From: Bacteroidota bacterium
Lineage (GTDB): Bacteria > Bacteroidota > Bacteroidia > UBA7662 > CANHCV01
NCBI GenBank assembly: GCA_947459245.1
Contig: CANHCV010000011.1
Span: 1-51,109, forward strand
Length of the DNA: 51,109 nt
Reading direction: 5' to 3'
The translations under genes were made by a program, and so were the position numbers. Below are positions 1 through 51,109 of this stretch, piece by piece. The notes under the pieces were generated by a model. That model searched no databases. It saw only the letters and a list, made by a program, of their open reading frames with translations, and was not told where the DNA came from. Positions within the stretch are counted from its first letter, which is position 1; each line of letters begins with the position of its first letter.

Positions 1-3000
1 AATATCATTGGTATTGGAAATCCTGGAATCAATGGGGAAACCTTTTCATGGACGTCCATCCCTGCGGGATTTACCTCTACCAATGCCATGGCTTCGGTAG
101 CACCCCTGGTAAATACCCAATACATTCGTGCCGTAACGAACAGTTGTGGAACCACCCGCGACACCCTTTTGGTTTCCATCAATGTTCCCAACGCGGGTGC
201 CGATCGGAACGTTTGCCGCGGAACAGATGCTCAAGTTCCTTTTTCAAAATTGGCAAAACACAGGTATTCTTGGACCGCCAACAAAGGATTTGAACGAAAA
301 GTAAGCAACGATACGCTTACCGTAGTCAAAGTAGAGTCCACCGTTCAATTAATCATGGACGATTACGATTCAACGGCGTTTTGTGTTTCTAAAGATACCC
401 TTAACCTAACGGTCATCAATACTCCATTGGCCGTTGCAGCTTATTATTGGGTAGATGTGGCTACGGGGTTCGCCCATACGTTAGCTGTGCGAAGCGATGG
501 AACCTTGTGGGCATGGGGTCGTGGAACCGAAGGTCAGTTGGGAGATGGCACTTCGGCCAATCGGTCTCAACCCAATCAGGTTGGAACGGCCAACGACTGG
601 GAAAAGGTTTATGCCTATAACAATTCCAGTTTCGCCACTAAAACCAACGGTGAGCTGTACGCTTGGGGGAACAATAACCAATACATTTTAGGAACGGGAG
701 ATCTCCTCGGAAAAACCACTCCAACGTTAACCAATTCTTCAGGAGGATGGAAAAAAATCCATTGCTCTACCCATTGCATGGCCGTGAAAAACGATGGCAC
801 TCTGTGGGGATGGGGTCAAAACGCCTTCCGAGAACTTATGAATGGAACCAACGTGGCTGTTACCCTTCCAACTCAAATTGGGACATTAAATGATTACCTC
901 GATGTTCAAGCTGGAGGAGCCTTCAGTTTGGCCTTGAGGAGTGATCAAAAATTGTATGGCTCAGGACGGAATATTTTCAATGTTTTGGATTCTGCTTCAA
1001 CCAACACAACAACGTTTTCAACCCCAATTCAAGTAGCTCCTTCGAAAAGCTGGAAAGCCTTTTCGGTTAGGAATGAAGCGGTTGTAGCCATCGCCACCGA
1101 TGGAACTTTGTGGTCGTGGGGCAACAATAATTATGGTCAATTGGGACTTGGAAATAATCTTTCTGCTAATTCTCCACAGCAAATTGGAGGATCTTCTCTT
1201 TGGACCGAGGTTGTTGGCGATGAAAATGCGTTTTTCGGTAAACAATCTACCCAAACCGTTTGGGCATGGGGCTTCAATTTGCAAGGACACCTCGGTGTTG
1301 GGAATAAACTCAATCAAAATGCTCCGGCTTTGGTAGATTCCTCTTATTTCACCTATAAAATTGTTCCGGCCGGCGACCATACCATTGCACTTAGTCCAAA
1401 CGGACAGTTGTTTGTAACCGGGGCCAACTCTTCCAATGTATTTACTTCTACCATGGGTGCTACTTCTTTCGAAAGGCCAGCCATCATTCCTTCCAATGGT
1501 AAAGAAATTTTCCCTTGCGTTGGTACCAATTGGACCCTTGGAAGAAGTTCCCAACAGGGCGATTCCAAATGGTTTAAGTTGCCCACCAATTGTACAAATT
1601 GCCACTTTTCAACGTTGCCGAATCCAACCGTTCAAGTAATTCAACAAGAAAGATATAGTTTACAAGTTAGATCCATCAATGGTTGCTTTGATTCAAAAAG
1701 AGTTACTCTTACTCCAAAATTGACGCCACAAATTGCGCTTGGGGCAGATCGAGCCATTTGCGGAGGTACTTCTGTACCACTCGGAACCACACCCGATACC
1801 AGTACCACTTTCACCTGGTCTTCGCTTCCTGCAGGTTTGTCCAGTTCGCTTTCATCGGTTACCGTAACGCCCAACCAAACCACCCAGTATTCGGTGGTCG
1901 CCGTAAACCGTTGCGGCACCCAAAACGATACAGTGGTGCTCACCTACGACCCCTTGAAAACACCATCGGTTGCGTTTCAATCCACTCCAGATACCGTTAC
2001 TTCCGATCAAACCATTCAATTTTTTACCACATCTCAAAACGCAGGATCTACCCCAACCTGGGAATGGTACCGAAATGGCCAATTGGTAACTTTAGCAGGA
2101 AGCAATTACGCGTTCAACCAATGGAACGACTACGACACCATTCAAGTGGTGCTCAATTCAACGGCAACATGCAAAACCAAACCGGCTGATACCGCCCAAC
2201 GAATTGTTCGGGTGATGAACATTCGAAACGTTCCGGGCGATTTCCAAACGGCTACCGTTTGCACGCCCATTCAAACCGGAATGGAAAATATGGTGCGCGA
2301 TTCTTTGCAGAATTTGGTGTATTCGGTCTCTACTCCTCCCGCCGGTATGAATCAAGTTTGTTGGGGCGTGCGGCAGTTTGGTGGACCAACAGTGAGAAAA
2401 TCACTCTGGAATGGCGGACAGCAACTCACCTATTGGCTTGATCGAAACTTTTTTATCGAGCCCAACCAACAGCCCGGAGTTCCGGTAACCGTTAAATTCT
2501 ACTTCGACTCGGTAGAATTGAATGAAATCATCGATTCGGTAAGCCAACAAACCGGGCAAATGTTCACTCGAGATAGCATCCGCTTGTTTAAGTTTTCCAC
2601 TCCAAACTTGGATTTGGATCCGTTGAACAATGGGAACAGCGATGCAGCATTCCAAATTCTATCTCCTCGCATTTCCAATTGGCACATCAATCCGAAATTT
2701 ACCGTTCTAGAATTCCAAATCAATAGCTTTTCCGAATTCTCTTTCGGAATCAAAGCCACCAACCCCAACCCACTTCCCATCGAAACCTTGCGTTGGAAGG
2801 TGGAGAAAAAAGGGAACGATGCCTTGGTACAATGGACTCAACCCCAAGAAGAATTGTTAGAGGCCTACGAAGTACAATTTTCAACCACCGGAAAGGATTT
2901 TCAAACAATTCACCGCGTTTCGGCCGGCCAACAATCGTACCATTTCCTCCAATCCAATGCGGCCGATCTCGGAAAAACCGGGTACTACCGCATCACCGAA

Positions 3001-3273
3001 GTGAACAACGATGGCTCTCGGGCGAGTTCCTCCATTCAGAAATTGCTTTGGAATTCAACGCTAAACTATGGCCCCAACCCGGTGGTTACCAAAGGCGTTC
3101 TTTCTTCTTCCAAACCCCTTAATACCCCATGGGAGTTGGTAGATGCCAAAGGAAGGGTGCTTCGAAATGGCATTTGGATTGGTAAAGAGTTGGAAATGGA
3201 TTTTCAAGGACTTGCTCCCGGAATGTACTTCATTCGTACCGCCGAAGAAGTGATCAAATGGGTAAAAGAATAA
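1..3273 (+). CDS. Secreted RCC1-repeat beta-propeller protein with T9SS sorting domain (5' partial)
   Basis: The reading frame is open from the first base, so the N-terminus lies outside the window; 1090 residues are visible. Residues about 1-135 contain Ig/PKD-like stretches with the Bacteroidota adhesin pattern GADRNVCRG. Residues about 155-505 hold seven RCC1-type units, recognised by the recurring DGTLWAWG-like strand followed by a QLG-like turn. Seven units fit a closed seven-bladed propeller. A second Ig-like stretch follows (LGADRAICGG, about 580-640). The last 80 or so residues are a type-A T9SS sorting domain (NYGPNPV, GLAPGMYFIRT), so the protein should cross the outer membrane and be anchored or released. 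Its ligand is unknown. It meets the next gene tail to tail with 4 bp between stop codons. Family assignment is firm; function is not. Confidence 0.88.
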   Translation, partial: NIIGIGNPGINGETFSWTSIPAGFTSTNAMASVAPLVNTQYIRAVTNSCGTTRDTLLVSINVPNAGADRNVCRGTDAQVPFSKLAKHRYSWTANKGFERKVSNDTLTVVKVESTVQLIMDDYDSTAFCVSKDTLNLTVINTPLAVAAYYWVDVATGFAHTLAVRSDGTLWAWGRGTEGQLGDGTSANRSQPNQVGTANDWEKVYAYNNSSFATKTNGELYAWGNNNQYILGTGDLLGKTTPTLTNSSGGWKKIHCSTHCMAVKNDGTLWGWGQNAFRELMNGTNVAVTLPTQIGTLNDYLDVQAGGAFSLALRSDQKLYGSGRNIFNVLDSASTNTTTFSTPIQVAPSKSWKAFSVRNEAVVAIATDGTLWSWGNNNYGQLGLGNNLSANSPQQIGGSSLWTEVVGDENAFFGKQSTQTVWAWGFNLQGHLGVGNKLNQNAPALVDSSYFTYKIVPAGDHTIALSPNGQLFVTGANSSNVFTSTMGATSFERPAIIPSNGKEIFPCVGTNWTLGRSSQQGDSKWFKLPTNCTNCHFSTLPNPTVQVIQQERYSLQVRSINGCFDSKRVTLTPKLTPQIALGADRAICGGTSVPLGTTPDTSTTFTWSSLPAGLSSSLSSVTVTPNQTTQYSVVAVNRCGTQNDTVVLTYDPLKTPSVAFQSTPDTVTSDQTIQFFTTSQNAGSTPTWEWYRNGQLVTLAGSNYAFNQWNDYDTIQVVLNSTATCKTKPADTAQRIVRVMNIRNVPGDFQTATVCTPIQTGMENMVRDSLQNLVYSVSTPPAGMNQVCWGVRQFGGPTVRKSLWNGGQQLTYWLDRNFFIEPNQQPGVPVTVKFYFDSVELNEIIDSVSQQTGQMFTRDSIRLFKFSTPNLDLDPLNNGNSDAAFQILSPRISNWHINPKFTVLEFQINSFSEFSFGIKATNPNPLPIETLRWKVEKKGNDALVQWTQPQEELLEAYEVQFSTTGKDFQTIHRVSAGQQSYHFLQSNAADLGKTGYYRITEVNNDGSRASSSIQKLLWNSTLNYGPNPVVTKGVLSSSKPLNTPWELVDAKGRVLRNGIWIGKELEMDFQGLAPGMYFIRTAEEVIKWVKE

Positions 3274-3277
3274 CAGT

Positions 3278-4435
3278 TTAACGGGTTTTCTTCTCCGAGG
3301 TGGCTCCCATCAAAACCAGCAAAATCACCATGCTGGTGGCGTAATAGGCCGTTTCGGAGAAGATGCTCACGAACAATTGTGCGGCAAACAAACATTGGTA
3401 CAAGAGCTGATTTTTAGAAAGACGGAACAAATCCCACATCGTCCATCCCCAAATTAAAAAGCCAACTACGCCCAACTGCCCGATCACCATCCCCACAAAC
3501 GTATCTCCAATTCCTAAATCTACAGCAGTAGCATATCTTCCTACAATATTTCCAACCGAACCTAAACCGTGTCCGAAAACGGTGATGGTTCGGAACGAAT
3601 TTACCAATCCACCCAAGTGTGCTTGAATTCCCGGGTGAAAACTGGCTCCAGCAACAAGCCCAACGCCCATTCCGCCAATGGCGAAGGCCTTCATCCATCG
3701 CGGTAGGAGGCGCGTCCAGCCAATCATGGCTACGCCAAACTGCAATACCGCGCCTTTGCAAAACGTAAATCCAATGGCAACAACATACAACACCCTTCCC
3801 CACCAACCCAAGCGGGGTTGCTTCCAATCCATGGCGAACAACACCATCCAGAAATGACCCAAATTGATGGGATCCAACAAAACGCTGCTCATCCGGGGCA
3901 TTCCTCCCAAAATGGGCTCGTACATGAATTCAATCACACCCTCGTCGTTCAATTTGAGGTTTTTAGCTGCAACGAAAGGACCAATGTCCATCCAATTCCA
4001 AATCGGGAAGAGGTACAAAACAATGCCCAGTGCCATGAACCACCAACCTGCTTGGTAAAAAAACAGTTGAAGGCTAGCGTGGTCTTCTTCCTTCAACATC
4101 CAACGAGAAAACAACCACAACATCAAAGGGCTGATGAACTGACGGATGGATAGGATTTTGGGCGAAATTTCTGGAGTAGAAAACATCAAACTTCCCACTA
4201 AAAAAGCGCCAAAAACAAAGAAGGAAACGGGAATTTGGCCCATCCCACGAATGAAATTTTCTTTCCAGGTTTTGAGGGGAAAAAACAGAAAAATTCCAGG
4301 AATCCACATCCAAATGTCCCTAATAGAAGCCAATTTGGCCAAACCGGGGTGCAGCTGCGAAGCCATCAACACCAGCATGGGCCAAACCAAAAAAAATCCA
4401 ATACAAATGAAAAAATAGCGCAAGGGCCAAGTCAT
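3278..4435 (-). CDS. O-antigen ligase/polymerase-like membrane protein
   Basis: A 385-residue, very hydrophobic protein with about ten predicted membrane segments and a large loop around residues 160-190. The C-terminal half has the pattern typical of Wzy/WaaL-type proteins: FGHGLGS, then an IGDTF acidic element, then GQLGVVGFLIW. In that family the protein joins undecaprenyl-linked glycan units or transfers them to lipid A. The start codon lies 4 bp after the stop of the M1 aminopeptidase gene, so they are probably co-transcribed, although the functions look unrelated. No glycosyltransferase is adjacent, so the glycan is not identifiable. Sequence similarity in this family is weak, so another polytopic membrane function cannot be excluded. 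Confidence 0.6.
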   Translation of the reverse strand: MTWPLRYFFICIGFFLVWPMLVLMASQLHPGLAKLASIRDIWMWIPGIFLFFPLKTWKENFIRGMGQIPVSFFVFGAFLVGSLMFSTPEISPKILSIRQFISPLMLWLFSRWMLKEEDHASLQLFFYQAGWWFMALGIVLYLFPIWNWMDIGPFVAAKNLKLNDEGVIEFMYEPILGGMPRMSSVLLDPINLGHFWMVLFAMDWKQPRLGWWGRVLYVVAIGFTFCKGAVLQFGVAMIGWTRLLPRWMKAFAIGGMGVGLVAGASFHPGIQAHLGGLVNSFRTITVFGHGLGSVGNIVGRYATAVDLGIGDTFVGMVIGQLGVVGFLIWGWTMWDLFRLSKNQLLYQCLFAAQLFVSIFSETAYYATSMVILLVLMGATSEKKTR

Positions 4436-4439
4436 GTTC

Positions 4440-6374
4440 TCAATATTTTACGAGGGAGCGGGTCCACCTAAAATTCCCAAAAACGACTTCGAGAAAATAG
4501 TTGCCCGACTCAAAGTTACGCACATCTACCTCATGAATGGCTTTTGCTGATGGCCAAGTTTGCTGCAAAACCACCTGCCCAAGGGCATTGTACACCCGAA
4601 CTTGGCCCTCGCTGGAAGTGGGAGGAGCCCACGCAATTTCAAACCGATCCCGGGTAGGGTTGGGATAAACCACCGGAATATCCGAATAAACGGGCTCTAC
4701 CTTCAACGTGCGCTGAATGCTCGTAAAATCGGGATCGATCACGGCAGAAGCCACCGAAAAGGGAGCTAAAAACTCGAACGATTGATCGTTCTGCCGAATC
4801 CAAACAACCTGATCAACCGAGTCGGTTTTCGATTCGTTGTACCACCGCACTTTTAATTTTTGCTCAAAAAGCGAAACCGAAGGATGGGTGGTCGTTTGCA
4901 AAAATCGAGTCACCACCTTGCCACCCCGTTGCTGGTATTGAACCGAATACAAAGGCACACCCTGCCCGTACAACCAATCGTTGAAATAACCCTCCCAACT
5001 TTGTCCCGATGACCGATTCAAGTACCCTAGCAAATCGCTCGTTTTCGAAAAACTAAAACGCAGGGCCGGATCGTTGATGTAGTCCCTTAAGGCTCTAAAA
5101 AAAGCAGAATCACCCATTTCCCACCGTAACTGATGCAAAATCATCGCACCTTTGGAATAGGTTAGTCGACCATTGAAAATCCGACTCACCGAAGAAGTAT
5201 CTGGAACGAAAACGCTTCCGCTGTCCAATGCGCTCACCCTAGCCAGTTCTCCTTTTTTCCAAATGGGATACCAATAGCCGTTCAACAACCGCTCGTAACA
5301 CAACCCCGTAAGGTAACTGGCAAATCCTTCATTCAGCCAAATGTCGCTCCACGAAGCGCACGTCACCAAATCGCCAAACCATTGATGGGCCAATTCGTGG
5401 GAAATCAATCCAAACCCCATGTCCACTACGAAACTATTGGTTTGATGTTCCATGCCACCGCCTCTCCCCCACTGGGTGTGTCCGTGTTTCTCAGCATGGA
5501 AAGGATAGGGCCCAAATCGGTCCTCAAAAACATCGAAAAATCCCTGCAAATTTTCCAAACGCTGCTGGAAAAAAACAGTGTCCTCCGGGTAATAAAACGT
5601 TTCGTTCAACAATGGCCCTTGAGCTGTTCTCAACGTATCGCTTGCAATTTTATAGTTCGTTACCGCAATGGCGATCAGGTAAGGTGCTGTTTTATAATTG
5701 GTTTGGTAGATGAATTGAGATGTGGAGTCGGAACGATGCTCCTTCAACAGCAATAAACCGTTCGAAACCGCCGTTTGCGAATCGCCTCGGCTATTCATCG
5801 TTGGGCAAGTGATGTCGATGACTGTTGTGTCGGATTTGTACCCCAGCGTTTGAAACGCCGGCCACCAATCCCGAGCTCCGTACGGTTGAGAAAGGGTCCA
5901 TAAAATGGGTACAGAATCGTGAAGGGAGGTGATGTAGGAGCCAAATCCAGGGGTGTTCACCACGGTTCCGTGGTAATCGATTTGGACTTGGATGTTTCCC
6001 TGAACCGGTGCGGGCCACTCGATTTCCAGTTGATTTTGGCCGGTTCGGAAGGCCCGAATGGGAACTGAAGAAGCAACCCGATCGCAGGTTAAGGTGTCGT
6101 TCAAATCAACCCAAATTTTGGTGGTGGGTTGCAAAAGATTCAAGCGATACGCCACCGAACCAGAAACGTTCCGCGACTCGGGATTGACCCGAACCGAAAG
6201 CCGGGTATGCAGCAATTGGAAGGACTGATTCGTGGAAGATGAAACAGAAAACACTCCGGTTTTTTTACATTCATATTCTTTTTTGGAAATGTAATCGAAG
6301 TGCTGACTTCGGGTTGGAAGGCAGAAAAAGAAAACGAAACAGATGGAAACAAAGTGATTTAGCTGTAATTTCAT
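4440..6374 (-). CDS. Secreted M1-family metalloaminopeptidase with T9SS sorting domain
   Basis: A 644-residue protein starting MKLQLNHF; an in-frame upstream extension lacks a signal-peptide start and is rejected. A signal peptide occupies about residues 1-24. The zinc site is HELAHQW (about 326-332) with the second glutamate in NEGFASY (about 349). The substrate-recognition motif reads GGGMEHQT (about 305-312), in place of the classical GAMEN. The probable transition-state tyrosine lies in TYSKGA (about 406). The C-terminus (VYPNPTRDRFEI, GNYFLEVVFG) is a type-A T9SS sorting domain, so the enzyme acts outside the cell, probably trimming peptides from extracellular proteolysis. Its start codon is 50 bp from that of the divergent ahcY, and the two share an inverted repeat in their promoter region. 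Confidence 0.93.
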   Translation of the reverse strand: MKLQLNHFVSICFVFFFCLPTRSQHFDYISKKEYECKKTGVFSVSSSTNQSFQLLHTRLSVRVNPESRNVSGSVAYRLNLLQPTTKIWVDLNDTLTCDRVASSVPIRAFRTGQNQLEIEWPAPVQGNIQVQIDYHGTVVNTPGFGSYITSLHDSVPILWTLSQPYGARDWWPAFQTLGYKSDTTVIDITCPTMNSRGDSQTAVSNGLLLLKEHRSDSTSQFIYQTNYKTAPYLIAIAVTNYKIASDTLRTAQGPLLNETFYYPEDTVFFQQRLENLQGFFDVFEDRFGPYPFHAEKHGHTQWGRGGGMEHQTNSFVVDMGFGLISHELAHQWFGDLVTCASWSDIWLNEGFASYLTGLCYERLLNGYWYPIWKKGELARVSALDSGSVFVPDTSSVSRIFNGRLTYSKGAMILHQLRWEMGDSAFFRALRDYINDPALRFSFSKTSDLLGYLNRSSGQSWEGYFNDWLYGQGVPLYSVQYQQRGGKVVTRFLQTTTHPSVSLFEQKLKVRWYNESKTDSVDQVVWIRQNDQSFEFLAPFSVASAVIDPDFTSIQRTLKVEPVYSDIPVVYPNPTRDRFEIAWAPPTSSEGQVRVYNALGQVVLQQTWPSAKAIHEVDVRNFESGNYFLEVVFGNFRWTRSLVKY

Positions 6375-6380
6375 GACGAA

Positions 6381-6408
6381 TTGCAAGGTAAATGTTTTAC
6401 CTTTGCAA
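6381..6408. repeat. Near-perfect inverted repeat between divergent genes
   Basis: The arms TTGCAAGGTAAA (6381-6392) and TTTACCTTTGCAA (6396-6408) are reverse complements except for one extra T, with a 3-bp spacer. The right arm contains the -7 element of ahcY and the left arm a near copy facing the M1 peptidase gene. It may be a symmetric divergent promoter or a regulator site. Confidence 0.7.
6398..6405 (+). promoter_or_regulatory. Putative -7 promoter element of ahcY
   Basis: TACCTTTG matches the Bacteroidota consensus TAnnTTTG and ends 19 bp before the ahcY start codon. No convincing -33 TTTG element was found at the expected spacing. Confidence 0.6.
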
Positions 6409-6424
6409 ACCAAAAATAGTAAAA

Positions 6425-7720
6425 ATGATGAATTACAAGGTAAAAGACATCAGCTTAGCCGATTGGGGCCGAAAAGAAATTCAATTGGCTGAGGCAGAAA
6501 TGCCCGGATTGATGGCTCTACGTGAGCAATATGGACAAACCAAACCGTTGGCTGGTGCCCGCATCGCCGGTTGTTTGCACATGACCATTCAAACCGCCGT
6601 TCTAATCGAAACATTGATCGAATTGGGAGCTGAGGTAACTTGGTCTTCCTGCAACATCTTTTCAACCCAAGATCACGCTGCTGCTGCTATCGCTGCCGCT
6701 GGAATTCCGGTTTTTGCTTGGAAAGGCATGAACGAAGAAGAATTCGATTGGTGCATCGAACAAACCTTGCACGCATTCAAAGATGGTCAGCCGTTGAACA
6801 TGATTCTTGATGACGGAGGCGATTTGACCAACATGGTGTTGGATCGTTACCCAGAATTGGTTGAAGCGATTCGTGGAATTTCTGAAGAAACCACAACGGG
6901 CGTTTTGCGTTTGTACCAACGCATGCAAAAAGGAACCCTTCCACTTCCTGCCATCAACATCAACGATTCCGTTACCAAATCCAAATTCGATAACAAATAC
7001 GGTTGCCGTGAGTCTGCAGTAGATGCGGTTCGTCGCGCTACCGACGTGATGATGGCCGGTAAAGTTGCCGTTGTTGCGGGTTACGGAGACGTAGGTAAAG
7101 GAACTGCAGAATCGCTTCGCGGAGCTGGTGCTCGTGTTATCGTTACCGAAATCGATCCGATCTGCGCACTACAAGCGGCCATGGACGGTTTCGAAGTAAA
7201 GAAAATGAAGAATGCCATTCCTCGTGCGAACATCGTGATCACCGCAACCGGTAACCGCGATATCGTAACTGGAGAGCATTTCAAAATGATGAACGACAAA
7301 ACCATCGTTTGTAACATCGGTCACTTCGATAACGAAATCGATATGGCTTGGTTGAACGATACTCACGGAAACACCAAATACACCGTTAAACCTCAGGTAG
7401 ATGTTTACAACGTAGATGGAAATGAAATCATCGTTTTGGCAGAAGGTCGTTTGGTAAACCTTGGTTGCGCAACCGGTCACCCATCCTTCGTGATGTCGAA
7501 CTCCTTCACCAACCAAACGTTGGCTCAATTGGAGTTGTGGACCAACCACGGCAAGTACGAAAACCAAGTTTACGTTCTTCCAAAACATTTGGATGAAATG
7601 GTAGCTCGCCTTCACTTGTCGAAAATTGGCGTTGAATTGGAAGAGTTGACCAACGGTCAAGCCGATTACATCAACGTACCTCAAAACGGACCGTTCAAAT
7701 CTGAAACGTACCGTTATTGA
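6425..7720 (+). CDS. ahcY: Adenosylhomocysteinase
   Basis: A 431-residue enzyme that splits S-adenosylhomocysteine into adenosine and homocysteine, relieving product inhibition of methyltransferases in the activated methyl cycle. It acts in the cytoplasm as an NAD-dependent multimer. Visible marks: the N-terminal substrate-binding half with [16 protein letters not shown]; the Rossmann motif in [17 protein letters not shown]; the GHFDNEID element; and the conserved C-terminus ending KSETYRY. The start is the first of two consecutive ATGs; the longer frame reaching 6392 runs through the promoter and is rejected. It stands alone as a transcription unit, with a TAnnTTTG element upstream and a perfect hairpin terminator downstream. 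Length and motifs are normal. Confidence 0.98.
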
Positions 7721-7740
7721 TTTAAGAATGATCAATCAAG

Positions 7741-7770
7741 AAAAATGCCGCTCATCGAGCGGCATTTTTT
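7741..7770. terminator. Bidirectional intrinsic terminator after ahcY
   Basis: The stem TGCCGCTC/GAGCGGCA with loop ATC is flanked by A5 on the left and T-tract on the right, so it can stop both ahcY (+) and the converging metal cluster (-). Confidence 0.92.
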
Positions 7771-7773
7771 GTT

Positions 7774-8118
7774 TCAATGCTTTTCATCTTCGTGAGGCTT
7801 TTTGCAACAAGCCGGAAGTGCCTCGAATCCCTTGGGATCGGCTAAAACATCATCGGCTTGATATCCCAACAAAGAAATTTTCTTTTTTAAGGTGGCTCGA
7901 TCCGTTTTATCGGTTCGGTATTTCAGAATGATTTTCTTTTCTTCCACCAAAACAGTAACCCGAATCACCCCTTTTTCAAACTTCAATCCCTCTTCCAAAA
8001 TACTTTTGCAAGTACCGCAAACGGTTGATGTGGCAATGGTGTCGGTAACGACTTTGTTTTGCGCTTTGATTTCTTGAATTCCAAATAGAACCAAGAAAGC
8101 GAGGATAATTTTTTTCAT
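7774..8118 (-). CDS. Exported heavy-metal-associated (HMA-like) CxxC protein
   Basis: A 114-residue protein with a signal peptide (about 1-19, ending EIKAQ). The mature part looks like an HMA ferredoxin-like fold: the metal loop TSTVCGTCKS carries C34 and C37 in a CxxC arrangement, followed by a beta-alpha-beta pattern ending in LGYQADD. The C-terminus adds a CC pair (C104, C105) and a His/Glu-rich end (PHEDEKH), which could form a second metal site. HMA domains bind Cu(I), Zn or similar soft ions. Export implies a periplasmic or outer-membrane role. Its start codon lies 1 bp after the stop of the TonB-dependent receptor gene, so the two are an operon. The metal bound cannot be told from the sequence. 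Confidence 0.82.
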   Translation of the reverse strand: MKKIILAFLVLFGIQEIKAQNKVVTDTIATSTVCGTCKSILEEGLKFEKGVIRVTVLVEEKKIILKYRTDKTDRATLKKKISLLGYQADDVLADPKGFEALPACCKKPHEDEKH

Positions 8119-8119
8119 G

Positions 8120-10303
8120 TTACTTGATTTTATAACGCATTCCTAAATAAATGTTTCTGCCCATGATGGGCCCCCAAACCATGGCGGCATCAAACCCGGG
8201 ACCGATGGGTGCCCCAACAATGGGATGGTGCTGACGAAAGTTTAAAGCATTTTCTATGCCAAGGTACCAATCGGCATGCTTGAATTTTTTCGTTACTTGG
8301 CCATTCACCAAAAAGAATCCTGGGCTGTAGCCCAAAGTTGTTTGGGGTAAATTGTAATAAGAAGGGAGTCGTTTTCTACCCGTATGGGTAACGGTGGCAT
8401 CAGCCAGCCATTTCCCATTATTGCTTTCCCATCCAACGTTGGCCAAAAAACGGTGCTGTTCCACCAACGGTCTAATTTTTGTTCCTCCCGAAAAGCCCGA
8501 TCGGGGGTCATCGTATTTATACGCCAAGCGGAGGGTGGTTCCTTCCAAAACTTCACCATTCAATTCCGCTTGAAAACTCTTCGAAAAGGAAGGCGATTTC
8601 TGATTGTACATGCGCAGCGTACCGCTTTCTTCTACATCTACCATCCATTGGTTTTGGAAATGGGTTTCGTAATAATCCAAGGTCAGTACCCATTCCCGTC
8701 CGAACCAATCCATCATTTTGATGAAGCTTCCTCCTACAATTTGCGAGCGTTCGGCTTGGGGCGCTTCCTCAACCATCCATTGCCGCCCCGAAGCAAAGAA
8801 ACCGATGTTTTCTACCAAGGCATTCACGGTGCGGAAACCGGTTCCATACGACAGTTTAACGATGTTGTTTTCGGTAACATTCCACTTCAGGTTGAAACGA
8901 GGAGTGAGGAAACCGCCGTACAAATTGTGCCGATCGGCCCGAAGTCCAACGATCAAATCAATGGGTAAATTTTGTGGCTTTTCATGCCATTCGGCAAAAA
9001 TTCCGGGTACGTGCTCGGTCCTATTCCAACTCGAATCCCGGAATTTCTCATCGAACTGATCCCACAAATAACTGGCCCCCATCTTGATTTGATGCCGGGT
9101 ATCTTTCCAAATGGTTTGGTACAAAAAAGAGTATTGCAAATTTTTCTCCTTCCCTTGGTACTCGTTCCACCCCAACATGGAATGCTGGTTGTGAAGTCCG
9201 GAGGACAAAATGTTTCCGATGCTTTTGTAGGGTTTTCCCGGGAATAAGATCCCAAACTTGGCCCAAGCGTACAACCGCTCGGTGTGGTGATTGATGAAAT
9301 ATTGAGGAACAATGGGGATCACACCCTCGGGCAACGGAACTTCTCCGCCGTTTCTGCCTTCCCTCAAGTACTTGATTCCAATTTGACTCTCGGCGCGTTT
9401 TCCTTGCCAATGCCAGCGGTTGTACACGTTCACGTTGTTGATGAGCGGTTGATCCAGAAAACCGTCGTGGTTCATGTCCCAACGCACGTGCTCTTGCTGG
9501 GTATGCGCAGCCAACAATCCGTGCCAGGCCTTGTTTACTTTCCCGGCAACGTGGGCGGTGAGTTCCGAACGCCCTTGAGACGATTGGTAGGCCGACATGG
9601 AGAACTTCTCGGCTTCCCGAGGTTTGAGCAATTCCACGTTCATTTGGCCGGTAAAAGCTTCATATCCTTGAGCCACCGAACCGGCGCCTTTCAAGATTTG
9701 AATGGACTCCATCCAGTGGCCGGGAACGTATTGAATGCCGTATGCTTGTCCTAACCCCCGGAATTCGGAGGTGTTTTCGGTGAGCAACTGAACGTACTTC
9801 CCGTCCAAGCCCAACATTTTGATGCGGCGGGCGCCGGTCAAGGCGTCGGAAAGGGAAACGTCTACGGCCGCCGATGTTTCGAAACTTTCGCTGAGGTTAC
9901 AGCAGGCGGCCTTTTGCAACTCTCGGGTAGTAATGGTTTGAACGGCACGAGAATCCAAGGTACTGATTTCGGTGGAACGTCGTTTGCGACCAATGTTTGC
10001 GCCTTGCAATTCCACCGGCGCCGGATTCAGTTGCATGGAAATTCCTTTTTGTTGGTGAGTAACCACCAAGGAATCGGGCAGAAAGCCGAGGTGAGTAAAG
10101 TACAGCGTGATTAACGTGTCGGATGATTTGATTTTGAATCGACCTTGGGCATCGGAAAGGGCGTATTCCTTTTCTCCGAACCGAACAACGGCTCCCGAGA
10201 TGGGCTCTTGTGAGACTTTATTGGATATTTTTCCGAACCACAGGTATTGGGCTTGAGCGGAAAAAAAGCCCATTGCAAAAAGAATGGCAACAAATTTCTT
10301 CAT
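8120..10303 (-). CDS. TonB-dependent outer-membrane receptor of a probable metal cluster
   Basis: A 727-residue protein with signal peptide (ends SAQAQ), an N-terminal carboxypeptidase-regulatory-like beta domain (about 22-95, ISGAVVRFGEKEYALSDAQGRF), a plug domain (about 110-230) and a 22-strand-type barrel ending in the aromatic-containing segment NIYLGMRYKIK. The plug carries a CC pair, C134-C135, in AACCNLSESFETS. TonB-dependent receptors import ligands too large or scarce for porins, using proton-motive force. It lies between a Cys-rich exported protein upstream (50 bp) and an HMA-like protein downstream (1 bp), which suggests a metal or metallophore substrate. No SusD partner is present, arguing against glycan uptake. 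Receptor identity is firm; substrate is inferred from context only. Confidence 0.9.
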   Translation of the reverse strand: MKKFVAILFAMGFFSAQAQYLWFGKISNKVSQEPISGAVVRFGEKEYALSDAQGRFKIKSSDTLITLYFTHLGFLPDSLVVTHQQKGISMQLNPAPVELQGANIGRKRRSTEISTLDSRAVQTITTRELQKAACCNLSESFETSAAVDVSLSDALTGARRIKMLGLDGKYVQLLTENTSEFRGLGQAYGIQYVPGHWMESIQILKGAGSVAQGYEAFTGQMNVELLKPREAEKFSMSAYQSSQGRSELTAHVAGKVNKAWHGLLAAHTQQEHVRWDMNHDGFLDQPLINNVNVYNRWHWQGKRAESQIGIKYLREGRNGGEVPLPEGVIPIVPQYFINHHTERLYAWAKFGILFPGKPYKSIGNILSSGLHNQHSMLGWNEYQGKEKNLQYSFLYQTIWKDTRHQIKMGASYLWDQFDEKFRDSSWNRTEHVPGIFAEWHEKPQNLPIDLIVGLRADRHNLYGGFLTPRFNLKWNVTENNIVKLSYGTGFRTVNALVENIGFFASGRQWMVEEAPQAERSQIVGGSFIKMMDWFGREWVLTLDYYETHFQNQWMVDVEESGTLRMYNQKSPSFSKSFQAELNGEVLEGTTLRLAYKYDDPRSGFSGGTKIRPLVEQHRFLANVGWESNNGKWLADATVTHTGRKRLPSYYNLPQTTLGYSPGFFLVNGQVTKKFKHADWYLGIENALNFRQHHPIVGAPIGPGFDAAMVWGPIMGRNIYLGMRYKIK

Positions 10304-10353
10304 TTTTTTGGGTGTTTATGTTCAACAAATTTTCGATCGAAAATGGGTTGAAC

Positions 10354-10782
10354 TCAACAGCGCCAAATGGAAAAATCGATTCCCACAAAACGGTGGGAAG
10401 AATGGGTTGAAAAGCTGACGATTTTCCTGGACGAACACGGGACTCGCTCGGGAATTTTGATGGAGGTTGGAAGAAGTAGTTGAAGCGCCCGGTTGAATGC
10501 AAAAATAACCAAGTCGTTGGGCGCTTTTCCGTGAGGATGCAAGAGCGGTTTTTCCGATTTCTCTACCGATTTCTCTTGAAAAAAGGCAGCCTTTTCCTCG
10601 AATTTTTTGAGAATTACCGATTCTTTGTCGCTACAGCACGCATCCGCCTCATCTTCCATTGATGCACAACAGTTGGAACTTTCGGCTTGCATGGCCTTGC
10701 AACAACAATCGATCACGGCAGCGGGAACGGCTGTAGCGAAAAGAAAGGAGAAGAGTAAGGCTATGGAAATGAGTTGCTTCAC
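10354..10782 (-). CDS. Small exported Cys-rich protein of the metal cluster
   Basis: A 142-residue protein beginning with a GTG codon at 10780-10782; no ATG lies in a position that would preserve the signal peptide (about 1-22). The mature N-terminus has three cysteine clusters within 25 residues: C26-C28, C38-C39 and C49-C50, separated by acidic residues. A helical stretch, then a weakly conserved C-terminus ending in Cys follow. It resembles the small Cys-rich proteins encoded beside TonB receptors in Bacteroidota (the HYC_CC_PP-type group), but lacks the HYC motif, so membership is tentative. The cysteine clusters suggest soft-metal binding. It is the first gene of the cluster and would be expressed with the receptor and the HMA-like protein. 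Confidence 0.7.
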   Translation of the reverse strand: MKQLISIALLFSFLFATAVPAAVIDCCCKAMQAESSNCCASMEDEADACCSDKESVILKKFEEKAAFFQEKSVEKSEKPLLHPHGKAPNDLVIFAFNRALQLLLPTSIKIPERVPCSSRKIVSFSTHSSHRFVGIDFSIWRC

Positions 10783-10786
10783 CCTA

Positions 10787-10794
10787 CAAAGGTA
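10787..10794 (-). promoter_or_regulatory. Putative -7 promoter element of the metal cluster
   Basis: On the minus strand the sequence reads TACCTTTG, matching TAnnTTTG. It ends only 4 bp before the GTG start codon, so transcription would begin at or near the start codon. Confidence 0.5.
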
Positions 10795-10832
10795 AACACG
10801 GGGTTGTAAAAAGGAAGCGAGATGCTTGTTAA

Positions 10833-11417
10833 TTAAACGTTCTTAATTAGGGCTTGGTGAATGGCCAATACTTGTTCGATGAGGGAATGGTTTCCATCGT
10901 TTTCAATCACGTACTGGGCCCGCTTTGTTTTCTCGGCCTCCGGCCATTGGTTGTTGATGCGGGCAATCACTTGCTCTCGGGTGAATCCGTTGCGCTGCAT
11001 CACGCGTTGAATGCGAAGTTCTTCGGGAGCGCTAACGCAAACCACTTCATCCAAATTTTTCCAGCTCCCGCTTTCGAACAGCAGCGCAGCTTCTTTCAAA
11101 ACATAAGGAGCGTTTTGCTTTTCGCACCAAGCGTTGAAGTCGTTCCCCACTTCGGGGTGCACCACCGCATTCAGTTGCTCCAACAGCTCAGGATGCTCAA
11201 ATACAATTTTGGAAATGATGGAGGATTGGAGTTGATGGTTTTGGATGACCTCCGGGCCGAAATGTTGGAAGAGAAAGGTTCGAAGCGCTTCTTTTTCAAC
11301 CATGAGTTCTTTGGCGCGTCGGTCGCTATCGTAACACGGAATTCCCAAGGTAGCGAAAACCGAAGCGACCGTACTCTTCCCGCTTCCAATTCCTCCCGTT
11401 AATCCAATGCGTTTCAT
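10833..11417 (-). CDS. coaE: Dephospho-CoA kinase
   Basis: A 194-residue cytoplasmic kinase that phosphorylates the 3'-hydroxyl of dephospho-CoA, the last step of coenzyme A synthesis. The P-loop is GGIGSGKST (about 8-16), followed by the DSDRRAKEL substrate element (about 31-39). The C-terminal half carries the expected VCVSAPEELRIQRVMQR stretch with the lid-like RNG segment. Length is normal for the family. It is the last gene of a three-gene minus-strand operon, its ATG overlapping the stop of the preceding hypothetical gene as ATGA. Confidence 0.96.
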   Translation of the reverse strand: MKRIGLTGGIGSGKSTVASVFATLGIPCYDSDRRAKELMVEKEALRTFLFQHFGPEVIQNHQLQSSIISKIVFEHPELLEQLNAVVHPEVGNDFNAWCEKQNAPYVLKEAALLFESGSWKNLDEVVCVSAPEELRIQRVMQRNGFTREQVIARINNQWPEAEKTKRAQYVIENDGNHSLIEQVLAIHQALIKNV

Positions 11418-11974
11418 GCTTCTTCGTCGGCAAAATCCAAAGCGTCGTACGCCAAATCCTCAAACTCCCTGAGCGCTTCTTTCCAGTCGGACTTGCTCAT
11501 CTGTCCGGCCAATTTGGCGGCTGTAATTTCGGCCGATGCCAGAACCAGGGCAAATTCTTTGGGAGTTATTCCCCCTTCCAACAGCGCTTGAGCAGCCGTC
11601 CAATGGGTGCGATCGCTTCCGCAGCAAAACAACGTAAATACCGCACCTTTTCGTTGATCGTCCATTTGTTCAAATCGCGTTAGCAGGTTTTGAACGACTT
11701 CCTCTGGAACGCGCGCCTCTTCAGGAATGCTTTCTACCGATTCCCAAACGTTTTCCGGTAAGCGTAAAACGGGCCAACCTTGGTTGCGAAACCATTGTTG
11801 AACCGGACGAAACGCTTCGGCCTCTAATTGTTTTAACTGGGGGCTTTGGCTGGGGCGAAACACAAAATCCCATTGTATGAACGTGGGCAATTGCGATTCA
11901 ATTTCTCCCTTGCGTTCGGCATGGGGTCCAAAGTAATCGATCGTATGCTCCAAAAAGAGATCGCGGTCCGTCAT
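11414..11974 (-). CDS. Hypothetical acidic cytoplasmic protein
   Basis: A 186-residue protein that I do not recognise. It has no signal peptide or membrane segment and is acidic, ending in EFEDLAYDALDFADEEA. The N-terminal half is rich in Trp, Pro and Gln and contains IQWDFVFRPSQSP. The C-terminal half looks helical and contains a CC pair in FTLFCCGSDRTHW. Both ends overlap neighbours as ATGA: the outer-membrane barrel gene upstream and coaE downstream. That coupling suggests regular co-expression with coaE, but the sequence gives no catalytic motif and I assign no function. Confidence 0.75.
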   Translation of the reverse strand: MTDRDLFLEHTIDYFGPHAERKGEIESQLPTFIQWDFVFRPSQSPQLKQLEAEAFRPVQQWFRNQGWPVLRLPENVWESVESIPEEARVPEEVVQNLLTRFEQMDDQRKGAVFTLFCCGSDRTHWTAAQALLEGGITPKEFALVLASAEITAAKLAGQMSKSDWKEALREFEDLAYDALDFADEEA

Positions 11975-12474
11975 GGATTGCTTTTCATTTGATTGATTAC
12001 GCCTCGAAGGCCACGGGTTTCATCTTTTTTGGTAACATATCGAACTCCTAAGGCAACTTGGAAGTAAATATTATTCGGATGAGGGCCAATGTTGAACATC
12101 GGCATAAGGTCTAAACTGGTTTGAATGGGAAGAATGGGAAATTTGAATTCGATTCCCAATTGAGTATTAAGTCCTACAAAGGTGCCGGGAGTACTTCGAA
12201 CAAAACCTGCTTGACCACCCAAACCAAAATACGTGTTTAGGCGAGGACCAAGGGTGTTTTTGTGGAAACGTAAAGTTCCTGCCACGTGGGAGTCGAATGG
12301 ATTTCTCTCGAGAATGATTTCACCCGTCATGGAAGGCGCCACTCTTTGTACAAAAGAAAAGCCAACTAAATTTCCATTTCCTCGAATCCCTACAGCTTGC
12401 CGGTAAACCTGAGCGGTGGAATTTCCGTTTAGCAAAAACATGAAACCTAAAATCCAAAAGATGCATCCTTTCAT
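11971..12474 (-). CDS. Predicted outer-membrane beta-barrel protein
   Basis: The chosen start MKGCIFWIL gives a 167-residue protein with a clean signal peptide (about 1-22, ending STAQ); an ATG three codons earlier (12481-12483) is possible. The mature part is a series of alternating amphipathic strands rich in Gly, Phe and Tyr (GLGGQAGFVRS, IYFQVALGVRYV), as in small Bacteroidota barrels. No enzymatic motif is visible. It is the first gene of an operon with a hypothetical protein and coaE, joined by ATGA. A 7-bp inverted repeat lies just upstream, between this gene and the divergent ABC transporter operon. Confidence 0.72.
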   Translation of the reverse strand: MKGCIFWILGFMFLLNGNSTAQVYRQAVGIRGNGNLVGFSFVQRVAPSMTGEIILERNPFDSHVAGTLRFHKNTLGPRLNTYFGLGGQAGFVRSTPGTFVGLNTQLGIEFKFPILPIQTSLDLMPMFNIGPHPNNIYFQVALGVRYVTKKDETRGLRGVINQMKSNP

Positions 12475-12488
12475 AGCGGTCATTTATA

Positions 12489-12508
12489 CTGATCGTTCAA
12501 TCGATCAG
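12489..12508. repeat. Inverted repeat in divergent intergenic region
   Basis: CTGATCG (12489-12495) and CGATCAG (12502-12508) are perfect reverse complements around a 6-bp centre. It sits between the barrel-coaE operon (-) and the ABC exporter operon (+). It could be an operator for a dimeric regulator or a 5'-UTR hairpin. No T-tract follows, so it is not a terminator. Confidence 0.55.
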
Positions 12509-12564
12509 CGAAGTTCGGGGAAAAAATGGTTTTTTATTCAGGTTTTTTTAAAGAACTTTATTGC

Positions 12565-13464
12565 ATGAATCTTATTGAACTGCGCAACATCCACAAATCG
12601 TTTGAAGCGCACAAGGCCCTCAATGGAGTGAGTTTTTCCATTCCGAAAGGAAGCATTTTTGGGCTATTGGGTCCCAATGGCGCCGGCAAAACCACTTCCA
12701 TCCGAATCATCAACCAAATCATTGCGCCCGACGAAGGCGAAGTGCTCTTCGAAGGTCGTCCCATTCGCCGGGAAGACATTCAGAAAGTAGGGTATCTTCC
12801 TGAAGAAAGAGGGCTCTACAAAAAGATGAATATCGCCGATCAGGTGATTTACCTGGGGCAACTCAAAGGGTTGTCGAAATCGGAAGCTACCCACCGCTGC
12901 AAACAATGGTTCGAGCGCTTCGACCTTCAGAAATGGTGGAACAAAAACGTGGCCGACTTGTCGAAAGGGATGCAACAAAAGGTGCAATTCATCGCAACCA
13001 TCCTTCACGAACCCGATTTGGTTATTTTGGATGAGCCGTTTTCCGGCTTCGATCCCGTGAACGCCGAGATTCTCAAAGAAGAAATTCTGAATTTAAAACA
13101 ACGGGGAGCAACCATCTTGTTTTCTTCCCACCGCATGGAATCGGTAGAAACGTTGTGCGATAGCTTGGTGATGATTCACCAAAGCAAAGTGGTGCTTTCG
13201 GGAACCACCCGGGAAATTCGACAGGCCCATAAATCCAGTGAGATTGAGTTGGTTTTTGAAGGAAACACACCCGATTGGATGCAAGGATTTTCTGTAGCTC
13301 AAACGGAAGACGGGAATAAAGTTGTTTTGCCGATGGCCGAACATTCGGTGAACGAATGGCTTCAAAAAGCCCTTCAATCCCAGCTCACCATCCACAGTTG
13401 CCGGGAATTGATTCCGGGACTCAATGAAATTTTCATTCAAATCGTTCAAAACTCAGCCCTATGA
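12565..13464 (+). CDS. ABC transporter ATP-binding protein, NatA-like
   Basis: A 299-residue ATPase starting MNLIELRNI; the in-frame extension to 12526 has no family match and is rejected. Walker A is GPNGAGKTTS (about 38-47), the signature is LSKGMQQKVQ (about 132-141) and Walker B is LVILDEPFSGFD (about 151-162), with the H-loop in FSSHRMES. A C-terminal extension of about 80 residues matches the DUF4162-like tail of exporter ATPases. It should power the permease encoded next, whose ATG overlaps its stop codon (ATGA). NatA/NatB-type pairs export sodium ions or lipophilic compounds; the substrate here is not known. Confidence 0.93.
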   Translation: MNLIELRNIHKSFEAHKALNGVSFSIPKGSIFGLLGPNGAGKTTSIRIINQIIAPDEGEVLFEGRPIRREDIQKVGYLPEERGLYKKMNIADQVIYLGQLKGLSKSEATHRCKQWFERFDLQKWWNKNVADLSKGMQQKVQFIATILHEPDLVILDEPFSGFDPVNAEILKEEILNLKQRGATILFSSHRMESVETLCDSLVMIHQSKVVLSGTTREIRQAHKSSEIELVFEGNTPDWMQGFSVAQTEDGNKVVLPMAEHSVNEWLQKALQSQLTIHSCRELIPGLNEIFIQIVQNSAL

Positions 13465-14726
13465 GAGCCATCTACCTTATCCTTTCCCGGGAATTATTCG
13501 TTCGGGTAAAAACCAAGCAATTCTGGATTCTCTCCATTTTGGGCCCGGTATTAATGTCGGCATTTATTGCAGTTCCCATCATCATTGCAAAGATGGACGA
13601 TTCCACTCAAACCATTTGGGTGCAAGACGATGCCCAGTTGTGGAAACAGCAACTTCCCTCCAGAGAGAAGTTATTGCTCATTCCTGCGCCATTGAAAGGT
13701 CAAGCCTTGATTGATAGTTTAGCGCAGGATGAAAATCTTGGATTGCTTACGGTAACGGCCGAGGTTTTTGGGAAAGATCCGGGCAAAGGCCTGAAGTTTA
13801 CCAGCCAATCGCCCATGAGTTTAAAGGTTCAGGATTACCTGAAGGAGAACATCTCAAAAACCGTTGAAGATAAGAAATTGGAGGAAAATGGGGTTTCTCG
13901 GGCGAAGTTGGATTCGTTGAAAACTCCCGATTTTGAATTTCAAAGCGTAAAACCCGAAGGAAGCTCCCAATCGAGTGAGAAGGCCTTTGGGCTGGCTTCC
14001 GTTGGGAGCATGTTGATGTATTTCTTCATTCTGATTTACGGCATGCAGGTGTTGAGAGGTGTTTCGGAGGAGAAGAGTAACCGAATTATGGAAGTTTTGA
14101 TTTCCAGCGTACAGCCGTTTCAACTCATGATGGGAAAAATATTAGGCATCGCAGCCACCGCTTTGTTGCAATTCCTCATTTGGATCGGTTTAACGATGAT
14201 TGTGATTACCTTGGTATTGCCCGCCTTTTTGGGCGACGCTGCTGCAGGTTCGGCTAACGCCACCCCGCAATCCATGTCGCCCGACGCGCTTTCGGCCATG
14301 GCGGATGTTCCCGGTTTCCTTTTGGTGTTCTTCTTTTACTTCATTTTCGGATTCCTAACCTACGCAGCGTTGTTTGCCGCCATCGGTTCGGCCGTTGACC
14401 AAGAGCAAGATGCGCAACAATTAACGTTTCCCGTAACCATTCCCATCATCATTGCGTTCGTATTGGCGCAAACGGCTGTAGCTCAACCGCATTCGGCCAC
14501 CGCTTTCTGGAGTTCCATGATTCCGTTAACGGCCCCCGTGGTGATGATGGCTCGCTTTGCTTACGATGCCGTTGCTCCTTGGGAATTGGCGTTGAGCATG
14601 GTAACCATGGTGCTGAGCTTTGTGTTTTTTACCTACATTTCTGCCCGAATTTATCGAATTGGGGTGTTGATGTACGGGAAAAAAGTAACTTTGAAGGAAA
14701 TTGCTCGTTGGGCGTTCAAAAAGTAA
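13461..14726 (+). CDS. ABC-2 type transporter permease, NatB-like
   Basis: A 421-residue membrane protein with one N-terminal membrane segment (about 18-40), a soluble extracytoplasmic region (about 45-175), and a block of about five or six C-terminal segments from residue 180 on. The element [18 protein letters not shown] (about 201-218) is the conserved cytoplasmic coupling region of the NatB/ABC-2 family. It pairs with the ATPase encoded immediately upstream (ATGA overlap). The substrate is unknown. Confidence 0.9.
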
Positions 14727-14727
14727 C

Positions 14728-15072
14728 ATGGGAAAAAAAGATAAAAACCGAGAGGGCGTGGTGTATTCCACCGATCCCGATTTCAATTATTCGTTTTTCG
14801 GTTTGGGTGATGCGGAAACCTTACCGCCCCAACAACAAGCCCTAAAAATTCATCTCGAGCGAAAGGGGGGCGGAAAGGTGGCCTCCATCATTCGAGGATT
14901 CGTAGGACAGCAAGATGATCTGCAGGAACTCGGTAAAAAGCTGAAGATGAAATGCGGGGTTGGAGGAAGTGCCAAAGATGGAGAAATCATCCTTCAAGGC
15001 GATTTTCGGGATAAGCTTTTGGTTTGGTTGAAGGAAATGGGCTACACCCAAGTGAAAAAAGCGGGGGGCTAA
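14728..15072 (+). CDS. SUI1/YciH-family translation initiation factor
   Basis: A 114-residue protein starting [10 protein letters not shown] one base after the permease stop. The C-terminal 75 or so residues match the SUI1/eIF1 fold: [18 protein letters not shown], then [21 protein letters not shown]. Bacterial YciH-type homologues influence start-site fidelity but are not essential in general. The N-terminal 35 residues are unstructured and contain [13 protein letters not shown], common in Bacteroidota members. It is likely co-transcribed with the ABC exporter. Its stop codon directly abuts the stop of the converging glycosyltransferase gene. Confidence 0.92.
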
Positions 15073-15867
15073 TCAACCCAACAGCCGCTTTAGCGGAATT
15101 TGGAAATAAATGTACCCGTAAATGGCCCACGGGTGAACCATGCATCTTACCTTCCACATGGCCATTTTTGGCGATTTTTCCACCCAATCGATGGGTGGCA
15201 CCTCCGATCGGTCGTTAATTTTTCCGGCTTTCAACTCATTAACTAGCGTTCCTGCAATTTTATAATCGCCATCCAGCCACCCCAACGTTCTCAAGTAGGA
15301 GGCGTGTTTCAGGTGCTTCAATCCCAATTTATGCAACCGATATCCCACTTTCTGTTGAACGTCTTTTCTCCATTGAAAAAATTCGTGGATGGACGTCATG
15401 GAATGATCGGTGTAAATCTTAAATCCGTTTTCTTCCATCCAGTGGTGGAATTTTGCCTCCGGTCGGGGAACATCTGCCCAATTGGAGGCCATTTCTAAAT
15501 ATTTTGCCAGCAAATGAGTTCGGTAAAAATGAATGCCGCCCTCCCTTCCGGCTAGGTGAAATTTATCCAAAGTGTAGGTGTTCACCAAAAAGGTTTCGGG
15601 TGTTGCACGTTCCAAAATGCTTTGAAGTTTGGCCAAACTGTTCGGTGAAACCAAAACATCCGCATCCACCAAGGCCGTGTATTTTTTACCCGTTGCCACT
15701 GCCAATTCTACTGATTTTCGGGAAGCAACATTGAACGGAGAAACCCCTTCTACCAATCCGGCAATTTTGCCAACTTGTTCCTCCAGCAGTTGGATGCAAA
15801 CGGAAGTTGTTCGTTCGCCCGATGCTCGAACAACCACGGCAATATCGTTCATCGGTTTATTCCTCAT
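15073..15867 (-). CDS. Glycosyltransferase-like protein (GT-A fold)
   Basis: A 264-residue protein (259 if the internal start MNDIAVVV at 15850-15852 is used). Residues about 6-110 look like a GT-A nucleotide-sugar domain: IAVVVRASGERTT opening strand, then a DxD-like element VDADVLVSP (about 68-76). The C-terminal half is helical and basic, without a clear membrane segment. Genes of this kind add sugars to envelope glycans, but donor and acceptor are unknown. It overlaps the end of the potassium channel gene by 11 bp if the first start is right, or lies 4 bp downstream for the second; either way they form an operon. Family placement is moderate. Confidence 0.68.
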   Translation of the reverse strand: MRNKPMNDIAVVVRASGERTTSVCIQLLEEQVGKIAGLVEGVSPFNVASRKSVELAVATGKKYTALVDADVLVSPNSLAKLQSILERATPETFLVNTYTLDKFHLAGREGGIHFYRTHLLAKYLEMASNWADVPRPEAKFHHWMEENGFKIYTDHSMTSIHEFFQWRKDVQQKVGYRLHKLGLKHLKHASYLRTLGWLDGDYKIAGTLVNELKAGKINDRSEVPPIDWVEKSPKMAMWKVRCMVHPWAIYGYIYFQIPLKRLLG

Positions 15868-16795
15868 CGTGAATTTCTATTTCGGAAATTCGATCGGGAT
15901 AGAAAATGACGTTCCCGTCTTCATCGGTTCGGTACGAAGGAACAAAGGAAGCGTGATGCACAATTTCACCGCAAACGTAGGAAGTTTTAGCTTGAATCAT
16001 TTGGTGGTAGGAATCGTCGAAACCCTTGATGTAAACCATGATTTCTGCATCCATTTGCGCCAGGTCTTCCTTGGTTTTTTGGTAAAGTGGACTTTGTTCG
16101 GTAATCACATGAACCAAGGTCCAATTCAAGGGCATGAAGTTAATTTTCTGCAATTCCAATTTCAAAACATGAAATTGTTGGCGGTAGTACTTTTTTTCTT
16201 TGGTGCTAAATTTAATGATCACGGATGCTTCCAAATCGGTCAGAACATTTTTCCTGCCGTTGGCGATTTTCACCATGAATGCATCGTTTTGTTGGTATTT
16301 TCCGATGATGGCTTTTTCTGAAAACAAGAATTTGGCCCTTGGTTTCGAAAAACGTCCGTACAACAAACCGGTGGCCAAAGCGAAGGTTAAAATGCCCGAT
16401 AGCGCCTCGATGCCAGCAAGTGCTGAAGCCCAGTGATCGGTGGGCGCAACAGAACCGTATCCAACTGTAGTAATGGTTTGAAGGCCAAAGAAATAAACAT
16501 CCCAAAAAAAGTCCCAACCTTGGTGGTTCCCAACCCCTTGAAATGCCGAAGGACCCAACAGATAATACCCAAAACTAAAGAGCAAATTGATCCCGAAATA
16601 AAATCCGAAAATGAGGGATAAAAACGAAAAAATGGGCATGTTTACCAATTGATGGAAGATCCCATCCTCCGAAAAGATTTCTCCTTTCCGAACGATGTTG
16701 AAACTCCCATCCGGATTGATGTTCCGTTTGGTTCGGTGCGAAACTTCGGTAAATAAACCGGTATCGCTTCCTTTTTCAAATCCTCGATGGCTCAT
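15857..16795 (-). CDS. Inward-rectifier (Kir/KirBac-type) potassium channel
   Basis: A 312-residue inner-membrane channel. Two membrane segments (about 56-80 and 125-150) flank a pore helix and the selectivity filter TITTVGYGS (about 110-118). An N-terminal amphipathic slide-helix region contains IVRKGEIFSEDGIFHQLVNM. The C-terminal 155 residues are the cytoplasmic beta-sandwich that gates Kir channels, opening with FSKPRAKFLFSEKAI. In the family it conducts potassium and is modulated by lipids and ligands. Filter, helix order and C-terminal domain are all intact. It is transcribed divergently from the SCO gene, and its downstream partner is a glycosyltransferase. Confidence 0.95.
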   Translation of the reverse strand: MSHRGFEKGSDTGLFTEVSHRTKRNINPDGSFNIVRKGEIFSEDGIFHQLVNMPIFSFLSLIFGFYFGINLLFSFGYYLLGPSAFQGVGNHQGWDFFWDVYFFGLQTITTVGYGSVAPTDHWASALAGIEALSGILTFALATGLLYGRFSKPRAKFLFSEKAIIGKYQQNDAFMVKIANGRKNVLTDLEASVIIKFSTKEKKYYRQQFHVLKLELQKINFMPLNWTLVHVITEQSPLYQKTKEDLAQMDAEIMVYIKGFDDSYHQMIQAKTSYVCGEIVHHASFVPSYRTDEDGNVIFYPDRISEIEIHDEE

Positions 16796-16813
16796 GTTTG
16801 AAACTCTTGTACC

Positions 16814-16821
16814 TACCTTTG
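16814..16821 (+). promoter_or_regulatory. Putative -7 promoter element of the SCO gene
   Basis: TACCTTTG matches TAnnTTTG and ends 21 bp before the SCO start codon, within the 47-bp divergent gap to the potassium channel gene. Confidence 0.55.
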
Positions 16822-16842
16822 CGTTAGTTTTACAAAGTACGC

Positions 16843-17451
16843 ATGAAACACCTCATTTTTCTTCCATTTCTTGCAATTTTTATTGCCTGCGAATCTCCAA
16901 AACAGAAACTGCCTTACTTGGGAAATCCCGAGAAAGTTGTTGGAACAGATACCATTTATCCGAGCATTCCCAATTTTTCATTTCTCAACCAAGAAGGAAA
17001 GACCATTCAAGGAACGGATGTTCAAGGCAAGGTGTACGTGGCCGAGTTTTTCTTCACCTCTTGCCCCAGCATTTGTCCAAAAATGTTGAAGCAGATGAAG
17101 CGGGTTAGCGAAAAATTTGGAGATCGGGAAGATTTTCGAATCCTTTCTTTTTCCATCGATCCCATCCGCGATTCGGTAGCTACCTTGGCCGAATACGGAA
17201 AGCGGGCTAAAATAGATCCGAAGCATTGGTGGATGTTAACCGGAAACGAAGATTCCATTTATCAGTTGGGAGAAAATCATTTCATGAGTCACATGGTGGC
17301 AGATGAAAACGAGCCCGGCGGATACGTGCACAGCGGATTTTTCATTTTGGTGGACCGGCAGGGTCGCAAGCGTGGCGCTTACGATGGAACCGATCCCAAA
17401 GACGTGGATCGATTGATGAAGGAGCTTCCTCTTTTATTGGAAGAGCAATGA
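16843..17451 (+). CDS. SCO-family copper chaperone/thiol protein (lipoprotein)
   Basis: A 202-residue protein with a lipobox around C16 (IFIACESP), so it is likely a periplasm-facing lipoprotein. The thioredoxin-like domain carries the copper/thiol motif CPSICPK (C74 and C78) and the partner histidine H163 in YVHSGFFILVD, all three family ligands being present. SCO proteins deliver copper to, or reduce cysteines of, the CuA site of haem-copper oxidases. Its stop codon overlaps the start of a cytochrome c gene (ATGA), supporting a role in respiratory electron transport. No oxidase genes are in the window. Confidence 0.94.
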   Translation: MKHLIFLPFLAIFIACESPKQKLPYLGNPEKVVGTDTIYPSIPNFSFLNQEGKTIQGTDVQGKVYVAEFFFTSCPSICPKMLKQMKRVSEKFGDREDFRILSFSIDPIRDSVATLAEYGKRAKIDPKHWWMLTGNEDSIYQLGENHFMSHMVADENEPGGYVHSGFFILVDRQGRKRGAYDGTDPKDVDRLMKELPLLLEEQ

Positions 17452-17843
17452 AAAAGCTGTTCTTTTTCCTTCCAGTTGTCCTTTTGGCCTGTACCATGGG
17501 ATCGGAAAAAGAGTTAGCCGTGGCCAACGGATTGCGCATTTATCAGCAGCATTGCATGGCTTGCCACGGTGAAAAAGGAGAAGGGAACGGATTGCTGTAT
17601 CCACCACTTCAAAAAAGCGATTACCTGTTGGCCGACTCTGTGCGTACCCTTCAACACATTGTGCTGGGAATGAGTGGGCCCATTCAAGTGAATGGCGTAG
17701 GTTACAACGGAATCATGCCCTCTGAGCCCACTTTAACGGACGTAGAGTTGGGGTATTTGATGACCTATTTGTACAATTCTTGGGGAAGAGATGGCGGGCA
17801 TTTTACCTCGGAGTGGATCAGCAAGAATAAGCCAATTAAGTGA
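17448..17843 (+). CDS. Lipoprotein c-type cytochrome
   Basis: A 131-residue protein with a lipobox at C15 (VVLLACTMG). The haem c attachment motif is CMACHG (C36, C39, H40), and M90 in NGIMPSEP is the probable second axial ligand. The size fits a single-haem class I cytochrome, anchored to the membrane and carrying electrons in the periplasm. It is translationally coupled to the SCO gene. Its last 8 bp overlap the 3' end of the converging waaA gene. Confidence 0.93.
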   Translation: MKKLFFFLPVVLLACTMGSEKELAVANGLRIYQQHCMACHGEKGEGNGLLYPPLQKSDYLLADSVRTLQHIVLGMSGPIQVNGVGYNGIMPSEPTLTDVELGYLMTYLYNSWGRDGGHFTSEWISKNKPIK

Positions 17844-19098
17844 TGGCCAATATTTTGGAAATTTCCAACAACACCCGTTGCGTTCCTCCGGTGTGGAGTT
17901 GAATGTGCATGGAAGCTTGGTGTCCCATTTTCATCAAGGCATCATCGTGTTCAGCCACATCGATGAGCCATTCCATAAAATCTTCCGCCGAATCGATGCT
18001 GATGGCACCTCCCGCTTCAATGAGTCGTTCGGCTTCGGCAAAACGAGCATGTTTGGGTCCGAAAACGACAGGTTTTCCGTAAACGGCGGCCTCGAGCACG
18101 TTGTGAATGCCGCGGTTGAAGCCGCCGCCTACGTAACTCAGGGTTCCAAAACGATAGGCCTTGGAAAGCATGCCGTACAGATCTAGAATTAAAATCTTCG
18201 TTTTTGCAGCCAATTCGGGGTTATCCCCAATTTCTGTCGCTTTCAAATGCTGCCCTTCAAAAAGGTTGACAATTTGGTCGATCCGTTCGGGATTTACCTC
18301 GTGAGGAACAATCACCATTCCATCCAACAGCTCCAAATCCCACATTTTTTTCAAAATGGCCTCATCGGTTGCATAGGTGCTTCCGGCTACCAAAATTCGT
18401 TTTTTTCCTTGGCGAAAATGATCGAGGATGGGCAAATAAACATTATTTTCTTTGATCAGCATTACCCGATCGTAACGCGTATCGAAGGCAACAAAAACCC
18501 GTTTTATTCCCAAATCTTCCAAGAGAACCATGGAAAAATCGTCTTGAACGCCAATGGTAAAAAAGGTTTCGAGGTATTTTCGGGCAAATGGCCGCAAAAG
18601 GGGTTTGAAAAACCATTGTTGGGGGATGAATTTGGCCGAGAAAAGCAGGGTAGGAATTTTTCGTTTTTTGCATTCGGCCAAGTGGTTGTACCAAAATTCG
18701 TACTTCACAAACAAGGCCATGCAGGGTTGTACCGCTTCCAAAAAGAATCGAGCATTCCAAGGAGTGTCGAGGGGAAGGTACATTGCATCGGCATTTTTGA
18801 TGTATTTGGCTTTTTGTTCGTACCCGGAAGGGGAGAAAAAGGTGATGAGGAAACGGTGGGTAGGAAGCCTTTTTTGCAGTTGCTCTAAAACCGGAAGGCC
18901 TTGTTCAAACTCCCCAACGGAAGCAACGTGCATCCAAACGACCGGGGTTGAATTCTCTCGAAAAAGAGTAGATAAGGAAGTTTTCCAATTTTTTCGGCCT
19001 TCGATCCATTTTTTAGCCTTGGTATTTCCCCCCAGCGCAGAAAGGGAAATCAAGAACCGATAAAGCAGGACGAAAAGGGTATGAAAAAATCCGGTCAT
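17836..19098 (-). CDS. waaA: 3-deoxy-D-manno-octulosonic acid (Kdo) transferase
   Basis: A 420-residue glycosyltransferase that adds Kdo from CMP-Kdo to lipid IVA, making the inner core of lipopolysaccharide on the cytoplasmic face. The N-terminus is a membrane anchor (GFFHTLFVLLYRFLISLSAL). The WaaA family signature includes WMHVASVGEFEQGLPVLEQL with the catalytic glutamate in GEFEQG (about 60-65), then LPLDTPWNARFFL and KYEFWYN. The C-terminal domain has YVGGGFNRGIHNVLEAA and the donor-binding PVVFGPKHARF. The ATG at 19096-19098 shares a base with the upstream TGA; a TTG one codon earlier is less likely. Co-transcribed with an outer-membrane barrel protein. Confidence 0.96.
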   Translation of the reverse strand: MTGFFHTLFVLLYRFLISLSALGGNTKAKKWIEGRKNWKTSLSTLFRENSTPVVWMHVASVGEFEQGLPVLEQLQKRLPTHRFLITFFSPSGYEQKAKYIKNADAMYLPLDTPWNARFFLEAVQPCMALFVKYEFWYNHLAECKKRKIPTLLFSAKFIPQQWFFKPLLRPFARKYLETFFTIGVQDDFSMVLLEDLGIKRVFVAFDTRYDRVMLIKENNVYLPILDHFRQGKKRILVAGSTYATDEAILKKMWDLELLDGMVIVPHEVNPERIDQIVNLFEGQHLKATEIGDNPELAAKTKILILDLYGMLSKAYRFGTLSYVGGGFNRGIHNVLEAAVYGKPVVFGPKHARFAEAERLIEAGGAISIDSAEDFMEWLIDVAEHDDALMKMGHQASMHIQLHTGGTQRVLLEISKILAIT

Positions 19099-19871
19099 CA
19101 ATCAAAGAAATAGTAATCGTTTTCGCTTCTTTTGTACAGGGGTAAACTCCACAACATTTTCACTCCAATCAATTGGTCGAAACGGAGTTGTGGATCGGCC
19201 ATTCCCGTGTCGAAGTTAATGGTTCGTCGGTTTTTGGTGAGGCCAAGCTGGTAATCGAGCCCGATGTAAAAGTTGGTTCTTCGGTTGTTGCCGAGGTATT
19301 GGTAGCCGAACGAAAACTGCCCAGCAGGACCAAAAGTTAATCGGTCGTACCCCTTTTTGTAGTCGCCTTGGATGGAGGGAATATTGGAGTAAGGGGCTTC
19401 AATTCTAATTTTATGTTGAAGAAAACCCAAGCCGAGTTGGGTCGTAAATCCGCTGCTGGGGTTGGGCGACCAAGGGGTTCGAATCCTTCGTCCGAGATGG
19501 AAAAAAGCGTGAATTCCGCGTTGGCTTAAGGAATAATTGGCGAAAATTCCCGATTCTGAGATGAGGTCGCCGGTGGTCGTGGTGAGGCCTCGTAAGATTG
19601 AATCCTCTCGAAGTTGATTGCCGAACATCCATCCCCCTTGTAATCCGATGATCCAGGAGGACGAACGTTGTTGGTGGAACTCGAAACTAACTTGGGTGTT
19701 GGATCCGAAACGTTGGGATAACAAGCCAACAGGAACTTGTTGACCACCTCCAATAGAGAAAATTCGAATATTCAAATTGGAGTCGAGAGGGTTGGTTTGA
19801 GAAAAACTGAAAACTGGAAAAAATCCAATGAAAAGAAAGAAAGAAATCGGTAGTAAATAATTAGTTCTCAT
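19098..19871 (-). CDS. Predicted outer-membrane beta-barrel protein
   Basis: A 257-residue protein with a signal peptide (about 1-24, ending SFSQ) and repeated amphipathic strands (SWIIGLQGGWMFG, GIHAFFHLGRRI, FTTQLGLGFLQHKI, GQFSFGYQYLG), consistent with a 10- to 12-strand barrel. It contains the phrase GLDYQLGLTKNRRTINFDTG near the end, common in uncharacterised Bacteroidota barrels. No ligand or enzymatic motif is visible. Its stop overlaps the waaA start by one base (TGATG), so it is probably expressed with the LPS-core enzyme, but a direct role in LPS is only inference. Confidence 0.78.
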   Translation of the reverse strand: MRTNYLLPISFFLFIGFFPVFSFSQTNPLDSNLNIRIFSIGGGQQVPVGLLSQRFGSNTQVSFEFHQQRSSSWIIGLQGGWMFGNQLREDSILRGLTTTTGDLISESGIFANYSLSQRGIHAFFHLGRRIRTPWSPNPSSGFTTQLGLGFLQHKIRIEAPYSNIPSIQGDYKKGYDRLTFGPAGQFSFGYQYLGNNRRTNFYIGLDYQLGLTKNRRTINFDTGMADPQLRFDQLIGVKMLWSLPLYKRSENDYYFFD

Positions 19872-19973
19872 TGGCGTAAAGGTACATGTGCTGTTTTAAA
19901 AATGAAAGTTTAAAAATTCACATTTCTATTCAAAACATTTCAAATGGAAGGGTTAATGACTGAAAAATAAGTT

Positions 19974-19981
19974 TATCTTTG
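19974..19981 (+). promoter_or_regulatory. Putative -7 promoter element of the polysaccharide operon
   Basis: TATCTTTG matches TAnnTTTG and ends 30 bp before the ugd start. The following seven genes are joined by overlaps, so this may drive the whole operon to 28932. Confidence 0.55.
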
Positions 19982-20011
19982 CAAGAAGTTACATTTGAAA
20001 ACTAGAGGTTT

Positions 20012-21325
20012 ATGAAAATAGGTGTAGTTGGAACAGGATACGTAGGTTTAGTTACCGGTACTTGCTTCGCAGAAACGGGAAATCAGGTTATTTGTGTTGA
20101 TATCAATGAGGAAAAAGTGGCTTCCATGCGGAATGGCCAAATTCCCATTTATGAACCAGGACTCGAAGCGCTGTTTCTTAGAAACATTAAAGAAGGAAGA
20201 TTGAGTTTCACTACTTCTTTGAAAGAGGTGTTGGACCACGCTGAAATCATTTTTCTCGCACTTCCCACTCCTCCGATGGAAGACGGTTCGGCCGATTTAA
20301 GTTACATCTTAGGCGTTGCCGATCAAATTGGCCATTTGATGACCGATTACAAGGTTATTATCGATAAAAGTACCGTTCCGGTTGGAACGGCAGACAAGGT
20401 ACACGCTGCAATTTCCAAGCATGCAACGGTTGCTTTCGACGTGGTTTCTAATCCGGAATTTCTTCGTGAAGGGGTTGCCGTGGAAGATTTCATGAAACCA
20501 GATCGCGTTGTTATTGGTGTTTCAGGAGAGCGCGCAAAAAAGTTGATGGAGCAATTGTACGCCCCGTTTGTGCGCCAAGGAAATCCACTGATTTTCATGG
20601 ACGAGCGTTCTGCAGAAATGACTAAATATGCGGCTAACGCGTTTTTGGCAACCAAAATTACCTTCATGAACGAAGTTGCCAACCTTTGTGAGAAGGTTGG
20701 AGCGGATGTTGACAAGGTTCGCATTGGCATTGGTACCGATACCCGTATTGGAAACCGTTTCTTGTTCCCAGGCGTAGGATACGGGGGCAGCTGTTTCCCG
20801 AAAGACGTTCAAGCGTTAGCCAAAACAGCCAAAGAAAACGACTATTCTTTCCAAGTTCTTGACTCGGTTATGGAAGTAAACGAGCGTCAGAAAACCATTT
20901 TGGTTGACAAAATCATTGGTAAATACGGCAACGATCTTCATGGAAAGCATTTTGCATTGTGGGGGTTGGCATTTAAGCCCAACACGGATGATATTCGTGA
21001 AGCGCCTGCCTTGTACATCATCGAAAAATTATTGAGTTTGGGCGCTACCATCAGCGCTTTCGATCCGGAAGCCATGGGAAATGTAAAGCGTTACCATTCC
21101 TTTCCAATTCAATACGGTAATACTCCCATGGAGGTTTTGAAAGATGCCGATGCATTGATCATTGTTACCGAATGGAACGAGTTCCGAACTCCCAACTTTG
21201 AAGAAATAAAGTCCGAATTGAAGTCGCCCGTTATTTTTGATGGAAGAAACCTTTTCCCCGTTTCGGAAATGGAGGGCAAAGGGTTTTATTACAACAGCAT
21301 CGGACGTAAAACGGTTCTTGGATGA
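20012..21325 (+). CDS. ugd: UDP-glucose 6-dehydrogenase
   Basis: A 437-residue cytoplasmic enzyme that oxidises UDP-glucose twice with NAD to UDP-glucuronate. The N-terminal Rossmann motif is [10 protein letters not shown] (about 4-13). The catalytic cysteine is C261 in [10 protein letters not shown], and the central domain has the conserved [17 protein letters not shown] helix. The C-terminal domain contains [17 protein letters not shown]. All family residues are present and the length is normal. It opens the polysaccharide operon; the next gene product uses its UDP-glucuronate directly, and the start of that gene overlaps its stop (ATGA). Confidence 0.96.
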
Positions 21326-22266
21326 AAAGAGTCCTCATTACCGGTGCCGCAGGTTTTCTTGGCTCTCATTTGTGTGATCGTTTCATCGCCGATGGCTTTG
21401 ATGTTATCGGAATGGATAACCTGTTAACGGGAAATCTTCAAAATATTGAGCATTTATTTCAGCATGAGCGATTTACCTTTTATCATCATGATGTAAGCAA
21501 ATTCGTTTTTGTTCCAGGAAACCTGGATTATATTCTACACTTTGCATCTCCAGCAAGTCCGATTGATTACCTTCAAATGCCTATTCAAACCCTGAAAGTG
21601 GGTTCATTGGGCACCCACAATCTTCTAGGTTTGGCCTTGGCTAAAAATGCTCGAATTCTTGTGGCAAGTACCTCCGAAGTTTATGGTGATCCATTGGTTC
21701 ATCCTCAAAAGGAAGAATATTGGGGAAATGTGAATCCCGTTGGCCCTCGCGGGGTGTACGATGAAGCCAAGCGATTCCAAGAATCCATCACCATGGCTTA
21801 CCATACGTACCACAAATTGGAAACACGCATTGTTCGAATTTTCAATACCTACGGTCCGAGAATGCGACTGAACGACGGTAGGGTTCTTCCTGCGTTTATT
21901 AGCCAAGCGATTCGAAAAGAACCCCTTTCGGTTTTTGGCGATGGAACACAAACGCGTTCATTCTGCTATGTAGATGATTTGGTGGAAGGCATTGTACGCT
22001 TGCTGCATTCCGACTATTCCGGTCCGGTGAATATTGGAAATCCGGAAGAGATTACCATCAACCAATTCGCGGAAGAAATTCTAAAAATTACCCATTCCGA
22101 TTCTCCCATTAAATTCCATCCATTGCCGGTGGATGACCCAAAGCAGAGAAAACCGGACATTAGTTTAGCCCAATCCCTTTTCCACTGGGAACCGAAAGTG
22201 AACCGCGAAGAAGGATTGAGAAGAACACTTCAGTATTTTAGTCAACAAATTCAAGATCATTCATGA
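21322..22266 (+). CDS. UDP-glucuronate decarboxylase (UDP-xylose synthase)
   Basis: A 314-residue short-chain dehydrogenase/reductase that decarboxylates UDP-glucuronate to UDP-xylose. The Rossmann motif is GAAGFLGSH (about 8-16). The catalytic Tyr and Lys are in GVYDEAKRF, the form characteristic of UXS enzymes, and [13 protein letters not shown] supplies the Ser/Thr with family-specific flanks. [14 protein letters not shown]-like sequence (here [13 protein letters not shown]) follows. It is flanked by ugd and rfbB through ATGA overlaps, giving a UDP-Glc to UDP-GlcA to UDP-Xyl route. No ArnA-type formyltransferase domain is present. Confidence 0.93.
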
Positions 22267-23264
22267 CAAATTCATTCAGTAAAAGAATTCTCGTTACTGG
22301 TGGTTCTGGATTTATTGGAACACACGTGGTTGAAGAATTGGTGAAAAACCATGCTGATTACCTTGTTGTGAATTACGATTTGCTGACGTATGCTGGGCAC
22401 GAAGAAAACAACGAGCAATGGGCTAACTGGCCCAATTATCAATTTGTTCAAGCAGATATTCGGGATGTTGAAGCGCTTCAACAAACCTTTTCAAAATTTC
22501 AAATTACCCACGTTATTCATTTGGCCGCTGAAAGCCACGTGGATCGTTCCATCGAAAATCCGTTGGATTTTGTGACGACCAATGTTATCGGAACCGTGAA
22601 TCTCCTGAATGTTTCAAAACAAGCTTGGGGAGAGAATGCCTCAAGAGCTGAGCATTTGTTTTACCACGTTAGTACCGATGAAGTGTATGGGGCTTTGGGT
22701 GCTGATGGCTTTTTTACAGAAGAAACCCCTTACGATCCTCGTTCTCCCTACAGTGCTTCCAAAGCATCCAGCGACCACTTTGTTCGGGCATATCACCATA
22801 CGTACGGACTTCCCATTGTTATTTCCAACTGTTCAAACAATTACGGTCCAAAGCAGCATCCGGAAAAATTAATCCCGGTAACCATCCAAAAGATCATTCA
22901 AAATGCTCCCATTCCTGTTTACGGAAAAGGTGAAAACATTCGCGATTGGTTGTGGGTAAAAGATCATGCTAAAGCCATTGTTACGCTGTTCCATCAAGCC
23001 GATTCAGGGGAAACCTTCAATATCGGAGGAAACAATGAATGGAAAAATCTACAACTCGTTGAGCTTTTGTGCGAATTGATGGACGAAAAATTAAATCGAA
23101 CAGTGGGGGAATCAAAAAAGTTGATTTCCTTCGTTACCGACCGAAAAGGTCATGATTTTCGCTACGCCATTGATGCTTCAAAATTAGCTGAAAAAGTACA
23201 CTTCGTTCCAACAGGCGACTTTAAAAAAATGCTGTCTGAAACCATAGAATTCTATTTGCCATGA
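22263..23264 (+). CDS. rfbB: dTDP-glucose 4,6-dehydratase
   Basis: A 333-residue SDR enzyme that converts dTDP-glucose to dTDP-4-keto-6-deoxyglucose. Marks: [11 protein letters not shown] (about 11-21); [11 protein letters not shown] (about 83-93); the active-site [10 protein letters not shown] with Asp-Glu that distinguishes dehydratases from epimerases; and [11 protein letters not shown] with catalytic Tyr and Lys. The C-terminal IDASKLAEK segment is also typical. The usual partners rfbA, rfbC and rfbD are not in this operon, so either they lie elsewhere or the 4-keto sugar goes to another product. ATGA overlaps join it to both neighbours. Confidence 0.95.
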
Positions 23265-24094
23265 TAAAAAAACAAATTTTTCAGGCGCTTTTGCTCTTTA
23301 TTGTTTTGGGCCTTTCATCTTGTTTACCCAATTCCAGGTACAATTATTTGATTGAGCCTTCAAAAGCCAAAAAACAAAACACCCACCTTGCCAAGGCCGA
23401 CACTTCGGTTTATCAATTTCAAATTCCTGCTTTAAGTGAGTATCGAATTAAATCGGGCGACTGGTTGATCATCAATATCAAATCAGATCAGTATTCTTTG
23501 AATATTGATAAAGAATTTTCAACGGGTGGTGGGAATCGCCAAATGGCCGGTAATCAGCTGCAGGGAACCGGGGCTTATTTCTTCTCTTATTTGGTTGATT
23601 CTTTAGGATTTGTTTCACTTCCTTTGGTTGGCAAGGTCAATATAAAAGGCAATACGCTCAATATGGCAGAGCAAAACATCGAAAAAGAAGTTCGTAAATT
23701 TTATAAAACGTCCGACATTTTCGTTCAGGTAAAGAATGCTCAATTGTACTTTTCAATCATCGGCGAGGTAACGGGTCAAGGATATTATCAAATGCAAGCC
23801 AATTCGCTTTCTCTTTTGGAAGCGATTGCAACGGCAGGTGGCCTTACGCCGGTTGCCAACCGCTCTTATGTAAGATTAATTCGAATGTACGATGGGCAAC
23901 CGCAAATGTATTCGATCAACATCAACGATTTGAGGTCTTTAAGTCGCCCCGAATTCTACATTCAGCCCAAAGACATCATCATTGTTGATGCATTGCCGAT
24001 CCGTCAGGTTGGTTTATTAAATCCTACTTTGAAAGAAGGCGCATCGTTGTTGTTTTACCTTACTTCCTTTTTAACCTTCTTCAAACTTATCTAA
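23261..24094 (+). CDS. Polysaccharide export lipoprotein (Wza-like)
   Basis: A 277-residue protein with a lipobox at GLSSCLPN (C21). A polysaccharide-export (Poly_export) domain follows: YRIKSGDWLIINIKS (about 61-75), then VDSLGFVSLPLVGKVNIKG (about 109-127). A SLBB domain contains FSIIGEVTGQGYYQM and LLEAIATAGGLTPVANRSYVRLIR. A C-terminal hydrophobic stretch (LLFYLTSFLTFFKL) is consistent with outer-membrane insertion. In the Wza family the protein forms the outer-membrane channel for capsule or EPS. It is directly followed, with no gap, by the Wzc-like autokinase, its usual partner. Confidence 0.93.
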   Translation: MIKKQIFQALLLFIVLGLSSCLPNSRYNYLIEPSKAKKQNTHLAKADTSVYQFQIPALSEYRIKSGDWLIINIKSDQYSLNIDKEFSTGGGNRQMAGNQLQGTGAYFFSYLVDSLGFVSLPLVGKVNIKGNTLNMAEQNIEKEVRKFYKTSDIFVQVKNAQLYFSIIGEVTGQGYYQMQANSLSLLEAIATAGGLTPVANRSYVRLIRMYDGQPQMYSININDLRSLSRPEFYIQPKDIIIVDALPIRQVGLLNPTLKEGASLLFYLTSFLTFFKLI

Positions 24095-26614
24095 ATGCAG
24101 CAAGATCCAAAAAGTTCATTCGAGGAAAAAGAAGAAAATTCGTTAGACTTTAAGCTATTGCTCAATAAGTTGGTTGGCATTTGGCCGATCATTCTTTTGA
24201 GCTTATTGTTTTCGTTGTTGGTTGGTTTTGTCATCAATCGCTATTCAATTCCCAATTTTTCCATTCGTGGAACGGTTATCATTTCTGATCGTCAGGAAAA
24301 TCAACAAGGTGTTGTTCTGTTGAACCTGAATGGCATGCTTAATTCTGGCGAAGCCATCGAAAACGTTCTCAGTGTTCTTAAATCAAGAAAGGTCACCGAA
24401 AGCACCGTTGAGAAGATAGATTTTGGGATCAAGTATTACACCGTTGGGAAGATCCAGAAGTTTGTGGAAATCTATAAAAACAATCCCGTTAAGGTGGTTT
24501 TTGATTCTACCCATTTGCAAGAATTGAATGGTTCTTTTAAAATAAAGATGGTTGACCAGAGTTCCTATATTTTGGAAAAGGTAACCAATGGGAAATTGTT
24601 TTATCCGGCAACCCAAACCGAAGAAATCAACCGAAAAGTTAAACAAACTGCCTTCAAAGGAAAGAAGTTTAAATTTGGCGAAATCGTTGAAACACCAACC
24701 TTCAAATTCATTGTTCACCGTTCCATTTCATCCGAAGAAACTCCTGAAAATGAAGTTTATTTCATGTCGTTCAGTCGCCAACAATTGGTTACCCAATATT
24801 TGGGCAAGGTTTCTTTTAACAGACCCAACCGAAATGCCAATATTATTGAGGCATCCATGGTGTCGCCCATTCCCGATAAGGATATCATCTTCTTAGAAAC
24901 CCTCTTGCTTACCTTCCAAGATATGAAGTTGAATGAGCAACGCGAAAGCGCCATCAACACCATTCGATTTATCGATGAACAACTTGAAATCATTTCCGAT
25001 TCACTGGGGAAAGTAGAAGGAGGAATGGAGAACTTCCAATCTCAAAACATCTTTTCCGCAACGGCCAATGGCGAGTCGTACATCATGCAGAAATTGGCTG
25101 GGCTCAATGAACAAAAGAGCAAGGAAGTGCTCAAAATGCGTTATCTGGATTATCTGAAAAGCTACCTTCGCAACAAAAAAGAATACACCGATATGGTGTC
25201 GCCTTCCTCGGTGGGAATTGAAGATCCAGTTGTTCTTGAGTTATTGTCTAAAATCATCACAAGTTCCGCAGAATTTCAATTGGTGAAGGAAAGCTTTTCC
25301 CCAAAAACAGCCATTTACCAAGAGAAGTATCAAGTCATCTTGAATTTCAGAAATAGTTTGTTGGATGCTGTGAACGACTATTATTCCAAGTTGAACTTCA
25401 ACATTTCCGACTTAACAAGAGAGATTGGAATTTTAGATCAACAAGTTCGATCCATCCCCAATCAAAACCGCAAACTATCCGATCTTGCCCGTCGATTTGG
25501 GGTGCAAGAAAACATGTACAAATTCTTGTTGGAAAAAAGGATTGAGTACGGAATTACCAAGTTTTCGGCCATTTCTCCTTTCCAAATTTTGGATGCACCT
25601 AAAATTGGCGAAGTTATTTCTCCTAAAAAAGCGTTCAACTACTCCATTTGCTTGATCATCGGGCTATTGTTACCCATTTTATTGCTCATCATCCTCGATT
25701 TTCTGAACAATAAAATCAACAGTGTTGACGAGCTCAATCGGGCAACCTTGATGAAAAACATCGGGGTTATTTCTCACAACAATAAAAATCACCCCCTCGT
25801 TGTTCAGAATTTCCCAAAATCAATGATTTCTGAAACTTTCCGATCCCTTCGTACCAACATCAATTATTTCGTGGGGAAAGAAAGATTCAAAATTCTGATC
25901 ACCTCAAGTATCTCCGGAGAAGGGAAAACGTTCTGTGCAATTAATATTGCCGCCGTTTATGCAATCGCAGGGAAAAAAGTGGTTTTGTTGGGTTTTGATT
26001 TAAGGAAACCAAGGATCAACAACGACTTTGAAATGATTAACGATATTGGTCTGACCAATTATTTAATCAAAGATATTCCCTTGGAAAAGGTCATTAAGAA
26101 AACAGAAATCAATAATCTTGATGTTATTCTTTCCGGCCCTGTTCCACCCAATCCTTCCGAATTGATCATCTCAACCAAAGTGAATGTGATGATGGAAGCG
26201 CTTGAAAAAGAATACGACATCATTGTTATTGATACTCCTCCTGCCGGATTGATCACGGATGCCTTGGATCTCACCAAGTTCGCTGATATCAATTTGTATT
26301 TGGTTCGGCAAACGGTTACAGAAAAGCAGAATTTGATGTTTATCAATAGCCAGATTGAAAAAGGGAATGTCGATAAGATTTTCACCATTTTCAATGACTT
26401 TGATATGCGTAGAACCAATAGTTACGGTTACGGCTACGGTTACGGTTACGGCTACGGATATGGCTACGGTTATGGCTATGGTTATGGCTACGGTTATGGC
26501 TACGGTTATGGCGGTTACGGCTACGGTTACTACGAGGAGGACTACCAAAAGCCAAAATCACTGAAAGAAAAGTTTCTCGGGTTATTTAATATAAAGAATG
26601 GAAACGATGAATAA
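24095..26614 (+). CDS. Polysaccharide co-polymerase / tyrosine autokinase (Wzc-like)
   Basis: An 839-residue inner-membrane protein. A first membrane segment (about 28-50) and a second (about 517-538) bracket a periplasmic co-polymerase region with coiled-coil stretches (about 280-470). The cytoplasmic BY-kinase domain has Walker A SGEGKT (about 605-612), Walker A' FDLRKPR and Walker B IIVIDTPP. The C-terminal tail starting at residue 777 carries 15 consecutive Tyr-Gly units, a break, then YGYGYYEEDY: 20 tyrosines as the probable autophosphorylation cluster. In the family, cycles of tail phosphorylation control chain length and export through the Wza channel. The start codon immediately follows the Wza-like stop. 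Confidence 0.94.
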   Translation: MQQDPKSSFEEKEENSLDFKLLLNKLVGIWPIILLSLLFSLLVGFVINRYSIPNFSIRGTVIISDRQENQQGVVLLNLNGMLNSGEAIENVLSVLKSRKVTESTVEKIDFGIKYYTVGKIQKFVEIYKNNPVKVVFDSTHLQELNGSFKIKMVDQSSYILEKVTNGKLFYPATQTEEINRKVKQTAFKGKKFKFGEIVETPTFKFIVHRSISSEETPENEVYFMSFSRQQLVTQYLGKVSFNRPNRNANIIEASMVSPIPDKDIIFLETLLLTFQDMKLNEQRESAINTIRFIDEQLEIISDSLGKVEGGMENFQSQNIFSATANGESYIMQKLAGLNEQKSKEVLKMRYLDYLKSYLRNKKEYTDMVSPSSVGIEDPVVLELLSKIITSSAEFQLVKESFSPKTAIYQEKYQVILNFRNSLLDAVNDYYSKLNFNISDLTREIGILDQQVRSIPNQNRKLSDLARRFGVQENMYKFLLEKRIEYGITKFSAISPFQILDAPKIGEVISPKKAFNYSICLIIGLLLPILLLIILDFLNNKINSVDELNRATLMKNIGVISHNNKNHPLVVQNFPKSMISETFRSLRTNINYFVGKERFKILITSSISGEGKTFCAINIAAVYAIAGKKVVLLGFDLRKPRINNDFEMINDIGLTNYLIKDIPLEKVIKKTEINNLDVILSGPVPPNPSELIISTKVNVMMEALEKEYDIIVIDTPPAGLITDALDLTKFADINLYLVRQTVTEKQNLMFINSQIEKGNVDKIFTIFNDFDMRRTNSYGYGYGYGYGYGYGYGYGYGYGYGYGYGYGGYGYGYYEEDYQKPKSLKEKFLGLFNIKNGNDE
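26423..26533 (+). repeat. In-frame Tyr-Gly coding microsatellite
   Basis: Fifteen TAY-GGN hexamers run from 26423 to 26512, then one GGT and a further TAC-GGC-TAC-GGT-TAC-TAC. Many pairs form a 12-bp unit (TAC GGT TAT GGC). The array lies in the autokinase tail and changes in unit number would keep the frame. Confidence 0.95.
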
Positions 26615-27860
26615 AAATATTGCTGTTATTGGCTTAGGATATGTAGGCCTACCCTTGGCTGTAGAATTTGGGAAGAAAATGAAAACCATTGGTTTTGATA
26701 TTAATCTTGATCGAATTCATGAACTTAGAAATGGCTATGATCGCACCCTTGAGGTCGAAGAGGCCAATTTGAAAGCGTCTTCTCATTTATCTTTTACCAA
26801 CGAATTGGAACATCTGAAGGAAGCCAATTTCTTCATTGTTACCGTTCCAACTCCCATCGATAAAAACCGCAGACCGGATTTGACGCCATTGAGAAAAGCA
26901 TCTGAAACCGTTGGTAAAGTTTTGAAAAAAGGCGATATCGTGGTTTATGAATCAACCGTTTATCCGGGTTGCACCGAGGAGGATTGTGTGCCTATTCTTG
27001 AAAAAGTAAGCGGTTTGAAATTCAATGTTGATTTCTTTTGTGGATATTCACCTGAGAGAATTAATCCAGGCGATAAGGTACACACCGTAACCAAAATTCG
27101 AAAAATCACGGCGGGTTCAACACCAGAAATTGCAGAAACCGTTGATCAAATTTATTTGTCCATCATCGAAGCCGGTACCTACAAAGCTCCATCCATCAAA
27201 GTGGCTGAAGCGGCAAAAGTGATTGAAAATTGCCAGAGAGATATCAATATCGCATTCGTGAATGAACTTGCTCTCATCTTCGAACGCATGAACATCGATA
27301 CGGTTGAAGTGCTTGAAGCAGCCGGAACCAAATGGAATTTCTTGCCCTTCCGTCCAGGATTGGTAGGCGGACATTGCATTGGCGTAGATCCTTATTACCT
27401 TACCTACAAAGCAGAAGAACTTGGCTATCACCCTGAAGTTATTTTATCGGGTCGCCGAATCAATGATAATATGGGCGCTTGGGTGGCCAACAAAGTCATC
27501 AAACTGCTCATTCACAAAGGCCACACCGTGAACAAAAGCAAAGTTCTCGTGCTTGGAATGACCTTCAAAGAGAATTGCCCCGACATCCGAAATTCAAAAG
27601 TGATTGATATCATTCATGAATTGAAGGAATTTGGAACACAAGTAGAAATTTATGATCCTTGGGCCGATAACGATGAAGTGAAACACGAGTATGGTGTAGA
27701 ATTGGTGAAAACCATTGACGATAAATACGATGCAGTGGTTTTAGCCGTAGCACATGATGAATTCGAAAACATGGATCTTTCTAAAATAGCACACGAATCA
27801 ACCGTGTTATTCGATGTCAAATCCAAACTTTCCAAAGAAATTATCGACGCTCGATTATAA
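26607..27860 (+). CDS. tviB: UDP-N-acetyl-hexosamine 6-dehydrogenase (TviB/WbpA type)
   Basis: A 417-residue NAD-dependent dehydrogenase starting MNKNIAVIG (an ATG 9 bp earlier is possible); it overlaps the end of the autokinase gene by 8 bp. The Rossmann motif is GLGYVGLPLA. The catalytic cysteine is C257 in GLVGGHCIGVDPYYL, the TviB/WecC-like form, unlike the GGSCFPKD form of ugd. Other marks are YESTVYPGCTEE and CGYSPERINPGD. The family oxidises UDP-GlcNAc (TviB, WbpA) or UDP-ManNAc to the uronic acid. The match is closest to the Vi-antigen type, so UDP-GlcNAcA is the likeliest product, to be used by the epimerase downstream or directly. Confidence 0.92.
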   Translation: MNKNIAVIGLGYVGLPLAVEFGKKMKTIGFDINLDRIHELRNGYDRTLEVEEANLKASSHLSFTNELEHLKEANFFIVTVPTPIDKNRRPDLTPLRKASETVGKVLKKGDIVVYESTVYPGCTEEDCVPILEKVSGLKFNVDFFCGYSPERINPGDKVHTVTKIRKITAGSTPEIAETVDQIYLSIIEAGTYKAPSIKVAEAAKVIENCQRDINIAFVNELALIFERMNIDTVEVLEAAGTKWNFLPFRPGLVGGHCIGVDPYYLTYKAEELGYHPEVILSGRRINDNMGAWVANKVIKLLIHKGHTVNKSKVLVLGMTFKENCPDIRNSKVIDIIHELKEFGTQVEIYDPWADNDEVKHEYGVELVKTIDDKYDAVVLAVAHDEFENMDLSKIAHESTVLFDVKSKLSKEIIDARL

Positions 27861-27861
27861 T

Positions 27862-28932
27862 ATGAAGATCTTAATTACAGGAACAGCCGGATTTATCGGG
27901 TTTCATTTGGCTGAAAAATTAATTCATTTGGGACATGAAGTCGTTGGATTGGATAACATCAACGATTACTACGATGTGCAATTGAAATACGACCGTTTGG
28001 CGTTCCATGGAATGAACCCTGAATTGGCTTCCGTATTTCATCAAATTCAAACCAGTAGCATCCATCCGAATTACCAATTCGTTCGAATGAATTTGGAAGA
28101 TAAGGAAGAGATCATGTCGCTTTTTGAACAGCAACGTTTTGATGTGGTTGTTAATTTAGCGGCCCAAGCCGGGGTTCGTTACTCGCTTACCAACCCCGAT
28201 GTTTATGTTTCTTCCAATGTTCAAGGATTCTTAAACATTTTGGAAGCTGCAAGAAAATATCCTGTTAAAAACCTGGTTTATGCGTCTTCCAGCTCGGTTT
28301 ACGGATTAAACAAAAGCATCCCATTTCAAGAAAGCCATTCAACCAGTCATCCCATTTCTTTGTACGCAGCCTCCAAGAAAGCCAATGAAATGATGGCTCA
28401 TACCTATTCCCAATTGTTTGGAATTCCAACCATTGGCTTAAGGTTTTTTACCGTTTACGGACCTTGGGGCCGTCCAGATATGGCCCTTTTCCTATTTACC
28501 AAAGCCATTACCGAAGGGAAAACATTTCAGGTCTTTAACCATGGCGACATGAGCCGTGATTTTACTTATGTTGGAGATATTGTTGAATCCATCAAACGAT
28601 TGATCGATACTCCGGCTAAGCCCGATCCGAATTGGGATCCGAAACATCCGAATCCTGCTCACAGCTCTGCGCCTTATCGCATTTACAATATCGGACATAA
28701 TTCCCCGGTTCAATTGATGGATTATGTTCGAAACATTGAAAAATACTTGGGGATGGAAGCAAAAATAGAATACTTACCTCTTCAAGACGGAGATGTTCCG
28801 AATACTTGGGCCGATGTTTCAGAATTAATCGAAACCATTAACTTTAAACCTCAAGTAAAAATTGAAGAAGGAATTGATCAATTCGTAAAGTGGTACACCG
28901 AATATTACAAAATTGATGTAAAAAAGGCTTAG
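27862..28932 (+). CDS. NAD-dependent epimerase, UDP-glucuronate 4-epimerase-like
   Basis: A 356-residue SDR enzyme starting one base after the tviB stop. It has GTAGFIGFH (about 7-15), NINDYYDVQLKYDRL (the family mark of UDP-GlcA/CapI-type epimerases), LAAQAGVRYSLTNPDVY, the catalytic SSSSVYG and YAASKKANE, and RFFTVYGPWGRPDMA. It should interconvert gluco and galacto configurations of a UDP-uronate. Candidate substrates are UDP-GlcA from Ugd or UDP-GlcNAcA from TviB, in analogy to the TviB-TviC pair; the motif favours the first, the gene order the second. It is the last gene of the operon, followed after 19 bp by the putative rimP promoter. Confidence 0.88.
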   Translation: MKILITGTAGFIGFHLAEKLIHLGHEVVGLDNINDYYDVQLKYDRLAFHGMNPELASVFHQIQTSSIHPNYQFVRMNLEDKEEIMSLFEQQRFDVVVNLAAQAGVRYSLTNPDVYVSSNVQGFLNILEAARKYPVKNLVYASSSSVYGLNKSIPFQESHSTSHPISLYAASKKANEMMAHTYSQLFGIPTIGLRFFTVYGPWGRPDMALFLFTKAITEGKTFQVFNHGDMSRDFTYVGDIVESIKRLIDTPAKPDPNWDPKHPNPAHSSAPYRIYNIGHNSPVQLMDYVRNIEKYLGMEAKIEYLPLQDGDVPNTWADVSELIETINFKPQVKIEEGIDQFVKWYTEYYKIDVKKA

Positions 28933-28951
28933 GATTTTCGCGAAAATTGCT

Positions 28952-28959
28952 TACTTTTG
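28952..28959 (+). promoter_or_regulatory. Putative -7 promoter element of rimP-nusA-infB
   Basis: TACTTTTG matches TAnnTTTG. It lies between the end of the polysaccharide operon and the hairpin preceding rimP, so transcripts from it would include that hairpin near their 5' end. Confidence 0.55.
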
Positions 28960-28974
28960 CATTAGAAAACACGA

Positions 28975-29003
28975 AGAGGGGACCGAATGTCCCCTCTTTT
29001 TTT
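28975..29003 (+). terminator. Terminator-like hairpin immediately upstream of rimP
   Basis: The perfect 8-bp stem AGAGGGGA/TCCCCTCT with a 7-base loop is followed by a T7 tract, ending 3 bp before the rimP ATG at 29007. It may end the polysaccharide operon, or act as an attenuator or translation-blocking structure for rimP-nusA-infB. Confidence 0.85.
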
Positions 29004-29006
29004 CAA

Positions 29007-29474
29007 ATGACCGAATTAAATAACGTTCTAGAATCTTTCATTCAACAACAATTGTTGGAAACCGATCTTTTTTTGGTTCGCTTGGCCATCTCAGCCGATC
29101 AAAAAATTATTCGAATCTTGGTGGATGGCGATCTAGGTATCAACATCGACCAGTGCACCAAGCTCTCGCGAGCCACCGGTGTGTTTCTTGAAGAGAATGA
29201 CCTCATTCAACATGCTTATACCTTGGAAGTTTCGTCTCCAGGCGTGAGTGAACCTCTGGCTTTCGGACGTCAGTACCACAAGCACATCGGAAGAGGCTTG
29301 TGCGTGGTTTTGACCTCCAAAGAAAAAATCAAAGGAACCCTCAAACAGGTTGATGAAGACGGTTTTATTCTGGAAATCACCACCAAAGAAAAGGGGAAAA
29401 AAGCGGTTACAACCGAGCAGAAGTTCCTTTTCCTTGAACCACAAGAAGTAAAAGTAGAAGTATCATTTAAATAA
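29007..29474 (+). CDS. rimP: Ribosome maturation factor RimP
   Basis: A 155-residue protein needed for 30S subunit maturation. Marks: the N-terminal domain with QKIIRILVDGDLGINIDQCTKLSR (split here as family strand plus helix), LEVSSPGVSEPL, and the Sm-like C-terminal domain with FLEPQEVKVEVSF. The start MTELNNVLES at 29007 is preferred; a longer frame from a TTG at 28947 would run through the promoter and hairpin. It heads the conserved rimP-nusA-infB cluster. The upstream hairpin ends only 3 bp before the start codon, leaving little room for a free ribosome-binding region. Confidence 0.95.
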   Translation: MTELNNVLESFIQQQLLETDLFLVRLAISADQKIIRILVDGDLGINIDQCTKLSRATGVFLEENDLIQHAYTLEVSSPGVSEPLAFGRQYHKHIGRGLCVVLTSKEKIKGTLKQVDEDGFILEITTKEKGKKAVTTEQKFLFLEPQEVKVEVSFK

Positions 29475-29481
29475 GATTGCC

Positions 29482-30720
29482 ATGCGTAGCGAAGAATTGA
29501 TTGGCTCGTTTTCGGAATTTAAAGAGTTTAAAATGATGGATCGCGTCACCATGATGCGCATCCTGGAAGAAGTATTCCGTACCATGTTGAAAAAACGTTA
29601 CGGAACCGATGAGAACTTTGACTTAATTGTCAATACCGAAAAAGGAGAAATTGAAATTTGGCGGAATCGTGAAGTTGTTGACGATAACTCCGAGGACATT
29701 TGGGATTTGGATAAGATTCCTTACACGGAAGCCATCAAAATCGACGAGAGCATTGAAATTGGTGAAGAACTCATCGAGGAAGTGAAGATTGAGCATTTCG
29801 GACGTCGTGCTATTTTGGCCGCAAAACAGATCTTAGCTCAGAAAATCATCGAACTTGAAAAAGATAATCTGTACCAGAAATACAAAGACCGCATTGGGGA
29901 AATCATTTCCGGTGAGGTTTATCAGGTATGGAAAAAGGAAATGTTGTTGTTGGACGATGAGGGCAATGAATTGATTCTTCCCAAAACCGAACAAATCCGT
30001 TCCGATTTCTACAAAAAAGGCGAAACCGTTCGCGCGGTCGTGTGGAAAGTAGAAATGCTTAACAACAATCCGCGCGTTATCGTTTCGCGCACCGCTCCCT
30101 CCTTCCTCGGTAAATTGCTCGAATTGGAAGTTCCTGAAATTTTTGACGGGTTGATCGTGATCAAAAATATCGTTCGCGAACCAGGAGAAAGAGCAAAAGT
30201 AGCCGTAGAAAGTTACGACGATCGCATCGATCCCGTTGGTGCTTGCGTGGGAATGAAAGGAAGCCGTATTCACGGAATCGTTCGCGAATTGCGAAACGAA
30301 TCCATCGACGTGATTCCTTTTACCACCAATACCCAATTGTACATCACTCGCGCACTTTCACCCGCTAAAATCTCATCCATTTCCTTGGATGAAAATCAAC
30401 AAAGAGCCGATGTTTACCTCAAACCCGACCAAGTTTCCTTGGCCATCGGTAAAGGTGGACACAACATCAAACTTGCTGCGAAACTAACCGGTTACGAAAT
30501 TGATGTATTCCGTGAAAACGATGGTGGCGACGAGGACATCGATTTGGATGAATTCGCCGATGAAATCGAAGAATGGATCATCGATGAGTTGAAAAATATC
30601 GGTTTGGATACCGCGAAATCCGTTTTGGCCATCGACCCCACCGATATCGTGAAACGTACCGATCTCGAAGAAGAAACCGTAGCCGAAATCTATCGAATTA
30701 TTAAAGCTGAATTCGAATAA
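29482..30720 (+). CDS. nusA: Transcription termination/antitermination factor NusA
   Basis: A 412-residue RNA-polymerase-binding protein that modulates pausing, termination and antitermination. The N-terminal RNAP-binding domain occupies about 1-130 (MMDRVTMMRILEEVFRTML), the S1 domain about 133-200 (GEIISGEVYQVWKKEM), and two KH domains follow, with DPVGACVGMKGSRIHGIVREL (one GxxG loop) and LAIGKGGHNIKLAAKLTG (second). The acidic C-terminal repeats of the longer proteobacterial protein are reduced to a short segment. It lies 7 bp after rimP and 37 bp before infB in the conserved order. Confidence 0.97.
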   Translation: MRSEELIGSFSEFKEFKMMDRVTMMRILEEVFRTMLKKRYGTDENFDLIVNTEKGEIEIWRNREVVDDNSEDIWDLDKIPYTEAIKIDESIEIGEELIEEVKIEHFGRRAILAAKQILAQKIIELEKDNLYQKYKDRIGEIISGEVYQVWKKEMLLLDDEGNELILPKTEQIRSDFYKKGETVRAVVWKVEMLNNNPRVIVSRTAPSFLGKLLELEVPEIFDGLIVIKNIVREPGERAKVAVESYDDRIDPVGACVGMKGSRIHGIVRELRNESIDVIPFTTNTQLYITRALSPAKISSISLDENQQRADVYLKPDQVSLAIGKGGHNIKLAAKLTGYEIDVFRENDGGDEDIDLDEFADEIEEWIIDELKNIGLDTAKSVLAIDPTDIVKRTDLEEETVAEIYRIIKAEFE

Positions 30721-30757
30721 TTAACCCCATTTCCCCCAACCTCCAAAAAGAAAACGT

Positions 30758-33691
30758 ATGTCAGACGAAAATAAAGCGCTCAAGCTCGCAAAAGTCGCCA
30801 AAGAGTTCAACATCTCTTTGTCATCAGTCGTTGAATTTTTGACTGGTAAGGGATATGCGGTTGAGCGCAATCCGAACTTCCCGATTGATAACGATATGTA
30901 CCGTTCGCTCGGAAAAGAGTACGGGAAAGAAAAAGAACTTCGGGAACAAGCCGATAAAATTCAAATCGGCGGGAACCGAAAAGGAGCGAATTCCATCGAT
31001 GATCAAAACGATTCCAAATCCAATGCAGATGCTTCCGATGATTCTGAAGTCATCCTCATTAAAAATTTGAATGAACCGATCAAACGGAAAACCGAAGACG
31101 AAAAAATTGAAGCCAAAGCACCAACGCTTTCTGGTCCTAAAGTTTTAGGAAAAATCGATTTATCGGGCAAAAAGGCAGAAAAAGAGGAGGAAACGCCTGC
31201 AGCAGCTCCTGTTGAAGCAGTAAAACCCGAGCCTGCTCCTGCACCCGTTGCTCCCGTAACTCCGGTTGCTCCGGTTGAAGAAGTAAAACCTGCTCCCGCT
31301 CCCAAAGTGGAGAAAACGGTGGAATCAACGCCCGTACCAGAAGCACCAAAAGTTGAGGCAGCTGCCGTTGAAGCGGTGGCACCACAGGTTGAAACGCCAG
31401 CGCCCGTTGCCAAAGCACCGGAGGTTGTTGATCCCAACGCCGTGGTACGCGCCAAAGCCGATCGACTTACCGGACCGGTGGTCATGGGTAAAATTGACCT
31501 TAGTCAGTTCGCTAAAAAACCCAAACCCGTGATGTCTGCAACGGCAAATGGGCAGGTTACCAACGACGATAAGAAAAAGCGTAAACGGAAAAAAACGGGT
31601 CCGGAAGGAACCGCAACAACTCCTGGAACCACAACTCCTGGAACCCAGAACACGGGAAATCGTCCGTTCACCCCAGGTGGTGGCAATCGCCCGAACTACC
31701 AAGGCGGAAACCGCAACCCGAATTACAAAGGAAACAACAACCGCAATCAACCCGCTGCAGCTCCTGCTCAACCGGTTGAACTAACCGAAAAGCAAATCCA
31801 AGATCAAATTCGTGCCACCATGGCGCGCATGGCTGGCGGAAAATCGAAATTCGATAACCGCGCCAAAATGCGCCGTCAGAAACGCGATGATGCCGCAGAG
31901 GAGTTCCGTCAGGAAATGGAAAATCAGGAAAGAGAAAACAAAATCCTGAAAGTAACCGAATTCCTTACCACCTCCGATTTGGCAAAATTGATGGATGCCT
32001 CTGTTAATGAAGTAATTTCAAAAGTATTCATGCTCGGAATGATGGTGTCCATCAACCAACGCTTGGATGCAGAAACCATTACCATTGTTGCCGAAGAGTT
32101 TGGTTATCAAGTCGAATTCCAATCGGCTGAATCCGATGAGCCGAATTTGGAAGAGGTTGAAATTGAAGAAAATAAAATTACCCGTCCGCCCATTGTTACC
32201 ATCATGGGACACGTTGACCACGGTAAAACCTCGTTGTTGGATTACATCCGTAAAGCCAACGTTATCGCGGGTGAAGCCGGGGGAATTACCCAGCACATCG
32301 GTGCATACGAAGTAACGTTGCCGGATGGACGTGAAATCACGTTCTTGGATACTCCAGGTCACGAAGCGTTCACGGCCATGCGTGCTCGTGGAGCACAAGT
32401 AACCGATATCGTTGTTATCGTTATTTCTGCAGATGATCAGGTTATGCCTCAAACCAAAGAGGCCATCTCCCACGCTCAAGCTGCCGGAGTACCCATCATC
32501 TTTGCTCTAAATAAAATTGATCGCCCCGAAGCAAATTCCGATCGTATCCGTGAGCAGTTGGCTCAATTGGATATCTTGGTGGAAGAGTGGGGTGGAAAAT
32601 ACCAGTGCCAAGAAATTTCAGCTAAAAAAGGATTGAACATTGAGTTGTTGCTCGAAAAGATTCTTTTGGAAGCCGATCTATTGGATTTGAAAGCCGATCC
32701 TGCTATTCGTGCTTCAGGAACCGTGATTGAGGCGATGTTGGATAAAGGTAAAGGGATCATTACCACCGTACTTATTCAAAAAGGAACTTTACGTGTTGGA
32801 GATCCTATTCTCGCCGGTTCTCATTTCGGAAAGGTAAAAGCCCTAATGAACGAACGGGGTTCTCGCATCAAAGAAGCAGGGCCTTCTACCCCGGTTCAAA
32901 TCTTAGGTTTCCCCGCAGCACCTACCGCGGGCGATAAAATCTTTATCCCCGAAACCGAAGCGCAAGGAAAAGAAATTGCTACTCGCCGCAATCAGTTGTT
33001 GCGCGAACAGGGCATGCGTACCAAGAAACACATTACTTTGGATGAAATCGGTCGTCGTTTGGCCATCGGTAACTTCCAAGAATTGAAGTTGATCATCAAG
33101 GCCGACGTGGATGGATCTGCAGAAGCATTGGCCGATTCGCTCGAAAAATTGAGCACCGAGCAAGTACGTGTTAGCGTTATTTACAAAGGTGTTGGTCAAA
33201 TCTCTGAATCCGATGTTCTTTTGGCATCCGCTTCCGATGCAATCATCATTGGTTTCCAAGTTCGTCCCTACCCGCAAGCGCGCAAATTGGCCGAAACCGA
33301 AGAGATCGATATCCGCAATTACTCCATCATTTACGATGCCATCGAAGAGGTGAAGAGCGCCATGGAAGGCATGTTGGCACCAACCTTCGAAGAGAAGATT
33401 GTTTGCAACGTTGAAATCCGTGAAGTTTTCAAAATCACCAAAGTTGGATCGGTTGCAGGCTGTATGGTATTGGATGGAAAAATCCATCGAAATACCAAAA
33501 TCCGCATCGTGCGCGATGGTGTTGTTATCTATTCTGGAGAATTGGATTCTTTGAAACGCTACAAAGACGATGTGAAAGAAGTTGCTTCCGGCTACGAATG
33601 CGGTCTTCAAGTGAAAAACTACAACGATATCAAAGTTGGAGATATTTTAGAAGGTTACGAACGTATTGAAAAAGCGACCAAATTGGCATGA
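30758..33691 (+). CDS. infB: Translation initiation factor IF-2
   Basis: A 977-residue GTPase that brings initiator tRNA to the 30S subunit and promotes subunit joining. The N-terminus has an IF2-N-like helix (about 1-55), then a long Pro/Ala/Glu-rich and Asn/Gly-rich linker (about 110-340), which is long as in Bacteroidota. A second IF2-N segment precedes the G domain: G1 GHVDHGKTS (about 484-492), G3 DTPGHEAF, G4 NKID, G5 SAKKG. Domain II, III and the C-terminal initiator-tRNA-binding domain follow ([16 protein letters not shown]). No motif is missing. Its stop overlaps the ATG of a biotin-carrier gene. Confidence 0.98.
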
Positions 33692-34182
33692 GTTACCGAG
33701 TAAAATTTGGAGGTCAGGTTTTTTCGCTCATCCGCGAGAATGACCAATTTCTTCTGAATGGAACACCTGTTGGAACCGATGTAGTTTCATTAGGAGGAAA
33801 TCATTACCATATTCTCGTGGGAAATACCGGCTACCGAGCAGAGTTGGTGAACCGAGAAGGAAAACAATTCTTCTGGAAAATCAATCAGGTTCTTTACCCC
33901 ATTGAATTGCAGGATCACTTGGATCAAATGCTGGAAAAACTGGGTTTTGATTCTTCTTCTGCAAAAAAACTCAATGAATTGAAATCGCCCATGCCGGGGT
34001 TGGTTTTGAAAGTAATGGCAGAAGCTGGAGCTGAAGTAAAAACCGGCGACTCCTTGTTGGTTTTGGAATCCATGAAAATGGAGAACCTCATCAAATCCCC
34101 AGGAGATGGAATCATCTCTGAAATCAAGGTTGTTGTAGGGCAAACCGTTGAAAAAGGCTCGGTCATGATCAAATTCGTTTGA
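33688..34182 (+). CDS. Biotin carboxyl carrier (biotin/lipoyl-attachment) protein
   Basis: A 164-residue protein whose last 75 residues are a biotinyl domain: [20 protein letters not shown], then [15 protein letters not shown] with K130 as the biotinylated lysine, and SVMIKFV at the end. The N-terminal 90 residues are beta-rich and resemble the BCCP-like subunits of acyl-CoA (propionyl-CoA, methylcrotonyl-CoA) or oxaloacetate carboxylases. The partner carboxylase subunits are not in the window. Its ATG overlaps the infB stop (ATGA), so it is translated with the initiation factor, an unexpected pairing of metabolism and translation. A terminator follows after 47 bp. Confidence 0.93.
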
Positions 34183-34227
34183 TTCCCGCCAAACCCCATT
34201 ACCCTGATTTCCAAAAAAGGTTATAAG

Positions 34228-34257
34228 AGCCCTCCATCGGAGGGTTTTCATTTTTAT
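34228..34257 (+). terminator. Intrinsic terminator after the infB operon
   Basis: The stem CCCTCC/GGAGGG with loop ATC is followed by TTTTCATTTTT. It lies 47 bp after the biotin-carrier stop and before the ABC-F promoter. Confidence 0.88.
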
Positions 34258-34273
34258 TCTATCGTTGGTGAAG

Positions 34274-34281
34274 TAATTTTG
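34274..34281 (+). promoter_or_regulatory. Putative -7 promoter element of the ABC-F gene
   Basis: TAATTTTG matches TAnnTTTG, 16 bp before the ATG and just after the terminator of the preceding operon. Confidence 0.5.
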
Positions 34282-34297
34282 CAATCATTTTTTTCTT

Positions 34298-36199
34298 ATG
34301 TTATCACTGGATCAGATCGGACTCGATTTTGGAGGAAGAACGTTATTTGAAGAAGTTGCCTTAAGGGTAAATCAAGGAGATCGTATTGGCTTGGTTGGCC
34401 GCAACGGAATGGGGAAAAGTACCTTGTTGCGCATCATTGCAGCCCAACAAACCCCCACCAAAGGCGTTGTTTCTAAACAAAAAAACCTAAAAATTGGCTA
34501 TTTCAACCAAGATCTATTGGCCTATGAATCCGATCGTTCTTTGTTTGAAGTGGTGGCACAGGCCTTTGGGTCGGCCTACGATTACTTGTTGGAATTGGAC
34601 GCTCTATACAACAAGGGAACCGATTTTACCGAGAAAGAAACCGATCGCATGTATTACCTGCAGGAAGAAGTACAGCGCTTGGATGCTTACCGCATCGAAA
34701 GTGAAGTGAAGAAAACCTTGGTGGGATTGGGATTTACCGATGCGGAAATGGAAAAAACTTACCGCCAATTTTCGGGCGGATGGAGAATGCGAGCCATGTT
34801 GGCCAAATGCTTGTTGGAACGTCCGGATTTATTGATGCTCGATGAGCCCACCAACCACTTGGACTTGCCGGCGATTCAATGGCTGGAGCAATTCATTGCC
34901 CGTTACGAAGGAGCCGTGATGATTGTATCCCACGATAAAGCATTTTTGGATGGATCCTGCAATCGGATTTGGGAATTGGATCGACAAAGAATTACCGATT
35001 ATTCGGGCAATTATACCAAATACGAAGTTACCAAGGCAGAACGTTTGGAATTGTTGATGGCACAGGCCAAAAACCAAGAAGCTTGGTTCAAAGAGCAAAT
35101 GCGATTTGTAGAGCGATTTCGATCCAAGGCTTCCAAGGCAAGAGCGGTTCAAAGCCGAATCAAGTTGTTGGATAAAGTAGATCGCATTGAAGTAGAGGAT
35201 GGCCCAAGCAGGTCGTTGGCTTTCAAGCCGGTAGCTGTTGAAAGGGCCGGCAAGGAAGTGGTGCGTTTGAAAGAAGTAAAAAAGGCTTTTGGAGAAAAAA
35301 TCATTTTCACAGGAGCCGATGCCGTTTTGGAACGGGGAGATAAAGTTGCGTTGATCGGCCCCAACGGGCAGGGAAAATCCACGTTGCTGAAGGTCATCAG
35401 CGGTGGGATGGATTACGATGGAGAGTCAGTTTTGGGACACAATGTTCGTTTTTCGTTTTATGCGCAGCACCAATTGGATGTTTTGGATTCGAAAAACACG
35501 ATTTGGGATGAGGTAACTCGAGGCACTTTGTACAGCGATCAGGAAAAGAGAAATTTATTGGGTGCCTTTTTATTTGGAGGAGACGATATTGATAAGCGGG
35601 TAAGTGTGTTGTCGGGTGGCGAAAGGGCCAGGGTAGCCATGGCCATTGTAATGGCCCAAGGTGCTAATTTTTTAATGCTGGATGAGCCAACCAACCACCT
35701 CGATATTCCGAGTGTGGAACAATTGGGCGACGCTTTGCAAGCCTACAATGGTAGCTATGTGGTGGTGAGCCACGACCGTGATTTTTTGAGGGAAGTGTCG
35801 AACAAAGTTTGGTATTTAGACGGGGGTAAAATTAGGGTTTTCGATGGTGGATATTCTGAGTTTGAGGAGCTTTTTGGAGCCGAGTTTTGGGCAACAAAAT
35901 CCAAGAATGTTCAGAATAGTGAAGGGGTTTCCGAAAAGAGTAAAGTGACTGACTCCTCAGATAAATCCGAAAAAAATAAAAAGATTAAAGAAAGCGCGAA
36001 TCAAACTTCAAGTAATAAAGATAGCATAGAGCGCACTATTTTTGAACTCGAAGAGCGCATTTCAGAGGTAGAAAAAGCCTTGGTTGAAAACGCAAATAAC
36101 CCCGATTTTGAAGTCATTAATCAATTAAATGCCCGCTTAAAGGAGGTTATAAAACAACGGGATGAGGCGTATGCGGAGTGGGAAAGATTTTTGGAATAA
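34298..36199 (+). CDS. ABC-F family ATPase (ribosome-associated, Uup-like)
   Basis: A 633-residue protein with two ABC domains and no membrane segments. The first has Walker A GRNGMGKST (about 34-42), signature FSGGWRMRA and Walker B LLMLDEPTNHLD. The second has GPNGQGKST (about 350-358), LSGGERARV and FLMLDEPTNHLD. The inter-domain linker (about 240-310) is charged and helical, as in ribosome-binding ABC-F proteins. A Ser/Lys-rich segment (about 535-570) leads to a C-terminal coiled coil (about 570-633), typical of Uup. Family members act at the ribosomal E site to relieve stalling; Uup also affects DNA transactions. Antibiotic-resistance ABC-F cannot be excluded, but the C-terminal coiled coil favours a housekeeping role. 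Confidence 0.94.
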   Translation: MLSLDQIGLDFGGRTLFEEVALRVNQGDRIGLVGRNGMGKSTLLRIIAAQQTPTKGVVSKQKNLKIGYFNQDLLAYESDRSLFEVVAQAFGSAYDYLLELDALYNKGTDFTEKETDRMYYLQEEVQRLDAYRIESEVKKTLVGLGFTDAEMEKTYRQFSGGWRMRAMLAKCLLERPDLLMLDEPTNHLDLPAIQWLEQFIARYEGAVMIVSHDKAFLDGSCNRIWELDRQRITDYSGNYTKYEVTKAERLELLMAQAKNQEAWFKEQMRFVERFRSKASKARAVQSRIKLLDKVDRIEVEDGPSRSLAFKPVAVERAGKEVVRLKEVKKAFGEKIIFTGADAVLERGDKVALIGPNGQGKSTLLKVISGGMDYDGESVLGHNVRFSFYAQHQLDVLDSKNTIWDEVTRGTLYSDQEKRNLLGAFLFGGDDIDKRVSVLSGGERARVAMAIVMAQGANFLMLDEPTNHLDIPSVEQLGDALQAYNGSYVVVSHDRDFLREVSNKVWYLDGGKIRVFDGGYSEFEELFGAEFWATKSKNVQNSEGVSEKSKVTDSSDKSEKNKKIKESANQTSSNKDSIERTIFELEERISEVEKALVENANNPDFEVINQLNARLKEVIKQRDEAYAEWERFLE

Positions 36200-36293
36200 G
36201 TCAACAAAAAACCAAATAAAAAAGTTAAAAAACGATATTGGTACTACATGACACATCAGTGTTTAATTGGTGATAAAAAAATACATACTGCCC

Positions 36294-36301
36294 TAGTTTT
36301 G
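36294..36301 (+). promoter_or_regulatory. Putative -7 promoter element of the subtilase gene
   Basis: TAGTTTTG matches TAnnTTTG and ends 22 bp before the ATG. The rest of the 124-bp gap is A-rich; I see no terminator for the ABC-F gene in it. Confidence 0.5.
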
Positions 36302-36323
36302 AATTCAACAAAACGTCGCAGTT

Positions 36324-39300
36324 ATGTACACAATAAACACAAAAGCGTTGATGGCCGCCGTCGCAGCAGCCGCCACAACAGTAGCAGCAAAAGCCGCTAC
36401 CCAGCAGGTTCAGCGTCAGAACGACACTGAAAAAGTTCAAACCACACACGCACACGGAGCCGCTCATGCGGGCCGTGTGTACGTTGTAGGTTCGGTTCAA
36501 CAAGCGCCCACGGCCGCTATTCAAGCGCGCTGGATGGAACAGGGAATTAAAGTTCTTGGTTTCTTGCGCGCTAATCAGTACTTCCTTTCTTTTCCTGAAA
36601 GCATGAGTGCAGGTCAATTGGCAAAAGCCGGGATCGTTCGCACTCGTGAATTTTATGCTTCAGAAAAAGTAAGTGCCGCTTTCTTGAATCGCTCCATTCC
36701 TGCTCACGCTGTTCGTGGTAACATGACTGCAAGCACCGTTGTTCTTTTCAACGGAGTTGATAAAAATGAAATCAAGGAGGAGTTGGCACAGAAGGGATTC
36801 ACCTTCGAAGCCGATAAAACTCCTGGAAATACCTTTACCGTTGTTGGAACCATGGCTCAATTGATGGTCCTGGCCAACGAAGGATTCGTTCAAGCCATGG
36901 ATTATGTTTCAGGTTCAGCCCAATTGGAAGATCTTTCTTCTCGCGTTGCTACCCGATCCAATGTTCTTTTAGGAGCTTACCGCTCTCAACGCCGTTTAAA
37001 CGGCAATGGTGTTGAAATTGCCAACGGTGATTTATCTGAAATTTCCATGCATCCCGATTTTAAAGGACGTGTTTTCAATGCGTTTACCGGTTCTGCCCAA
37101 AATTCGCATGCTACCATGTCGGCCGGTGTGATCGGTGGAGCAGGAAACATCAATCCCTTTAACATGGGCATTGTTCCACGTGCTCGAATGACCAATTACG
37201 ATGCGTCCAACAACCTTCAGTTGTTGAATACTGGGATTAACTTCCAAGGAAACAATACCATCATTACCAATACGGCTTACGGAACTGGTTGCAATACCGG
37301 TTACAACATTGAGGCGTATTCCATGGATCAGATTGTAAACATGTACCCTCAGGTTTTGCACGTATTTAGTGCTGGAAACGAAGGAATGAATACCTGTGGA
37401 TCTGCATCTCCTAGCGGTTTTTCTACCATTACTGGAGGATTTAAAGCAGCTAAAAACGTAATGACCGTTGGAAACGTTTGGATGAACGGACAAATTGATA
37501 CGTTAAGCTCGAAAGGACCAACCCGCGATGGTCGCGTTAAACCCGAAATTGTTGCCGTTGGTAACGGTCAAATGACGCTTGGTTTAAACGGATACCAGGC
37601 TGCAACAGGAACATCGGCAGCATCTGGTGTTGTTACAGGAATTGCAGCACAATTGGCTCAGGCTTATCGTACAACTAACCGCAATGCAAATCCACCAGCA
37701 GCGTTGATGAAAGCAATTTTATTGAATACTGCAGATGATAAGGGCAATGTTGGTCCTGATTATACGTACGGATTTGGAATGGTTAATGCTTGGAAAGCTG
37801 TAGAGGCGATTGAAGGCCGTACTTTCCGAGAGGGAACCTTGAATGCTACCGGTGATTCGATGGTATTTACACTAGCGATTCCCGCAAACACCCAACAAAC
37901 CAAATTGATGTTGTACTGGCAAGATCAAGAGGCACAAGCCAACTCTGCAAAAGCATTGGTGAACGACCTTGATCTAACCGCTAGTCGTTTCAATTACGCT
38001 GAAAACTTCCAACCGCTTGTATTGGATCCTACTTCAAACCGCATCACTGCACAAGCTGCTGCGGGAGTTGATACCTTGAATAACGTTGAGCAAATTGTTA
38101 TCGATACCCCATCTGCTGGAAATATTCGAGTTGTTGTTTCTGCCTCGAACTTGGCATTGGGAAATCAAAAGTTCTACCTTGTGTTTACCCATTACTCCAA
38201 TGCAGTTCGTTTTGCATATCCATTCGGTGGAGAATCGTTAACGCCTTACACCAATGAAATGATTTCTTGGGAAGGGATGGACGGTGCTGCGTACTACAAT
38301 TTGGATTATTCTGTGAACGGTGGATCTTGGACTCCAGTGGCTCGAAATCTTGCTGGAACAGCAAAATCGTATGTATGGAACGTGCCTAATTTTAACGCTG
38401 GACGAGTAAAATTGAGATTGTCGAGCGACAAAGGATTGGTTTACTCCGGCGAATTTAGCGCGGTATTACGTCCAACAGGGTTGAAAGTAGATTGGTTCTG
38501 CAGCGATTCTGCACAAATTTCTTGGGATGCTCAAGTTGGAGCAACAGGATATGCCATCTATAAACTGGGTGATTATGTGATGGATTCATTGGGAACAACT
38601 ACCAACAACCGTTATGTGATCAATACCATTTCTCCCAATATCGATCAGGTGTTTGCCATCAGTGCCATTGGTCAAAACGATGGATTGTCCATGCGTTCCA
38701 ATGCTGTTACCCGATTGGCTGCTGCATCTGTTTGTCCTTCTATTGTAGATTTAAGTGTTTCTGAAATTTTGACTCCGGCCTTGGCTTCCATTGCTGCCTG
38801 CCAGGGAACGCAAGCTCAGGTTAAAGTAATGGTGGTGAATAAAGGCCTTCGTGCCATCAACCAAGCGCCCATCGATTTGGTTGTAAATGGAAGTGTTGTT
38901 GCGACCGACACCATCCGTACACTCATCGAAAGCCATGATTCCATTGAATATACGTTTGTTTCTCCCGTTCTTATTCCTTCTACCAACTTTACTTTAGCTG
39001 CGAACGTTCGTGGAGCTGGTGATGGAGATGTAACCAACAACCAATTATTGAAGAACATGACGATCAAGGCTAATTCTGCGACTTCTTTGCCTTACGTTGA
39101 AAACTTCAATGCTCAACCATTGCACACTTCCAATCCTGCGACGATTCAATTTGCTTTGGTAAACGGTTTACACAACGAGAACAATGGTTCTGCTGATCAG
39201 GTTGACTTCCGGGTGTTCAACAAACAAACGCCAACAGCCTTTACCGGCCCGTTAACCGATCGTTCTGGAAAAGGAAATTATGCTTACTTGGAAGCCGATC

Positions 39301-41012
39301 AAGCCAACGGAAATACAGCCATTCTAACAACTCCTTGCTTCAATTTAACTTCTACTCAAACGCCCATGGTTGAGTTCTACACCCACATGAATGGCGCAAA
39401 CATGGGCGAATTGCACTTGGATGCGGTGATCGACGGACGTTTGGTGAAAGACATTGCAACTCCACTATTCGGATCACAAGGAAACGACTGGGTGAAAATG
39501 AGCGCAAATCTTGCAGCGTATAAAAACAATACCGTTGTTTTAGCGATTCGTGCTAAAGTTGGAAACGGAAACGCAAGCGATATCGCGATTGACGACATCC
39601 GAGTGTACGACGCACAAACTGCTCCAGTTGCTGGCTTTATTACCTCTTCACCTACAACTTGCACTGGGAAAGCCATTCAATTGAAAGGCCAAGCGGTGAA
39701 TGCAACAGCTCATAACTGGAACATTACACCAGCTCAGGCTACCTTTGTTCAAGGAACTGCATCTACTTCTGAAGCTCCTGAAGTTGAATTCTCGGCCAAT
39801 GGAACGTACACTGTAACCTACACTGTAACCAATGTTCATGGAACCGATGTTGCTACTCAAACCATTGAAGTAACCAACGGAAAAGCTCTTCCAACCCTTC
39901 AAAATTTGAGCGATGGAATGAGCAACGGTTGGAACATCTTGAATGCAGATGATGCTGAAACCTTTGAATTGGAATCGACCATTGGTTCTGCCGGTTATTC
40001 TACTTCCGTTATCCGTGTTGACAACACCAACAATGCTATCCGTACTTCCGAAGATGTTTTCGAATCTCCTGCCATTGATTTAACTGCGACTAACAACGGC
40101 AAATTCAGCTTCGATTACAGCTACCGTTTCAATCAAGTAAATGCCGATTCTTTGGTAGTTCTTGTATCTTCCAACTGCGGAACAACCTGGTGGCCAGTTT
40201 GGGCGAACGGTGGACAATCGTTGAACACCTCAACCCAAGGAAACGGTCGTTTCATTCCTGGTACAGCTGGAGAATGGCGCCGCGCTACCATCGACTTGAG
40301 TGCTTATGTAGGTTCTTCCATCAAAGTTCGTTTGGTGAACATCAATTACAACGGACAGCCCATCTACTTGGATAACTTGTACTTCGGAACTACTCCTTTC
40401 GCTTATGCCAACGACCTTTCAGTTACCGGTTTGATCGGCATCAGCAACAACGATGTGATTAGCCAAAACGACAAGTTTGTTACCATGGTGATCAAAAATA
40501 ACGGAAACGTAACCATTGGAGCTGGTTTCCAGGTAGCTTATGCGATCGACGGTGCCATCATTGCTACGGAAACGGTGAACCGCAACGTGAACGAGGGCGA
40601 CACCATTCACTACACCTTGCGCACAGCGGTAAATGCGAGCAACGTAACCGGCCGTTTGGCTCCATCGATGCGAGCTTCTTTCTTCACCTTGGTGAACAAC
40701 GACGTGAATACTGCTAACGATTCTTCCAGTGTGATCCTTCGCTCTTCTTTGAGCAGCAACCAAGTTCCTGCCGATCAAATGGGAGTAACCATTTATCCAA
40801 ACCCATCTAACGGAGTGGTATCCATCAAAAACAATGGCTTCCAATCTTTGCAAATTCACGTGTTGGATGTGTCTGGAAAACTGGTTCGTCAATTCAACCA
40901 AATGGGCAACGAAACCCGCACCTTGGATTTGAGCAGCGAAGCGAAAGGAATTTACTTCATTCAAATGACCAACGGAACAACTTCTTCAACAGAAAAAGTA
41001 TTGATCTACTAA
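36324..41012 (+). CDS. Secreted S8 (subtilisin-like) peptidase with T9SS sorting domain
   Basis: A 1562-residue secreted protease. An Ala-rich signal-like start (about 1-25) precedes a propeptide-like region (about 50-190). The catalytic domain has D236 (in NGDLSEISMHPDF), H262 (in SHATMSAG), the oxyanion asparagine N352 (SAGNEG) and S431 (GTSAASG), so the triad is complete though the flanks depart from the classical DTG, HGT and GTSMASP. Beta-sandwich domains follow: a P-domain-like part, a fibronectin/CARDB-like part (about 810-920), two MAM/jelly-roll-like parts and a PKD-like part (about 1105-1190). The final 75 residues are a type-A T9SS sorting domain (IYPNPSNGVVSI). It probably digests environmental protein or matures surface proteins. 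Confidence 0.93.
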   Translation: MYTINTKALMAAVAAAATTVAAKAATQQVQRQNDTEKVQTTHAHGAAHAGRVYVVGSVQQAPTAAIQARWMEQGIKVLGFLRANQYFLSFPESMSAGQLAKAGIVRTREFYASEKVSAAFLNRSIPAHAVRGNMTASTVVLFNGVDKNEIKEELAQKGFTFEADKTPGNTFTVVGTMAQLMVLANEGFVQAMDYVSGSAQLEDLSSRVATRSNVLLGAYRSQRRLNGNGVEIANGDLSEISMHPDFKGRVFNAFTGSAQNSHATMSAGVIGGAGNINPFNMGIVPRARMTNYDASNNLQLLNTGINFQGNNTIITNTAYGTGCNTGYNIEAYSMDQIVNMYPQVLHVFSAGNEGMNTCGSASPSGFSTITGGFKAAKNVMTVGNVWMNGQIDTLSSKGPTRDGRVKPEIVAVGNGQMTLGLNGYQAATGTSAASGVVTGIAAQLAQAYRTTNRNANPPAALMKAILLNTADDKGNVGPDYTYGFGMVNAWKAVEAIEGRTFREGTLNATGDSMVFTLAIPANTQQTKLMLYWQDQEAQANSAKALVNDLDLTASRFNYAENFQPLVLDPTSNRITAQAAAGVDTLNNVEQIVIDTPSAGNIRVVVSASNLALGNQKFYLVFTHYSNAVRFAYPFGGESLTPYTNEMISWEGMDGAAYYNLDYSVNGGSWTPVARNLAGTAKSYVWNVPNFNAGRVKLRLSSDKGLVYSGEFSAVLRPTGLKVDWFCSDSAQISWDAQVGATGYAIYKLGDYVMDSLGTTTNNRYVINTISPNIDQVFAISAIGQNDGLSMRSNAVTRLAAASVCPSIVDLSVSEILTPALASIAACQGTQAQVKVMVVNKGLRAINQAPIDLVVNGSVVATDTIRTLIESHDSIEYTFVSPVLIPSTNFTLAANVRGAGDGDVTNNQLLKNMTIKANSATSLPYVENFNAQPLHTSNPATIQFALVNGLHNENNGSADQVDFRVFNKQTPTAFTGPLTDRSGKGNYAYLEADQANGNTAILTTPCFNLTSTQTPMVEFYTHMNGANMGELHLDAVIDGRLVKDIATPLFGSQGNDWVKMSANLAAYKNNTVVLAIRAKVGNGNASDIAIDDIRVYDAQTAPVAGFITSSPTTCTGKAIQLKGQAVNATAHNWNITPAQATFVQGTASTSEAPEVEFSANGTYTVTYTVTNVHGTDVATQTIEVTNGKALPTLQNLSDGMSNGWNILNADDAETFELESTIGSAGYSTSVIRVDNTNNAIRTSEDVFESPAIDLTATNNGKFSFDYSYRFNQVNADSLVVLVSSNCGTTWWPVWANGGQSLNTSTQGNGRFIPGTAGEWRRATIDLSAYVGSSIKVRLVNINYNGQPIYLDNLYFGTTPFAYANDLSVTGLIGISNNDVISQNDKFVTMVIKNNGNVTIGAGFQVAYAIDGAIIATETVNRNVNEGDTIHYTLRTAVNASNVTGRLAPSMRASFFTLVNNDVNTANDSSSVILRSSLSSNQVPADQMGVTIYPNPSNGVVSIKNNGFQSLQIHVLDVSGKLVRQFNQMGNETRTLDLSSEAKGIYFIQMTNGTTSSTEKVLIY

Positions 41013-41018
41013 AAAATA

Positions 41019-41032
41019 GGAAGGAAACTTCC
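41019..41032 (+). other. Small GAAA-tetraloop hairpin after the subtilase stop
   Basis: GGAAG, loop GAAA, CTTCC forms a 5-bp stem capped by a GNRA loop, 6 bp after the stop codon. It could stabilise the mRNA 3' end; no T-tract follows. Confidence 0.5.
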
Positions 41033-41051
41033 CAAACTAGCACCCCTCTCT

Positions 41052-41140
41052 ACTGCGACGTTTTCCGAGGGGAAATGCTGAACCTAACAAACTGCGAACC
41101 GGACTAACTTGGGCAACTGCGACGATTTCGCCCGAGGAAA
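41052..41140 (+). repeat. Imperfect direct repeats in the subtilase 3' intergenic region
   Basis: ACTGCGACGTTTTCCGAGG (41052-41070, then GGAAA) recurs as ACTGCGACGATTTCGCCCG (41116-41134, then AGGAAA), differing by one substitution and small indels. A shorter copy, ACTGCGA, lies at 41091-41097. CCCCTC (41043-41048) and GAGGGG (41067-41072) can also pair around the first copy. Function unknown. Confidence 0.6.
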
Positions 41141-41150
41141 AATCCAAAAG

Positions 41151-41186
41151 AAAAGCCCCCGCCAATTGGCGGGGGCTTTTCTTTTT
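41151..41186. terminator. Strong bidirectional terminator after the subtilase gene
   Basis: A perfect 13-bp stem AAAAGCCCCCGCC/GGCGGGGGCTTTT with loop AATT, followed by CTTTTTT. It can end both the subtilase (+) and the converging barrel gene (-). Confidence 0.95.
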
Positions 41187-41202
41187 TCTGTATGGAAAGG
41201 AA

Positions 41203-41790
41203 TTAATTTCTGGTGTTTAACAAGGGTTTGTAAACCACCCCAAATTGCAGGTAACCGTGTCCAGCCCCAAATTCGGCAAAGGCGCCGAGGTCTGGTGTGA
41301 TATAGGCGCGTATGCCCAAAGACGCTTCCAAAGAAATCGGAATAACCCCAAGTGAACTGCTGGGTGAAAAGGCTGGATCTGTGCTTTTAAAACGGTACTC
41401 ACCGGTTTTATATCCAATTCCTCCTCCGATATACATATCAATCACTTTCTTGCGCAAGAAATGGATGTTCAAACGAGGGGTGATGGACAATTTGTTGTAG
41501 GACGATTCATAGGAATACGCGTTGTCTTCCCATCTGGCTGTTGCGGCAGAATAAACCGTACTGAATCCTAAACCAATTTCATCGGTGATGGCGTATTCGG
41601 CCTTGAGGGTAATGGGCTGCAAAAAGGTGGAACGAAAACCTGGAATGGTTTGATACGTATTCCAACTTGCAGTTGAAAAAATGGAACGACCCAAACCTCC
41701 CGAGAGGATCAGATCATTTTTTTGGAAAGACTGTGCCTGAGAACCGAAGCTCATGAATCCGATTGCGGCAGCAAGGATTAGTTTTTTCAT
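41203..41790 (-). CDS. Predicted outer-membrane beta-barrel protein
   Basis: A 195-residue protein with a clean signal peptide (about 1-19, ending SQAQ). The mature part alternates amphipathic strands: LILSGGLGRSIF, LKAEYAITDEIGLGFSTVY, YNKLSITPRLNIHF, DMYIGGGIGYKTG, ISLEASLGIRAYI, and GAFAEFGAGHGYLQFGVVYK at the end. This is the OmpA-like-transmembrane/OmpW-like small eight-strand barrel pattern. No peptidoglycan-binding domain follows. The function is unknown; many Bacteroidota carry such single barrels as general envelope proteins. It appears monocistronic between two terminators. Confidence 0.82.
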   Translation of the reverse strand: MKKLILAAAIGFMSFGSQAQSFQKNDLILSGGLGRSIFSTASWNTYQTIPGFRSTFLQPITLKAEYAITDEIGLGFSTVYSAATARWEDNAYSYESSYNKLSITPRLNIHFLRKKVIDMYIGGGIGYKTGEYRFKSTDPAFSPSSSLGVIPISLEASLGIRAYITPDLGAFAEFGAGHGYLQFGVVYKPLLNTRN

Positions 41791-41822
41791 CGTTTTGTTA
41801 TAAGGGTTTGTGTGTAGAAAAC

Positions 41823-41855
41823 AAAAAAAGCCAATCCTCGGAAGGATCGGCTTTT
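41823..41855 (-). terminator. Terminator of the 41871-43262 gene
   Basis: On the minus strand, AAAAGCC-mismatch-ATCC pairs with GGAT-mismatch-GGCTTTT around TCGGAA, ending in a T-run (plus-strand A7 at 41823-41829). One A-C mismatch interrupts the stem. Confidence 0.8.
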
Positions 41856-41870
41856 AACAACTTATATTCT

Positions 41871-43262
41871 TTACTGAATAACAATCTTTTTGACCAACGA
41901 CTTTCCAGATTGTTGCATCTTCAACACATAAGTTCCAGGTTGGAATGCAGATTGAATCATGTAACTCATTGTTCCTGAATAATTTGAATCAACATTTTTG
42001 CCCCAAACTTTTTTGCCTTGAAGGTCAAACATTTCTAATGAGAGATTTCCGGCCTGCAAATCGTACAAATTAACCATGATCGGTTGGCCGGCACTTGGAT
42101 TGGGGTAAACCTCCGAGGTAAATCCAGCGTTTTCTTGAACCGAAGTAGCATTCTGAAGCGTGTATAAAACCGTGAAATCTTGGTTGTAATACGGGAATCC
42201 GTTGCGGTATTCGGTAACGGTGATGGCGGTTAAATACGGACGAGACCGCGCCATTCCAAGAGTCGTTTGCCAATTCATGGTGGTTTGGGTGCGACCGCGT
42301 GAAGCGCGTACGTGAGTGATGGAAGGCATGTTGTTCAAAATGCGGAAGGGCTCTCCAACCATGCGAACATCTACGCTATCTTCGTTTGGATCGATGGTTT
42401 CGAAAACCAGGTTGTACCGAGAACCTGGGGTTACGCGAACCACGTATGCAGAACCAATGCGCGGACCGAATTGGCCAGAAGTTACGTTTGGAACACCGGT
42501 TTGGGTAGAATCTACCAAAAATTGATAGTCGCGACGAGTAGAGCCGATTTCAACGCCAGAGCGGAACTCTTTCACTAAAACCGATGCGATGTAACGGGCA
42601 CGTAGGGTAGGTTGCCAGCTGATAACGCCGGTGTAAGCATCCATGGCAAAAGGAAACCCAGGATCAGAATCGGGGTGAAAATAGTTGGGTACGTTTTGAG
42701 ATCTTGCTGTGAAGTATTCTTTCGGAGTATCCAAGGCCCAAACCAAGGAATCTCCATCAACATCAAAGGGAATTGGATTGTGGAACCACTGAACATTTTG
42801 AAGGGCCAAAGCGAAAGGGCGGTTCAAAAAGGTAGGAGAAGAGTTCATGGAACTATCCACCAAAATGGTGGTTTCCAAATAAGAACCGGGAGTGCTTGTG
42901 GTATTCCGAATGCCAGCGTTTCTGCAGCAATTTTGGTAGTAAACTTTGTAAGTTCCGTTGGAAGGAAACGTGAAGTTCACCTGAAAAACGTATTCCTCAA
43001 TACCTCCCGAGGCAGATCCCCAAATTAAAGTTGGCGCTGGTTTTGCGATAGGGATATTCATCGTCATCCCGTTTCCAACAACCACCAAGGTCTCCGTATT
43101 GTACATTTGAATGCCGGTAATATCGCGGTAAAGCGTCATTTCCAAGCTGTACAAACGCTGGTTGTTCAAGGCAGTCGCTGTGATTTGCCCACCCACCAAG
43201 TGAGAGGCTTGGGCAAAACCCAAGGTGAAAAGGGCTGCAATCGCCCCTAAAAGTTTTTTCAT
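41871..43262 (-). CDS. T9SS-sorted surface protein with SHLVGG-type N-terminal domain
   Basis: A 463-residue protein; the start MKKLLGAIA at 43260-43262 precedes a signal peptide (ends FAQAS), whereas the longer frame to 43472 has no secretion start and overlaps the divergent gene. The mature N-terminus SHLVGGQITA and LEMTLYRDITG matches the domain that opens many gliding-associated surface proteins in Bacteroidota (usually HIVGGE, YRDC). Ig-like stretches follow, including ISWQPTLRARYIASVLVKEF. The last 75 residues are a type-A T9SS sorting domain (VYPNPSAGQPI, FQPGTYVLKM), not the gliding type B. Probably exposed at the cell surface; ligand or role unknown. Confidence 0.87.
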   Translation of the reverse strand: MKKLLGAIAALFTLGFAQASHLVGGQITATALNNQRLYSLEMTLYRDITGIQMYNTETLVVVGNGMTMNIPIAKPAPTLIWGSASGGIEEYVFQVNFTFPSNGTYKVYYQNCCRNAGIRNTTSTPGSYLETTILVDSSMNSSPTFLNRPFALALQNVQWFHNPIPFDVDGDSLVWALDTPKEYFTARSQNVPNYFHPDSDPGFPFAMDAYTGVISWQPTLRARYIASVLVKEFRSGVEIGSTRRDYQFLVDSTQTGVPNVTSGQFGPRIGSAYVVRVTPGSRYNLVFETIDPNEDSVDVRMVGEPFRILNNMPSITHVRASRGRTQTTMNWQTTLGMARSRPYLTAITVTEYRNGFPYYNQDFTVLYTLQNATSVQENAGFTSEVYPNPSAGQPIMVNLYDLQAGNLSLEMFDLQGKKVWGKNVDSNYSGTMSYMIQSAFQPGTYVLKMQQSGKSLVKKIVIQ

Positions 43263-43282
43263 GTTTTTTTGGTTGGTTGAAC

Positions 43283-43290
43283 CAAATGTA
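43283..43290 (-). promoter_or_regulatory. Putative -7 promoter element of the surface-protein gene
   Basis: On the minus strand TACATTTG matches TAnnTTTG, 20 bp before the ATG at 43262. Confidence 0.5.
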
Positions 43291-43304
43291 AGCAACAAAA
43301 CCAA

Positions 43305-43312
43305 TATTTTTG
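43305..43312 (+). promoter_or_regulatory. Putative -7 promoter element of the NTF2-like lipoprotein gene
   Basis: TATTTTTG matches TAnnTTTG, 27 bp before the ATG at 43340, back to back with the divergent element at 43283-43290. Confidence 0.45.
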
Positions 43313-43339
43313 TTAACTGCCTTAATAAAATGACGAAAG

Positions 43340-43861
43340 ATGAAGATGTTAAAGTGTTTGAAACCAACCGTTTATTCCAATATTTGCGGATTCTTTGCGG
43401 TGTTATTGTTCCTGCTGTTGGGATGCAATCCCGCAGAAAAAAGTGGTCCAGCTGCTGAACCTGATCTGGCATCGGCAGTAAAAGTACTGGATCAAGTACA
43501 TGCCGCGTTTAACCAGAAAGATACCGCTGGCATGTACCAACATTACACGGTTGCCACCGAGTTTTACGGAACCGACTCTGCCGAAAACTGGGACTTACAA
43601 GGGTTTAAACAATACATGTCCAAGTACGTTGCTTCGCCCAATCCGGGCCCCAATTACCAAGTGAAATGGAGGAAATTGGCGCCTTCTTCCGATTCTAAAG
43701 TGCTCTGGGGAGTAGAGGAATTGGATTATCCCTCCTTAAAAATGCCGGTTCGAAGTACCGTTGTTTTGGAAAACATCAACGGGAAATGGAAAGTACAAAT
43801 GCAACAATGGCACTTCCTCATCAAAAATGAGACGGCTGATGTTGTGGATCAACTGCAGTAA
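43340..43861 (+). CDS. NTF2/SnoaL-like lipoprotein
   Basis: A 173-residue protein with a lipobox in LLFLLLGCNPAEKS (C29), so it is predicted to be lipid-anchored. The mature part follows the cone-shaped NTF2-like pattern: helix DLASAVKVLDQVHAAFNQKDTAGMYQHYT, then strands ending in VVLENINGKWKVQMQQWHF. NTF2-like folds serve as enzymes or binding proteins and the visible residues do not decide between them. It is a single-gene unit. Its stop codon directly abuts the stop of the converging TonB receptor gene. Confidence 0.78.
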   Translation: MKMLKCLKPTVYSNICGFFAVLLFLLLGCNPAEKSGPAAEPDLASAVKVLDQVHAAFNQKDTAGMYQHYTVATEFYGTDSAENWDLQGFKQYMSKYVASPNPGPNYQVKWRKLAPSSDSKVLWGVEELDYPSLKMPVRSTVVLENINGKWKVQMQQWHFLIKNETADVVDQLQ

Positions 43862-46096
43862 TTACCAAAAATAACGCACCTGAATGCCATAACTTCTGGG
43901 TGCAGACAGGTTCCCAGGAATGGGCATGAACTTGGTGTTCCAAAGGTTGCGAATGAAAAAGCTGGTTTCCCATCCATCGCCTTGCCCCAATCGGGTTTCC
44001 GATTTTCCGTGATAGCTCACTTGCACATCGCTCCAAATGTTGCCCATTTTTTGTTCGGTTCTCATTTCCTTAATACCGGGAACAAATCGCTCTAGTTCAC
44101 CATCGATGTGCCGAATTTGGCTGGTGTACCGGGTGCTCCAGTACAATTTCCAGTGCTGAAAAAATTCTGCTTGAACGTTGAAATGCGCCAAATGTTGGAT
44201 GCGGTATTTCAGAATTCGCTGAACCGAATCGTTCAATTTGTTCAAATTAAGTGGAAGGGCGTACGTATAATCGGCAAAAAATTCCAGGGATGATTTCCCC
44301 CTTTGGTAAACTCGCCAGCGACCTTCTGCCACCCATCCGCTGATGCGGGCCGAAGCGATGTTCTCGTTTCTGGCTCCTACAAAATCGGCCAAAGTGTAGG
44401 TTTTGGTACTGTCGAAATTGGCGGGAAAAAAGATGCCGTACTGCAAATCGATGAGGTTGTTGTACGAGCAGATGAATTGTGAAATGGAGAAATTTCCCAA
44501 GCCCGAATACGGTGATGCAAACTTCAGGTCGTAACCCACAGCTGACTCAGGACGCAAATACGGATTGGGGAAAAGTCCGAAACTGCCTCCAACAGTGGTA
44601 ATATCGGTTTCAATTAAATTGGGAGCTCGCCAGCTTTGCCCGCCCGCCAACTGTATTTGCCACATCTTGGGCGTCTCCCACAGCATTTTTCCACGGAAAA
44701 TGGTTTTTGAAACCGGTTTTTTTCGCTGGTTTTCGTAATTTTCCCATCGAACAGACCCCGAGGCTACCCATTTTCCCCATTCACCTTTTCGGCTAGCATT
44801 CACTTCCGCCCAAGCGCCTCTGGAACGTCCCCAAACCGAGTCGGCATCGGTGAATTGTTGGAGAATTCCCGTACTCCAATCGATCTCGCTTTTTTCTTGT
44901 TTTAAAAGGATATTTTTGTAGATGAGTTCGTGGTATTTCTGCCAGTTACCGGTGTAAAAAATTCGGTTTCTTTGCCAAATTTCGTGCTTTTGGTTCGGAG
45001 AAGTCCAACGAATTTCCGGGTCGAAATAATGGGTTCGAATTACAGTAGGTTTAAACGAGGTTGCCGGAACTTTATAGGCAGTAGAGTCGCTTTCCCAAAA
45101 GAAAAACAAAGCCGTAGAATCCCGCATTCCAAATCCACGAAGGGTAACATCCACGGTATGACGGTTCCAAACCTGATGGTAATTGGCGTTGAAACCACCT
45201 CGGAATCGGTAACTGAATTCGCTTTCGCGGTAGCCTTCGTCCCGCAACAATTGGCCGTAAGTGATCAGTTTTAATCCGTTTCTGTTCCACAATACGTTTC
45301 GAAAATCCAAGCCAGAATTCCACGGATTTCGTCCGGGCCACGTTCGCAATACCCCTGCTGGAGGGTTGCCGTAAACGGTGTGAAAAACGCGAAACGTGTT
45401 GGCTTTTCGGAAATTTTCCGATAAACTATTTCTGGTGTTGGTATCGGAAACGGCCGATAAAACACCGTTGATGGACCCCGAGGGAATCATGCCTCGGGTG
45501 GGCATCCATTGCACGCCCAGGTTTAGATTTTCTAACGGCAAAAGGTTCCAACGAATATCGCCAGAATAAGGTTGAAGCAACGGCATTCCATCCACCAAAA
45601 GACTGGTTCGGCTTGCAGCTCCCAACGAATAACCGCTTCCGCCTCGGATGCTTACTTGCCGGCCGATGACGACCACACCGGGGGTTCGGTTGAGCACATC
45701 TTCGGCCGATTGACTTCCAAAATTTTGCAGTTGAAGGGAGCCGGTTGGGTAGGGAGAGTAAACCCGAACGGAGGAAAGCATGGTTTGGGGAAGAAAAACA
45801 GCCAGTTTCTTACAAAATAGGGTGTCGTTTCTAATCAAATAATCATCATTCAATTTTTCAAAATCGATGGTTTGATGAATATTGAGGAAAGAAAGTTGAA
45901 CGGTTTTCACTTGTTGGGGCAGGGTGAAAACCCCATTGGAGTCGGTAGTTACGGTTTGCCCCACATCTCCAAGGGAAAAAGAAACAACGGCAAGTGCAAT
46001 GGGATTACCTGCTTCATTGGCTAAAATCCATCGTTTTTCCTGTGCCCACAAGAAGATGGGAAAACAGAGAAGAAACCATGTAATTTTGTAACGCAT
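43862..46096 (-). CDS. TonB-dependent outer-membrane receptor
   Basis: A 744-residue protein with a signal peptide (ends FLWAQ), an N-terminal carboxypeptidase-regulatory-like domain (about 19-90), a plug domain (about 110-225) with RTPGVVVIGRQVSIRGGSGYSLGAA-type core (VSIRGGSGYS being the plug hallmark), and a barrel of about 500 residues closing with SYGIQVRYFW, ending in an aromatic residue as expected. The substrate is unknown: there is no SusD, siderophore or vitamin gene beside it, though the BtuB-like plug and shorter barrel resemble small-molecule (vitamin B12/siderophore) receptors more than SusC. It converges on the lipoprotein gene with no intergenic base. Confidence 0.9.
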   Translation of the reverse strand: MRYKITWFLLCFPIFLWAQEKRWILANEAGNPIALAVVSFSLGDVGQTVTTDSNGVFTLPQQVKTVQLSFLNIHQTIDFEKLNDDYLIRNDTLFCKKLAVFLPQTMLSSVRVYSPYPTGSLQLQNFGSQSAEDVLNRTPGVVVIGRQVSIRGGSGYSLGAASRTSLLVDGMPLLQPYSGDIRWNLLPLENLNLGVQWMPTRGMIPSGSINGVLSAVSDTNTRNSLSENFRKANTFRVFHTVYGNPPAGVLRTWPGRNPWNSGLDFRNVLWNRNGLKLITYGQLLRDEGYRESEFSYRFRGGFNANYHQVWNRHTVDVTLRGFGMRDSTALFFFWESDSTAYKVPATSFKPTVIRTHYFDPEIRWTSPNQKHEIWQRNRIFYTGNWQKYHELIYKNILLKQEKSEIDWSTGILQQFTDADSVWGRSRGAWAEVNASRKGEWGKWVASGSVRWENYENQRKKPVSKTIFRGKMLWETPKMWQIQLAGGQSWRAPNLIETDITTVGGSFGLFPNPYLRPESAVGYDLKFASPYSGLGNFSISQFICSYNNLIDLQYGIFFPANFDSTKTYTLADFVGARNENIASARISGWVAEGRWRVYQRGKSSLEFFADYTYALPLNLNKLNDSVQRILKYRIQHLAHFNVQAEFFQHWKLYWSTRYTSQIRHIDGELERFVPGIKEMRTEQKMGNIWSDVQVSYHGKSETRLGQGDGWETSFFIRNLWNTKFMPIPGNLSAPRSYGIQVRYFW

Positions 46097-46111
46097 CTGC
46101 CAATAAAAACT

Positions 46112-46119
46112 TAAAGATA
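46112..46119 (-). promoter_or_regulatory. Possible -7 promoter element of the TonB receptor gene
   Basis: On the minus strand TATCTTTA differs from TAnnTTTG in the last base, 15 bp before the ATG. Weak call. Confidence 0.3.
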
Positions 46120-46586
46120 TGTACCGACTTCTGATGGTTGATTTTTTTCAGCCCGAAATTCCTGCTAAAACGGTGTTGGACTCGCCCAAGGCGATGAACG
46201 ATGTTTTTGAAATTCGCAGAAGGGTGTTCGTGATTGAGCAGGAGGTTGCGGCCGAGGAGGAGTTTGAATACGAGGAGCAAAGCAACCACCTGATGGTGCA
46301 TATGGGCGGACAAGGAATGGGTTGTGGACGTTGGAGGCGTACCGAAAATGGGATCAAAATTGAGCGCATGGCCGTTTTGGAAACCTATCGAGGCAAAGGC
46401 GTTGGGGCCATGGTTATGCGCGGTTTGTTGAAAGACATTCCCCATGTTCCGCATCTTCCCATTTATTTGCACGCTCAAACCCATGCTCAATCGTTCTACG
46501 AAAAATTGGGTTTTGTAGCCGAGGGCGATTTGTTTTACGAGTGTGAAATTCCACACTACAAAATGGTTTTGGCCCAACGGTCGTAA
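46119..46586 (+). CDS. GNAT family N-acetyltransferase
   Basis: A 155-residue protein; the ATG at 46119 or MVDFFQPEI at 46134 could be the start. The acetyl-CoA-binding motif A is ERMAVLETYRGKGVGAMVM (about 87-105) with the R-G-K-G-V-G pyrophosphate loop. Motif B contains AQTHAQSFYEKLGFVAEGD. The N-terminal FEIRRRVFVIEQEV resembles the ElaA/YjcF-like GNAT subgroup. The acceptor substrate is unknown. It precedes engB by 11 bp and probably shares its transcript with engB and the hydrolase after it. Confidence 0.92.
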   Translation: MYRLLMVDFFQPEIPAKTVLDSPKAMNDVFEIRRRVFVIEQEVAAEEEFEYEEQSNHLMVHMGGQGMGCGRWRRTENGIKIERMAVLETYRGKGVGAMVMRGLLKDIPHVPHLPIYLHAQTHAQSFYEKLGFVAEGDLFYECEIPHYKMVLAQRS

Positions 46587-46597
46587 AGAGTAATAAG

Positions 46598-47197
46598 GTG
46601 GAAATAAAGAAAGCAGAATTTTTAGTGAGTTCGCCCAATTTGGCGAAATGCCCCGAGGTCGATCGACCTGAATTTGCCTTCATTGGGCGCTCGAATGTGG
46701 GGAAATCATCTCTTATCAATTGTTTGGTGAAGCATAAAAACTTGGCCCAAACTTCCGGCCGCCCCGGGAAAACCCAGCTGATCAATCACTTCAAGGTGAA
46801 CAACGATTGGTTCATGGTGGATTTACCCGGTTACGGATATGCACGTGTAGGGAAAGAACAGCGGTTGTCGTTTGTAAAAATGGTGCGCGATTATTTGGAG
46901 AAGCGGGAAAACCTGATGGTGGTTTTTCAGTTGATCGATTCTCGTTTGGAACCTCAAAAGATTGATATTGAGTTTACCAATTACTTGGGTTCCAAAGGCA
47001 TCCCTTGTACGCTGGTGTTCACCAAGGCCGATAAACAGAGCTTGCAAAAAGGTCGAATCACCATGGATGCTTACCGAAAGGCGTTGCTAAAGACTTGGGA
47101 TGAAGCGCCCGAAATGTTGTTGACTTCTGCCGAGAGCGGACACGGGCGCGAAGAATTATTGGATTATTTGGAACAGTGTTTAAAAAATGAAGCATGA
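46598..47197 (+). CDS. engB: Ribosome biogenesis GTP-binding protein EngB/YsxC
   Basis: A 199-residue GTPase that assists 50S subunit assembly. G motifs: G1 GRSNVGKSS (about 31-39), G2 region SGRPGKTQ, G3 DLPGYG, G4 TKAD, G5 LTSAESGHG. The start is a GTG at 46598-46600; no suitable ATG keeps the conserved N-terminal KAEFLVSSPNL. It lies between a GNAT gene (11 bp upstream) and a metallo-hydrolase whose ATG overlaps its stop (ATGA). Confidence 0.96.
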   Translation: MEIKKAEFLVSSPNLAKCPEVDRPEFAFIGRSNVGKSSLINCLVKHKNLAQTSGRPGKTQLINHFKVNNDWFMVDLPGYGYARVGKEQRLSFVKMVRDYLEKRENLMVVFQLIDSRLEPQKIDIEFTNYLGSKGIPCTLVFTKADKQSLQKGRITMDAYRKALLKTWDEAPEMLLTSAESGHGREELLDYLEQCLKNEA

Positions 47198-47838
47198 ACA
47201 TTCAATCGTTCACCTTTAATCCGTTTCAAGAGAACACGTACGTTTTGTACGACGAAACCAAGGAGGGAATCTTGGTTGATCCAGGCTGTTATTTTCCGGA
47301 AGAAGAGGATCAGTTGTTGCATTTCATTCAGCAGGAAGGAATTTCCATCGTTTCATGCGTGTTAACCCACGCTCACATCGATCATGTGATGGGATGTGCT
47401 TGGGCGAGGCGGGTTTTGGAAGTTGCACCGGAGTTGCACGAGTTGGAGGTGGAGAATTTGGAGCGTGCGGCCGAGGTGGGGAAAATGTACGGGATTCCGG
47501 TAAAATCGGCCCCGGCCATTGGCAATTACCTCATTCCGGGTCAGCGGGTGGAGTTTGGAAATACCGAATTGGAAATATTGTTTACGCCGGGGCATTCGGC
47601 CGGCAGCGTTTGTTTTTACCACGAGCCCTCGTTGCGGCTAATCGGTGGCGATGTTTTGTTTTACGACAGCATTGGCCGCACCGATTTACCGGGAGGCAAT
47701 TTCGAAACCTTGGAGAATTCCATTCTAACGCAATTGTACCGTTTGCCCGACCAGGTGGAGGTTTTTCCGGGGCATGGCCCAAGCACCACGGTAGGGAGGG
47801 AAAAGGTATCGAATCCCTTTGTGCGATTGGGGAGATGA
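47194..47838 (+). CDS. Metallo-beta-lactamase-fold hydrolase (glyoxalase II-like)
   Basis: A 214-residue protein with the binuclear metal motif THAHIDHVMG (HxHxDH, about 58-67), the next ligand in TPGHSAGS (about 130-137), the bridging aspartate in IGGDVLF and the last histidine in FPGHGPST. This is the glyoxalase II-like/YcbL subfamily, which cleaves thioesters or related compounds in the cytoplasm. It lacks the C-terminal glutathione-binding domain of true glyoxalase II, so the substrate is open. It is coupled to engB by ATGA overlap and followed by 74 bp without a visible terminator before the converging WG-repeat gene. Confidence 0.95.
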   Translation: MNIQSFTFNPFQENTYVLYDETKEGILVDPGCYFPEEEDQLLHFIQQEGISIVSCVLTHAHIDHVMGCAWARRVLEVAPELHELEVENLERAAEVGKMYGIPVKSAPAIGNYLIPGQRVEFGNTELEILFTPGHSAGSVCFYHEPSLRLIGGDVLFYDSIGRTDLPGGNFETLENSILTQLYRLPDQVEVFPGHGPSTTVGREKVSNPFVRLGR

Positions 47839-47912
47839 TGCTTTGCGAGTTAAAATGATGATTTGGAATGCACGACTATTATTCATTCGAAGTAGTGGTG
47901 GAATATTTTGGG

Positions 47913-48800
47913 TTATTTTCGAATGATTTCTCCCTTGCGGTTGATGATAGCTCCTTGACCATTTTTAAGAACCACGGATAGTTGGTTGTTTTTAAACAGC
48001 CATTCATTTTCGCTTGGATTTAGTTTCCCTTGGTATTGAATGGGAATAACCAATTCTCCTTTTTTATTGATGAACCCAATTTGGGTTTGATAAACCCCGG
48101 GATCTTCCTCGTCGAAAACTGGCATTTCTATGGCAGCGAGTCCCTCTGAAAAAGAATATACCTTTAAATAATCTCTTGTTGCCGAGATAACCTCATTTCC
48201 AGTTGAATCGATGTATCCAAAATTACCAGAGGAGGTATTTTGAACCCAAGCCATTTGATCAGAGAAATTGCCTACGTTTCGGTATTGGGGTTTTACAATA
48301 ATTTTGCCGGAGGTATCAACAAAGCCCCATTGGCGTTGCATGGAAAAACGGCATTTCCCTTGTTGAAATGTTGAAGCTGTATTCCGATCTATATCAAAAA
48401 TAAAAGGGGCAATTTCTTTGCCGTTCGCATTGACCCAAGTTTGCTTTCCATTTCGTTCTACCTTGGCAAATCCTTGAATGAATGGTCCTATTCGATCATA
48501 CGAAAGGGGAGTAATGAGGTTACCCAATGAATCAATAAATCCCCAAAATCCCCCCAATTTCACACCTGCTCTTTTTTCAGAAAATAGAATGAAAGCATCG
48601 AAATCATTGGTAGGTGCAGGGTTGATGGAAAATAAAACGGAATCGTATCGAGCTGGAATTCGATGGACAATTGTGCCGGTAGAATTTCCCCATTCCAAGC
48701 CAAATTTACCTTTTTCGTTTCGGTAGGCATTCCATTGCGCATGGGTAGAATAAAGGCCAAAAAAGGCGCAAATAACTGCAAAAACAATTTTTTTACTCAT
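47913..48800 (-). CDS. Secreted WG-repeat protein 2
   Basis: A 295-residue protein starting MSKKIVFAV; the longer frame to 48914 overlaps the upstream gene by 40 codons and lacks a signal start. A signal peptide (about 1-20, ends STHAQ) precedes about six WG-type repeats of 40-50 residues, seen as GFIDSLGNLITPLSYD, WGFVDTSGKIIVKPQY, FGYIDSTGNEVI and IGFINKKGELVIPIQYQ. The final repeat ends in an IINRKGEIIRK segment. WG repeats bind unknown partners. It overlaps the previous, longer WG gene by 8 bp, so the two form a paralogous operon. Confidence 0.85.
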   Translation of the reverse strand: MSKKIVFAVICAFFGLYSTHAQWNAYRNEKGKFGLEWGNSTGTIVHRIPARYDSVLFSINPAPTNDFDAFILFSEKRAGVKLGGFWGFIDSLGNLITPLSYDRIGPFIQGFAKVERNGKQTWVNANGKEIAPFIFDIDRNTASTFQQGKCRFSMQRQWGFVDTSGKIIVKPQYRNVGNFSDQMAWVQNTSSGNFGYIDSTGNEVISATRDYLKVYSFSEGLAAIEMPVFDEEDPGVYQTQIGFINKKGELVIPIQYQGKLNPSENEWLFKNNQLSVVLKNGQGAIINRKGEIIRK

Positions 48801-50502
48801 CTTGATTTTCAATTTTTTCTCCTTTGGTGTTGATGTAATAGTGCTCTCCATTTTTTGTGACCCAAGCCTTTCCATCTGAAAAATACGCCTGAACTTTTCC
48901 GGAAGGCGTTTCAAATTGGGGTGCGATGACCTCCCTACCCCATTGGTCTAAATAGCCCCATTTGCCGTTTCGATGAAAGGGTAGAAACCCTTCGTGAAAA
49001 TACATTCTTAAATAGGAATACGTATTGGTATTGAGTACTTGGCCTTGGGTATTTAGGATATTCCACTCTTTTCCTCCCTTTAGAATAAAAAGTTCATCGC
49101 CATTGTCATCTTGTTTTTGTTCCTTGAGTTCCCATAAACCGGTTTCTAATTTTTGTTCCATCAATTCCCAGGTTTTTACGGTATCTAAAACTGATTCCTT
49201 GCAGGCTTTCAAATGGTTAATGATAAACACAATGGTTGAATCCTCATTGGGAGAGGAAGTTGCAATGAATTCAAGTCGGTCGTATTGGGTTGGAACCGCT
49301 TCTTTTCCACTTTTGGTATCCAAACAGCCCCACTGTCCATCTTTTTTCACGAGGACGAACTGGCAAGTGCCATGGCCATCAAAATCATAGGAATAGGCAT
49401 CATAAAACGGCGTGGTGATTTCTTTTCCATTTCGATCAATCAGCCCATACTTTCCTCCCTTTTTCACCATGATTCCGTAAAAATGCGTGGGGTCATATTC
49501 CGCTTCATTGATCTCTTCGTATTGGAATGGTACAAGAATCTGACCTTTCATTCCAATCATCCCGAGTTTTCCGTTTTTTGATACCAAAAACGATTTTTCA
49601 CTTCCAATCATTCCTTCTACGCTTTTGATATGGTTATCATAAACCGGCGGAATGGCCCATTGATTTTGATCATTGAGGTAGCCTACTTTTCCCGTTTTAA
49701 GGGTAACCGCAAAACATTTTGAACCAAGGATCATGCATTTTTTGTATTTGCAAGGAATAATCAGTTTCCCCTCTGGGTTGATTACCCCATATTTTCTCTC
49801 TTTTTCAGCCAATAATAATCCAAATTGCGCTCTTTGAAGATGATCGAATTGAGGCGGAATGCAGAATTCCATTTTTTCATTTACGGCTCCATATTTACCA
49901 TTTACCTTAACCATGCCCATTCCTGATTCGAACAATTCTGCATCATCGAATGTTAATTCCCCAATTTTCATACCAAGGGTATCGGCATAAATAGCTGATT
50001 CTTTCTCCCCTGATTTTTGTCGTTTCAAAACCAGAAATGGATGGTCATCCGATTGAATAATCCAAGAATAAACCATTGGTGCAATTAGTTTACCCTCTTC
50101 ATTGATTAAACCGATGGAGTTTTGCATATCGGTAATGGTGGCCACTCCTTTTGAAAAACTACCGATGCTTTGGAATGTTGTTTCAAACAATAGTTGCCCT
50201 TTACTATTGATTAATCCAACCCGATTACCTGAGGAATCATCCTTCACCACTTCCAATAAAGAGTTGGTTTTCCATGCCATTTGTTTGTATTTGGGAGGCA
50301 ATACCACTTTCCCTGCTCGATTAACGACCCCTAGATTTCCGCCATCGGTTTCCTTCGCACGAACAACCGCACATTCATCGTGAAATTCGCCTACATAAGC
50401 ATACATGAATTTCCAATCAATGCTGTCATTTTGGGCGGTGATTCGTTTGGAAATGAAAAGGGAGAACAATACCATTCCCCAAGAAAGGTGTATGAATTTC
50501 AT
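48793..50502 (-). CDS. Secreted WG-repeat protein 1
   Basis: A 569-residue protein with a signal peptide (about 1-23, ending ITAQ). About ten WG-type repeats fill the rest: LGVVNRAGKVVLPPKYKQM, VGLINSKGQLLFE, YGAVNEKMEFCIPPQFD, YGVINPEGKLIIPCKYK, YGLIDRNGKEITTPFYD, WGCLDTKSGKEAVPTQYD and WGYLDQWGREVIAPQFE. In other bacteria WG repeats occur in surface or cytoplasmic proteins of unknown function and may form beta-propeller-like or solenoid structures. It precedes its shorter paralogue with an 8-bp overlap. Upstream are 382 gene-free bases. Confidence 0.86.
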   Translation of the reverse strand: MKFIHLSWGMVLFSLFISKRITAQNDSIDWKFMYAYVGEFHDECAVVRAKETDGGNLGVVNRAGKVVLPPKYKQMAWKTNSLLEVVKDDSSGNRVGLINSKGQLLFETTFQSIGSFSKGVATITDMQNSIGLINEEGKLIAPMVYSWIIQSDDHPFLVLKRQKSGEKESAIYADTLGMKIGELTFDDAELFESGMGMVKVNGKYGAVNEKMEFCIPPQFDHLQRAQFGLLLAEKERKYGVINPEGKLIIPCKYKKCMILGSKCFAVTLKTGKVGYLNDQNQWAIPPVYDNHIKSVEGMIGSEKSFLVSKNGKLGMIGMKGQILVPFQYEEINEAEYDPTHFYGIMVKKGGKYGLIDRNGKEITTPFYDAYSYDFDGHGTCQFVLVKKDGQWGCLDTKSGKEAVPTQYDRLEFIATSSPNEDSTIVFIINHLKACKESVLDTVKTWELMEQKLETGLWELKEQKQDDNGDELFILKGGKEWNILNTQGQVLNTNTYSYLRMYFHEGFLPFHRNGKWGYLDQWGREVIAPQFETPSGKVQAYFSDGKAWVTKNGEHYYINTKGEKIENQDE

Positions 50503-50884
50503 GGGCGATTACTTGATGAATTTAAACTTACGAAATAAATTTAAAAAATAATTTTCAAAAGAGCAAAGCGGATGAAAAACCGTTTTCATGTTCCTTCACG
50601 GAATTTTAAAGCAAAGGCAATGCGACCCATCATTCCCAGTAATTTCCAGTTCAAACAAGGGTTTTTGAGAAGTTGGAAAACAGAATAAACCTTTTATTTT
50701 TAAGATGATGGATCGGGCACCCAACCTGTTCCTCGAGAATTTAAGAAAAATCTTGGATTACTGCCGTAAATGGAGTTTCATCCCGACTTTGGCATGGAAT
50801 GTTTCAATTGGGCAAAAAACAAAATAGACAGATAGAAGAGAAATGATTGGAATGTAAGGTAGTGTTCACAACACATCCTTCCCC
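50503..50884. other. 382-bp gene-free intergenic stretch
   Basis: No credible ORF or tRNA is seen. It begins with the AT-rich upstream region of the WG operon. One hairpin, ATGAAAA/TTTTCAT around ACCG (50572-50589), stands out. A short inverted repeat, GTGTT-CAC-AACAC (50862-50874), lies 10 bp beyond the gldG stop. Neither has a proper T-tract. Confidence 0.7.
50572..50589. repeat. AT-rich hairpin upstream of the WG operon
   Basis: ATGAAAA (50572-50578) and TTTTCAT (50583-50589) pair perfectly around ACCG. It lies about 70 bp upstream of the WG-repeat start. Function unknown. Confidence 0.4.
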
Positions 50885-51109
50885 TTATCTCGCGTATTTC
50901 CGCTTCCTCCTCCAAGAAACCACCAAGCCAAAACCAAGCAATAAAACGATCGGCCCAACCATGTTGATCACTTGCCATTTCACTTTTTCCTTCTTGGCTT
51001 TTTCCAAATTCAACAGTCTGAGGCTAATTTCCTTTCCTCGAATATTGATAAATCCGGTTTCGTCGGTCAAATAATCGATGCAGTTCAAAACAAAACGACG
51101 GTTGCCCCA
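50885..51109 (-). CDS. gldG: Gliding-motility ABC component GldG (C-terminal part)
   Basis: The window ends inside this gene; 74 residues are visible, in frame from the last base (WGNRRFVLN onward). The sequence NCIDYLTDETGFINIRGKEI, then LRLLNLEKAKKEKVKWQVIN, followed by one membrane segment (about the last 25 residues) and a basic end (SWRRKRKYAR), matches the C-terminus of GldG, the accessory substrate-binding component of the GldAFG ABC system linked to gliding. The 5' part and any gldF lie outside the window. Assignment relies on this C-terminus only. Confidence 0.85.
   Translation of the reverse strand, partial: WGNRRFVLNCIDYLTDETGFINIRGKEISLRLLNLEKAKKEKVKWQVINMVGPIVLLLGFGLVVSWRRKRKYAR

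Follow-up and report, generated by a model that had tools for sequence, protein, structure and literature searches.

What three adjacent genes at the envelope of a Bacteroidota cell, each encoding a protein with unusual cysteine pairs, do together is the question raised by one locus in the window, by which we mean the whole stretch of DNA analysed (51,109 nucleotides). A first-pass annotation, made from the sequence alone, had reported three open reading frames (ORFs) at positions 7774 to 10782 and proposed that their products form a dedicated route for the import or relay of a metal, copper or similar, across the outer membrane. All three ORFs are present, placed and ordered as it described. 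On the minus strand, P0003 (10354..10782, GTG start, 142 aa), which encodes a small Cys-rich and probably exported protein, is followed by the gene for a TonB-dependent receptor, P0002 (8120..10303, minus strand, 727 aa), and then by that for an exported-looking HMA protein, P0001 (7774..8118, minus strand, 114 aa). The small ORF and the receptor gene are separated by 50 bp and the receptor and HMA genes by 1 bp, and the trio is a tight operon of real genes. Simple promoter and terminator scans gave no excess over shuffled sequence. The cysteines had also been placed correctly, at residues 26-28, 38-39 and 49-50 of the small protein, 134-135 of the receptor, and in the CxxC (C34/C37) and CC (104-105) motifs of the HMA protein; two further cysteines of P0003, at 116 and 142, were absent from that description. 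The products are predicted to reach the envelope, judging from hydrophobic N-termini in the sequence and from the receptor fold. L196, the second genome of the genus, encodes all three proteins at 89-92 % identity, and in another congener, L197, a single contig carries the small protein and breaks off after 604 residues of the receptor. P0003 is 90-92 % identical in these two genomes, and its Cys pairs are kept.

P0002 contains the two domains that define a TonB-dependent receptor, namely the barrel (PF00593, 61.6 bits) and the plug (PF07715, 26.3 bits), each scoring above the Pfam cut-off. Its AlphaFold2 model (pLDDT 85.4) has the usual fold, and the nearest solved fold is BtuB (TM 0.82 by target). 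C134 and C135, encoded at 9899..9904 (minus strand), are its only cysteines. The pair is invariant among orthologues, being found in all 75 that were chosen without regard to CC and in 155/155 examined, 80 of which were found using a pattern that contained CC. In a profile alignment, the pair adjoins the first plug helix and corresponds to Val-Gln of the colicin I receptor (CirA), a site that, from the general anatomy of TonB receptors, we take to face the periplasm. Confidence in the model is low for the CC loop (block mean 62), and the position of the pair relative to the periplasm therefore rests on the CirA alignment and this assumed anatomy. A model of a receptor fused to an HMA domain (see below) was likewise unreliable around the plug CC.

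The receptor search of 296 genomes separated two score groups, orthologues at >230 bits and other receptors at <170 bits. Besides that of the window there are 76 orthologue genomes, and flanking genes were compared for 75 of them (G146 was omitted because the gene is split) and for 34 control TonB receptors, which are the best-scoring among the lower-scoring group and not the whole of it. A small Cys-rich ORF lies upstream of the receptor in 60/75 orthologues and in 0/34 controls. An HMA domain adjoins the receptor in 48 orthologues and is fused to it in nine, together accounting for 56/75 and compared with 1/34 in the controls. At least one of these partners was present in 71/75 and 1/34, respectively, and the Fisher values for linkage of the neighbourhood relative to control receptors were 8e-17 and 2e-13. 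A scan of named genomes, using a pattern containing CC, yielded at least 590 confirmed relatives; among the best 80, which were kept, a small ORF was found in 69/80 loci and an HMA domain in 66/80. The receptor also occurs in four plasmid records. Among the three inspected, the gene order in two is hypothetical protein, receptor and HMA protein, and in the third a CusA gene lies in the vicinity. Relatives listed as L196-L213 are outside every count given here. The conservation of the trio across Bacteroidota that the first-pass annotation had made a test of its proposal is thus borne out, and together with conservation in the congeners and the plug CC in all 75 unselected orthologues it indicates that the trio is more than a chance arrangement.

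P0001 combines a score above the gathering cut-off for the Pfam HMA domain (PF00403; 25.2 bits vs 24.8) with a CxxC motif, the two features of an HMA protein, and it is the sole HMA match in the window genome. The best-scoring named model is MerP, far under its cut-off (27.1 vs 92.55 bits), and CopZ is also missed (25.8 vs 91 bits); MerP and MerTP lead a weak NCBIfam list. Among the matches to solved structures, 6/8 are copper ATPases. Fusion of an HMA domain to the N-terminal end of the receptor is seen in 15/155 orthologues (the 75 and the best 80 of at least 590 named relatives), and some fused receptors carry the domain in two copies. On a tree, the fusion requires five state changes, and shuffled labels need 12 or more, indicating repeated gain or loss of the fusion. 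The fusions make a hand-over from receptor to HMA domain likely, and there is good reason for confidence that the HMA protein works directly with the receptor. Transfer of a metal in the periplasm from the plug CC to the CxxC of the HMA domain is likely and would be the most economical reading.

The small protein required a separate search. P0003 has no domain in a Pfam scan and does not match the NCBI family HYC_CC_PP (NF047658, cut-off 28 bits) at E 1, nor does any protein of the window's own genome match that family; as the Pfam and NCBIfam scans were negative, membership of any named family was rejected. However, most positional relatives do match HYC_CC_PP (48/60 unselected upstream small proteins at E 0.001), so the resemblance to families found beside TonB receptors, which had been pointed out earlier, can now be given a name, although the name carries no function. 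No paper on HYC_CC_PP was found in the open-access literature searched. The architecture consists of a signal-like start, CC pairs and, about 57 residues later and near the C-terminus, a PP. Conserved columns are few among 129 positional relatives, and are limited to HxC (104 relatives), two CC pairs (CC in 126) and PP (106). The PP lies within the last 45 residues in 106/129, compared with a mean of 35 and a maximum of 47 for shuffled sequences. It is separated from the last CC by a median of 57 residues and nearly always by 53-61, with no conservation of the spacer sequence; between HxC and PP there are anywhere from 60 to 130 residues. The relatives therefore show the sequence features of CruR/CutF-like leaders, namely a Cys motif and a C-terminal Pro motif at fixed spacing in the first gene of an operon. 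About 15 residues follow the PP, and its context is not RAPP. No homology to DUF2946 (PF11162) was found, the profile matching none of 60 relatives at E 0.1 and nothing in the window's own genome.

Of the leader features, P0003 has only the Cys pairs and the first position in the operon. It lacks HxC/HYC and PP, and it matches the profile of the 129 positional homologues with 24.1 bits (E 3.1e-5) over the N-terminal half only. From these sequence features, P0003 appears to be a divergent relative of HYC_CC_PP, an outlier in which the Cys pairs and the hairpin described below are retained, and we propose it as a candidate copper-sensing leader ORF. Elsewhere in the window genome, a small ORF rich in His stands ahead of the CusA/CzcA pump gene; it ends in RRGPPVG (RGPP near the stop), and a hairpin lies at its stop codon. 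The lineage may therefore have leaders broadly of this type. An excess of C over G was also seen in the leader tail at 79/86 loci; it lacks a small-ORF control and was not used as evidence.

Directly behind the stop codon of P0003, an RNA hairpin (10320..10353, minus strand; -12.2 kcal/mol, z -4.07, 0/200 shuffles as stable) lies in the gap. The stop codon itself is unpaired, and 16 nt separate the end of the hairpin from the receptor start. The two congeners have the same stem with a changed loop, and most homologous loci have an equivalent hairpin. Across 84 gaps of 15-130 bp behind leaders, the mean folding z is -2.6, with 54 below -2, compared with a mean of -0.8 and 34 below -2 for control gaps of the same loci, of which 150 out of 276 were folded (gene starts were called mechanically as the first ATG/GTG/TTG in both sets). 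In 73/84 leader gaps and 54/150 controls, five or more pairs link the 15 nt counted from the stop codon to the 45 nt that precede the start, and the whole stop codon is paired in 36/84 and 10/150. The median distance from the end of the 3' arm to the called start is 7 nt. An alignment of seven gap sequences showed weak covariation (one compensated pair; 147/500 shuffles as good), and an arm-swap test was therefore used. With its own 3' arm, the 5' arm pairs at -9.3 kcal/mol, compared with -5.0 kcal/mol with the arms of other loci, and the own arm is among the best 5 % in 38/72 cases (35 distinct arms) vs 17/166 in the control, which is compensated change in bulk. In a smaller set of 19 gaps in which a leader stands ahead of an HMA gene, the signal is weaker (mean z -1.8, 10 below -2). 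An Rfam search gave no match.

The same leader family is found ahead of another type of gene. NF047658 matches occur in 90/296 genomes and the receptor in 77/296, and 53 genomes have both. In 20 leader places away from the receptor, which were hand-picked from the upper-scoring part so that the rate is a biased one, a CusA-like gene follows in 17, and the four of these 17 ORFs that were scanned with NCBIfam all score above the CusA/CzcA cut-off. All 17 leader-CusA gaps show stop-anchored pairing (mean z -4.1, 15 below -2). A place ahead of CusA-like genes would be expected for a copper-responsive leader but not for a protein that partners the receptor structurally. That the family heads these efflux genes, with a stop-anchored hairpin in both settings, argues that the small protein is probably mainly a cis-acting regulator, and the role of relay component suggested for it in the first-pass annotation is not upheld. 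A physical relay of all three proteins, in which P0003 would be a periplasmic or outer-membrane metal-binding subunit, is accordingly an improbable explanation: the conserved Cys pairs, the export-like N-terminus and the strong link between family and receptor (53/77 receptor genomes, Fisher 1.5e-16) would suit it, but it does not account for the 37 genomes that have the family without the receptor, for the presence of the family ahead of an unrelated pump, for a CC-PP spacer nearly fixed in length and unconserved in sequence, or for a compensated hairpin at the stop codon of the small protein. There are also points against regarding the small protein as part of a leader switch. The window protein lacks HYC and PP and does not match NF047658, and the window hairpin leaves the stop codon unpaired and ends 16 nt before the start; against a specifically CruR-like reading, the PP of the relatives has about 15 residues after it and no RAPP context.

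With the small protein read as a regulator, the remaining alternatives concern the metal and its direction. In the best 80 of at least 590 named loci, an AraC regulator with an HMA-like start was found at 10/80 and a CopA-like ATPase at 6/80 (two are weak, one of these on the opposite strand), and other recurrent same-strand neighbours are an HMA-MauE membrane protein (7) and YHS proteins (4). The copper-type context expected earlier is thus seen in CopA, CusA, HMA-type regulators and YHS proteins among the neighbours. These neighbours and the structure matches of the HMA protein make copper the most likely metal, and we regard a copper-type metal as highly probable. That the imported ligand is instead mercury, silver, zinc or a metallophore, the Cys pairs being redox or structural, seems very unlikely: HMA domains bind several soft metals and the mercury models top the weak list for P0001, but no mer-type gene was recognized among the recurrent neighbours by eye or in ten Pfam scans, and both the copper ATPase matches and the CusA, CopA and YHS neighbours point away from it. 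The window genome has one COX1, one SCO1, a CusA/CzcA pump and no P1B ATPase, a content that fits a cell keeping copper in the periplasm. Its single SCO1 gene is inside this window, 6 kb from the trio; SCO1 was rejected as a conserved neighbour, as none was found near the receptor in the best 80 of at least 590 named loci. COX1 is nearly universal (285/296 genomes), and co-occurrence of the trio with heme-copper oxidase therefore has no discriminating power. One genome, G238, has the receptor and no COX1 match, so supply of heme-copper oxidases cannot be the sole use. Direction is the part of the earlier proposal that fared less well. The HMA fusions favour a dedicated metal transfer, but import rather than efflux remains an inference, and the same leader precedes an efflux pump. 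A shared leader suggests induction by copper, a poor fit with an importer; copper co-induction of the receptor is possible, and copper would induce the receptor as well should the two genes share the same response. The operon could then serve copper defence, with the leader, receptor and HMA protein induced together with the CusA pump, and the receptor and HMA protein binding, sequestering or moving copper away from harm and not feeding enzymes. The identical leader family and hairpin ahead of CusA-like genes and the CopA-like ATPases near some receptors are in keeping with this. However, the window genome keeps the trio without a P1B efflux ATPase, and TonB receptors of known function import. 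Defence is consequently an unlikely explanation in our assessment, and it is further weakened because CruR and CutF, which are related leaders, act with opposite signs in the available text of PMC9426467 and PMC9973294.

We therefore return to the reading of the trio as an operon dedicated to copper handling at the outer membrane and equipped with a leader switch of its own, to which we assign a probability of about 0.6. The receptor would be responsible for TonB-dependent uptake of copper, either free or chelated, and it is somewhat probable that it is an importer. The invariant plug Cys-Cys would be the exit ligand, from which the HMA protein, periplasmic or joined to the receptor N-terminus in other species, would take Cu(I) with its CxxC and pass it onward in the periplasm. 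During export, the Cys pairs of the nascent small protein would sense periplasmic copper, altering passage of the ribosome over the C-terminal segment (PP in most relatives), and whether the ribosome reaches the stop codon would decide if the hairpin before the next start opens; the sign of this regulation could be either that suggested by the pump genes or its opposite. More tentatively, HYC_CC_PP leaders may be a portable copper switch of Bacteroidota, in which Cys pairs about 57 residues before a PP read periplasmic copper and an arm from the stop-codon region masks the next gene, so that one switch could drive efflux pumps as well as a receptor whose copper passes to an HMA domain, in some cases part of the same polypeptide. 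No expression data for the trio genes were found in the open-access literature searched.

The ingredients of this operon are known from other systems, in the form of the copper leaders CruR and CutF, the copper TonB transporters CrtA and OprC, and HMA carriers. In the available descriptions of the Bordetella CruR-CrtA(BfrG)-PepSY operon, a small exported Cys leader, a TonB copper transporter and a periplasm-facing partner occur in the same order as here. CruR controls the TonB transporter and has CXXC and RAPP 45 residues apart, fixed within one or two (available text of PMC9426467), and it causes arrest in vitro (available text of PMC12992588). The leaders are thus alike in having a Cys motif and a C-terminal PP at fixed spacing, 45 in CruR and a median of 57 here, but the proteins here have no match to DUF2946, the profile of CruR, and their PP is not RAPP and lies about 15 residues from the end. 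The CruR operon is also described with a 162-bp gap and Rho termination, in place of the short gap with a hairpin found here. The accessible part of PMC12914433 gives CrtA no conserved Cys and a PepSY partner gene, and the receptors here differ in their invariant CC and HMA partner.

Rhodobacter CutF-CutO, as presented in the available text of PMC9973294, shares a Sec-exported nascent chain, a Cys motif 45 residues before a C-terminal Pro motif, and an mRNA stem-loop before the next gene with which CutF works. In contrast, similarity to DUF2946 is not detectable here, the 5' arm of the hairpin is the leader's own stop-codon region, and the downstream gene encodes a receptor and not, as in that text, a multicopper oxidase. 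The CutF-like lists in the part available include Bacteroidota, with TonB and CusA among the neighbours, and some HYC_CC_PP proteins may stand in them. OprC-type receptors are alike in being TonB-dependent receptors proposed for copper, but the available text of PMC11213822 names a CxxxM motif, and here C134 C135 is followed by N L S E, with no Met at +4. P0001 shares the HMA fold and CxxC with metallochaperones of the CopZ/MerP type, but it is exported-looking, has an additional C-terminal CC and scores far below the cut-offs of those models. The receptor-HMA fusion, the plug CC and the stop-anchored hairpin were not found in print in the open-access literature searched.

Outside Proteobacteria, little is known of the passage of copper through the outer membrane or of its handling in the periplasm. 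If the reading proposed here is true, Bacteroidota gain a dedicated outer-membrane copper route in which the carrier is covalently tethered in some species, the named but unexplained family HYC_CC_PP gains a function, and a metal-sensing leader becomes recognizable from sequence. According to the available text of PMC12992588, no RAPP/RGPP leaders of copper genes were found in Bacteroidota, a gap that a PP leader of another kind would fill.

No match to a P1B heavy-metal ATPase was found across the whole of G000, the genome to which the window belongs, and the same search was positive in all 14 of the control genomes. It is unusual for a genome to have a heme-copper oxidase but lack CopA/CcoI. 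The whole-genome search recovered a single HMA domain in G000, and there is likewise only one match to a SCO1-type copper chaperone, at 16843-17451 (+ strand) in the window, 6 kb from the trio and followed directly by a cytochrome c gene (17448-17843, + strand). Among the 80 named loci, the best 80 of at least 590 confirmed receptor relatives, this arrangement of SCO1 close to the receptor was not repeated. The window also includes an inward-rectifier-type potassium channel gene (15857-16795, - strand; IRK_C and ion channel domains).

In L011, L055, L057, L068, L078, L082 and other receptor loci, the receptor is followed by a short regulator of the AraC type whose N-terminus bears an MVCxRC motif; in some of these loci it stands where the HMA protein would otherwise be. 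Among 20 hand-picked leader places away from the receptor (L219-L238), one HYC_CC_PP leader has downstream of it an AraC regulator that begins with an HMA-like segment, and another a heavy-metal-binding-type protein. In these places HYC_CC_PP leaders also head CusA-like genes, with strong hairpins in which the leader stop-codon region pairs with a stretch ahead of the next start.

In the trio, the last part of the small protein's coding sequence contains a hairpin that resembles a terminator and has a T tail (10399-10380, - strand); sites of this sort were not in excess relative to shuffles. In the pump locus of G000 (L239, G000:C83), a His-rich, export-like ORF of 128 aa (3910-4296, + strand) directly precedes a CusA/CzcA-type pump gene (4341-7445, + strand), and its stop codon anchors a hairpin ahead of that gene. 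This ORF ends in RRGPPVG-stop, which contains RGPP, described as an arrest motif in PMC12992588.

Follow-up and report, generated by a model that had tools for sequence, protein, structure and literature searches.

A terminator-like hairpin before rimP-nusA-infB in Bacteroidota, a probable promoter-proximal attenuator of the nusA operon

The closest described system is the rimP-leader of Naville and Gautheret (2010, PMC2965389), presented there as the most ubiquitous attenuator, with rimP first among attenuated genes. Its terminator has the form GGGc(...)gCCC and comes with no antiterminator; control by NusA is hypothesised, NusA being the preferred candidate. The main text of that paper names Firmicutes and Gammaproteobacteria, and Bacteroidota are absent from it. 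Rfam family RF01770 (rimP) represents the gammaproteobacterial form, with a gathering score of 47 bits. In Bacillus subtilis, NusA is autoregulated through NusA-stimulated leader termination (Mondal et al. 2016, as cited in PMC12288461). Within Bacteroidota, a 2021 transcriptome study of Flavobacterium psychrophilum (PMC9723704) reports a 5' element ahead of rimP that is structured and transcribed, has no Rfam match and occurs also in other Flavobacteriaceae genera.

The locus described here lies in the window, the whole stretch of 51,109 nucleotides that was analysed, and has the following features.

27862-28932, plus strand: upstream gene, NAD-dependent nucleotide-sugar epimerase-like, end of a polysaccharide operon (ORF)
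28952-28959, plus strand: -7 promoter element TACTTTTG (TAnnTTTG, Bacteroidota primary sigma type), read from the sequence
28963-28967, plus strand: predicted transcription start region, placed about 4-8 nt downstream of the -7 element
28974-28983, plus strand: hairpin 5' arm, G-rich, AAGAGGGGAC (sequence and fold)
28984-28988, plus strand: hairpin loop CGAAT (sequence and fold)
28989-28998, plus strand: hairpin 3' arm, C-rich, GTCCCCTCTT (sequence, fold and pair counts in relatives)
28997-29003, plus strand: T7 tract, expected transcript release site, read from the sequence
29007-29474, plus strand: rimP, ribosome maturation factor (ORF; PF02576 match at 29055-29246, E = 8e-18)
29482-30720, plus strand: nusA, the regulated gene and probable regulator (ORF; PF08529 match, E = 3.9e-27)
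30758-33691, plus strand: infB, translation initiation factor IF-2 (ORF, named by sequence), completing the order rimP-nusA-infB

The original prediction placed a TAnnTTTG element at 28952-28959, followed by a perfect 8-bp GC-rich stem and a T7 run that ends three bases before the rimP ATG, and all of these coordinates are exact. The stem core, GAGGGGAC/GTCCCCTC, occupies 28976-28983 and 28989-28996. Between TACTTTTG, which ends at 28959, and the start of the stem at 28974 lie 14 nt, and CAA separates T7 from the ATG (29007-29009), so that the distance from stem end to ATG is 8 nt. RNA folding of positions 28965-29030 gives -21.7 kcal/mol, compared to -10.1 +/- 2.4 for dinucleotide shuffles (n = 200, none folding as well), a z-score of -4.8. 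A simple terminator scan reports the hairpin site on the minus strand only; the plus-strand miss probably reflects A-U pairs at the stem base that consume part of the T-run. The pattern GGGGACN{3,8}GTCCCC has a single occurrence in the 2.35-Mb genome. TAnnTTTG, the consensus of the Bacteroidota primary sigma as quoted in PMC7366714, has 21 plus-strand occurrences in the 51-kb window, about one per 2.4 kb, and its placement before the hairpin is therefore unlikely to be due to chance.

Several neighbouring features were recorded. The longest frame of the epimerase-like gene spans 27814-28932, with the likely ATG at 27862, ahead of MKILITGTAGFIG; the gene is not part of the leader element, and relatives carry a different gene there. 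A perfect AT-rich palindrome, ATTTTCGCGAAAAT, lies at 28935-28949, between the end of this gene and the -7 element. Its counterpart in a congener (G002), TTTTCACGAAAA, differs by one base, which makes the palindrome unlikely to be a conserved operator. At 34226-34248, after a gene for a biotin/lipoyl-attachment protein, stands a second good terminator-like hairpin, AGAGCCCTCC ATC GGAGGGTTTT; lying downstream of both infB and that gene, it probably marks the end of the operon. Farther upstream, a tyrosine-kinase-like polysaccharide export protein (24095-26614) has as its C-terminus a long alternating Tyr-Gly run (YGYGYG..., about 26450-26570), which stands in place of a simple tyrosine cluster and whose reverse strand reads as a long hydrophobic ORF.

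For an 801-base query, matches in other families of the order were confined to the promoter-hairpin stretch. RimP or NusA loci were gathered from the order, the phylum and 149 class genomes, with rimP in relatives located by a profile built on the RimP of the window. A strict test required a hairpin of -8 kcal/mol or lower that has a T-rich tail and is followed within 75 nt by an ATG, and scored TAnnTTTG upstream as well; the controls were 132 genes having 60 nt or more of intergenic DNA, taken from twenty 20-kb stretches. The strict hairpin-T-ATG set appears in 107 of 125 distinct class rimP leaders, 106 of which have TAnnTTTG upstream. Hairpin, tail and gap coincide in 4 of the 132 controls, and the full set including the promoter in none. 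Most leaders that failed the strict test still bear a hairpin, missed where the stem absorbs the T-tract, the annotated start lies farther off, a long loop separates the arms, or an unrelated hairpin nearby is more stable. Relatives that keep rimP-nusA had been named as the place where absence of the hairpin would tell against it: by eye about 122 of the 125 class leaders have one, while no clear leader hairpin was found by the same inspection in G239, G270 and G287, and these three genomes count against an attenuator. Their loci (L155, L167 and L168, respectively) are possible attenuator losses.

The orientation of the arms is nearly constant. The 5' arm is G-rich (GGG..CCC) in 103 of the 107 strict class leaders and the reverse, CCC..GGG, occurs in none, whereas ordinary T-tailed hairpins in the control stretches divide into 7 that are G-rich, 9 C-rich and 28 neither. 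A C-G pair closes the loop in 85 of 111 leaders, usually with one A-U pair intervening (GGGGAC..GTCCCC). Outside the class, a promoter-proximal, T-tailed hairpin precedes rimP in nearly all of the phylum-level leaders inspected, with different stem sequences (AAAGTGGGG..CCCCACTTT, AAAGTCCCGC..GCGGGACTTT, TCGCCC..GGGCGA).

The stem is also specific to this operon. Among the 149 class genomes, GAGGGGACN{3,8}GTCCCCTC is present in 40, one copy each, and the reversed stem pattern in only 3. By coordinates, 38 of the 40 copies lie just upstream of nusA; the copy in G268 is elsewhere, and G308 has no NusA match with which its copy could be compared. The GAGGGGAC..GTCCCCTCTTT pattern, as GAGGGGACN{3,8}GTCCCCTCTTT, was scanned over 84,980 bacterial and archaeal species and is found in at least 119 stretches. 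Among the matches listed, 109 of 119 share the strand of rimP and lie no more than 150 nt from it; Flavobacterium johnsoniae, Hymenobacter, Algoriphagus, Pedobacter, Capnocytophaga and Saprospiraceae are represented in this group. The other listed matches comprise one slightly farther from rimP (L205), three Bacteroidota at or near the edges of stored stretches, and six scattered single matches in other phyla with no rimP close by; those away from rimP are contig ends or chance. Covariance model R1, searched against this genome, places the rimP site first (E = 1.1e-7), with the next site at 2.5e-3. Further matches being only weaker, the model does not suggest a strong wider regulon.

One alternative, already named in the original prediction, is that the hairpin only ends the polysaccharide operon, rimP being transcribed from another promoter or by read-through. 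In the window, the gene upstream runs in the same direction and stops about 40 nt short of the stem, with no other strong plus-strand terminator candidate between that gene and rimP. Such a terminator would be tied to the gene upstream, with no promoter intervening, but in 114 of 115 class relatives TAnnTTTG is found in the 40 nt that precede the hairpin (0 to 3 of about 115 in windows farther upstream), in agreement with the earlier placement of the hairpin downstream of a rimP promoter element. A comparison across genomes with differing upstream genes had also been proposed; it finds the hairpin kept before rimP-nusA although, on crude ORF calls, 67 of 117 leaders have a divergent and 50 a co-directional ORF as their nearest upstream neighbour, and the upstream ORFs fall into about 71 sequence families. 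The hairpin instead tracks the downstream operon, even where that is nusA alone. With a promoter upstream and neighbours that are varied or divergent, the operon-end reading fails as a general explanation and is very unlikely as the whole account here, while a second role as terminator of the polysaccharide operon in this particular genome is plausible.

Eight genomes in four families lack a match to PF02576 (RimP_N), and in all of them promoter, hairpin and T-tract stand directly before nusA. Five belong to the class (G237, G317, G256, G269 and G231, from three families), and three to a fourth family in another class (G129, G180 and G216). The leader before nusA reads GAGGGGAACAACTCCCCTCTTTTTT in G237, AAGGGGGATTTGACAAAGTCCCCCTTTTC in G231 and CGGGCAATTGCCCGTTTTTTG in G180. 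The stem of G129 is short, with about 4 bp counted by inspection (GGGCGAATAGCCC), and the automatic search chose another fold; this recalls the remark by Naville and Gautheret that some rimP-leader hairpins are too short for detection. The promoter of G317 is visible in the sequence, outside the region that was searched automatically. Absence of RimP is judged here by one Pfam model in draft genomes, and on that basis the eight genomes suggest repeated loss of rimP in the phylum. The loci (L162, L163, L088, L144, L070 and L309-L311) belong to genomes that are otherwise fairly complete. Since the hairpin is kept before nusA in these genomes, the element would serve nusA and not rimP, and the sequence comparison argues that it follows nusA. 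That the element stays with nusA when other operon genes are lost is a criterion for a NusA-autoregulated attenuator set in this analysis rather than a published definition, and it describes what was found.

Leaders used for strand and fold comparisons were bounded by promoter and start codon, without use of the hairpin. The z-score, from mononucleotide shuffles, is below -2 in 109 of 118 leaders, and in 82 leaders the sense strand has the more stable fold by 1 kcal or more, while in 13 the antisense strand does. MAFFT applied to 60 mixed hairpins misaligned the 5' arm, loop lengths being unequal, and pairs were therefore counted on 23 equal-loop sequences. Double changes appear at four of nine stem pairs, a level that 1 of 500 shuffles reaches; the invariant pairs are four G-C and one A-U. 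These observations bear on a DNA operator, in which a dimeric repressor would bind the palindrome immediately past the promoter. The palindrome is perfect, its sequence is strongly conserved, and it sits at about +10 to +35, as such a site might, but the loop varies from 3 to 12 nt in relatives, which would upset half-site spacing, the T-tail is one-sided, and the preference for sense folding is 82 to 13. We regard an operator as very unlikely.

The 8 nt past the stem core (3'-arm positions 9-16) are 76% T in relatives, compared to 30% T and 36% A in ordinary leaders. The tract tends toward TTTTTT(A/T/G)TT with frequent distal interruption, the conserved 3' side often being TTTTTTATT. In some families it is short and interrupted (CTCTTTCATTT), and there the site could pause more than terminate. 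A structural 5'-end element that stabilises the mRNA or tunes translation of rimP near its start codon, without termination, would agree with the short predicted leaders (median 58 nt) and with the small hairpin-to-ATG gap found here and in many relatives. Yet the T-tract goes with the hairpin rather than with the ATG, the gap spans 4 to 55 nt among class relatives and is longer in rimP-less cases, and the element is kept before nusA despite a different start region, all of which makes this reading highly improbable. The same spread of gaps leaves the proposal that the hairpin hides the rimP start unsupported as a conserved function.

The leader leaves little space for other regulatory parts. 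The distance from predicted transcription start to stem has a median of 16 nt in relatives and is about 10 nt here. In 114 leaders, no CCC able to pair with the G-rich arm lies between predicted start and stem, so there is no plain antiterminator in that segment. An ATG is present in 32 of the 114 segments, close to the expectation from base composition on a rough estimate, and a leader peptide marked by this ATG was dropped as a candidate. A riboswitch or leader-peptide attenuator was likewise rejected, the leader being too short for a sensor domain or leader ORF.

Anatomy, conservation, operon specificity, independence of the upstream gene and persistence before nusA where no rimP is detected are direct observations. 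We consider it likely that the hairpin and T7 form a promoter-proximal transcription attenuator of rimP-nusA-infB, probably one of NusA feedback. From a start some 10 nt ahead of the stem, RNA polymerase would soon reach the G-rich/C-rich hairpin and then the U-tract, where a fraction of polymerases would drop a short RNA of about 36-42 nt while the others continue into rimP-nusA-infB. With no space in the leader for an aptamer, a leader peptide or an antiterminator, the terminating fraction would most likely depend on an elongation factor that acts on polymerase at the hairpin. The likeliest candidate is NusA: when abundant it would favour pausing and release and so lower its own operon, and when scarce it would permit read-through that restores its level. 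Of the autoregulatory attenuator first proposed, the attenuator part is borne out by its place before rimP-nusA with changing neighbours, its place before nusA alone and its lack among controls; termination in vivo at the hairpin, with NusA as the sensor that sets its efficiency in Bacteroidota, is what we infer.

The near-fixed sequence of the stem exceeds the needs of simple termination, and this counts against the attenuator as just outlined. A possible but doubtful extension is that GGGGAC..GTCCCC is a direct, sequence-specific NusA sensor, polymerase-bound NusA recognising the G-rich arm within about 40 nt of the start. If so, this would be a minimal autoregulatory attenuator whose leader is the sensed terminator alone, kept phylum-wide and retained even after loss of rimP. 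The attenuator might instead be set by another factor, such as NusG, RimP, IF-2, Rho, a ribosomal protein or nucleotide levels. The interrupted U-tract is in keeping with this, distal interruptions having been reported in B. subtilis for NusG- as well as NusA-dependent terminators (PMC8060035). The hairpin before nusA where rimP is not found speaks against a RimP sensor, however, and the documented feedback is that of NusA, in E. coli (as reviewed in PMC2965389) and B. subtilis (as described in PMC12288461), so that we judge a different factor unlikely.

NusA feedback, a proposal made for E. coli decades ago, has been shown in B. subtilis, and the present element bears on its breadth and age. 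A phylum-wide, genome-unique leader of promoter, hairpin and U-tract removes most confounding leader parts and makes direct NusA sensing testable in tractable species, for example Flavobacterium johnsoniae, a non-pathogenic laboratory species that has the same leader (L254). Genomes with no detectable rimP that have the hairpin before nusA point to NusA, not RimP, as the target. The motif also marks the nusA operon cleanly and offers a possible seed for a new Rfam family.

Compared with known systems, the element most resembles the general form of the rimP-leader: the 5' UTR of rimP-nusA-infB carries a G-rich/C-rich terminator hairpin followed by a T-stretch, no antiterminator is apparent, the distance to the start codon varies, and control by NusA is proposed. 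The 5' UTR site lies downstream of a promoter, the transcription start being predicted, and has GGG..CCC arms, a U-stretch and no antiterminator or aptamer. It differs in that the stem is GGGGAC..GTCCCC rather than GGGc..gCCC, that the leader is minimal (about 16 nt from predicted start to stem), and that the Bacteroidota element also stands before nusA in genomes with no rimP detected. RF01770 has no match at this locus and is above cut-off in 0 of 7 genomes, giving only scattered sub-threshold matches away from the rimP leader locus; a search of Rfam at gathering and relaxed thresholds returned nothing meaningful. As in the B. subtilis nusA operon, a leader terminator stands upstream of the first gene, with NusA as product and presumed effector, and by analogy the element would be a stripped-down form of the NusA-stimulated leader terminator. 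The B. subtilis leader is about 180 nt (as given in PMC2965389) compared to about 40 nt here, and the case there is proven by NusA depletion where ours is inferential. The F. psychrophilum element shares the phylum, the gene, a transcribed 5' region and the lack of an Rfam match; as presented in PMC9723704 it is only listed, with no mechanism, link to the rimP-leader or NusA, or spread beyond Flavobacteriaceae described. The type of attenuator is thus already known as the rimP-leader, and what appears to be new here is its phylum-wide extent, the near-fixed GGGGAC/GTCCCC stem of the class, the minimal leader and the retention before nusA where no rimP is detected.
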